Source: Candidatus Nomurabacteria bacterium RIFCSPHIGHO2_02_FULL_35_13 (GTDB lineage: Bacteria > Patescibacteriota > Minisyncoccia > Phycocordibacterales > UBA9973). Taken from it: 33,589 bases of DNA. The DNA lies in assembly GCA_001785515.1 (NCBI GenBank), contig MFTY01000015.1, positions 1-33,589 on the forward strand, in the 5' to 3' direction. A model generated the notes under the pieces. That model searched no databases, was not told the DNA's origin, and worked only from the letters and a program-made list of their open reading frames with translations. The translations under genes were made by a program, and so were the position numbers. Position 1 is the stretch's first letter. Every line of letters begins with the position of its first letter. Positions 1 to 33,589 of this stretch are shown here, piece by piece.

Positions 1-1561
1 AGAGATGTTTTCTGTATTTGAATTTAGAACTTTATTTGCTCGCTTGAAAAGTTTTTTTGGAGGGAAATTGGGGAAAGAAAGTTTTAGAGCTGGTCTGGCT
101 GGGGTAGGGGACCCAGAGAACCGAGGACCCGAGAAAACTTTACTTTCCCCAAGTTCCTCTACAGAACTCCAAGAAACTAGTATAGCTCTTTGGCTTATTA
201 ATTCAGACATAAGCAATCCTTCTCTGGATGATATCTTGCTTTTTGCTAAAACCAGCTCTTTTGAAACAGCCCATAAATATATTTTTGAACAACTGAAAGA
301 AAAAAAATTGGATAAAGTGTATGAAGAAATAGAAAAACCCATAATACATATAATAAAAAATATGCAGAATCATGGCATACTTATAGACAAAAAATATTTT
401 AAAAATTTGTCGGAAGAATATCATAAAGAGTTAAACAAACTAACTATCAAAATATATAAAATGGCGGGCACAGAATTCAATATTAATTCTCCTAAGCAAC
501 TCGGTGAAGTAATTTTTGGCAAAATGGGTATGAAGTCCGGTAAGAAAAAAAGCGCCAGCGGGTCTTTTTCTACCAAGGTTTCAGTTTTGGAAGAATTGGA
601 AGAAAATAATCCGATAATAAAGGAAATATTATCTTACAGAGAGTTGCAGAAATTACTTTCTACTTATATCGATGTAATTCCTAAAATGGTCGGCGAAGAC
701 GGACGTTTGCACGCTAAATTTTTACAAAATGGAACAACAACAGGGAGATTTTCTTCTCAAGACCCCAATTTACAAAATTTGCCGATAAAAACAGAATTGG
801 GTAAAAAAATAAGGAATGGTTTTATAGCAGAGAAAAATTATAAACTTCTGGCTTTTGATTATAGTCAAATTGAACTTCGCGTAGCAGCGATACTTTCTGG
901 GGATAAAAAAATGACGCAGATATTTCATGAAGGTAAAGATATTCATACAGGGGTGGCGTCTTTTGTTTTCGGTGTACCCATAGAAAAAGTGGATAGTGAG
1001 ATGCGTCGCAAGGCGAAAGTAATAAATTTTGGCATTATTTACGGCATGGGAGTTTCATCTCTGTGCAAAAGTTTAGGAGGCACCCGTCCGGAGGCGCAGA
1101 AATTTTATGATAACTATTTTAATCAATTTTCCGGTATACGCGATTATCTAGAAGGAGTTAAAGTTTTTGCAATGAAACATTATTACACGGAAACATTGTT
1201 TGGCAGACGTAGATATTTTCCAAACATAAATTCCAGAATCCCATTTTTAAAAAACATGGCTGAACGCACAGCAATCAACGCGCCAGTCCAAGGTACAGCC
1301 ACAGCCGACATAATAAAACTTGCCATAAGGTATGTGGAAGAAGATTTAAAGAAAGCAAACTTATTGGATAAAACACACCTAGTACTTCAAATACATGACG
1401 AATTAGTTTATGAAGTAGAAGAAAGAGTGCTTTTAGAAGCCGAAAAAATAATAAAAAATGCCATGCAAACAGTGCTTGAACGGTCATATTTACACTATAA
1501 AACCAGCATTCCTTTGATAGTGCACGCCGGTTTGGGAGATAATTTTGGAGAAGTTAAATAG
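1..1561 (+). CDS. polA: DNA polymerase I, C-terminal polymerase part (5' end outside window)
   Basis: Family A DNA polymerase, which fills gaps during repair and Okazaki-fragment processing. All three polymerase motifs are intact, counted from the ATG at base 5: motif A DYSQIELR (about 285-292), motif B RRKAKVINFGIIYG (334-347) and motif C QIHDELVYE (462-470); TTTGRFSSQDPNLQNLP (244-260) is also present. The frame is open to the left edge, so the ATG at 5 is probably internal and the 5' nuclease and most of the 3'-5' exonuclease-like domain lie outside. Residues about 20-55, rich in Gly, Ser and Pro, interrupt the region before the polymerase domain and coincide with a palindromic DNA insertion. 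The next gene starts a few bases after the stop. Confidence 0.96.
   Translation, partial: EMFSVFEFRTLFARLKSFFGGKLGKESFRAGLAGVGDPENRGPEKTLLSPSSSTELQETSIALWLINSDISNPSLDDILLFAKTSSFETAHKYIFEQLKEKKLDKVYEEIEKPIIHIIKNMQNHGILIDKKYFKNLSEEYHKELNKLTIKIYKMAGTEFNINSPKQLGEVIFGKMGMKSGKKKSASGSFSTKVSVLEELEENNPIIKEILSYRELQKLLSTYIDVIPKMVGEDGRLHAKFLQNGTTTGRFSSQDPNLQNLPIKTELGKKIRNGFIAEKNYKLLAFDYSQIELRVAAILSGDKKMTQIFHEGKDIHTGVASFVFGVPIEKVDSEMRRKAKVINFGIIYGMGVSSLCKSLGGTRPEAQKFYDNYFNQFSGIRDYLEGVKVFAMKHYYTETLFGRRRYFPNINSRIPFLKNMAERTAINAPVQGTATADIIKLAIRYVEEDLKKANLLDKTHLVLQIHDELVYEVEERVLLEAEKIIKNAMQTVLERSYLHYKTSIPLIVHAGLGDNFGEVK
61..158. repeat. Palindromic element inserted in frame in polA
   Basis: Arms at 61-85 and 134-158 are near-perfect inverted repeats. 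The core TTGGGGAAAG plus AAAGTTTT is shared, with small indels. They enclose a GC-rich loop of about 48 nt (86-133) containing a possible inner hairpin CTGGG/CCCAG. The base composition contrasts sharply with the AT-rich gene around it, yet the reading frame stays open. It resembles in concept the palindromic elements that Rickettsia carries inside ORFs; homology to those is not claimed. Confidence 0.75.
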
Positions 1562-1585
1562 CATATTTTGTGGTATAATAAAAAA

Positions 1586-2074
1586 ATGGAACTGGGGAAA
1601 AAAGTAGAACAATTTGAAAAAGAAAACCCACATAAAAACAAAGTGCATAAGGTTTTAGCGCACTCATATTTATTTTATTTTATTTTATTTTTATTTGGTC
1701 TTTTGTTGGATTTTATTTTTCCATTTAAAATTTTTGAAGACTATTCTATGTCGTTGATAGGTGCTGTATTTTTAATTTTTGGCACCTTCTTGGTATTTTG
1801 GGCGCAAAAATCTTCTCATCGTTTACAAAAAGAAAATATAAGCAGGGAAATGTTTTGTCGCGGACCTTATCGTTATACCAGAAGCCCCACACATCTCGGA
1901 CTTTTTCTCTTGATGTTGGGTTTTGGAATTATAGCCAATGCTTTATTTATAATTATTTTTTCAATAATTTCATTCGTTATCACTAAATTTGTATTTATTA
2001 AAAAAGAAGAAAAAATTCTTGCCGAAAAATATGGTGCACCATATTTAGAATACAAGGAATCGGTTAAATTTTAG
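1586..2074 (+). CDS. Isoprenylcysteine carboxyl methyltransferase-like membrane protein
   Basis: About 162 residues with four likely membrane segments and the C-terminal signature of the ICMT/PEMT-like family: RGPYRYTRSPTHLG near residues 92-105, then paired glutamates and a YGxxYxEY motif near the end. Family members use S-adenosylmethionine to methylate lipid or small-molecule substrates at the membrane; the substrate here is unknown. An ATG at 1568 is in frame, but a perfect TATAAT (1574-1579) lies between it and the ATG at 1586, so I take 1586 as the start of a leaderless mRNA. One base separates its stop from the following holA start. Confidence 0.8.
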   Translation: MELGKKVEQFEKENPHKNKVHKVLAHSYLFYFILFLFGLLLDFIFPFKIFEDYSMSLIGAVFLIFGTFLVFWAQKSSHRLQKENISREMFCRGPYRYTRSPTHLGLFLLMLGFGIIANALFIIIFSIISFVITKFVFIKKEEKILAEKYGAPYLEYKESVKF

Positions 2075-2075
2075 T

Positions 2076-2723
2076 ATGATTTATCTTTTTTGTGGTGATG
2101 ATGTAAAAAATAAGCGTTCTAATTATGAAAAATTTATGAAATCTGTGCCGATTGGCACAGAAACTTTTTTTATTGGTAAAAATGATTTTAATTCGGTTCA
2201 AACAGAAAATTTTTATTCAGGATCCGGTCTTTTTTTTACAAAATGCGTAGTAGTTTTTACAAACATTTTTGAAAAAGAAGAAACATTAGATTTTATCTTA
2301 AATAAGTTAAATCTTATAAGTGAATCAAAAAATAACTTCGTTTTTTTAGAAGGAAAGTTAAATAAACCAGTTTTAGATGCTTTTAAAAAATCCAGAGCTG
2401 AAATAAATGTTTTTGAGCTACCCAAAGAAAAAAAAGAAAAATTTAACAGTTTTTTATTAGCTAATGCGTTTGGAGAGAAAAATAAGCTTAATTTATGGAT
2501 TTATTTTAGACAAGCTATGGATAACGGAGTAGCGATGGAAGAACTCATAGGCGTTCTTTTCTGGAAAGTTAAAGACATGCTTTTAAAAAATAATTTTAGT
2601 AAATTTTCTGAATCTGAACTTAAAAATTTTGCAGGCAAACTTTCCTATCTTTTACCGGAAGCTCGCAAAGAAGGCAAAGATGCCGAATCCGCGTTTGAGC
2701 AATTTTTACTTGATGCTTTTTAA
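2076..2723 (+). CDS. holA: DNA polymerase III delta subunit (clamp loader)
   Basis: 215 residues. It begins with MIYLFCGDD, the usual HolA opening where the strand leads to a degenerate P-loop. It continues with the FVFLEGKLNK region and a helical C-terminal collar domain (LWIYFRQAMDNGVAMEELIGVLFWKVKDML...). Delta opens the sliding clamp within the clamp-loader complex. It is shorter than the roughly 340 residues of E. coli HolA, as is common in reduced genomes. The start is 1 nt after the previous stop, suggesting translational coupling. The 3' end overlaps the convergent gene by 18 bp. Confidence 0.8.
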   Translation: MIYLFCGDDVKNKRSNYEKFMKSVPIGTETFFIGKNDFNSVQTENFYSGSGLFFTKCVVVFTNIFEKEETLDFILNKLNLISESKNNFVFLEGKLNKPVLDAFKKSRAEINVFELPKEKKEKFNSFLLANAFGEKNKLNLWIYFRQAMDNGVAMEELIGVLFWKVKDMLLKNNFSKFSESELKNFAGKLSYLLPEARKEGKDAESAFEQFLLDAF

Positions 2724-2978
2724 TTTTTTCTCATAGGCTTCAAATGCTTCTCGGCAAAATTGAGCTTGGGTAGCAATATTTGCTGCTTTTTGATTCCTTG
2801 ATTTTTTCATTTCTTCCTGAAACTCTATAAGTAATTGTTCTCTTCTTGTTTTTAATACTTCAATTTGTTTCTGTGTGGCATTTTTCCCAAATTCTTCAGC
2901 ATCTTCTGTGCTTTTAAAAGATTTAGGTAATTTAAAATCAAAGTTTGTATTCCGTTCTATGTTATTGTTTTCTTTCAT
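2706..2978 (-). CDS. Small helical hypothetical protein
   Basis: 90 residues, highly charged, predicted almost entirely helical from about residue 24 on, ending in a Lys/Glu-rich tail. No recognised family. It starts about 10 nt after the tRNA-Lys gene on the same strand, so it is probably read through from the tRNA promoter. No Shine-Dalgarno sequence precedes it. Its 3' end overlaps holA by 18 bp on the opposite strand. The codon composition matches the neighbours, which supports a real gene, but the function is unknown. Confidence 0.6.
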   Translation of the reverse strand: MKENNNIERNTNFDFKLPKSFKSTEDAEEFGKNATQKQIEVLKTRREQLLIEFQEEMKKSRNQKAANIATQAQFCREAFEAYEKKLKSIK

Positions 2979-2988
2979 ATTATCTTTG

Positions 2989-3061
2989 TCCGCCCGCTCG
3001 GGATCGAACCGAGGACCTTATCCTTAAAAGGGATCTGCTCTACCAACTGAGCTACGGGCGG
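2989..3061 (-). tRNA. tRNA-Lys (anticodon UUU)
   Basis: Complete cloverleaf on the minus strand: acceptor CCGCCCG/CGGGCGG, D arm with AGTTGGTAGAGC, anticodon loop CTTTTAA giving UUU, T arm CTCGG-TTCGATC-CCGAG, discriminator A. CCA is not encoded (ACA follows). It has its own promoter just upstream. Confidence 0.96.
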
Positions 3062-3078
3062 GAAAATAGAATAACTCA

Positions 3079-3107
3079 AATATATAGTAAAAATCATTAA
3101 AAATCAA
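3079..3107 (-). promoter_or_regulatory. Sigma-70-type promoter of tRNA-Lys
   Basis: On the minus strand TTGATT (plus 3102-3107), a 17-nt spacer and TATATT (plus 3079-3084), about 18 nt before the tRNA 5' end. Confidence 0.6.
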
Positions 3108-3160
3108 GACAATTTTTAGTTGTTAACAATAGAATAAATAAATGATAAAATAGGAAAATT

Positions 3161-3289
3161 ATGTCTTCACTTAATAAATCATTTGTGTTTATGCTTATTT
3201 TTACAATAATAAGCTCTTTTCTCACTTATACAATTGTTATAAAAGCATACGAGAGTTATCCTGAAGAAGATTACTACTATAGCGAATAA
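3161..3289 (+). CDS. Small single-pass membrane peptide (42 aa)
   Basis: Short ORF opening MSSLNKSFVFMLIFTIISSF, a hydrophobic segment of about 22 residues, then an acidic, tyrosine-rich tail ending in YYYSE. A -10-like TAAAAT lies about 14 nt upstream, and the ORF fills an otherwise empty gap between divergent and convergent neighbours. It has no recognised family. It could be a chance ORF; the clean membrane segment and promoter spacing favour a real small protein. Confidence 0.4.
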   Translation: MSSLNKSFVFMLIFTIISSFLTYTIVIKAYESYPEEDYYYSE

Positions 3290-3319
3290 ATATTTTTAAA
3301 AATCTCTGATACTTAAAAA

Positions 3320-3853
3320 TCAGGAATTTGGTTGTTTTTTTAGCCACTCAATCATTTTAAGGAAAGTACCCGGACCAGCTTCACCGTCGGCAGTTATTTT
3401 AACCGCTTTCTGAAAATTCAGCACATCCGCTTTGGTGCCTGCGCCGTAATCATTATCTATTTTTTTCGAAGTATTATTATATAAATTTAAAAATGTTTGA
3501 ACAGTACCAACCCTGCTTCCAGCAGATTTTTCTCTCATTGTAATATTGTCATCTATGAGTTTTTGTAGGTCATTTGTTAGATTTTGATATTTTAAGGGAG
3601 CAATTGGGGTTATTTCTGAAGGTTTATCTGTTGTTTCTTCTTCTTTAACCTGTGTTTCTTTTAGAGATTGAATTTCATATGTTAATCTCTTTACTTCTTC
3701 TTCAAGTTCTGAATTTTTCTGTTCAAGTTGTTCTTGTTTTTGTCTTTCTACGCTGACACTTCCAGGTTCAATAGTAACTACTGCCCAATAGCCTAAAATA
3801 ACTATAACTACTAAAACAACAACCAAAAACAGTATAGATTTAAAATTTTTCAT
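3320..3853 (-). CDS. Membrane-anchored coiled-coil protein with peptidoglycan-binding-like domain
   Basis: 177 residues: an N-terminal membrane segment (about 6-26), a Gln/Glu/Lys-rich coiled coil (about 34-70), then a domain resembling PG_binding_1 (about 110-172). Recognisable parts are GTVQTFLNLYN, a YGAGTKADVLNFQKAV helix and DGEAGPGTFLKMI. Such domains bind cell-wall peptidoglycan, so the protein probably tethers or senses the wall from the membrane. TATAAT occurs 9 nt before the ATG on the minus strand. No catalytic domain is visible. Confidence 0.75.
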   Translation of the reverse strand: MKNFKSILFLVVVLVVIVILGYWAVVTIEPGSVSVERQKQEQLEQKNSELEEEVKRLTYEIQSLKETQVKEEETTDKPSEITPIAPLKYQNLTNDLQKLIDDNITMREKSAGSRVGTVQTFLNLYNNTSKKIDNDYGAGTKADVLNFQKAVKITADGEAGPGTFLKMIEWLKKQPNS

Positions 3854-3913
3854 AATAATAGTATTATAATTTAAATAATAGATTTTGGCAAAATAATGTT
3901 AAAATGATTTGAA

Positions 3914-4384
3914 ATGTTAGAAAATGTTTTAATTATCCATAATATTAGAAGTGTGACGAACGTCGGCGCCATGTTTCGGACTGCTGATGCGGCCGGCATA
4001 AACAAAATTTACTTAACCGGCTATACGCCTACACCCCTTGACCGTTTTGGCAGAATCCGTAAAGATATGGCCAAATCGGCCCTTGGAGCGGAAGATTATG
4101 TAAAATGGGAATATAAAAAAAGCCTGCCCGTCATCTTGCGTAGTTTGAGGTGGGAAAATTTTTATATTATTGGACTAGAGCAAGATAAAAAATCTGTTGA
4201 TTACAAAAAGATAAAATTAAAAAATAAAAATGCATTTATTGTAGGCACGGAAGTGTCTGGAATAACTAAAAGTATATTAAATAGATGCGATATAATTGCT
4301 GAAATTCCAATGAAAGGAAAAAAAGAGTCGTTAAATGTTTCTGTGGCGCTTGGGATAGCTCTTTTCAGGATTCTAAATATATAA
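3914..4384 (+). CDS. SpoU/TrmH-family RNA methyltransferase
   Basis: 156 residues with the three SPOUT-fold motifs: motif 1 NIRSVTNVGAMFRTADAAG, motif 2 IVGTEVSGI and motif 3 IPMKGKKESLNVSVALGIALF. These form the trefoil-knot S-adenosylmethionine site. The protein lacks an extra N-terminal RNA-binding domain, so it matches the minimal TrmH/TrmL-like group that 2'-O-methylates tRNA or rRNA; the exact target cannot be told. A TAAAAT lies 8 nt before the ATG. It is convergent with mutM. Confidence 0.9.
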   Translation: MLENVLIIHNIRSVTNVGAMFRTADAAGINKIYLTGYTPTPLDRFGRIRKDMAKSALGAEDYVKWEYKKSLPVILRSLRWENFYIIGLEQDKKSVDYKKIKLKNKNAFIVGTEVSGITKSILNRCDIIAEIPMKGKKESLNVSVALGIALFRILNI

Positions 4385-4404
4385 AAAACTAAGAATAATG
4401 TTTT

Positions 4405-5250
4405 TTATTTTTGATGTATAAGGCAAAAATGGGCGCTTCGGCCGTTTATCATTTTTCTTTTTATAATACCCTTACATCCTTTTTTTCTACACTTTTTTCC
4501 TTTCCGCTTGTAAGCTTCATGATAAAGCTGAAATTTTCCTTTTCCCCCCGATAAATTTATATAATCTGACATAGAATCCCCACCAAGTTTTATACTTTTA
4601 ATTAGAATTTTCTGCATTGCTTTGAATACCTCTTTAAATTCCTGTTCTTTTATTTTCGAGACTTTTCTTTCAGGATGTATGCCTGCCTTCCAGAGTATTT
4701 CATCGGAATAAATATTGCCTATTCCGGCTATTACAGATTGGTCCATTAAAACCGTTTTTATTTTGCCATTTGGTTTTCTGTTAAGTCTTGCTATAAAATC
4801 TTTCAAGGTAAAATTTTTATCGAGCGGTTCTGGGCCGATATCTTTTAAATGTCTGGAATCATAAGCTGTTTTGGTATTGAGCAAGGTTATCTTGCCAAAT
4901 TTTCGAATATCAGAGAAAGCCAAATACTTTCCATTTGATAAAGTAAAAAGAACGTGAACATATTTATCACGATTATTGTAAAGTAAATGCCCGGTCATTT
5001 TCATATGAATCAAGATAGTTTTATTATCGGATAAATTTATTAGAATATTTTTTGCTTGTCTTTCTACTGATTTTATTTTTTTATTAACAACTTCTTTTTT
5101 AAAAGAAACAAAATACTTCGGGTTGGCAACCGCATCATGTTGTCGTTTGTCTTTAGTCGCAAGGTCCGTCCAGACGTCTTTTATAGTAAGGTTTAATATC
5201 GTTTTTCTTAAACCTCTTGTTGTTGTTTCTACTTCCGGTAATTCAGGCAT
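4405..5250 (-). CDS. mutM: Formamidopyrimidine-DNA glycosylase (Fpg/MutM)
   Basis: 281 residues from MPELPEVE, where Pro2 (the catalytic amine after Met removal) and Glu3 are present. The longer frame to 5277 is rejected because Fpg must begin with this motif. It has the helix-two-turn-helix GIGNIYSDEILWKAGIHP, with the DNA-contacting Asn, and a C-terminal zinc finger. It excises oxidised purines such as 8-oxoguanine and nicks the abasic site. The finger reads C-x4-C-x16-C-x2-H, so the last ligand is His where Cys is usual, and the first knuckle is wider. A TATAAT ends 6 nt before the ATG (leaderless), within a promoter shared with the divergent kinase gene. Confidence 0.95.
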   Translation of the reverse strand: MPELPEVETTTRGLRKTILNLTIKDVWTDLATKDKRQHDAVANPKYFVSFKKEVVNKKIKSVERQAKNILINLSDNKTILIHMKMTGHLLYNNRDKYVHVLFTLSNGKYLAFSDIRKFGKITLLNTKTAYDSRHLKDIGPEPLDKNFTLKDFIARLNRKPNGKIKTVLMDQSVIAGIGNIYSDEILWKAGIHPERKVSKIKEQEFKEVFKAMQKILIKSIKLGGDSMSDYINLSGGKGKFQLYHEAYKRKGKKCRKKGCKGIIKRKMINGRSAHFCLIHQK

Positions 5251-5252
5251 GA

Positions 5253-5262
5253 TATAATTATA
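5253..5262. promoter_or_regulatory. Self-palindromic bidirectional -10 element between mutM and the kinase gene
   Basis: TATAATTATA is identical on both strands, so it gives TATAAT in both directions. Toward mutM the hexamer is 6 nt from the ATG; toward the plus-strand gene it is 13 nt from the ATG (a TACAAT at 5261-5266 is 5 nt away). Confidence 0.6.
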
Positions 5263-5271
5263 CAATAATAG

Positions 5272-6246
5272 ATGCAAAAGTTTTATTCAAAAAAAGAATA
5301 TCAAGAAATTTCCAATCTTTTTAATCTTGGTAAAATAAAAACAATAAAAATCATTCGTCAAGGTCTTTGGACTCCAAAAGTTAAAGTTTTTACCCCGAAA
5401 GGCGGTTTTATTGTTTCTAAATATAAACTTACGAATAAAAAAGACATTGTAAGCAAATCACAGAATTCTCTTCAATATGAAATAGATTTAATGAATCATT
5501 TTAAAAAATCGCCGACTTTAAAGTACATAAAATCTCGCAATAAAAATTTTATAGAAGAATTTGGTGAAGGGTGGGTAACAGTTGATAAATTAATAATAGG
5601 TAAAAATCCTAAAATAATTACACCTAAAATAGCTTATCAGCTCGGAGAATTTTTATCTAAATTCCACTTGGCTGGAAGAAGTTTTACAAAAAAATTATCC
5701 AGTAGAAGGGAATTTTATAACTTTACACCACAAAATATTAAAGTAATGACTAGGATTGCTTTGGAAAATAAAAATCTTTTATTAAAAAAAATTGTTCAAG
5801 AAATTAAGAAAGGAGTTCTTAAAAACAAACCACCCAAAAATCTTCCGCAGGGCCCAATTCACGTAGATTTAAAGCCATCCAACGAACTTTTTATAAAAGA
5901 AAAATTGACTGGTATTGTAGATTTTGGCAATTTTTATATCGGTCCTTTTATGGTTGATATAGGAAAAACCATAATGTGGAATTGTTGTAAAAAAAACAAA
6001 TTGGACCCAAAATTAGTTCTAGAAATTATGCGCGGATATAAGAATAGAAGAAAATTAAATAAACTTGAACTCAATTATTTTAAAAAATCTATACTTTTTG
6101 CCATATATAGCCATATTTGGGTTGATTTATATCACGTGCCCATAAAATACATACCTGAAGAATATACTCTTTCTTTAGTGAGAGATTTTTTGCCAGTGGC
6201 AAGACAATTAGAAAAAGAGAATTTATTTTCCACTCAGAATTTTTAG
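5272..6246 (+). CDS. APH/choline-kinase-fold phosphotransferase
   Basis: 324 residues with the protein-kinase-like catalytic core of the aminoglycoside phosphotransferase family. HVDLKPSN (197-204) is the Brenner-type catalytic loop with catalytic Asp and metal-binding Asn, and IVDFGN (215-220) is the metal-binding DFG-like motif. Family members phosphorylate small molecules or protein side chains with ATP; the substrate is not inferable, and antibiotic resistance should not be assumed. Divergent from mutM across a shared -10 palindrome. The 3' end overlaps ruvA by 24 bp on the opposite strand. Confidence 0.8.
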   Translation: MQKFYSKKEYQEISNLFNLGKIKTIKIIRQGLWTPKVKVFTPKGGFIVSKYKLTNKKDIVSKSQNSLQYEIDLMNHFKKSPTLKYIKSRNKNFIEEFGEGWVTVDKLIIGKNPKIITPKIAYQLGEFLSKFHLAGRSFTKKLSSRREFYNFTPQNIKVMTRIALENKNLLLKKIVQEIKKGVLKNKPPKNLPQGPIHVDLKPSNELFIKEKLTGIVDFGNFYIGPFMVDIGKTIMWNCCKKNKLDPKLVLEIMRGYKNRRKLNKLELNYFKKSILFAIYSHIWVDLYHVPIKYIPEEYTLSLVRDFLPVARQLEKENLFSTQNF

Positions 6247-6789
6247 AGCTTCACGGATTTTGGTGTTTGTGTCTACCCCGGGGGATACTTTCTTTAATGC
6301 TTCACGTGCTTCGTTTTGAGAGTATCCGAGAGATTTTAGCGCTTCCAAGGTGTCAAGTTCTCCTTGAAGTGAAGTTCCAGACTTACTTACTTCCAATTTA
6401 TCTCTAAGTTCAATAACTATTTTTTCCGCGGTTTTTCTGCCTATGCCGGATATTTTTGTAAGATAAGCGGTATCTCCGGTGCCTACGGCCTTTTTTAACG
6501 TTTCAATTGAAGCAATACCCAAAATACTAAGAGCTCCTTTTGGTCCAATACCTGAGATATTTATAAGCATTTCAAAAAACTCTAATTCTTGACGGTCTAA
6601 AAATCCATAGAGGTCTAATATATCTTCGCGTACGTGAGTATGAATCCACAACAAAACCTCCTCATTTGTCTTCTTTAGTTTGGACAATGTGTCTGGCGAT
6701 ATGTTTATTTTATAACCAACCCCAATCGTTTCAATTATTATAAACTTGTCAGTTTTTAAAATTATTTTACCTTTTATGCTTCCAATCAT
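6223..6789 (-). CDS. ruvA: Holliday junction branch migration complex subunit RuvA
   Basis: 188 residues: an N-terminal OB fold (MIGSIKGKI... to about 63), two helix-hairpin-helix motifs (ISGIGPKGALSIL near 78-90 and ISGIGRKTAEKIV near 113-125), and a short C-terminal domain III (about 140-188) ending in REALKILSGK. RuvA tetramers bind the Holliday junction and load the RuvB motor; ruvB is not in this window. An extended -10, TGCTATAAT, ends 6 nt before the ATG, a clear leaderless arrangement. Confidence 0.95.
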   Translation of the reverse strand: MIGSIKGKIILKTDKFIIIETIGVGYKINISPDTLSKLKKTNEEVLLWIHTHVREDILDLYGFLDRQELEFFEMLINISGIGPKGALSILGIASIETLKKAVGTGDTAYLTKISGIGRKTAEKIVIELRDKLEVSKSGTSLQGELDTLEALKSLGYSQNEAREALKKVSPGVDTNTKIREALKILSGK

Positions 6790-6852
6790 ATGTCAATTAT
6801 AGCATGTATGAAACAGTTTGCATTTTTGAGAATTTTCTGTTAAATTATATAT

Positions 6853-7104
6853 ATGCCAATAATAAAATCAGCTAAAAAAGCGATTCGCGGTTCTCTTCGA
6901 AAGAAGGCTTTTAATGACCGTCAAAAGCACGCGATGAAAGACATAATCAAAAAAATTGGAAAAACTGTCAAAACAGACAAGAAAGGAGCAGAAAAATTGT
7001 TAAGTCTTGCTTTTGCTGTAATAGATAAATCAGCTAAAAAGGGCGTTATAAAGAAAAATAATGCCGCTCGCAAAAAGTCTCGTTTATCAAAATTGTTTAA
7101 ATAA
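6853..7104 (+). CDS. rpsT: 30S ribosomal protein S20
   Basis: 83 residues, Lys/Arg-rich and helical, with the family opening (MPIIKSAKKAIR), the central KKIGKTVKTDKKGAEKLLSLAFAVIDKSAKKGVI core and C-terminal NNAARKKSRLSKL. It binds 16S rRNA early in 30S assembly. TAAATT ends 6 nt before the ATG, so the mRNA is probably leaderless. A strong terminator follows the stop. Confidence 0.96.
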   Translation: MPIIKSAKKAIRGSLRKKAFNDRQKHAMKDIIKKIGKTVKTDKKGAEKLLSLAFAVIDKSAKKGVIKKNNAARKKSRLSKLFK

Positions 7105-7114
7105 GATATAAAAT

Positions 7115-7144
7115 AAAAAATACCCCCGTATGGGGGTATTTTTT
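7115..7144. terminator. Bidirectional intrinsic terminator between rpsT and the cold-shock gene
   Basis: Perfect 13-bp stem (A6-TACCCCC / GGGGGTA-T6) with a 4-nt loop GTAT. The flanking A and T runs allow function on both strands for the two convergent genes. Confidence 0.92.
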
Positions 7145-7158
7145 ATGATAAGGTTATG

Positions 7159-7356
7159 TTACGCACGTTGTACGTTTGTAGCATTCAATCCTTTTGGGGA
7201 TTCCTCTGTTTCAAAAGAAACAGCGTCTCCTTCATGCAATTCGTCAAAGCTTACGCCGACGAGAGAGTTACTATGAAAGAATAAATCTTTCTGTAAACCT
7301 TCTGCAGTGATGAAACCAAATCCTTTTTCTGTAAGTCTTTTTATTGTACCAGTCAT
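7159..7356 (-). CDS. Cold-shock domain protein (CspA family)
   Basis: 65 residues, one cold-shock OB fold. RNP1 is KGFGFI (11-16) and RNP2 is LFFHSN (25-30), with the family's DAVSFETEESPKGLNATNV end. It binds single-stranded RNA or DNA and melts secondary structure. Unlike most genes here it has a full -35/-10 promoter and an untranslated leader of about 75 nt, which in cspA-type genes carries temperature-dependent regulation. Convergent with rpsT over a shared terminator. Confidence 0.95.
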   Translation of the reverse strand: MTGTIKRLTEKGFGFITAEGLQKDLFFHSNSLVGVSFDELHEGDAVSFETEESPKGLNATNVQRA

Positions 7357-7438
7357 TGATTTTTTTTAGTTAAATTGTTAAATACAAATTAAGTTCTACT
7401 CTAGAAATCGACTCTTTTCGCACCTACTTTGTATATCA

Positions 7439-7467
7439 AGTATAGTATATTGTGGACGATTTGTCAA
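7439..7467 (-). promoter_or_regulatory. Near-consensus sigma-70 promoter of the cold-shock gene
   Basis: Minus-strand TTGACA (plus 7462-7467), a 17-nt spacer and TATACT (plus 7439-7444). The predicted start lies near 7432, leaving a leader of about 75 nt before the ATG at 7356. Confidence 0.8.
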
Positions 7468-7470
7468 TGT

Positions 7471-8169
7471 TTATTGAGATAGTGCCTTATTTAAAAAGAC
7501 AGATAGTTCCTCACCTTTTACCTCTCGAAAAGCATTAGGTTTTAAATTACCTAGCTTTATATTCATAATTCTTTCACGTTTTAAGTCGGCGACTTCTTGG
7601 AAAAGCGCCGAACACATTCTTCTGATTTGGTGTTTTTTACCTTCTGTCAGAGTTATTCTGAAAGTAAAATCATTTATTATATTTACTTTGCATTTTTTAG
7701 TTACATATCCCTCTATATTTACCCCAGCTTCCATTTTTTGCTTAAAATTTGAGCGTAATTTATTTAAAGTTTTTACAACATATTCTTTCTCATGAAAATA
7801 TTTTGGATTTAACAATTGGTCTGTGATACGTCCATCATTTGTCAATATTATTAGTCCATGAGAATTTTTATCCAATCTGCCAATAGGAAAAACATCTCGC
7901 GATATTGTGGTGTTTTTTATATTTTGTTTAATGTCTTGCTCTTTTTCCTGAGGAGAGTGAGTAATAACACCGACAGGTTTATTGTAAGCAAAGTAGGCAT
8001 AAATTTTTGGGTTTTTGTTGTTTTTTATTTCTACAATATCAGATTCATTTACCCGACTGCCGAGTATTGCCAATTTGCCGTTAATGAAAACTTTTTTTTC
8101 TTTTACCAGGTCATCAGCTCCTCTTCTGGTAGAGATTTTTTTCCAAGCCAGATATTTGTTTATTCGCAT
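7471..8169 (-). CDS. rluF: 23S rRNA pseudouridine synthase, RluF-like
   Basis: About 232 residues: an N-terminal S4 RNA-binding domain (MRINKYLAWKKISTRRGAD... to about 60), then the RsuA/RluB/RluF catalytic core with GRLDKNSHGLIILTNDG, where Asp is the nucleophile. The segments KYFHEKEYVV, GVNIEGYVTKKCKV, FRITLTEGKKHQIRRMC and RERIMNIKLG match E. coli RluF, which modifies U2604 of 23S rRNA, better than RluB. The longer frame to 8187 would need a TTG start; the ATG at 8169 fits the S4 domain. Its downstream neighbour is the cold-shock promoter. Confidence 0.85.
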   Translation of the reverse strand: MRINKYLAWKKISTRRGADDLVKEKKVFINGKLAILGSRVNESDIVEIKNNKNPKIYAYFAYNKPVGVITHSPQEKEQDIKQNIKNTTISRDVFPIGRLDKNSHGLIILTNDGRITDQLLNPKYFHEKEYVVKTLNKLRSNFKQKMEAGVNIEGYVTKKCKVNIINDFTFRITLTEGKKHQIRRMCSALFQEVADLKRERIMNIKLGNLKPNAFREVKGEELSVFLNKALSQ

Positions 8170-8211
8170 TGGATATATATTTTCCAATAGAGTGATTTTT
8201 ATTATAAATTT

Positions 8212-10659
8212 TTACTTATGACTTTTTCCTGCGCTTGCCGGGACAGCAATAGCATTAGGTCCATAATATACTTTTCTTGCGGAGAGAACGAGTAGGGTAA
8301 TTACCAAGATAAGCAAAAGCCATCCCAATAGAGTATTTGGGAAAAAACTATCTCCAAATAAGAAAGCCAATGCTCCTTGCTGTATCTCTGCCCTTCCCTC
8401 TATGGTATTTTTTGCATAAGCGAAAACTTCTTCTTGGGTCTTACTGTCAACTATTGTGTATGCAAGATTGGCTGTAACTACAATAATTTTACCTACTTCT
8501 GCATTAGTCGTTACTTTTATTCTTATACGAACACTGCCTTCTTCTTGTGAATTTAAGCTGTCAATATTAGCTAAAGTAGTACTATTTTCAGGAGAAAAAT
8601 AACCTCTGTTCGTTTCTAGAAATTCCAGTTCTTTTGGAATGGAAATTTGTAAAACAACATCTTTGAGATTTTTTGAAGAAACATTTTTATAATTAACCAC
8701 ATATTCCACGATATCTCCTATTTTTATTGTTTCACCGTCTCGACTGACACTTAATGAGACAAGTGATGGTTTAGAATTTTCAGTAGTATTTGTGTTAGTA
8801 ACCACTGTTGTATTTCTGTAAATGGTATTTGTGTTTGTATTAACAACAGTTGGGCTGATAGTTCTAAAACTTAAAATACTGCCACGGGAAGTCCCATATT
8901 GATTTACCACTACTGCTCGGTAATAATATGTTACGCCTGACGCAAGATTAAATAAACTCTCATAGAAAGGACTTGATTGTGCGTTACCTATGTTTTTGTT
9001 AAGAGTTGTGTTTCCTAATGCTTGAGTTGTTCCGTATTCAAAATATCCAGTAGTATAAACAGCATTATTTACCAAACCAAGGCCATTTAATCTGGCGCTT
9101 GATTGACCGATATTTGTAGCAATAGCTGTAATGGCTGTTGGCGTGCACGTATTATAACCATATGTATTACTCCCACATGTGTTGTTATATGTGTATCCGC
9201 CATTTGTTACAAAAGTCAAAGTATTACCATAAACAGTTGTTCCACCATTACCCCGAGCTGCTGCTCTGTAATAATAGGTAGTATTTGAATTAAGATTATA
9301 CAATGATTCACTAAAGTTTCCCGCATAAGTTCCTTGGTTTATTCTGCTAGTTGAAGTGTAAAGGCGACTGTAAGAAGTGCCCCATTCAAACCATCTTGTA
9401 GCATAAGAACCATTAGGGTCAATATAACCATTTAAGACAATGGAAGTATCATTAAGTCCTGTTACGTAATATGTTGTTACAATAGGTCTGTTCGTATAAC
9501 CATAACAGTTATAAGTATTACAATAATCATAATCATCACTTGTAGTTGTAAAAGTTCTTTGATTACCGTAAACGGTTGTTCCATTATTACCCCGAGCTAC
9601 TGCGCGAAAATAATATGTGGTATCTTCTTCAAGACCGCTTAAATAATAATTATAATTAGTACTGATATTTGAACCGTAACTAACCCGATTGGTTTGATTA
9701 TAATAATTTGAGTTAGTGCCCCATTCAAACCAAGCACTTACATTTGTATTGCCATTTGAACTAACATAACCATTAAGAGTTGCATAATTATCACCTATAT
9801 TAGTGGCTGAACTTGTACTAACATCTGGAATTAAATTTTGTTGGCTATCAACTACAACCGTTACCGAATCATTAGCTAACCCGTTACTATCACTACAATT
9901 AATATTGTAAGTTGTTGTGTTGGTTAAAGCTCCAGTATAGAAATTACCAGAAGTAAGATTATTTGTGTTGAAGTTTGTACCTACACAAGATGTCGCATCA
10001 GTGGATGACCAACGAAGGTATGTTGAACCGCCATAATTTACATTTAAACTGTCTGCGGTTAAAGAGACGGTTGGGTTTGAAACAGATTGTGGTGCTACAC
10101 TAACAGTTATTGAATCGGTTGTTGACCCGCTACTGTTATTGCAAGTGATACCAAAAGTAGTATTTGAAAACAAACTGCCTGTTGATTGGTTTCCTGAAGT
10201 TGCTTTATTTCCAGACCATCCACCGCTGGCATAACAAGATGTCGCATTGATAGATGACCAGTATATTACAGAAGAGTTTCCATAAGATACGAATATTGGA
10301 TTGGCATAAATCGTAATACTCGGAGTTTGAGGGATAGGGGAATTAACCACAACCGTTACAGAATCACTAGCTGACCCGTTACTATCACTGCAATTAATAT
10401 TGTAAGTTGTTGTATTAGTTAAAGTTCCAGTGTAGAAACTGCCGGAGGTAAGATTATTTGTGTTGAAGTTTGTACCTACACAAGATGTCGCATCAGTGGA
10501 TGACCAACGAAGGTATGTTGAACCGCCATAATTTACATTTAAACTGTCTGCGGTTAAAGAGACGGTTGTAGCTAAGGCGACCGTTGCAACAGAAAAAAGA
10601 CTGAAGAGTACTATAACACCCAGTATTAGCCCTAAAAATAATTTTATTTTTTTATTCAT
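8212..10659 (-). CDS. Large secreted/cell-surface protein with Ig-like, fibronectin-like and DUF11-like modules
   Basis: 815 residues, very rich in Asn, Thr, Ser and Tyr. A signal peptide ends near ALA at residue 30. Three Ig-like repeats follow (about 31-107, 112-190 and 196-272), each with a conserved ATSC...C pair likely to form a disulfide; repeats 1 and 3 are almost identical. Then come three fibronectin-III-like modules (about 278-372, 390-486, 505-600) with FEWGT and TTYYYRA signatures, a Thr/Asn linker, a DUF11-like domain (about 630-755) and a C-terminal membrane helix (about 779-800) with a short basic tail. The layout indicates a wall-spanning surface stalk or adhesin. It has its own promoter. 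Confidence 0.85.
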   Translation of the reverse strand: MNKKIKLFLGLILGVIVLFSLFSVATVALATTVSLTADSLNVNYGGSTYLRWSSTDATSCVGTNFNTNNLTSGSFYTGTLTNTTTYNINCSDSNGSASDSVTVVVNSPIPQTPSITIYANPIFVSYGNSSVIYWSSINATSCYASGGWSGNKATSGNQSTGSLFSNTTFGITCNNSSGSTTDSITVSVAPQSVSNPTVSLTADSLNVNYGGSTYLRWSSTDATSCVGTNFNTNNLTSGNFYTGALTNTTTYNINCSDSNGLANDSVTVVVDSQQNLIPDVSTSSATNIGDNYATLNGYVSSNGNTNVSAWFEWGTNSNYYNQTNRVSYGSNISTNYNYYLSGLEEDTTYYFRAVARGNNGTTVYGNQRTFTTTSDDYDYCNTYNCYGYTNRPIVTTYYVTGLNDTSIVLNGYIDPNGSYATRWFEWGTSYSRLYTSTSRINQGTYAGNFSESLYNLNSNTTYYYRAAARGNGGTTVYGNTLTFVTNGGYTYNNTCGSNTYGYNTCTPTAITAIATNIGQSSARLNGLGLVNNAVYTTGYFEYGTTQALGNTTLNKNIGNAQSSPFYESLFNLASGVTYYYRAVVVNQYGTSRGSILSFRTISPTVVNTNTNTIYRNTTVVTNTNTTENSKPSLVSLSVSRDGETIKIGDIVEYVVNYKNVSSKNLKDVVLQISIPKELEFLETNRGYFSPENSTTLANIDSLNSQEEGSVRIRIKVTTNAEVGKIIVVTANLAYTIVDSKTQEEVFAYAKNTIEGRAEIQQGALAFLFGDSFFPNTLLGWLLLILVITLLVLSARKVYYGPNAIAVPASAGKSHK
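9854..10073 (-). repeat. Direct repeat copy 2 inside the surface-protein gene
   Basis: About 220 bp nearly identical to 10349-10568, offset by exactly 495 bp (165 codons). It encodes the third Ig-like unit. The few differences are mostly synonymous or conservative. Confidence 0.85.
10349..10568 (-). repeat. Direct repeat copy 1 inside the surface-protein gene
   Basis: Partner of 9854-10073; encodes the first Ig-like unit directly after the signal peptide. A middle unit of different sequence separates the copies. Confidence 0.85.
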
Positions 10660-10668
10660 ACAATAATT

Positions 10669-10697
10669 AAGAGTAAAAAATTAGCTTTTTCACTCTT
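10669..10697 (-). promoter_or_regulatory. Leader hairpin upstream of the surface-protein start codon
   Basis: Inverted repeat AAGAGT(G)AAAAA / TTTTTTACTCTT, 11 of 12 positions paired, loop about 5 nt, ending about 10 nt before the ATG and inside the predicted transcript leader. It could control ribosome access or attenuate transcription. Confidence 0.5.
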
Positions 10698-10710
10698 TAA
10701 AGATGATGAT

Positions 10711-10738
10711 AGTATATCACCTTATATGAAAAAGTCAA
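10711..10738 (-). promoter_or_regulatory. Sigma-70 promoter of the surface-protein gene
   Basis: Minus-strand TTGACT (plus 10733-10738), a 16-nt spacer and TATACT (plus 10711-10716) preceded by TGA, giving an extended -10. The leader is about 45 nt. Confidence 0.7.
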
Positions 10739-10755
10739 GAGACTAAAAGATTTCC

Positions 10756-11964
10756 TTACTCATATCTTAATGCGTCAATTGGATTTAATTGCGCAGCGCG
10801 TCTTGCGGGATAGTAACCGAAAACAATACCGATTCCAGTCGACACTCCGAAAGCTAAAAATATTGAGAAAAGTGAAACTTGTGTGGCTATTATTCCAGTT
10901 GAAGTTACTATGAAGGAAATAAACCACCCCAAAATAATTCCTAAGGCTCCGCCAATGAAAGTGAGCATAACGGCTTCCGACAGAAATTGTAGATTAATAT
11001 CTCGTTTTTTTGCTCCAATTGCTTTTCTTAAACCGATTTCTTTAGTACGCTCGGTAACAGTTGTTAGCATCATGTTCATGATGCCTATTCCGCCGACTAA
11101 AAGTGAAATTGAAGCGATCGCCGCCAAGAAAATAGTAAAAGTATCTATTACGGTGGTTAATGTGCCCAAAATGTCTTCTTGGGAAATTACTGAAAAATCC
11201 GCTTCATCCACGCGATGTTTGTCCAAAAGCGCATTGATGATTAAATCTTTAACTTCTGTCATTCTATTTTTATCAGTGACAGAAACAGACATTGTGGAGA
11301 GATAATCTACTCCAGATAAAATTTTCTGCATCGTGGAAAGAGGAACAAAAATCATATCATCTAGACCGGAAAATCCGGCTCCACCCTTTGCGACCATTAC
11401 TCCTATGATATTAAAATTAACCTTATTGATACGGATAGTTTTACCAAGTGGGTCAACGTCCGCAAATAAATCAGTTGCAACCGTTGCTCCTAAAACCGCC
11501 TGTCTGCCCATACCTCTCTCATTGGCATCAGAAATAAAACTTCCGTTAGCAAGATTTACGTTATGCACGTTCATATAATCCGGAATCACTCCGGTTATAG
11601 TGGTGTTTGTGTTATTACCCATAGCTACCACTTGAAATCTACGGGAAACTTCAGGCGAAATAGCCGCAACACCATCGATAGTTTTTACAACGTCAATATC
11701 TTCATTTTTTAGAGTTTGAGCTGTGCCACGGCCGGAAGAAACTATGCCTCGCCCTGGTTGTACTATTCCCGGAAGAATTGTTAAAAGATTTGAGCCAAGA
11801 CTTTCAATACTTGATTGGATAGATTGTTTAGCGCCGTTACCTATAGAAACCATAGCAATAACCGAAGCAATACCTATCACAATACCAAGCATCGTAAGAC
11901 CTGAGCGTGCCTTATTAGCAGATAATGAATTATATGTTTCATTTGCTATGTCTATTATTTTCAT
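10756..11964 (-). CDS. MacB-type ABC transporter permease
   Basis: 402 residues of the MacB/FtsX permease family. A first membrane helix follows SLSANKARSGLTMLGIVIGI (about 16-45), then an extracytoplasmic MacB_PCD-like domain (to about 245), then three membrane helices in the FtsX domain with the family motif GGIGIMNMMLTTVTERTKEIGLRKAIGAKKRDI (about 288-320) and the C-terminal YPARRAAQLNPIDALRYE. It works with the ATPase gene 34 nt upstream and the adaptor before that. MacB systems drive export or mechanotransmission rather than classical pumping through the membrane. Last gene of this transporter run. Confidence 0.93.
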   Translation of the reverse strand: MKIIDIANETYNSLSANKARSGLTMLGIVIGIASVIAMVSIGNGAKQSIQSSIESLGSNLLTILPGIVQPGRGIVSSGRGTAQTLKNEDIDVVKTIDGVAAISPEVSRRFQVVAMGNNTNTTITGVIPDYMNVHNVNLANGSFISDANERGMGRQAVLGATVATDLFADVDPLGKTIRINKVNFNIIGVMVAKGGAGFSGLDDMIFVPLSTMQKILSGVDYLSTMSVSVTDKNRMTEVKDLIINALLDKHRVDEADFSVISQEDILGTLTTVIDTFTIFLAAIASISLLVGGIGIMNMMLTTVTERTKEIGLRKAIGAKKRDINLQFLSEAVMLTFIGGALGIILGWFISFIVTSTGIIATQVSLFSIFLAFGVSTGIGIVFGYYPARRAAQLNPIDALRYE

Positions 11965-11998
11965 ATAATTTTGTTAGAATAATGCTCTTCATAATTAA

Positions 11999-12691
11999 TT
12001 ACTCTTTTTTATGTGTTGTTTTATTTTCAGTAAGCTCACCATCTTTTATAAAAAGAATTCTATCAGCATGTTCGGCTATTTCTTGTTCATGGGTAATGAG
12101 AATTACGGTACGACCTAATTCTTTATTTAATTTTTGAAAAGTACCGATAACAATTTCTCCTGTTTTTGAATCTAAGTTTCCTGTTGGTTCGTCAGCTAAA
12201 ATGAGTGATGGATTATTTACAAGGGCTCTGGCAATTGCCACTCGTTGAATTTGACCACCGGAAAGCTGATTTGAAAGATGATGAAAATGAGCCTCATCAA
12301 GTCCGGTAGATATAAGCGCGTTTTTCGCTCTTTTTTCTCGAAGAGGACCATGTATGCCAGCGTATACTAGAGGTAACATTACATTCCGCAATACTGTTGT
12401 TCTCGGTAACAGATTAAAGGATTGAAAGACGAAACCAATTTTATCTCTCCTAATATCCGCAAGCTCATCGTCTGATAAGGTAGAGACATCTTTATCATCC
12501 AGTAAATATGTTCCATCCGTCGGACTATCAAGTGCTCCTAAAATATGCATCAAAGTTGATTTACCACTCCCTGATGGTCCCATGATAGCTACAAATTCTC
12601 CATCTGCAATACTGAAAGAAACATTATTTAATGCCTTGAATTCAACATCTCCCGTCTTGTAGGTTTTTGTAATATTTTTTATTTCAATCAT
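11999..12691 (-). CDS. ABC transporter ATP-binding protein (LolD/MacB type)
   Basis: 230 residues with a complete nucleotide-binding domain: Walker A GPSGSGKST (38-46), Q-loop region FVFQSFNLLPRTTVLRNV, signature LSGGQ (about 143-147), Walker B LILADEP (about 163-169), D-loop and H-loop ITHE (about 198-201). The LLPRTTVLRNVMLPL stretch is typical of LolD/MacB/FtsE-type ATPases. It powers the downstream permease. Operon order is adaptor, ATPase, permease, with 24- and 34-nt gaps and no visible Shine-Dalgarno. Confidence 0.95.
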   Translation of the reverse strand: MIEIKNITKTYKTGDVEFKALNNVSFSIADGEFVAIMGPSGSGKSTLMHILGALDSPTDGTYLLDDKDVSTLSDDELADIRRDKIGFVFQSFNLLPRTTVLRNVMLPLVYAGIHGPLREKRAKNALISTGLDEAHFHHLSNQLSGGQIQRVAIARALVNNPSLILADEPTGNLDSKTGEIVIGTFQKLNKELGRTVILITHEQEIAEHADRILFIKDGELTENKTTHKKE

Positions 12692-12715
12692 AAAATAGAT
12701 AAAACAATAAAAATT

Positions 12716-14350
12716 TTAGCGTGAAGTGCTGGTTCCTCTGCTTCCCGTACCACCACCAAAAATATTAGGTGCTGTTGTTGTGACTGCTGTTGGCAGTATT
12801 GTCCTAGTGACAATTTCATCACCTTCTTTTATTCCAAAGATAATTTCACTTTCTCCATCATTAGATAAGCCAACTCCCACTATAATTTTATTTGGAGCAA
12901 TTTTAGAGATGGAACCTATTAATCCTTTTGCCGGTGGTATTAAAGGCGTACTGAATTTCTCAATATAACTCTTTCCGGCTTGTGATTTTAGGGCGCTATT
13001 TGGGACTACCAGCACATCTTGTTTTATATCTGTAGTAATTTCTGTATTGACGCTCATTCCTGTTTTCACTCTTTCATCTTGAGTATCAAAACTTATTTTT
13101 ACAATATAAGTCACTACTCCTTGCGATACTGTGCCAACGGAGTCAATCTCTGTTACAACACCTGAAATAGCAAGGTCGGAGACAGCGTCAAAAGTAAGGG
13201 TTGCTTTTTCTCCGATTTTTATTTTTGCGACATCAACTTCATTAAGTGAAATTTCAGCTATTTGTTTGTCAGTCATTAGTGTCGCAACTACAGTGCTTGT
13301 ACTTACCGAATCTCCCTTTTTAATATTTACGATAGCGATTGTTCCGGCAAAAGGGGCACGAATAAAATAATCTGCTAATTTGTCTTTTGCATCTTGTAGC
13401 GCATTCTCTTTTTGTTTTACCGAAAGTTCTGAAGATTGTATGTCTAAGTCGGAATTCAAAAATGCATCTTTGTAATCTTTTATATTTGTCTTAACTAGAA
13501 AAAGATTGTCAAGATGTCCATTAATTGTATTTTCATAAGCAGATAGAGTATTTTGAGAAGAAGAAAAACCGGAGGAACTATTAGAATCTTCTGCCATAAA
13601 ATCTACATAATTGCGCAAATTTTTTGTTGCATCAGCGACAAGTTTGGTTGTTTCATAGGTTTGGTTAATTATTTTCTCAACATCTTCTCTTGGGGAATTC
13701 CGATCTAACGTCCTGTAATATATCCTGTTGGTTTCAAAGGCCTTATTGGCGTTATAGTACAAAGTTTCGGCCGTATCTCTATAGTCTTGTGCTGTTCCTC
13801 CGCTTATGCGCGCTGCGTTATCTGTAAGGTTTTCATTAGCAAACATTTCTTCAAGTCCAGTTACGGTTAATGGTAAGTCTAAAAATGCGTTTGAAACAGC
13901 GCTGAATCCATCATCATAAGCTTTTATTAAGTCAGCATTCAAATTTTCATTTGATTTTTCAATCTTTAACTTTTTCAAAGAAATTTTTGCAGTTTCCAAA
14001 CTTATTTCTGCGTCGCGGACAGATTTTTGTGCATCTCTTGCATCAATTTTCGCAATGAGCGCACCAATTCCGACTTTTTTTCCACTTTGTGCGCCAATAT
14101 ATGTTATATCTCCGGAAACTTTTGATTTTATGTCTATTTGATTTAAACTGGAAACTTGACCACTACCGAAAACAGAAATAATAATCGTTCCTTTTTCCAC
14201 TTTAGCTGTTATGTAACGTGTATCACCGGCTGTATTTGTGAATTTTTTATATCCCCAATATCCAAGAAGTAAAATTACTATCAGCATAATAATACTTATT
14301 ACTTTATGGGAAAAAACATATAATTTTATTTTATTAATATAGCTTTTCAT
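12716..14350 (-). CDS. HlyD/MacA-family efflux adaptor (membrane fusion protein)
   Basis: 544 residues, long for the family. A single N-terminal membrane anchor (about 16-33) is followed by the first half of a lipoyl/barrel-sandwich domain (about 48-105), a long helical, partly coiled-coil insertion (about 110-320) and the second lipoyl half DYFIRAPFAGTIAIVNIKKGD (about 328-348). Beta-barrel and membrane-proximal domains and a Gly/Ser/Thr-rich tail complete it. MacA-like adaptors connect the ABC permease with the exterior. In a single-membrane cell it would reach into or across the wall. TGCTATAAT lies 12 nt before the ATG. First gene of the operon. Confidence 0.9.
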   Translation of the reverse strand: MKSYINKIKLYVFSHKVISIIMLIVILLLGYWGYKKFTNTAGDTRYITAKVEKGTIIISVFGSGQVSSLNQIDIKSKVSGDITYIGAQSGKKVGIGALIAKIDARDAQKSVRDAEISLETAKISLKKLKIEKSNENLNADLIKAYDDGFSAVSNAFLDLPLTVTGLEEMFANENLTDNAARISGGTAQDYRDTAETLYYNANKAFETNRIYYRTLDRNSPREDVEKIINQTYETTKLVADATKNLRNYVDFMAEDSNSSSGFSSSQNTLSAYENTINGHLDNLFLVKTNIKDYKDAFLNSDLDIQSSELSVKQKENALQDAKDKLADYFIRAPFAGTIAIVNIKKGDSVSTSTVVATLMTDKQIAEISLNEVDVAKIKIGEKATLTFDAVSDLAISGVVTEIDSVGTVSQGVVTYIVKISFDTQDERVKTGMSVNTEITTDIKQDVLVVPNSALKSQAGKSYIEKFSTPLIPPAKGLIGSISKIAPNKIIVGVGLSNDGESEIIFGIKEGDEIVTRTILPTAVTTTAPNIFGGGTGSRGTSTSR

Positions 14351-14374
14351 AGATTAATGATGATTATAGCATAT

Positions 14375-15040
14375 TTATAATGATATATCTTGTGAATTTT
14401 TGATTTCAGAATAGAAAAATAATCTATCTTTTTTAAATAAAAATTCTGCTATGTGAAAAATCGTGTATGTGATAAAAAATGCGCCCAAAACGTCAATGGA
14501 ATAATGTAAGTGTCCCATTAAAACAATCAAGCCGAATACAATTGAAGAAATTATAAAAATATATCGCAAGGTTTTTTCTTGCCAAAAAGTCAGAGCCATT
14601 AAGAAGGGAAGACCTGTATGTCCTGAAAAAAATAAATCACCATCAAAAATAAGTTTGCTAAAAAAACCCACGCTATCAATATTTATTTGAGTCGGGAATG
14701 GTCCGAGGTGAGTTAGGCTTATAAAAACTGACCTGATAATGATAAAAAGAGCTACAGCTTTTAAGCTAAAAGGAATTTTTTTAGGATTATATAAAAGTGT
14801 TAAGGTCGTAAAAATCCAAAATACAAGAGACCCGTAAATAAAAATATTATCAACGTCAAAAACCGGAATATTGCTTAAAATTATATCAGTTACCGACAAG
14901 CTGGCTTCTTTTGTGGCATAAGTGCCTGCAAGGTAGTTGATTATCAGACTTAAAATTAAAAATAAAAAGCCGACTACTAATGATGTGATAAATTTTTTAT
15001 CCTGCATAATATATTTCCATTTTTGTACGTAAATTTTCAT
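14375..15040 (-). CDS. PAP2-like membrane phosphatase/transferase
   Basis: 221 residues with about six membrane helices. SGHT (with FFSGHTGLPFLMALTFW) and a later GHLHYSIDVLGAFFITYTI provide the two histidine-containing motifs of the PAP2/sphingomyelin-synthase-like superfamily; the conserved His and Asp are present. The first PAP2 motif (KxxxxxxRP) is not obvious, as in the PAP2_C group. Likely action is on phosphorylated lipids or headgroup transfer. An alternative start is the Met at residue 12 (MQDKK). It lies 2 nt after the glycosyltransferase stop, so the two are coupled and may act on one glycolipid. Confidence 0.75.
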   Translation of the reverse strand: MKIYVQKWKYIMQDKKFITSLVVGFLFLILSLIINYLAGTYATKEASLSVTDIILSNIPVFDVDNIFIYGSLVFWIFTTLTLLYNPKKIPFSLKAVALFIIIRSVFISLTHLGPFPTQINIDSVGFFSKLIFDGDLFFSGHTGLPFLMALTFWQEKTLRYIFIISSIVFGLIVLMGHLHYSIDVLGAFFITYTIFHIAEFLFKKDRLFFYSEIKNSQDISL

Positions 15041-15042
15041 AT

Positions 15043-15771
15043 TTATCTTATCTCTATATATTTTTGATTTACTGATTTACGTTTAATTACCTCAGAAAAA
15101 AAATATGACGCATAAATAAAAGCCATTTTTAATAACCCAAAATGAGTTATTCTTCTTCCTGATGAATACATTATGAAGTCTGGTTCAAATTTTACTTTAC
15201 CAAATGCGCTTGCGCGCCTGGCTGTATTTGTGTCGTCGCCAAAAAACTCTATTTGAGTGTCAAAGCCCTTCATTTTTTCTAGAGTTTCTCTTTTTATAAC
15301 TAAATTTCCCCCAACGGCCATATAACTAATTATCCGATACATTATTATTGCAAGTGCCCAATAGATTTTAATTAAAAATGATTTCCATGCCAATATATCG
15401 TAAAAAAAATATGGCCCACTTAAGCACACCAAACTGTTATTTTTCTTGAATTCACTGATGATTTGTTCAATCCACCCAGGTGGCATTTTTGTATCTGCGT
15501 CAATGAAAGCCAAAATATTTCCGCTTGATTCAATAAAACCTCTTTGTCGCGCCCGAGTAACGCCTTTATTGTTTTCTTTAACAATCCTGACACTTTTATA
15601 TTTTCCAGCCATCTCCGCTGTTTTATCCGTGCTTGCATTATCAACTACAATAATTTCAAAAACTTTCCCATTGGAATTTTTAATTGCATTTTCCAAACAC
15701 GCGTCTATATATTTTTCTTCGTTATATGCCGGAATTATTAAGCTTATTTTAAAATCTCTTTCCTTTTCCAT
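15043..15771 (-). CDS. Family 2 glycosyltransferase
   Basis: 242 residues with a GT-A fold: SLIIPAYNEEKYIDACLENAI at the N-terminus, IIVVDNASTDKTAEMA for nucleotide binding, and the metal-binding FIDADT motif (about 92-97). An acceptor-side GFDTQIEFFGDDTNTARRA follows, with EFFGDD in the place of the usual ED catalytic motif. It transfers a sugar from an activated donor, probably to a lipid or surface glycan given the overlapping partner gene. A hydrophobic stretch about 120-145 may be membrane-associated. Confidence 0.9.
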   Translation of the reverse strand: MEKERDFKISLIIPAYNEEKYIDACLENAIKNSNGKVFEIIVVDNASTDKTAEMAGKYKSVRIVKENNKGVTRARQRGFIESSGNILAFIDADTKMPPGWIEQIISEFKKNNSLVCLSGPYFFYDILAWKSFLIKIYWALAIIMYRIISYMAVGGNLVIKRETLEKMKGFDTQIEFFGDDTNTARRASAFGKVKFEPDFIMYSSGRRITHFGLLKMAFIYASYFFSEVIKRKSVNQKYIEIR

Positions 15772-15874
15772 AAATTATCTGATTGTTTTTCACTACAACC
15801 CTGCTGTTTTCTACTATTAATTGTACTCTTATTAAACCATATTAGAACTTATTTTCAAAATAAATAATACTACT

Positions 15875-15909
15875 AAAAGAAAACCCCCGACAATGGATTG
15901 TCGAGGGGT
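15875..15909 (-). terminator. Intrinsic terminator after the atypical gene
   Basis: Minus-strand stem CCCC-CGACAA / TTGTC-GGGGG (one bulge, 4-nt loop) followed by TTTTCTTTT, 23 nt after the stop codon at 15932. Confidence 0.88.
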
Positions 15910-15931
15910 AAATCTGTATCTCAATGAACAC

Positions 15932-16294
15932 TCACTTCTTAAGGGCGGAGATGACAACGTACGCACGATAGATGTTATTTTCAGTTTCCACGGTCCGTGT
16001 TTTAATTTGCTCGGTGTGGATTTCATATCCGCTTGCTTCGAAGAATTCTTCCAACAGCTTTGCGCTTCTCACTGTGGCATTATGAAACGCTGTCATGGAA
16101 TCTGGTCCGAAACCAAATCCTTCTGCGACCCAGCGACCATCTTTTTCAGCCATGTCATGCACTAAAAGCGAAAGCCGTTGGTTTGTCAAATGATACTGAT
16201 CAACATTCTCGGAAGGACTAATGTTGAAAGCAATGAATATCGCAATAAGAAGAATAATATATATTAAAGGCAACGGAAACGTAAATCGTTTCAT
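15932..16294 (-). CDS. Atypical single-pass membrane/secreted protein of unknown function
   Basis: 120 residues: an N-terminal hydrophobic anchor or signal (about 8-25), then a soluble part with HDMAEKDGRWVAEGFGFG and a C-terminal RAYVVISALKK strand; no family recognised. It stands apart from its surroundings. GC is visibly higher, and it has a Shine-Dalgarno AGGAGA 5 nt before the ATG, a near-consensus TTGACA/TATAAT promoter, an upstream 17-bp palindrome and its own terminator. This is a complete stand-alone transcription unit in bacterial mainstream style, suggesting horizontal acquisition. Confidence 0.7.
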   Translation of the reverse strand: MKRFTFPLPLIYIILLIAIFIAFNISPSENVDQYHLTNQRLSLLVHDMAEKDGRWVAEGFGFGPDSMTAFHNATVRSAKLLEEFFEASGYEIHTEQIKTRTVETENNIYRAYVVISALKK

Positions 16295-16344
16295 GACATT
16301 CTCCTAAATAATGAGTGTTTAAACATCGAAGAACTATTCTGTAT

Positions 16345-16374
16345 ATTATAGCATATATCTATACCATTTGTCAA
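16345..16374 (-). promoter_or_regulatory. Near-consensus promoter of the atypical gene
   Basis: Minus-strand TTGACA (plus 16369-16374), an 18-nt spacer and TATAAT (plus 16345-16350) preceded by TGC (extended -10). Confidence 0.85.
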
Positions 16375-16394
16375 TACTACCTCAACATCTTATA

Positions 16395-16411
16395 TGTCTC
16401 ACACTGAGACA
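16395..16411. promoter_or_regulatory. Palindrome upstream of the promoter, possible operator
   Basis: TGTCTCA-CAC-TGAGACA, a perfect 7-bp inverted repeat with a 3-nt centre, 20 nt upstream of the -35 box of the atypical gene. It fits a dimeric regulator site. Confidence 0.45.
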
Positions 16412-16413
16412 AC

Positions 16414-16441
16414 AAAAAAGCCTTTACTTTTTGGCTTTTTT
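16414..16441. terminator. Intrinsic terminator of the tRNA-Arg(GCG) transcript
   Basis: Stem AAAAAAGCC / GGCTTTTTT (9 bp) with a 10-nt loop; flanking A and T runs permit either direction. It lies after the duplicated tRNA 3' end. Confidence 0.8.
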
Positions 16442-16610
16442 AGAGTTTCTATTTTGGTGTCCTCAGTAGGGTAATCTTTCCTTACAGGAACAGTATACCT
16501 TTTTGATTTATTCAAAACCAGTTTTTCATAAATAACAAAAAGCTTTTCGCTTCCTACGCAAAGCCAAACGGTTGGCTTCTTTCGGGCACAAAAATATACC
16601 TTGTTTATTT
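16442..16610 (-). repeat. Module between tRNA-Arg and a duplicated tRNA 3' end
   Basis: Plus 16450-16470 repeats plus 16606-16626 (21 nt, one mismatch), i.e. the T-stem 3' strand, acceptor 3' strand, CCA and a few trailing bases of the tRNA-Arg gene, 156 bp downstream of the original. The interval holds a 7-bp hairpin AAGCCAA/TTGGCTT and a TTCCT-GTA-AGGAA hairpin. It contains no convincing gene. Confidence 0.65.
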
Positions 16611-16685
16611 TGGTGCCCTCAGTAGGAATCGAACCTACATCGCAAACTCCGCAAGCTCGCATTCTATCCATTAAACTATGAGGGC
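16611..16685 (-). tRNA. tRNA-Arg (anticodon GCG)
   Basis: Acceptor GCCCTCA/TGAGGGC, anticodon stem CGAGC/GTTTG with loop TTGCGGA giving GCG, T arm GTAGG-TTCGATT-CCTAC, discriminator A, encoded CCA. The GCG reading is unusual for Arg, where most bacteria use ACG with inosine. Confidence 0.88.
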
Positions 16686-16736
16686 TTTATTTGCCTTTGC
16701 AATTGAAGATTAACAGTTTTTATTAAAAAACTCAAA

Positions 16737-17204
16737 TTAAAAACCCAAAGAATCCATTATTTTTTCAGATGGATGTTCCTTCATTTCTTCTTCGGAAACA
16801 TTTTTTGACAGCATAAAATTCTTTATTTTTTCGGCAAAATCTTGCTCTACAGGCATTGAAATTATTGGCATAAACAATCTCTCTGATTTTATAAAAAGCA
16901 AAGGTTTTTCTCCGTCTATTTTTACCCAAAAAGATTTTATATTTTTGTAAGGGAAAAGACGATTTCTGATTTTTAATCCTTTTTCATTCAATTCATAAAA
17001 AACCAAATCCGGTTTTTTAATAGCAAAAGCTCCAAGCAGTACTCCACCTATAATTAAAAGTAAACCAAAAAAATAATTACTATAAATAAATGACGCAATT
17101 GAGCCTGCCACAACAATAACACCAAGCGCCCAGAACCAATCATTGCCCCGTTCTTTTTCTTCATATTCCAGCGCTGTCCATTCTAATTTTTCATCTGAAT
17201 CCAT
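16737..17204 (-). CDS. Two-helix membrane protein with PH-like cytoplasmic domain
   Basis: 155 residues: an acidic N-terminus, two membrane helices (about 24-42 and 44-62), then a predominantly beta region (FYELNEKGLKIRNRLFPYKNIKSFWV...KPLLFIKSERLF) and a final helix. This resembles bacterial membrane PH-like proteins; the family assignment is tentative and the role unknown. The start lies beside a perfect 16-bp palindrome (17206-17221) that supplies TATAAT 8 nt before the ATG. Confidence 0.65.
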   Translation of the reverse strand: MDSDEKLEWTALEYEEKERGNDWFWALGVIVVAGSIASFIYSNYFFGLLLIIGGVLLGAFAIKKPDLVFYELNEKGLKIRNRLFPYKNIKSFWVKIDGEKPLLFIKSERLFMPIISMPVEQDFAEKIKNFMLSKNVSEEEMKEHPSEKIMDSLGF

Positions 17205-17205
17205 T

Positions 17206-17221
17206 TAGTATAATTATACTA
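17206..17221. promoter_or_regulatory. Palindromic -10 element
   Basis: TAGTATAATTATACTA is its own reverse complement and contains TATAAT on both strands, directly upstream of the ATG at 17204. Confidence 0.5.
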
Positions 17222-17280
17222 ACCTTTAGTATTTAAAGCAAAATATTCAACAAGAGTAGTTTTCGTCAGCTTTTCTTTTC

Positions 17281-17565
17281 TTAAGATTCAATCATTCCAA
17301 TTTTATTTGCAACATAATCGTGAAATTTTTTTTGACTTTCATTTCCAAATGCTGATACCCAATTTAAATGTTTTGCCATTTTTTCAGCAGTAAGATTACC
17401 CAACCTAAAATCATTATAAAAATCTTTATCTCCTCCTCCCAGTTCTTTAGGATTGACTTTTTCAAGATTAATTTCTCCATCCCTTTCTTCCAGCTCTTTT
17501 AATATAGATATTAAATCTTGAAAAATTTTTACACTCTCTTGTTCATTTGTAGACATATTTTCCAT
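17281..17565 (-). CDS. Small helical hypothetical protein
   Basis: 94 residues from MENMSTNEQESVK: acidic, mostly helical, with GNLTAEKMAKHLNWVSAFGNESQKKFHDYVANKIGM at the C-terminus. No family recognised. The frame is open back to 17703, but that part runs through the tRNA-like repeat and is not protein-like, so I start at 17565. An extended -10, TGATATACT, ends 7 nt before this ATG, as at other leaderless genes here. Confidence 0.6.
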   Translation of the reverse strand: MENMSTNEQESVKIFQDLISILKELEERDGEINLEKVNPKELGGGDKDFYNDFRLGNLTAEKMAKHLNWVSAFGNESQKKFHDYVANKIGMIES

Positions 17566-17610
17566 AGTAGATAGTATATCAGATATTAAGAATAAAAAAC
17601 AAACACTATG

Positions 17611-17725
17611 CGGAGGCGGTGAGATTCGCCGATACTGCGGCGGGTGCTTTTCCATCTCACTGCGTTCGCAAGGAAAAGCCTTTCGAACCTCACACAGAAA
17701 CAAATAAATTTGTTTCTTCGCCTCC
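17611..17725 (-). ncRNA. tRNA-Ser-like structured remnant
   Basis: On the minus strand it begins GGAGGCG and ends CGCCTCC-G, the exact acceptor stem of the adjacent tRNA-Ser, and shares with it a perfect 21-bp 3' end (plus 17608-17628 versus 17773-17793). The middle is unrelated to a tRNA but strongly paired: a perfect 10-bp hairpin AGAAACAAAT/ATTTGTTTCT (17696-17717), an 8-bp stem GCTTTTCC/GGAAAAGC (17646-17653 with 17672-17679), and GTGAG/CTCAC closing it. No anticodon arm is present. A T-rich run follows. Whether it is transcribed is unknown. Confidence 0.5.
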
Positions 17726-17734
17726 TTAATTCAT

Positions 17735-17768
17735 AAAAAGAGTATACCATAAAAGATATACTCTTTTT
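17735..17768. terminator. Terminator of tRNA-Ser
   Basis: Perfect 12-bp stem AAAAAGAGTATA/TATACTCTTTTT with a 10-nt loop, 8 nt after the tRNA 3' end; symmetric, so usable in both directions. On the minus strand it also contains TGGTATACT, an extended -10, facing the tRNA-like remnant. Confidence 0.75.
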
Positions 17769-17775
17769 ATTCATG

Positions 17776-17862
17776 CGGAGGCGGTGAGATTCGAACTCAC
17801 GAGACCCTTTCAGGTCTAATAGTTTTCAAGACTATCTCCATAGACCACTCGGACACGCCTCC
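17776..17862 (-). tRNA. tRNA-Ser (anticodon UGA)
   Basis: 87 nt, class II tRNA. Acceptor GGAGGCG/CGCCTCC, anticodon loop CTTGAAA giving UGA, long variable arm (GACCTGAAAGGGTCTC), T arm GTGAG-TTCGAAT-CTCAC, discriminator G typical of Ser. CCA is not encoded. It follows the DUF5652-like gene by 4 nt and is probably co-transcribed with it. Confidence 0.96.
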
Positions 17863-17866
17863 TTTT

Positions 17867-18106
17867 TTATGACAATGGCTTGGAGAAAATTTCTTTTATA
17901 TCACTCCATTTCTTCTTAGCAACGAAGAAAATATAAACAATTTCCAAAATTCCTCCGGTATTCAACACAAGAAGCGCCAAGAACCAGATTTTTTTATGAT
18001 TTTTAGCAGCAATCCATAATGAACAACCTTTCCAAAACAAAACCCATAATAAAAAAGGAATAAATACCCAACTATTACTTATTAAAAACGGATTTAATTG
18101 ATTCAT
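17867..18106 (-). CDS. DUF5652-like small membrane protein
   Basis: 79 residues with two membrane helices. The pattern FWKGCSLWIAAKNHKKIWF, LVLNTGGILEIVYIFF and a basic C-terminus matches what I know as DUF5652, a family common in Patescibacteria with no assigned function. An extended -10, TGGTATAAT, lies 7 nt before the ATG (leaderless). Its stop is 4 nt upstream of tRNA-Ser on the same strand. Confidence 0.75.
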   Translation of the reverse strand: MNQLNPFLISNSWVFIPFLLWVLFWKGCSLWIAAKNHKKIWFLALLVLNTGGILEIVYIFFVAKKKWSDIKEIFSKPLS

Positions 18107-18143
18107 ATAATATATTATACCAGAAATAATTTTTTTATGCTAT

Positions 18144-18207
18144 CCGGTGGTGAGACTTGGTAAAGTTAATTAAACGCACTTTGTGTGTTGCCAAGCTCTA
18201 CTACCGG
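18144..18207. other. Long imperfect hairpin between DUF5652-like gene and ruvX
   Basis: CCGGTGGT pairs with ACTACCGG (8 bp, one G-U), GAG with CTC, CTTGG with CCAAG and AAAGT with ACTTT, in nested order with a few unpaired bases: about 21 bp over 64 nt. It ends 4 nt before the -10-like TAGTAT of ruvX. No T run follows on either strand, so it is not a standard terminator. Candidates are a small RNA, a processed leader or an operator. Confidence 0.6.
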
Positions 18208-18223
18208 GTGCTAGTATTTTGTT

Positions 18224-18670
18224 ATGAAGTTTCTAGGCATTGATTATGGGACAAAAAGAATAGGCGTGGCCATATCAGATGAAGAAGGAGTTTTGGCTTT
18301 TCCCAAAGAGATTGTGTTAAATGATTCAAATAGCTTTAAAAAGCTTGGTGAGATTATAGGAACAGAGAATATTTCGGAAATTGTGATTGGGGAATCGGTA
18401 GATTTTTCCGGAAAATTAAATGTTCTATCGGCAAGAATTGAAATTTTCATTTCAGAGCTTAAGGATAAATTTAAATTGCCAATTCGTAAACAAAAAGAAT
18501 TTTTAACATCAATTGAAGCTCGTAAGGGAGGAAATAGTAAAAAAAGCTTTAATCAATCTCAAGCGCATAGTAAATTAAAACAAATTAAAAGTGGCCGAAT
18601 AGATGCCTCTGCCGCCGCGCTTATCTTACAAAGATATTTGGATAAGGTAAATAATTATAATAAAAAATAA
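18224..18670 (+). CDS. ruvX: Putative pre-16S rRNA nuclease / Holliday junction resolvase RuvX (YqgF)
   Basis: 148 residues with an RNase H-like fold. FLGIDYGTKRIGVAISDEEG carries the first catalytic Asp, EIVIGESVDFSGKLN the second acidic residue region, and GRIDASAAALILQRYLD the C-terminal Asp. In E. coli the homologue processes the 16S rRNA 5' end. A TAGTAT ends 6 nt before the ATG, so the mRNA is probably leaderless. The next gene begins 1 nt after the stop. Confidence 0.9.
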   Translation: MKFLGIDYGTKRIGVAISDEEGVLAFPKEIVLNDSNSFKKLGEIIGTENISEIVIGESVDFSGKLNVLSARIEIFISELKDKFKLPIRKQKEFLTSIEARKGGNSKKSFNQSQAHSKLKQIKSGRIDASAAALILQRYLDKVNNYNKK

Positions 18671-18671
18671 A

Positions 18672-19001
18672 ATGATAAATTTAGAAGATTTTAAAAAAGT
18701 TGATATTATAGTGGGTAAAATTTTGTCAGCAGAAAAAGTTCCAGATACTGATAAACTGTTAAAATTGTCCGTTGATTTAGCTGAGGGAAAACCAAGACAG
18801 ATAGTTTCAGGAATTTCTTTATATTTTCCGGACTGCAATGTTTTAATCGGTAAAAAATGCATGTTTATTGCTAATTTGGAAACAAGAGTGATTCGTGGAA
18901 TTGAAAGTCAGGGGATGATATTGGCAGTTTCCACCGAAGATGGTAAGTTTTCTTTGCTTGAACCAAACGATGAAATTCCTGCCGGGACACGGGCAAAGTA
19001 A
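18672..19001 (+). CDS. tRNA-binding (EMAP/Trbp111-like) domain protein, MetRS beta-type
   Basis: 109 residues forming one OB-fold tRNA-binding domain: DFKKVDIIVGKILSAEKVPDTDKLLKLSVDL, then RQIVSGISLYF, LETRVIRGIESQGMILA and a short C-terminus. It matches the C-terminal domain of methionyl-tRNA synthetase and stand-alone Trbp111/CsaA proteins. It may serve as a trans-acting tRNA-binding subunit for a MetRS encoded elsewhere. Coupled to ruvX by a 1-nt gap. Confidence 0.88.
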   Translation: MINLEDFKKVDIIVGKILSAEKVPDTDKLLKLSVDLAEGKPRQIVSGISLYFPDCNVLIGKKCMFIANLETRVIRGIESQGMILAVSTEDGKFSLLEPNDEIPAGTRAK

Positions 19002-19041
19002 AATAATAGCAAGATAAGTCAGAATATCGTATAATATTATT

Positions 19042-20124
19042 ATGTCTATGAACTCATTTAATAGATTTTTCCCGACACCAAAATTTCTTGAGTTGCCTTC
19101 TTTTGGTTTAGATATTTCAGACGAATCTATAAAATTTATGGAGCTGGTTAAAACAAAAAAAGGCATCAAAGTAAATCATTACGGAGAGAAAAAAATTCCA
19201 GCAGGAATTATTGAGTCGGGCAAGATTAAAGACCTAAAACAAATGGAGGAGGTCTTGGTGTCGCTTAGAAAGGAAGAGGGAATAAAATCTGTTCGTGTTT
19301 CTTTGTCAGAAGAGCAAGTGTATATTTTTAATCTTAAATTAGAAAAATTGGGTTTAGAAAATATTAGAGAAAGCATTGAGCTTTCTCTTGAAGAATACAT
19401 ACCAATATCGGCGCAAGATGCGATATTTGATTATGAGTTATTGAGTGAAGATGAACAAAGTTTAAAACTGCAGGTTGCTGCTATATCAAAGAATGTAATA
19501 GAAGAGTATCTTTCTGTTTTTAAAAATTCCAGGATCTCTGTTAAATCATTTGAACTTGAAGCGCAGGCGATTTCCAGGTCTGTTATTAAAAAGGGCGACT
19601 TGGAGACTTATATGATAGTAGATTTTGGAAAAAAACACACAGGTATTTTTATCATATCCCGCGGAATAATAATATTTACCTCTACGTTGGATGTAGGCGG
19701 GCGTATGCTCTCTGAAATGATTGAAAAAAATTTCAAAATAAGTTTTGAAGAAGCAGAAAAAAAGAAAAAAGAATTTGGTTTAAGACGTAATGCTACAAAC
19801 AGAGAAGTATTTTCCGTGCTTTTAAATGGTGTTTCTATTTTGCGCGACGAAATAGTAAAACATTTTTTATATTGGCATACACATAAAGATGAGGAAGGTA
19901 AAGATAGACCGCTGATAAAAAAAGTAATCCTTAGCGGTGGCGATTCTAATTTGATAGGACTTTCCGAGTATCTTTCCGTTAGTATGAAAATTAATGTAGA
20001 AATAGCCAATGTTTGGGTTAATATAACAGATACGGGGAAGTATGTTCCAGAAATAAGTTTAGATGAGTCGTTAAAATTTGCGTCTGCTTTAGGGCTCGCA
20101 TTAGGAAATTTTGAACATGATTAA
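19042..20124 (+). CDS. pilM: Type IV pilus assembly protein PilM
   Basis: 360 residues with an actin-like fold. FGLDISDESIKFMELVKTKKGIKV is the first phosphate-binding region, EEYIPISAQDAIFDYELL the family's central segment, MIVDFGKKHTGIFIISRGIIIFTSTLDVGG the second, and KVILSGGDSNLIGLSEYLS the adenosine motif. PilM is the cytoplasmic ring component that binds the PilN N-terminus. TATAAT ends 6 nt before the ATG (leaderless). It heads the pilM-pilN-pilO operon and overlaps pilN by 8 bp. Confidence 0.95.
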   Translation: MSMNSFNRFFPTPKFLELPSFGLDISDESIKFMELVKTKKGIKVNHYGEKKIPAGIIESGKIKDLKQMEEVLVSLRKEEGIKSVRVSLSEEQVYIFNLKLEKLGLENIRESIELSLEEYIPISAQDAIFDYELLSEDEQSLKLQVAAISKNVIEEYLSVFKNSRISVKSFELEAQAISRSVIKKGDLETYMIVDFGKKHTGIFIISRGIIIFTSTLDVGGRMLSEMIEKNFKISFEEAEKKKKEFGLRRNATNREVFSVLLNGVSILRDEIVKHFLYWHTHKDEEGKDRPLIKKVILSGGDSNLIGLSEYLSVSMKINVEIANVWVNITDTGKYVPEISLDESLKFASALGLALGNFEHD

Positions 20125-20656
20125 TTTAATTCCAAACGAAGAGAAGAAAAAAATGTCCAAAGATTTTTATCTTAGACTTATAACTATGTTTTTTGTGATG
20201 CTGAGCGTCTCTTTATTGATTGCCTCCATTTTAATTTTGCCATCCTACTTTTTTTCTTCAATAGAAGAGGATGTTATTGATACAAAAATAAAATCACAAG
20301 AGAAATCCATATCTTTACCTGACCCAAATACATTAATGATTATTAAAGATTTAGAAAATAAATTAAATTCAGTTGAGAATTATGAAAAAAATAAATATGT
20401 TTTTTCTACTAAAGTGATAAATGAAATTATATTAAAAAAAATACCCAATATTAAAATTACAGAAATTTTTTACCAAAATGACCCGCAAACAGGCAAGAAA
20501 ATAAGTATCAGCGGTAAAGCATCAAGTCGTGAAGTTTTACTTTCATTCCGTCGAGCGCTTGAAGATGATGCGGCTTTTTCAAAAATTGATTTACCGATTT
20601 CTAATTTTGTAAAAGGGTCCGATATTAAATTTTATTTGAGTTTAATTCCTTCATAA
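20117..20656 (+). CDS. pilN: Type IV pilus assembly protein PilN-like
   Basis: About 179 residues. MINLIPNEEKKKM is the conserved N-terminal PilM-binding motif (INLLP-like), followed by a membrane helix (about 17-43), a coiled-coil region and a ferredoxin-like periplasmic-type domain with KISISGKASSREVLLSFRRALE. I use the ATG at 20117, overlapping the pilM stop; the frame also opens at a TTG two codons earlier. Confidence 0.9.
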   Translation: MINLIPNEEKKKMSKDFYLRLITMFFVMLSVSLLIASILILPSYFFSSIEEDVIDTKIKSQEKSISLPDPNTLMIIKDLENKLNSVENYEKNKYVFSTKVINEIILKKIPNIKITEIFYQNDPQTGKKISISGKASSREVLLSFRRALEDDAAFSKIDLPISNFVKGSDIKFYLSLIPS

Positions 20657-20657
20657 T

Positions 20658-21197
20658 ATGCAATTTTTATTTCAAAAAAAATCATTAACTTTTTCCATAA
20701 TACTTTTTGTGTTTTCTTGTTTTGTTTTTCTATTTTTATACAGCAATATAAATAATAATAAAAAAGCATTACAGTTGGCGCAAGAAAAATGGCAAGTAGA
20801 GGCTATGCGTAGGGAAAATGCAAGGTCTCTCGCCAATTCAATTAAAGCGATAGAATCAGAAAAAATCTTACTCGAAACGCATTTTATACAAAGCTCTGAT
20901 GTTGTTCCGTTTTTAGATATAATTGAAAAATTATCTCTGGAAGTAGGAGCTAAAACTGAAATTATTTCTGTTGATGTGAAAGACAGTTCATCGCTTGTCG
21001 TTGAAGTAGAAGCGTTAGGAAATTTTGAAACCATTTATAAGTTAGTATTGCTTCTGGAAAACTCTCCATACAATCTTGAATTTGTTCTAGTAGATATTCA
21101 AAATTCAAATCCGCAAAACGTATCTATTAGTAAAAGTAATAAAAATCAACAATGGATGGCTACTTTTAAAATAAAGCTCTTGAGTTTTGTAAATTAA
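20658..21197 (+). CDS. pilO: Type IV pilus assembly protein PilO-like
   Basis: 179 residues: a short N-terminus, a membrane helix (about 10-29), a coiled coil (about 33-75) and a C-terminal ferredoxin-like domain (FLDIIEKLSLEVGAKTEIISVDVK ... VEALGNFETIYKLVLLLENSPY). The family pairs with PilN in the inner-membrane alignment complex. The start lies 1 nt after the pilN stop. Confidence 0.87.
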   Translation: MQFLFQKKSLTFSIILFVFSCFVFLFLYSNINNNKKALQLAQEKWQVEAMRRENARSLANSIKAIESEKILLETHFIQSSDVVPFLDIIEKLSLEVGAKTEIISVDVKDSSSLVVEVEALGNFETIYKLVLLLENSPYNLEFVLVDIQNSNPQNVSISKSNKNQQWMATFKIKLLSFVN

Positions 21198-21210
21198 CGG
21201 ATAAAACAAT

Positions 21211-21516
21211 ATGGAAATAAAATTTTTAAAAAAGAAAAAGAATTTTACAAAAGGAGATTTAAACACTAAGCCGGATCTTTATTGGAGATATATTCTTTAT
21301 ATGACATTTACACTGATTTTTGCTTCTTTTGCTTTTGGCTTATATCTTTTTATAAAAATAAACAAAGAATCAAACCTACCAGTCATAAATACCGATGAAC
21401 AAAAAACAATTAAAAAAGAAAGGATTGATAAAGTGCTAGAATATTTTGAGGAACGTAAAAATAAATCTATTGAAATCCTAAATTCTCCTTCACCTATTAT
21501 TGACCCATCGTTGTAA
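21211..21516 (+). CDS. Small single-pass membrane protein in the pilus operon
   Basis: 101 residues: a basic N-terminus (MEIKFLKKKKNF), one membrane helix (about 28-49), then a charged, helical tail ending in a Pro/Ser-rich stretch. It sits where pilP-like genes are found after pilO but lacks any PilP domain, so only an accessory role in the pilus complex is inferred. 13-nt gap from pilO; convergent with tRNA-Arg 3 nt beyond its stop. Confidence 0.65.
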   Translation: MEIKFLKKKKNFTKGDLNTKPDLYWRYILYMTFTLIFASFAFGLYLFIKINKESNLPVINTDEQKTIKKERIDKVLEYFEERKNKSIEILNSPSPIIDPSL

Positions 21517-21519
21517 TTT

Positions 21520-21594
21520 TGGTGCCCTTGGTAGGAATCGAACCTACATCAAAGCCTTAGAAGAGCTTCGTTCTATCCATTGAACTACAAGGGC
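21520..21594 (-). tRNA. tRNA-Arg (anticodon UCU)
   Basis: Acceptor GCCCTTG/CAAGGGC, anticodon loop CTTCTAA giving UCU, T arm GTAGG-TTCGATT-CCTAC, discriminator A, encoded CCA. Tandem with tRNA-Val, 4 nt apart. No terminator is evident, and no 3' duplication like that of the GCG tRNA follows it. Confidence 0.95.
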
Positions 21595-21598
21595 AGTG

Positions 21599-21671
21599 TG
21601 CGCGCTGAGGGACTTGAACCCCCGACCTTCTCAGTGTAAATGAGTTGCTCTACCAACTGAGCTAAGCGCGC
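21599..21671 (-). tRNA. tRNA-Val (anticodon UAC)
   Basis: Acceptor GCGCGCT/AGCGCGC, D arm with AGTTGGTAGAGC, anticodon loop TTTACAC giving UAC, T arm CGGGG-TTCAAGT-CCCTC with one mismatch, discriminator A, CCA not encoded. First of a two-tRNA transcript. Confidence 0.95.
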
Positions 21672-21707
21672 ATGTATTTTTTTATGATAATTTACTTCAC
21701 TATGGCT

Positions 21708-21736
21708 ATTCTAGCTTATTTTATATATTATTTCAA
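21708..21736 (-). promoter_or_regulatory. Promoter of the tRNA-Val/tRNA-Arg pair
   Basis: Minus-strand TTGAAA (plus 21731-21736), a 17-nt spacer and TAGAAT (plus 21708-21713). Its -35 region overlaps the -10 region of the divergent pseudouridine synthase gene (TATATT at 21724-21729). Confidence 0.6.
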
Positions 21737-21738
21737 TT

Positions 21739-22452
21739 ATGACAATAAAGATTCTATATGAAGATTCTGATATTTTAGCAATAGAAAAACCTTCTGGTGT
21801 TTCTATGCACTCTGACGGACGCAGTAAAGAAAAAACTATTTCTGATTGGTTTTTAAAAAATTACCCCAAGACAAAAAATGTCGGGGAATCTATTTTTACA
21901 AATGGTAAAGAAATAAAAAAATCGGGAATTGTTCACAGATTGGATAAAGAAACTTCTGGAGTAATGCTTTTGGCCAAAAATGAAAAAGCGCATGAATTTT
22001 TAAAAAATCAGTTTAAGGAGAGAATCGTGAAGAAAACTTATCATGCAATTGTTTCTGGTTGGGTTAAAAACGACCATGGCACGATAAATAAACCAATCGG
22101 TCGAAGTCCGAAAGATTTTCGTCGCCACCTTGCCGGCCGTGGGGTAAGAGGGAAGCTTCGCGAAGCTATTACCGAATATAAGGTTTTGAAAAGATTTAAA
22201 ATTTCAACCAATAAGTTTACTTATTTAGAAATACATCCAAAAACCGGACGAACTCATCAAATTCGCGTGCATATGAAATTTATAAATCATCCGGTAGCTT
22301 GCGACTCTCTCTATAATCCTGGCAAACCATGCCCTAAAGGTCTCAAAAGACTAGGGCTTCACGCTAAATCCATAGAATTTAAAAATCTAAAAGAAAAAAC
22401 TATCAAAATAGAATCACCATTACCTCGTGAGTTTGAGAAAGTGGTAAAATAA
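21739..22452 (+). CDS. RluA-family pseudouridine synthase
   Basis: 237 residues. The catalytic motif is GIVHRLDKETSGVMLLAKN (Asp nucleophile), and GRTHQIRVHMKFINHPVACDSLY is the family's C-terminal signature. The start ILYEDSDILAIEKPSGVSMHSDG shows that no S4 domain is present, so it is the RluA/RluC catalytic core only. It isomerises uridines in rRNA or tRNA; the target is undetermined. The CxxC protein gene begins 4 nt after its stop. Confidence 0.93.
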   Translation: MTIKILYEDSDILAIEKPSGVSMHSDGRSKEKTISDWFLKNYPKTKNVGESIFTNGKEIKKSGIVHRLDKETSGVMLLAKNEKAHEFLKNQFKERIVKKTYHAIVSGWVKNDHGTINKPIGRSPKDFRRHLAGRGVRGKLREAITEYKVLKRFKISTNKFTYLEIHPKTGRTHQIRVHMKFINHPVACDSLYNPGKPCPKGLKRLGLHAKSIEFKNLKEKTIKIESPLPREFEKVVK

Positions 22453-22456
22453 TACT

Positions 22457-24160
22457 ATGAAGGCTGAAACAAAATCATGCCAAAACTGCAAAAAAGGTTT
22501 CACAATAGAATCTGAAGATTTTAATTTTTATGAAAAAATAAAAGTTCCTCCACCGACTTGGTGTCCGGAATGCAGAATGGTGCGACGTCTTTCTTTTATA
22601 AATGTTTGGAGTATTTATTGGCGTAGTTGCGATAAGTGTGGGAATAAAACTATATCTTTATATCCACCAGAACAAAAAATTACCAGTTATTGTTCAGAAT
22701 GTTGGTGGAGTGATTCTTGGGATGGCACAGAATATGCCATGGATTATGACCCTTTAAGGCCATTTTTAGAACAAGTTAAAGAACTTAGTAACAAAACTCC
22801 ATACATGGCGCTCGAAAGTTTATATACTAGTATAAAAAATTCAAATTATTCCAATGGTATAGCCTGGTGTAAAGACTGCTATTTAGTTTTTTGGGCTGAT
22901 TATTGTGATAATGTTTTTTACTCTTCTTTATTAAATGGATTAAAATATAGCGCGGATTGTATTAGGGGATATAATTCGGAATTATGTTATGAATCCATAG
23001 GCTTTACAAAAAATTATATGACATTTTTTTCAGATGAGTGTGATAATTGCGTAAATGTATGGTTTTCTCGCAATTGTTATGGTTGTACTGATTGTGTGGG
23101 ATGCGTGAATCTTCGAGGAGCGACTAATTTTATTTTTAATGTTAAATATTCAAAAGAAGAATACGAGAAAGAATTAAAAAAACTTGGATTGGATTCTTGG
23201 ACCAAATTACGCGAATTTGAAAAAGAAGCCCATGATTTTTGGCTTGCCAAACCATATAGAGAATACAATGGTCATTCCTTAAATTTTAATGTAACAGGTG
23301 AACATGTGTATACATCCAAAAATTCCAAAGAAATGTATATCGTAAATGGCGCAGAAAATTGTAAATGGTGTCAATTTATAACTGTTCCTCCGGCAAAAGA
23401 TTGTTGGGATTATTCTGGTTGGGGTAATAATGCATCTATGGTTTATGAATGTTTTGGAGTGGGCGAAAATGTTAATAATATAAAATTTTCTTACGAATGT
23501 TTTCCAGATTCACTTAATTTAGAATATTGTTCTTGGTGTATTGCCGGTAAAAATAATTTTGGCTGTTTTAATTTAAAGAGAAAGAAATACTGTATTCTTA
23601 ATAAAGAATATTCAAAAGAAGAATATGAAAAGCTCAGAGATAAAATCATAAAAGATATGAAAACTAATCCGTATGTAGACAAACTTGGACGTAAGTATTT
23701 TTATGGAGAATTTTTTCCGCCAGAAATGAGTAAATTTCCTTATAATAAATCTAATGCCATGAAATTTTTACCAAAAACCAAGGAAGAAGCATTAGCGGAA
23801 GGGTATAATTGGAGCGATATGGAAGATACTGTGTATAACGTTTCAAAATCAGCTGATTCTTTGCCGGAAAGAATTATCGACACCAAAGATGATATTTTAA
23901 ATGAAATAATTAAATGCGGGAATTGCGGTAATGGATATAAAATAACCCAAGGAGAATTAAATTTACTTCGCAAGATGAACCTGCCTATTCCCCGTGAATG
24001 TCCAAAATGTCGAGAAAATAAGCGTTTTGCTAGAATGACCAAACCCAAATTATATAACAGAACTTGTATGAAATGTAACGCTAACATTTACACTCCTTAC
24101 TCTTCGGAAGACCCTAAAACAGTTTATTGTGTTAAATGCTACCAGGGTGAATTTTTATAA
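22457..24160 (+). CDS. Large Cys-rich protein with two duplicated CxxC modules
   Basis: 567 residues. An N-terminal module (1-82) has four CxxC pairs starting at Cys 8, 36, 58 and 79. A C-terminal module (484-567) has four pairs starting at Cys 487, 515, 537 and 558. The spacing is identical (28, 22, 21), so one is a duplicate of the other; each likely binds two zinc ions. Between them lies a Cys/Trp/Tyr/Asn-rich region with repeated motifs, including YSKEEYEKELKKL near 231 and YSKEEYEKLRDKI near 383. I associate this architecture with Patescibacteria but know no function. TAAAAT ends 6 nt before the ATG. Confidence 0.8.
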   Translation: MKAETKSCQNCKKGFTIESEDFNFYEKIKVPPPTWCPECRMVRRLSFINVWSIYWRSCDKCGNKTISLYPPEQKITSYCSECWWSDSWDGTEYAMDYDPLRPFLEQVKELSNKTPYMALESLYTSIKNSNYSNGIAWCKDCYLVFWADYCDNVFYSSLLNGLKYSADCIRGYNSELCYESIGFTKNYMTFFSDECDNCVNVWFSRNCYGCTDCVGCVNLRGATNFIFNVKYSKEEYEKELKKLGLDSWTKLREFEKEAHDFWLAKPYREYNGHSLNFNVTGEHVYTSKNSKEMYIVNGAENCKWCQFITVPPAKDCWDYSGWGNNASMVYECFGVGENVNNIKFSYECFPDSLNLEYCSWCIAGKNNFGCFNLKRKKYCILNKEYSKEEYEKLRDKIIKDMKTNPYVDKLGRKYFYGEFFPPEMSKFPYNKSNAMKFLPKTKEEALAEGYNWSDMEDTVYNVSKSADSLPERIIDTKDDILNEIIKCGNCGNGYKITQGELNLLRKMNLPIPRECPKCRENKRFARMTKPKLYNRTCMKCNANIYTPYSSEDPKTVYCVKCYQGEFL

Positions 24161-24174
24161 AAAACTTAAACCTG

Positions 24175-24204
24175 CCCCGTACCGAGCCTTGCTCTGGTTC
24201 GGGG
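24175..24204 (+). other. GC-rich hairpin before rplS
   Basis: CCCCG/CGGGG, ACC/GGT and GAGC/GCTC stack into one stem with a CTT loop, between the CxxC gene and rplS. It is preceded by CCTGCCCCGTAC. The bases after it are only moderately T-rich, so it may be a terminator or an L19 leader element. Confidence 0.5.
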
Positions 24205-24243
24205 TTTGCCTTTGAAAAATCTTTATGTTAAAGTGTTTTTACT

Positions 24244-24645
24244 ATGGCAGGAAATAAAATTGATAAAACAAAACTTACTTCAGTTGACGTTGAAGAAAGA
24301 AAAAAACTTAATTTTAATGCTGGAGACACAGTGCGTGTTTGGTCTAAAGTTTTAGATGAAAAAAACAAAATACGTTTACAAGCCTTTGAAGGTATAGTAT
24401 TAGCTCGCAAGCATGGCATGGAGATTGGTGCCACTTTTACAGTCAGAAGAATTGCTTCAGGAGTTGGAGTAGAAAGAATTTTTCCTCTTTATTCGCCGGC
24501 AATTGATAAAATTGAAATAACTAAAAAATCTCGCGCTCGCAAATCAAAACTTTATTACATTCGTGTTAAAGCGGTAAAAGACGTTCGTCGAAAATTGCGT
24601 TCAGTGGTGTTAGAAAACGAAGACGAAACCAAGAAAGAAGAATAA
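24244..24645 (+). CDS. rplS: 50S ribosomal protein L19
   Basis: 133 residues with the L19 core: FNAGDTVRVWSKVLDEKNKIRLQAFEGIVLARKHG, FTVRRIASGVGVERIFPLYSPAIDKIEI and RARKSKLYYIR. L19 lies at the subunit interface of the ribosome. The usual neighbours trmD and rimM are absent, so the gene appears to stand alone. A large inverted repeat begins exactly at its stop codon. Confidence 0.96.
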   Translation: MAGNKIDKTKLTSVDVEERKKLNFNAGDTVRVWSKVLDEKNKIRLQAFEGIVLARKHGMEIGATFTVRRIASGVGVERIFPLYSPAIDKIEITKKSRARKSKLYYIRVKAVKDVRRKLRSVVLENEDETKKEE

Positions 24646-24741
24646 AAATCACAAGGATTAAAAATTTCTGAGCCTTCGCCCTCGGAGTCATAAGGACAAG
24701 GGACCCACGACTCTTAAAATTTTCAATCCTTGTGATTTTTT
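24645..24741 (+). terminator. Long inverted repeat with GC-rich loop after rplS
   Basis: Arms 24645-24667 and 24717-24739 pair at 22 of 23 positions (AAAATCACAAGGATT and complement, extended by an A/T block). The 49-nt loop (24668-24716) is GC-rich with GAGTC/GACTC and GGGACCC. The right arm ends in a T run, so the whole can act as terminator. The large foreign-looking loop parallels the element in polA. Confidence 0.7.
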
Positions 24742-24764
24742 TGATTGTGTTAAAATTAAATAAT

Positions 24765-24845
24765 GCGCGGGTGGAGAAACGGTAGACTCGCCATCTTGAG
24801 GTGGTGGTGCCGCAAGGCATGGGGGTTCAAGTCCCCCCCCGCGCA
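24765..24845 (+). tRNA. tRNA-Leu (anticodon GAG)
   Basis: 81 nt, class II. Acceptor GCGCGGG/CCCGCGC, anticodon stem CCATC/GGTGG with loop TTGAGGT giving GAG, variable arm TGCCGCAAGGCA, T arm GGGGG-TTCAAGT-CCCCC, discriminator A. CCA is not encoded. TGTTAAAAT upstream serves as -10. Confidence 0.95.
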
Positions 24846-24870
24846 CAAAATTTTTTTAAAAAATTTTGTG
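24844..24870. repeat. Perfect AT-rich palindrome after tRNA-Leu
   Basis: CACAAAATTTTTT and its exact complement around a single central T (13 bp per arm). It covers the tRNA trailer and the upstream promoter region of the dehydrogenase gene; probably a terminator for the tRNA. Confidence 0.6.
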
Positions 24871-24883
24871 TTAAAATTGGTGT

Positions 24884-25552
24884 ATGGAATTAGAAGATAA
24901 AATAGTAGTAATTACGGGAGGAACGAAAGGGCTAGGGAAAGCTCTTGCTCTTTCTTTTCTGAAAAATGGTTCAAAAATTGTGGTATGTTCCCGCAACGAG
25001 GATGAGTTGATAAATTTAGAGAAAGATATTTTAGGAATAAAAGCAGATGTTACAAAAGAAGATGAATTACAAAAGGTAATAAATTTTATTAAAGAAAAAT
25101 TCGGGAAATTGGATATTTGGATTAACAATGCCGGTATTTGGTTACCACATTCATTGTCTGAAGATTTTGACATGGATAAAGTTAAAGAAATGTTTGATGT
25201 AAATGTTTTTGGTTCGATGAATGGTTCTAGGGTGGCTTTAAGATTTATTAAAAAACAAGGATTTGGATCTATTTTAAATATAATTTCAGACAGTGCTTTA
25301 ATTGGTAGACCTATGAGCTCTATGTATAGTGCAAGTAAATGGGCTATGAATGGTTTTACTAAATCAATTCGAGAAGAAAATAAAAATATTTCTATATTTT
25401 CTATATATCCAGGTGGTATGAAAACAGATATTTTTGGGGAAAATAAGCCGGAAAATTATGGCGAATTTATGGACCCAAATTCCGTGGCTGATAAAATTGT
25501 AGAAAATCTCAAAAAAGATATTCCCGAAGAAGAATTAATTATAAGGCGTTAA
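24884..25552 (+). CDS. Short-chain dehydrogenase/reductase
   Basis: 222 residues, classical SDR Rossmann fold. The cofactor motif is TGGTKGLGKA (about 11-20), with structural NNAG (WINNAGIW), catalytic Ser (ISDSAL) and YSASKWA with the catalytic Tyr and Lys, then YPGGMKT. The residues after the second strand (CSRNED) with Arg suggest NADP preference. The substrate is unknown. TAAAAT ends 6 nt before the ATG (leaderless). The following gene is 9 nt downstream. Confidence 0.92.
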   Translation: MELEDKIVVITGGTKGLGKALALSFLKNGSKIVVCSRNEDELINLEKDILGIKADVTKEDELQKVINFIKEKFGKLDIWINNAGIWLPHSLSEDFDMDKVKEMFDVNVFGSMNGSRVALRFIKKQGFGSILNIISDSALIGRPMSSMYSASKWAMNGFTKSIREENKNISIFSIYPGGMKTDIFGENKPENYGEFMDPNSVADKIVENLKKDIPEEELIIRR

Positions 25553-25561
25553 TTTAAAATT

Positions 25562-26113
25562 ATGCTTTACACAAGAAAAGGAGATAATGGGACAACTAAA
25601 ACTTTTGGATGCGACCAAAGAATTTCAAAAAGTTCAATTATCGCCGAAGCCCTCGGTTCACTGGATGAAATAAATTCTTTTCTTGGTTTTTGTAAGGTAA
25701 AAGCCAGAAAAGAAAAACTTGTCGTGGGTAATATCAAAGGAGACCAGATAATTCATGATGTTCAAAAAAATTTATTTATTGTTCAAGCGGAACTTGCCGG
25801 AGCTTCTATGTCCATTGATGAGGAAAAAGTAAAAGAAATAGAAACAATTATTGACTCTATAGAAAAAGAACTCCCGCCGATAAAAACTTTCTTTATCTCC
25901 GGAGGCACAGAACTTGCTTCTATTTTTGATATTGCGCGCACTATTTCCCGCAGAGCAGAAAGGAGGGTAGTGGGGGCGACAGAAGAAGGCAAAACTCCCG
26001 TGAAGAAATTTACTCTTGCATATCTGAATCGTCTCTCGAGTCTTCTTTACGCTTTCGCCAGATTAGCAAACCATAAATCCGGCATAACGGAAGAAAGCCC
26101 AGATTATAAGTAA
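25562..26113 (+). CDS. ATP:cob(I)alamin adenosyltransferase, PduO type
   Basis: 183 residues. The N-terminal YTRKGDNGTTKTF is the ATP-binding signature; LGSLDEINSFLGFCK and the C-terminal RRAERRV...AYLNRLSSLLYAFAR match PduO/MMAB proteins, including the Arg-rich catalytic helix. It attaches the adenosyl group to cobalamin. No cobalamin synthesis gene lies nearby, so imported cobinamide or B12 is the likely substrate. Possible users are an adenosylcobalamin-dependent enzyme such as a class II ribonucleotide reductase elsewhere in the genome. Confidence 0.92.
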   Translation: MLYTRKGDNGTTKTFGCDQRISKSSIIAEALGSLDEINSFLGFCKVKARKEKLVVGNIKGDQIIHDVQKNLFIVQAELAGASMSIDEEKVKEIETIIDSIEKELPPIKTFFISGGTELASIFDIARTISRRAERRVVGATEEGKTPVKKFTLAYLNRLSSLLYAFARLANHKSGITEESPDYK

Positions 26114-26157
26114 AAAGTGGCATTTATCTACCCTTTTTGGTATAAATAGCACTGTAT

Positions 26158-26230
26158 GGTGCCTATAGTGTAATGGTTAGCACTAGGGTTTGTGGAACCC
26201 TCAGTTCGAGTTCAAATCTCGATAGGCACC
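26158..26230 (+). tRNA. tRNA-His (anticodon GUG)
   Basis: Acceptor GTGCCTA/TAGGCAC with the extra G at -1 (26158) opposite C73, the His hallmark; anticodon stem AGGGT/ACCCT with loop TTGTGGA giving GUG. CCA is not encoded. An extended -10, TGGTATAAA, precedes it. Confidence 0.95.
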
Positions 26231-26278
26231 CAATTTGAAGAGTATAATTAAGATATTAGTATTAAATAAAAATTAAAT

Positions 26279-26500
26279 ATGAGTATAGAGTCAAATATTT
26301 TAAAAGGAAATAATGGAAAAGAAAAAGCTAGAATGGAAGTAATGGTTGTTCGCGATTATGTGCTTAGGATGGGAGCTAATGATTATGAACCACCGGCGTT
26401 CAAACAAATTTTGGAAGATTTGGAAGCAGGCATAATATCTCCACAACAGGCAATAGAAAATGCTCATAAAATAAAAGAAAGTAAAATGGATAATTATTAA
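26279..26500 (+). CDS. Small hypothetical protein
   Basis: 73 residues, helical; MEVMVVRDYVLRMGANDYEPPAFKQILEDLEAGIISPQQAIENAHKI is its core. There is no signal peptide or membrane segment and no recognised family. TATAAT occurs about 27-34 nt upstream, so it may have a short leader. It ends 4 nt before tsaE and is probably co-transcribed; this context does not define a function. Confidence 0.6.
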   Translation: MSIESNILKGNNGKEKARMEVMVVRDYVLRMGANDYEPPAFKQILEDLEAGIISPQQAIENAHKIKESKMDNY

Positions 26501-26504
26501 AAAT

Positions 26505-26945
26505 ATGCTTTCAAAAAATACCAAAGAAACCGCTCAGATAGCTAAAATATTTCTCAATAAATTATTAAAAAGTAAAAAAGAAAAACGGTGCGCTTTAGTC
26601 GTGGGCCTTTCCGGAGATTTAGGCGCTGGCAAAACGGTATTTGCAAAATCCATAGCCAAACATCTTGGAGTAAAAAATAAAGTTTTCAGCCCGACTTTTG
26701 TGATTATGAAAAAATACCCTATTAAATTAAAGGGATACAATTTTTTTTTCCACTTAGATGCCTATCGTCTTAAAAATGAAAAAGAATTAATAAATTTAGG
26801 TTGGGGAGAGATTATTAACAATAAGAATCATTTAGTTTTTATAGAATGGCCGGAAAACGTGTCTAAAGCCATTCCTTCCGATGCCAGATTTGTTTACATT
26901 TCCGGCGGAAATGAAAATAATCATAGAAATTTTAAGTTTAAATAA
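26505..26945 (+). CDS. tsaE: tRNA threonylcarbamoyladenosine biosynthesis ATPase TsaE
   Basis: 146 residues. P-loop GDLGAGKT (about 36-43), then FSPTFVIMKKY, HLDAYRL with the switch-region Asp, and VFIEWPENV. TsaE is the ATPase that regenerates the TsaB-TsaD complex in t6A synthesis for ANN-decoding tRNAs. Followed 5 nt later by tsaC of the same pathway; tsaB and tsaD are not in the window. Confidence 0.93.
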   Translation: MLSKNTKETAQIAKIFLNKLLKSKKEKRCALVVGLSGDLGAGKTVFAKSIAKHLGVKNKVFSPTFVIMKKYPIKLKGYNFFFHLDAYRLKNEKELINLGWGEIINNKNHLVFIEWPENVSKAIPSDARFVYISGGNENNHRNFKFK

Positions 26946-26950
26946 ATTTT

Positions 26951-27520
26951 ATGAAGTTTCAAAAAAATATATGGAGCAATAAAAATCTTATAAAAGTTCT
27001 TCAAGAAAATGGCGTGGTAGTTATGCCTACGGACACGATATACGGCATAGTAGGAAAAGCGCAAAGTGAAGAGACGGTTAACCGTATTTACTCTATACGT
27101 GACAGAAATCCACAGAAACCTTGTATTATTCTCGTTGGAAATATTGATGAACTTGAAAAATTTTCGATTGTTTTATCAGAAAAACAAAAAAAGACACTTC
27201 AAGAATATTGGCCTGGTCCGGTGAGTATTATTTTGGATTGTTTGGATGATAAATTTGAATACTTACATCGCGGCACAAAAACTTTATCATTTCGCATACC
27301 AGATTCACGAATGTTGAGAGATTTACTTTTGAAAGTTGGTCCATTGGTTGCTCCTTCTGCGAATCCAGAGAATTTTTCTCCCGCAAAGAATATAGAAGAA
27401 GCAAAAAAATATTTTTGGAATTCCGTTGACTTATATATAGATGGTGGAGAACTCAAAGGCAAAGCATCTAAAATCATAAGATTAAAAAATAACGGGTCTA
27501 TTGCCATAATACGAAAATAA
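26951..27520 (+). CDS. tsaC: Threonylcarbamoyl-AMP synthase (TsaC/Sua5/YrdC)
   Basis: 189 residues with the YrdC fold: VVMPTDTIYGIVGKA near the N-terminus, RIYSIRDRNPQKPCIIL with the KxR-type substrate contacts, WPGPVSIIL, SFRIPDS and APSANPENFSPA. It makes threonylcarbamoyl-AMP from Thr, bicarbonate and ATP, the first step of t6A synthesis. It has no Sua5 C-terminal domain. Partner of the adjacent tsaE. Confidence 0.95.
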   Translation: MKFQKNIWSNKNLIKVLQENGVVVMPTDTIYGIVGKAQSEETVNRIYSIRDRNPQKPCIILVGNIDELEKFSIVLSEKQKKTLQEYWPGPVSIILDCLDDKFEYLHRGTKTLSFRIPDSRMLRDLLLKVGPLVAPSANPENFSPAKNIEEAKKYFWNSVDLYIDGGELKGKASKIIRLKNNGSIAIIRK

Positions 27521-27574
27521 TATAAGTAATATTATTTGCACTTCTTGTTTTTTGCTGTAATATGAAAATGTAAT

Positions 27575-28618
27575 ATGAAAATTATACAAAACTATGATTT
27601 AAAGAAATTAAATACTTTTGGCATATCTGCGCGCGCCAAATTTTTCATTGAAATTCAAAATGAGCTTGATTTGAAAGAACTTTTTAAGCTTCCGGAGTTC
27701 AAAGATAATGAAAAATTATTTTTGGGAGGAGGGAGCAATATTTTATTTATGAAAGATTTTAACGGTATTGTTATTTTAAATAAATTAAAGGGAATTGAAA
27801 TACTGGAAGAAAATTCCGAATATGTCGTTATAAGGTCTATGGGCGGAGAAATCTGGCATGATTTGATAATATTTGCGGTTAATCGCGGATATTGGGGTAT
27901 AGAAAATTTATCACTTATCCCGGGCACTGTCGGCGCCGCTCCCATGCAAAACATCGGAGCATACGGAGTAGAACTCAAAGACACTCTGGAAAATGTTGAA
28001 GCTTATGATATAAAAACAGGAGAAAAAAGGATTTTTAAAAAAAATGAATGCAAATTTGACTACAGATATAGTATTTTTAAGGATGAACTAAAAAGTAAAT
28101 ACTTTATTTCGGCTATAACTTTGAAATTAAGTAAAATAGAGAAAAAAAATATAAATTACAAAATTCTGCAGGAATATTTGGAAAAAAATAAAATTGAAAT
28201 TAAAAATTCCAAAGATATAAGTGATGCTGTTGCGTATATACGCAAAAGCAAATTGCCTGACCCGGTATTAATAGGCAATGCCGGAAGTTTTTTTAAAAAT
28301 ATTTTTGTGACAAATGAAAAAATGGAAAGTTTTCTTTCAACCTATCCCGAAATGCCTTACTTTAAGGAACCCGCCGACGCTAAAGCTATGTCGGGCAAGG
28401 AAGAAAATATAAAAATTCCGGCTAGTTGGCTTATTGAAAAATGCGGATGGAAGGGAAAAAGAATAGGTAATGTTGGGGTGCATGAAAAACAGGCATTGGT
28501 TCTTGTAAATTACGGTGGAGCTACCGGGGAAGAAGTAAAAAATTTATCTGAACAAATAATTACCTCGGTTTTTTCCAAATTTGGCTTAACGCTTGAAAGG
28601 GAGGTCAATTTGATTTAA
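27575..28618 (+). CDS. murB: UDP-N-acetylenolpyruvoylglucosamine reductase (MurB)
   Basis: 347 residues. FAD-binding features include LGGGSNILF, SLIPGTVGAAPMQNIGAYGVELKD and FDYRYSIFK. A NAGSFFKNIFV segment carries the catalytic Ser, and PASWLIEKCGWKG with HEKQALVLVN completes the C-terminal domain. It reduces the enolpyruvyl group to lactate to form UDP-MurNAc, so this cell makes its own peptidoglycan precursor. The domain plan fits the longer type I MurB. TAATAT sites precede the ATG. Confidence 0.96.
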   Translation: MKIIQNYDLKKLNTFGISARAKFFIEIQNELDLKELFKLPEFKDNEKLFLGGGSNILFMKDFNGIVILNKLKGIEILEENSEYVVIRSMGGEIWHDLIIFAVNRGYWGIENLSLIPGTVGAAPMQNIGAYGVELKDTLENVEAYDIKTGEKRIFKKNECKFDYRYSIFKDELKSKYFISAITLKLSKIEKKNINYKILQEYLEKNKIEIKNSKDISDAVAYIRKSKLPDPVLIGNAGSFFKNIFVTNEKMESFLSTYPEMPYFKEPADAKAMSGKEENIKIPASWLIEKCGWKGKRIGNVGVHEKQALVLVNYGGATGEEVKNLSEQIITSVFSKFGLTLEREVNLI

Positions 28619-28676
28619 CAAAATTCTAGTGTATAATTGATAGATTATAAAGTAAGAATTTTATTTTTTAAAAAAA

Positions 28677-29072
28677 ATGAACAAAAATATTTGGTGGTCC
28701 TTGATAGTAATTATTGTTGTGGGAATTTTGGTTTTTATTACAATTAACGGTAAAAATACAATGTCAGAAGAACAAATTTCAAAAGTAGGGGATGTTGTTT
28801 CTATGAATTATACGGGAACACTGGAAAATGGAACTGTTTTTGATTCTAATGTTGACCCAAAATTTGGGCACGTAGAACCATTTGTTTTCCAATTAGGAGC
28901 AGGACAAGTTATTCCAGGTTGGGATAAGGGAATAGTGGGAATGAAAGTTGGTGAGAAAAAATTTCTAAAAATTCCGCCGGAAGATGCTTACGGGTCAACT
29001 GGCGCAGGAAGAATAATACCTCCAAATGCGACAATTAATTTTGAAGTTGAATTATTAGGAATTAAGAATTAA
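28677..29072 (+). CDS. Membrane-anchored FKBP-type peptidyl-prolyl isomerase
   Basis: 131 residues: a membrane anchor (about 5-24), then a single FKBP domain with MNYTGTLENGTVFDSN, FQLGAGQVIPGWDKGIVGMKVGEKKFLKIPPEDAYGSTGAG and IPPNATINFEVELL. The active-site Tyr, Asp, Phe, Trp and Ile positions are kept. The anchor places it outside the membrane, where it probably folds secreted or surface proteins. An extended -10, TGTATAAT, lies at about 28630-28637, giving a leader of about 30 nt. Confidence 0.92.
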   Translation: MNKNIWWSLIVIIVVGILVFITINGKNTMSEEQISKVGDVVSMNYTGTLENGTVFDSNVDPKFGHVEPFVFQLGAGQVIPGWDKGIVGMKVGEKKFLKIPPEDAYGSTGAGRIIPPNATINFEVELLGIKN

Positions 29073-29081
29073 ACAGTATTT

Positions 29082-29879
29082 ATGGATAAAATATCACCAG
29101 AACAAAAAGAAAAATTATATCGTGGCTTGAGAATTGCCCTTATTGCTTTTTTAATTGCTGTCGCTGTTAATTTTTTTACCGATTATAGATATAGCGACAA
29201 ACAAGAAAACACGATAGCTTTCTCCGGGCACGGAGAAGTTACAGCTGTTCCTGATATTGCGAATGTTTATTTTACCATCAGTAAAGAAGCAAAAACAGTA
29301 AAAGAAGCGCAAACTCTCGTTGCGGGGATTGAAAAAAGCTCTTTGGATTTTTTGAAAGAAAATAATATTCTTGAAAAAGATATTAAAACCGCAAATGCTT
29401 CCTTTTATCCAAAATATGAATATAAATATGACACTAAAGTATTGATGCCTTGCACTCAATATGGTTGTCCATCTAGGCCAGGGAACAATGTTATTACCGG
29501 TTATGTTGCATCAGAATCCATAACAGTAAAAGTTAGAAATACGGATGATGTGGGGAAAATCATGCAAGGGCTCGGGACGTTGGGTGTTTCTGATTTAAAT
29601 GGCCCTAATTTCTCCATAGATGATGAAGATGAGCTAAAAGCAGAAGCAAGGAAAAATGCGATAGATGATGCTAAGAAAAAAGCAAAAGTTTTAGCAAAAG
29701 ATCTGGGTATCCGTTTAGGCAAGATTGTTTCCTTTAGTGAGTTCGGCAATTATCTCGTTCCTATGTATGCTAAAACAATGATGGCAGAAGATGCCTCTAG
29801 TAATCCTGCTCCCGCTCAAATACCAAAAGGAGAAAACACAATAAGCTCGGATATCACAATTACCTATAGAATAAGATAA
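29082..29879 (+). CDS. SIMPL-domain (DUF541) surface/secreted protein
   Basis: 265 residues: an N-terminal membrane helix (about 12-29), then a SIMPL/DUF541 domain beginning TIAFSGHGEVTAVPDIANVYFTISKEAKTVKEAQ and containing ITGYVASESITVKVRNTDDVGKIM and a C-terminal ITITYRIR strand. A CTQYGC pair (about 125-130) could form a disulfide. Its start lies 9 nt after the FKBP gene, so the two extracytoplasmic proteins form one unit; an envelope role is inferred. Confidence 0.9.
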   Translation: MDKISPEQKEKLYRGLRIALIAFLIAVAVNFFTDYRYSDKQENTIAFSGHGEVTAVPDIANVYFTISKEAKTVKEAQTLVAGIEKSSLDFLKENNILEKDIKTANASFYPKYEYKYDTKVLMPCTQYGCPSRPGNNVITGYVASESITVKVRNTDDVGKIMQGLGTLGVSDLNGPNFSIDDEDELKAEARKNAIDDAKKKAKVLAKDLGIRLGKIVSFSEFGNYLVPMYAKTMMAEDASSNPAPAQIPKGENTISSDITITYRIR

Positions 29880-29924
29880 AAAACTTCACTGATATTGACT
29901 ATTTTGTGAAAAAAGAGTAATCTT

Positions 29925-29952
29925 AAAAAAGCCCTTGAAAGGGGGCTTTTTT
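29925..29952 (+). terminator. Intrinsic terminator before secE
   Basis: Stem AAAAAAGCCC/GGGCTTTTTT (10 bp) with an 8-nt loop, separating the FKBP-SIMPL unit from secE-nusG-rplK. Confidence 0.9.
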
Positions 29953-29979
29953 AAAAGATTTACGCCAAAGATACATAAA

Positions 29980-30165
29980 ATGTCAAAAATCAGCGAGTAT
30001 TTAAAAGAAACAAAGACAGAATTAAAACATGTAATTTGGCCCAATAGACGCCAGACTATTTTTTATACTGTAATTGTAATTGCATTATCTGTTTTTATAG
30101 CTTATCTTTTAGGCATTTTTGACTTCATTTTCTTACAAGGATTGCAGAAGTTAATTTCTTTTTAA
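29980..30165 (+). CDS. secE: Preprotein translocase subunit SecE
   Basis: 61 residues from MSKISEYLKETKTELKHVIWPNRRQ, the conserved amphipathic helix, then one membrane helix (TIFYTVIVIALSVFIAYLLGI). SecE clamps SecY in the translocon. The frame opens 45 nt earlier, but that start would lie inside the terminator hairpin, so 29980 is chosen. nusG follows after 3 nt. Confidence 0.93.
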   Translation: MSKISEYLKETKTELKHVIWPNRRQTIFYTVIVIALSVFIAYLLGIFDFIFLQGLQKLISF

Positions 30166-30168
30166 ATT

Positions 30169-30714
30169 ATGTCAAAACAAGAAACACAGGGTACTAGAAA
30201 TTGGTATGCTATTCACACTTATGCTGGATATGAAAATGTCGTCCTTCGTAATTTGAAGCAACGCATTGATTCTTTGGGTATGGATGACAAAATTTTTAAT
30301 GTTATAGTGCCGATTGAAAAAAAAATAAAAATAAAAGGAGGTAAACGCGTAGAAGTGGAAGAAAAAATTTATCCGGGTTATGTTTTAGTGGATATGATTG
30401 TTACGGATGATTCTTGGTATGTTGTTCGCAATACTCCGCGTGTCACAGGTTTCGTCGGCGCCGGAGTAAATCCTGTTCCTCTTAAAAGCGAAGAAGTGGA
30501 ATATTTATTCAAAAAAATGAATGCAGGCATGGCTAAACATAATATTGACATTGCGATAGATGAAACAGTTTTGATAGTAGATGGTCCATTTAAAGACCTT
30601 GAAGGAAAAGTAAATTCTGTTGACAATGAACGCGGAAAAGTAAAAGTGCTTGTCTCAATGTTTGGTCGCGAGACTCCGGTGGAACTTGATTTCTTGCAAG
30701 TTAAGAAAACATAA
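30169..30714 (+). CDS. nusG: Transcription termination/antitermination factor NusG
   Basis: 181 residues: an NGN domain (WYAIHTYAGYENVVLRNLKQRI ... YPGYVLVDMIVTDDSWYVVRNTPRVTGFVG) and a C-terminal KOW domain (VDGPFKDLEGKVNSVDNERGKVKVLVSMFGRETPVELDFLQV). It binds RNA polymerase and links it to the ribosome or Rho. Classical position between secE and rplK. Confidence 0.97.
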   Translation: MSKQETQGTRNWYAIHTYAGYENVVLRNLKQRIDSLGMDDKIFNVIVPIEKKIKIKGGKRVEVEEKIYPGYVLVDMIVTDDSWYVVRNTPRVTGFVGAGVNPVPLKSEEVEYLFKKMNAGMAKHNIDIAIDETVLIVDGPFKDLEGKVNSVDNERGKVKVLVSMFGRETPVELDFLQVKKT

Positions 30715-30752
30715 GGTAATCTAAACTACGTACTTAACGTCACAAAATATAT

Positions 30753-31175
30753 ATGGCAAAAAAGATAACAAAGAAAATAAAATTACAAATACAAGCCGCA
30801 AAAGCCACACCTGCGCCTCCTTTGGGGCCTGCGCTTGGTCAAGCTGGCATAAATATTGGAGATTTCGTAACTAAGTTTAATGCTGCAACTGCTAAAATGG
30901 CAGGAGATAAAGTTTCTGTAAATATCACGGTTTATGAAGATAGAAGTTATGATTTTGTTATAAAAACTCCTCCAGCAACGGGACTTATTTTGAAAGCGGC
31001 GGGAGTGGAAAAAGGTTCAGGGAAAAATGTTTCCGAAAAAGCTGGAAAAATCACAAAAGCTCAAGCTTGGGAAATTGCTGAAAAGAAAATGAAAGACTTG
31101 AATGCGAAAGACAAAGAAGGAGCAATTAAAATTATCGCCGGCTCTGCTAGGAGTATGGGCATCGAAGTAATATAA
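30753..31175 (+). CDS. rplK: 50S ribosomal protein L11
   Basis: 140 residues with [30 protein letters not shown] at the N-terminal domain and the rRNA-binding C-terminal domain ending [19 protein letters not shown]11 forms the GTPase-associated centre. Normally rplA follows; here the gene ends inside a perfect 12-bp palindrome and no rplA is found. Confidence 0.97.
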
Positions 31176-31187
31176 ATTACTTCGATG
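31160..31187 (+). other. Perfect palindrome over the rplK stop codon
   Basis: CATCGAAGTAAT / ATTACTTCGATG (12 bp) around an ATAA loop that includes the TAA stop. It is not followed by a T run. Confidence 0.75.
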
Positions 31188-31190
31188 AAG

Positions 31191-31256
31191 CTTTTGAGAT
31201 ATTTTGTGAGTAATCGAAACAAAATATCCAAAAGGTGTACTACTCCTGTAAGGAGT
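31191..31256 (+). other. Two further hairpins in the rplK 3' region
   Basis: CTTTT(GA)GATATTTTG pairs with CAAAATATC(C)AAAAG (31191-31234, 14 bp), then ACTCCT-GTA-AGGAGT (31242-31256, 6 bp). With the palindrome before and the terminator after, they form a structured stretch of about 160 nt where rplA would be expected. Confidence 0.6.
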
Positions 31257-31287
31257 TGAGGTTAAAGACTAAAAATTTTTAAAATAC

Positions 31288-31318
31288 AAAAAGCCAACGG
31301 GATAACTGTTGGCTTTTT
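31288..31318 (+). terminator. Intrinsic terminator of secE-nusG-rplK
   Basis: Perfect 11-bp stem AAAAAGCCAAC/GTTGGCTTTTT with a 9-nt loop. Confidence 0.93.
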
Positions 31319-31343
31319 ATATTTTTGGGAGTATATTAAAGAG

Positions 31344-31841
31344 GTGAAAAAGGAAACTAAAAAATACAAGAGGCCTAGTTGGGATGAATATTTTATTGGT
31401 ATGGCAAATTATGTTGGTTCTAGGGGCACTTGCGACAGGGGAAGAAGCGGATGCGTGATTGCTCGCGATAAAAGAGTTGTTTCTACAGGCTATGTTGGTT
31501 CACCCCCAGGTCTTCCACATTGCGATGAAATAGGCCATGAAATGCATAAAGTTATCAATGAAGATGGTTCTGAATCACAACATTGTATTAGAACCGCGCA
31601 CGCGGAACAAAATGCTATTTCACAAGCAGCAAGGTTTGGAATCTCTGTGGATAGCGGGACCTTGTATTGCAAAATGACGCCTTGTTATACTTGCGCTAAA
31701 AGCATAATCACAGCGGGAATTAAAAGAGTGGTATCGGAAAAGGATTATCATGCTTCCAAAAGAAGTAAGGAAATTTTTAAAAAAGCCGGAATAAAATTGG
31801 AAATTATAAATAAAAAAATTGAAAAATATTTAAGACAATAA
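31344..31841 (+). CDS. dCMP deaminase-family protein
   Basis: 165 residues with the cytidine/deoxycytidylate deaminase zinc site: HAEQNAI (His ligand and catalytic Glu) and CKMTPCYTC (two Cys ligands). CVIARDKRVVSTGYVGSPPGLPHCDE matches the dCMP deaminase/ComEB group. It converts dCMP to dUMP, the thyA substrate, fitting the cluster with thyA and folA. It starts with GTG at 31344. TATATT ends 6 nt upstream, giving a leaderless mRNA; the AGAGG just before the GTG is too close to act as an SD. Confidence 0.93.
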   Translation: MKKETKKYKRPSWDEYFIGMANYVGSRGTCDRGRSGCVIARDKRVVSTGYVGSPPGLPHCDEIGHEMHKVINEDGSESQHCIRTAHAEQNAISQAARFGISVDSGTLYCKMTPCYTCAKSIITAGIKRVVSEKDYHASKRSKEIFKKAGIKLEIINKKIEKYLRQ

Positions 31842-31844
31842 TTT

Positions 31845-31919
31845 TACCTGTCCCGTACTAAATTTTTGATTACGGGGTATAATGATAAGGATTATTAATA
31901 AAATTTTAGTACTGGGATG
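31845..31919 (+). promoter_or_regulatory. Twin promoter element, copy A
   Basis: 75 bp that recur in inverted orientation at 32793-32867 with one mismatch. It contains CCCGTA/TACGGG, TATAAT (31878-31883) and terminal arms CCCGTACTAAATTTT and AAAATTTTAGTACTGGG that are inverted repeats of each other. It ends exactly on the ATG of the MazG-like gene and begins 3-4 nt after the dCMP deaminase stop. Confidence 0.88.
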
Positions 31920-32246
31920 GTTGACTTAAAAAAACTGCAAAAAGAAGTGATGAGAAATAAACTGGAGAAGGGATTTAACACAACTGATGTTGCGTTGGAA
32001 TTTTGTCGAGCGCACGAAGAACTTTCTGAAGCTTTTTCCAAACACAATAAAAACCAGCTCGGTGTAGCTGAAGAGTTTGCCGATGTGGCGATATTTTTGC
32101 TCGGAATATCAGAAATTCTTGGTTATGACCTTGAAGAAGAGTTGGTTAGAAAAATTGATATAAATAAGAATAGAAAATATAAAAAAGAAAAATCTCCCGA
32201 AGGAAAAGATGTTTTTATAAGAGTCAGAACCCCCGAAGACCCATAA
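31917..32246 (+). CDS. MazG-like nucleotide pyrophosphohydrolase
   Basis: 109 residues, all helical. The metal-binding pattern EELSEA ... EEFADVAIFLLGISEILG matches the ExxE-(12-28)-ExxD motif of MazG/dUTPase-like all-alpha NTP pyrophosphatases. The likely role is removal of non-canonical or excess (d)NTPs, plausibly producing dUMP or dCMP for the neighbouring enzymes. The start codon lies in the 75-bp repeated element. No Shine-Dalgarno. Confidence 0.8.
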   Translation: MVDLKKLQKEVMRNKLEKGFNTTDVALEFCRAHEELSEAFSKHNKNQLGVAEEFADVAIFLLGISEILGYDLEEELVRKIDINKNRKYKKEKSPEGKDVFIRVRTPEDP

Positions 32247-32279
32247 AAAATAAAATCCCCATTCGGGGATTTATTTTTT
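32245..32279. terminator. Bidirectional terminator between the MazG-like gene and folA
   Basis: AAATCCCC/GGGGATTT (8 bp, loop ATTC) flanked by A-rich and T-rich runs on both sides. It overlaps the folA stop region. Confidence 0.88.
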
Positions 32280-32795
32280 GATATATTCCACAAACTCTAA
32301 ATCATATTTATTTAAAATATCTTTTGAATATTTCTCGCTTTTATTTTTTTGCCAAATTTTTTCGTCAATAACAGGGAAAAAAGCATCAGCGTCAGAAAAT
32401 TCTGCATCCACATGTGTGATATAAAGTTTATCCGCCTTTTCTATAAATAATTTATATATCTGCGCTCCGCCAATAATAAAAACTTCTTCATCTGGCCTGG
32501 CCTCGCCCGTAAGGCTATGGCCGAGGGAAGTCTTTTTTAACAAATCATCAAATTCTTCCAAAGAATGAACGATTTCCAGTTCTTTTATGTTAAATGAAAT
32601 GTCTTTTGTTAAAATAATATTTCTGCGTTTAGGAAGAGGGCGTCCAATTGATTCGAAGGTTTTTTGGCCCATCGCTACCGTATGTCCTGACGTTGTTTCT
32701 CTGAAATGTTTCATATCGGCCGGTAAATTCCAAAGAAGTTCGTTCTTTTTTCCAATTTCATTATTCTTGCCAATTGCGGATATTATTGAAATCAT
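32271..32795 (-). CDS. folA: Dihydrofolate reductase
   Basis: 174 residues. MISIISAIGKNNEIGKKNELLWNLPADMKHF carries the active-site loop with the acidic residue in ADMKHF; GHTVAMGQKTFESIGRPLPKRRNIILT and VFIIGGAQIYKLF are the NADPH-binding motifs. It regenerates tetrahydrofolate after thymidylate synthesis. About 12 residues before VFIIGG (TSLGHSLTGEARP) look inserted and are encoded by GC-rich DNA. The start lies in twin element copy B, and thyA is upstream on the same strand. Confidence 0.95.
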   Translation of the reverse strand: MISIISAIGKNNEIGKKNELLWNLPADMKHFRETTSGHTVAMGQKTFESIGRPLPKRRNIILTKDISFNIKELEIVHSLEEFDDLLKKTSLGHSLTGEARPDEEVFIIGGAQIYKLFIEKADKLYITHVDAEFSDADAFFPVIDEKIWQKNKSEKYSKDILNKYDLEFVEYIKK

Positions 32796-32867
32796 CCCAG
32801 TACTAAAATTTTATTAATAATCATTATCATTATACCCCGTAATCAAAAATTTAGTACGGGACAGGTA
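32793..32867 (-). promoter_or_regulatory. Twin promoter element, copy B
   Basis: Inverted copy of 31845-31919 (74 of 75 identical), between the thyA stop (32871) and the folA ATG (32795), which is its last codon. Identity stops at once beyond both ends. Confidence 0.88.
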
Positions 32868-32870
32868 TTT

Positions 32871-33589
32871 TTATATTGCTATTTCAAATTTAATTCTATC
32901 ATAACTTTCATATCCTATAATTTCCGTATCAGTATATTGCCAATCAAAAATTGATTTGAAATTATTTGTTTTAATTTGCGGTAATTTATATTTATTTGAA
33001 TCTCGTGTCAATTGTTCTTTTAGACCATCAGCATGATTGAGATATATATGTGTGTCAGCCAAAAAACCAGTAAGTATTCCTTCTTCCAGTCCGGTTTCTA
33101 AAGTAAGCAGATGTAATAAAGTCGCATAGCTTGCGATATTAAAAGGCAGTCCGAGCGCTACATCAACACTACGCTGACTCCAAAACAGATTAAGACGATT
33201 ATTGATAACTGTCACTTGAAACGCATAATGACAATATGGCGGAACTACTTTATCAACATCTACCGGATTCCAGGCAAGCACCAACATTTGTCGGCTGTCG
33301 GGTTTTGTTTTCAACATTTCTATCATGCGCTTCAATTGGTCAACTCCTTTTCCAGTATAATCTGTTTGATAATCTTTATATTCAGCGCCAAAATGTCGCC
33401 ATTCCCAGCCGTAAATAGAGCCCAAGTCGCGTTCTTCCAGCATCTTCTTTTTTGTTTCTCCATCATGGTTATAAGGAACTTTCAAAGGACTACACCATTC
33501 ATCCCAAATATGATTATTTCTGTCTTGCAACCATTTTTTGTCGGTAATACCTTTAATAAAAAATTCCAGTTCGGAAGCAACTAGACGAA
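32871..33589 (-). CDS. thyA: Thymidylate synthase (5' end outside window)
   Basis: The frame is open through the right edge; visible upstream residues RLVASELEFFIKGITDKKWLQ match the ThyA N-terminal region, so the TTG at 33530 is not the start. The core has the catalytic Cys in PPYCHYAFQ, WSQRSVDVALGLPFNIASYA for dUMP and folate binding, and DTHIYLNHADGL. It methylates dUMP to dTMP with methylene-tetrahydrofolate. Tyr stands directly before the catalytic Cys, where Pro is usual. It precedes folA, separated by twin element B. Confidence 0.95.
   Translation of the reverse strand, partial: RLVASELEFFIKGITDKKWLQDRNNHIWDEWCSPLKVPYNHDGETKKKMLEERDLGSIYGWEWRHFGAEYKDYQTDYTGKGVDQLKRMIEMLKTKPDSRQMLVLAWNPVDVDKVVPPYCHYAFQVTVINNRLNLFWSQRSVDVALGLPFNIASYATLLHLLTLETGLEEGILTGFLADTHIYLNHADGLKEQLTRDSNKYKLPQIKTNNFKSIFDWQYTDTEIIGYESYDRIKFEIAI

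Follow-up and report, generated by a model that had tools for sequence, protein, structure and literature searches.

REPINs consist of two inverted conserved arms that enclose a variable spacer (PMC8049555). Rickettsia palindromic elements (RPEs) are found between genes or, in frame, within coding sequences (PMC2229807, PMC10969869), and MITEs such as Correia/NEMIS, ERIC and RUP are transcribed into stem-loops able to affect the adjacent mRNA (PMC2229807). REPINs and these other small palindromic repeats are the closest in build (PMC8049555, PMC2229807, PMC10969869) to the previously unnamed family of elements described here, which is positioned at the start codons of genes in Candidatus Nomurabacteria and their relatives. 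No repeat family in the literature that we consulted for comparison docks on start codons, and the position suggests that the element recognises, or depends on, the point at which translation starts.

The window, by which we mean the whole stretch of 33,589 nucleotides analysed, contains the gene pairs dcd-mazG and thyA-folA, which face one another (Table 1; the names of the dCMP deaminase, mazG-like, folA and thyA genes come from sequence and context). Two 75-nt repeats at 31845-31919 (+) and 32793-32867 (-) are inverted copies with one mismatch (AAGGATT / AATGATT), and in a repeat search no inverted repeat of the window is longer, the arms being 31838-31922 and 32790-32874 (94% over 85 nt). 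In both copies the first base lies 3 nt past an upstream stop, which ends at 31841 for the dCMP deaminase gene and at 32871 for thyA, and the last bases are the ATG of the next gene (mazG-like, 31917-31919; folA, 32795-32793). Each copy is also an imperfect palindrome in itself (GTCCCGTACTAAATTTT / AAAATTTTAGTACTGGGA), and on these points of position and symmetry the original prediction was borne out. It had also drawn attention to a TATAAT in each copy; the hexamer is present in both, but since most other copies have CATAAN at that place, it is not a conserved feature of the family. The insertion boundaries of copy 1 were set by analogy with an empty and a filled ftsA site and with empty mazG sites (see below), at which the orthologs of the mazG-like gene start at the same ATG. 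Because the mazG copies of other genomes are more divergent, and the other folA copies are of a different subtype, the single-base difference between the folA and mazG copies of the window fits, as far as sequence comparison goes, recent local copying or conversion within this lineage, as the original prediction had proposed in its idea of gene conversion. A separate palindrome, ATTCTATAATTCTATAGAATATTAGAAT, is found a short way upstream of the folA ATG in two genomes (L120, L123) and once elsewhere (L094), and is perhaps a second hairpin family.

Table 1. Features of the facing dcd-mazG and thyA-folA gene pairs in the window.
Feature	Coordinates	Strand	Basis
dCMP deaminase-like ORF, stop 3 nt ahead of copy 1	31344..31841	+	sequence and context
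Element copy 1 (ACCTG...CTGGG, 71 nt), in the gap between the dCMP deaminase and mazG-like genes, abuts ATG	31846..31916	+	repeat comparison
5' arm of copy 1 (GTCCCGTACTAAATTTTT)	31850..31867	+	predicted fold, -17.2 kcal/mol; conserved pairing
3' arm of copy 1 (AAAATTTTAGTACTGGGATG), partner of the 5' arm, takes in AU of the start codon	31900..31919	+	predicted fold; conserved pairing
mazG-like nucleotide pyrophosphohydrolase ORF, ATG abuts copy 1	31917..32246	+	sequence and context
folA (dihydrofolate reductase) ORF, ATG 32795-32793 abuts copy 2	32271..32795	-	sequence and context
Element copy 2 (71 nt), in the gap between thyA and folA, abuts the folA ATG	32796..32866	-	repeat comparison
thyA (thymidylate synthase) ORF, runs past the window end, stop 3 nt ahead of copy 2	32871..33589	-	sequence and context

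This genome and its relatives were searched for the element and for the genes behind it, a check that the original prediction had proposed. The own genome (554 kb, a Candidatus Nomurabacteria draft of 28 contigs) has seven copies including the window pair; the five others, with 77-92% identity, precede dnaQ-like, rpsP, rpoD, ddl and ftsQ genes, and all end in a form of TTTTAGTACTGGGATG, the ATG of which is the start codon. The idea of a repeated cassette with identity ending at the ATG is thus upheld by further copies in this and related genomes, whereas a shared regulator site for dTMP synthesis, also proposed, is not supported, given these five genes and the approximately 114 gene families that follow the element in the genus. 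With a covariance model of 26 copies (E up to 0.01) the element was found in 59 of 80 genomes of the genus, these being drafts, one per species, with weak copies lost to search filters, and exact matches to the 5' arm among named genomes are mostly in Candidatus Nomurabacteria. Beyond the genus, the order-wide search added three genomes in 397, one of them in a genus of the same family (g26) and two in other families, all with long versions of 100-115 nt; a sample of the phylum gave 2 of 379 other genomes, g26 again among them, and a terminal-pattern search added G582, whose loop and stem are related to those of the G553 copy. Outside the genus the family is thus represented by rare long or divergent versions in the phylum. 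One record titled as a Burkholderiales bacterium (JAMPXW010000002.1, L106) also carries the element and looks mislabelled.

The draft state of the own genome might point to an assembly artefact or a chance palindrome, the probability of which is negligible: it is refuted by the same element being present in dozens of independently assembled genomes of different groups. A reversed control pattern gave no matches in 14 genomes, and this, together with the five additional copies in the own genome, places the element far from chance. Two further candidates were rejected. Two element patterns had no exact match in viral contigs, arguing against a phage origin, and an Rfam search, arguing against a known RNA family, gave nothing near a gathering score, the best match at the element being to SAM-II with 18.9 bits against a cut-off of 44. 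Nothing relevant came from literature searches on repeat families of Nomurabacteria or on repeats at start codons.

The position of the element was examined in 186 copies from 50 genomes, parsed by one procedure and drawn from about 140 stretches taken from match lists regardless of their surroundings, plus those returned by searches. ATG terminates 176 of the 186, and in 173 it starts an ORF that has at least 60 codons or is open at the end of the stretch; the search patterns include the ATG, which gives a slight bias towards it, and up to five errors were permitted in the 3' arm. Clustered, the downstream gene products make up about 114 groups; most are housekeeping genes, and they include (named by eye) ribosomal proteins, nusG, rpoD, ftsA, ftsQ, mreB, obgE, lepA and infB, as well as alaS, serS, atpA, smc, folA, ddl and rpsP. 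RPEs are likewise palindromic, approximately 100-150 nt long, spread over many unrelated conserved genes and without a known transposase, but the element stops exactly before the ATG (173/186) instead of lying in frame inside ORFs. A few copies do read through into ORFs, as RPEs do: about 10 of the 186 are off an ATG, and in several of these an ORF begins inside the element. In L055, L077:2714-2824 and L261 it begins in the loop of a long version and continues through the 3' arm as ...KILVLG..., and L269 resembles them; the read-through gives the unrelated secreted-looking proteins of these four loci a common signal-peptide-like start. In 28 copies an ATG-started uORF, often MTTIINNLKF, closes at the TAG of the 3' arm, and a subtype (L136, L238, L252, L256, L266, L267, L271, L278 and others) has the uORF in the loop with its TAG 7 nt before the ATG of the gene. 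The uORF codon-position counts (5:28:37) are no proof of coding, and a conserved leader peptide was set aside as an explanation.

Landing at start codons may reflect either targeting of the start codon or very strong selection against other sites. If real, well over a hundred genes, essential ones included, have had their 5' ends rewired by a single mobile or copied sequence, and this raises the questions of how the element finds start codons and how a strong hairpin at the AUG is tolerated or used. The streamlined genomes of Patescibacteria (0.5-1 Mb) are thought to hold little surplus DNA.

The surroundings of the copies indicate their place in the transcript. In 100 of the 186 copies the element is at most 15 nt from a same-strand stop, and 33 of the other 86 have a TATAAT-like hexamer (at least 5 of 6 matches) 5-8 nt before the first base of the element. 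Many of the genes look leaderless or lack a Shine-Dalgarno sequence, and at empty mazG sites with no near upstream gene a promoter-like box is found a few bases before the ATG, as for leaderless genes. Judged from these motifs, the element appears to sit between the transcription start, or an upstream stop, and the AUG. Because the -10 boxes are outside, or an upstream stop is directly before, we regard it as a transcribed leader and not as a promoter cassette, which had been the original proposal. Mobile promoters share the placement of a repeated sequence right upstream of unrelated genes, but here the promoter box is not part of the repeat and many copies are inside strings of genes. It is correspondingly very improbable that the pair is a mobile promoter cassette and forms a switch in which the mazG-like gene and folA trade places by inversion; the two window copies are indeed inverted and nearly identical, and each has its TATAAT, but that motif is not conserved in other copies. 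In 30 loci of relatives, chosen as holding enough of the four genes, the swapped order was sought and mazG was never beside thyA, nor folA beside dcd, most loci hold a single element, and the window copies are but two of the seven in their genome.

Conservation of the dcd-mazG-folA-thyA block across the genus allows filled and unfilled sites to be compared. The mazG site is filled in G000 (the own genome), G033, G065 and G068, and the folA site in G000, G011 and G014; at the unfilled sites the ATG follows the upstream stop by no more than about 15 nt (0-15 nt past the dcd stop at the empty mazG sites) or lies behind a promoter-like box. The ftsA locus gives the sharpest boundaries. Empty ftsA sites read ...GAAGCnAAAT/ATGATAAGAAATATT, and filled genomes have the element exactly at the slash, with the upstream ORF running into it. 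Between the sister genomes G102 (empty) and G014 (filled; support 100), both of which have ...GAAGCnAAAT/ATGATAAGAAATATTTCA, the difference is an insert of 76 nt in G014 (ACTTGTCCC...ACTGGG) between AAAT and ATG, with no bases duplicated or lost. The element is similar to MITEs in being short and in having terminal inverted repeats, but Correia/NEMIS, ERIC and RUP have target-site duplications with TA termini and the element has none in this pair, nor was a parent insertion sequence found for it. Because of the lack of a target-site duplication, its absence at the Y1 genes examined (see below) and its fixed position, we have not filed the element as a MITE, REPIN or RPE.

On an ftsA tree of 36 genomes, built on this one gene, the state of the ftsA site changes nine times, and at least three of the changes are forced by well-supported branches. 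The scattered states therefore imply that the element has been gained repeatedly, lost precisely or passed from species to species, and precise excision or horizontal exchange could account for part of the pattern. These data bear on the suggestion that the family is an ancient cis-regulatory RNA regulon, in which many ancestral genes had the leader, a trans-acting factor binds it and different lineages have kept different subsets. The arms are strongly conserved across families, rpsP bears the element both in the genus and in another family, housekeeping genes (assigned by eye) are prominent, and copies within a genome show no excess in mean similarity, all as a regulon would predict. However, over 100 gene families would have had to carry the element in the ancestor; at ftsA the empty state, in which the upstream gene overlaps, looks ancestral while filled sites are scattered; and identical copies stand before unrelated genes. 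We consider this explanation improbable.

The element is predicted to fold into one long hairpin of -17 to -22 kcal/mol with the AU of the AUG within the stem. In an alignment of 101 copies the arms are paired in 98.4% of cells, and seven pairs have double changes, with 19 double-changed cells compared with 1.6 expected (0/500 shuffles), and far lower covariation when the register is slid. G.U pairs outnumber A.C mismatches by 27 to 13 (p 0.04), a modest sign that pairing occurs in the sense RNA, although a role in single-stranded DNA is possible. In four copies (L121, L265, L276, L277) a mini-hairpin is inserted in the 5' arm (GTA/ACGGCTTTGC/CTAA and relatives), and its three-base stems differ between copies yet match and covary; in a distant family the element at rpsR retains the termini ACCTGTCCCG and CTGGGATG around an inner stem that is entirely different (GTTAGAAATTT/AAATTTCTAAC). 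In L202 and L124 an inverted repeat, GTAGTAGAATTT...AAATTTTACTACGG, which resembles the inner stem of the element, is located just upstream of promoter-like boxes. When the 3' arm of the consensus is made unavailable, a local hairpin, CCCGUA/UACGGG, is predicted at -12.9 kcal/mol. This alternative 5' hairpin is frequent in the genus and has no covariation beyond chance, so that a two-state switch is a mere suggestion. RNA thermometers and translational riboswitches similarly sequester a start codon in a stem, with a possible alternative 5' hairpin and compensatory changes, but the element has no Rfam match near the gathering score, is a single family before more than 100 unrelated genes, and is repeatedly gained or lost at its sites.

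The explanation that we favour, and consider probable with appreciable room for doubt, is that these are small non-autonomous palindromic elements, akin to REPINs or MITEs, that inserted just 5' of start codons and are transcribed as a leader hairpin. Insertion would occur immediately 5' of the start codon, with flanking bases neither lost nor duplicated, and in the transcript the element would then form the 3'-terminal 72 nt or so of the downstream gene's leader. In the mRNA the two conserved arms would form the long hairpin and, because the AU of the AUG lies in its 3' foot, the start codon would be partly sequestered; with the 3' arm free, the shorter hairpin of the 5' arm could form. The likeliest effect would be control of, or accommodation to, translation initiation, as the AUG would be met at the foot of a hairpin both by ribosomes that finish at the upstream stop and by ribosomes that start at the 5' end of mRNAs that would otherwise be leaderless. 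The hairpin may repress free initiation until a ribosome that terminates at the upstream stop opens it, or alternatively it may fold such that stop and start come together; either would explain why both the pairing and the position of the element have been kept. We infer that the pairing acts in RNA, that translation is what it controls, and that new copies arise by a transposase-like or conversion mechanism. A bolder version, which is possible but which we offer tentatively, is that this is a new class of mobile element that targets the start codon itself. It would insert precisely at practically any gene, with the AUG on one side and a leaderless transcription start or an upstream stop codon on the other; an RNA intermediate or a step linked to translation might be involved, and the inserted element would work as a bistable start-codon hairpin.

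Recent copying of the elements is suggested by the copies themselves. Identical elements precede three unrelated genes in G013, and identical copies are also present in G022 and G064. The closest relative of a copy is in its own genome 16.3 times compared with 5.4 expected (0/1000), but mean loop similarity is no higher within genomes (0.690) than between them (0.691), so there has been no strong genome-specific burst; such a burst was rejected on the mean-similarity test, though the nearest-neighbour test is positive. In 14 genomes nearly every 5' arm has a 3' arm 50-115 nt away, and no long element was seen there. Comparison of gene counts with copy number in genomes of the genus tied no transposase or other copying enzyme to the family. 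Copy number correlates weakly with Y1_Tnp (rho 0.29) and with reverse transcriptase (rho 0.25), kinship being ignored, and these genes are missing from several copy-rich genomes, Y1_Tnp not being found in G068, G071, G078, G080 and G100. At six Y1 loci examined there was no good element copy near the gene, with at most weak arm matches with four errors. Neither a Y1 transposase nor a reverse transcriptase is thus an obvious partner, the association being weak and the exceptions many.

The same data bear on a selfish repeat of REPIN or MITE type without a regulatory role, which would insert broadly and survive only between a stop or transcription start and an ATG in compact genomes, its hairpin being kept for the copying enzyme. 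REPINs are REP doublets that RAYT Y1 transposases move. The element is like them in having two inverted conserved arms and a variable spacer (PMC8049555), in a single-strand hairpin, in being non-autonomous and in its low-copy, long-term turnover. The genus carries many Y1-type transposase genes, which are commoner in element-rich genomes (36/44, compared with 19/36 of the others; p 0.008, kinship ignored), and old copies decay, as seen at ftsA. However, a selfish repeat should be tolerated at other intergenic positions, which are nearly vacant, the Y1 genes and the copy-rich genomes behave as described above, and divergent copies maintain their pairing through compensatory change. REP sequences, moreover, are described as extragenic palindromes and the element is docked on start codons; its arms are not known to resemble any REP sequence. 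We therefore regard a purely selfish repeat as unlikely. A Y1-type transposase gene is located on the same contig as both window copies, about 2.2 kb past the window (G000 contig C15:35820-36041).

Two other features of the window are worth recording. An 815-aa ORF at 8212-10659 (-) has internal direct repeats, one pair of which (9847-10073 and 10342-10568) is 227 nt long with 94% identity, and at 24644-24740 two 24-nt arms form a near-perfect inverted repeat around a 49-nt spacer.
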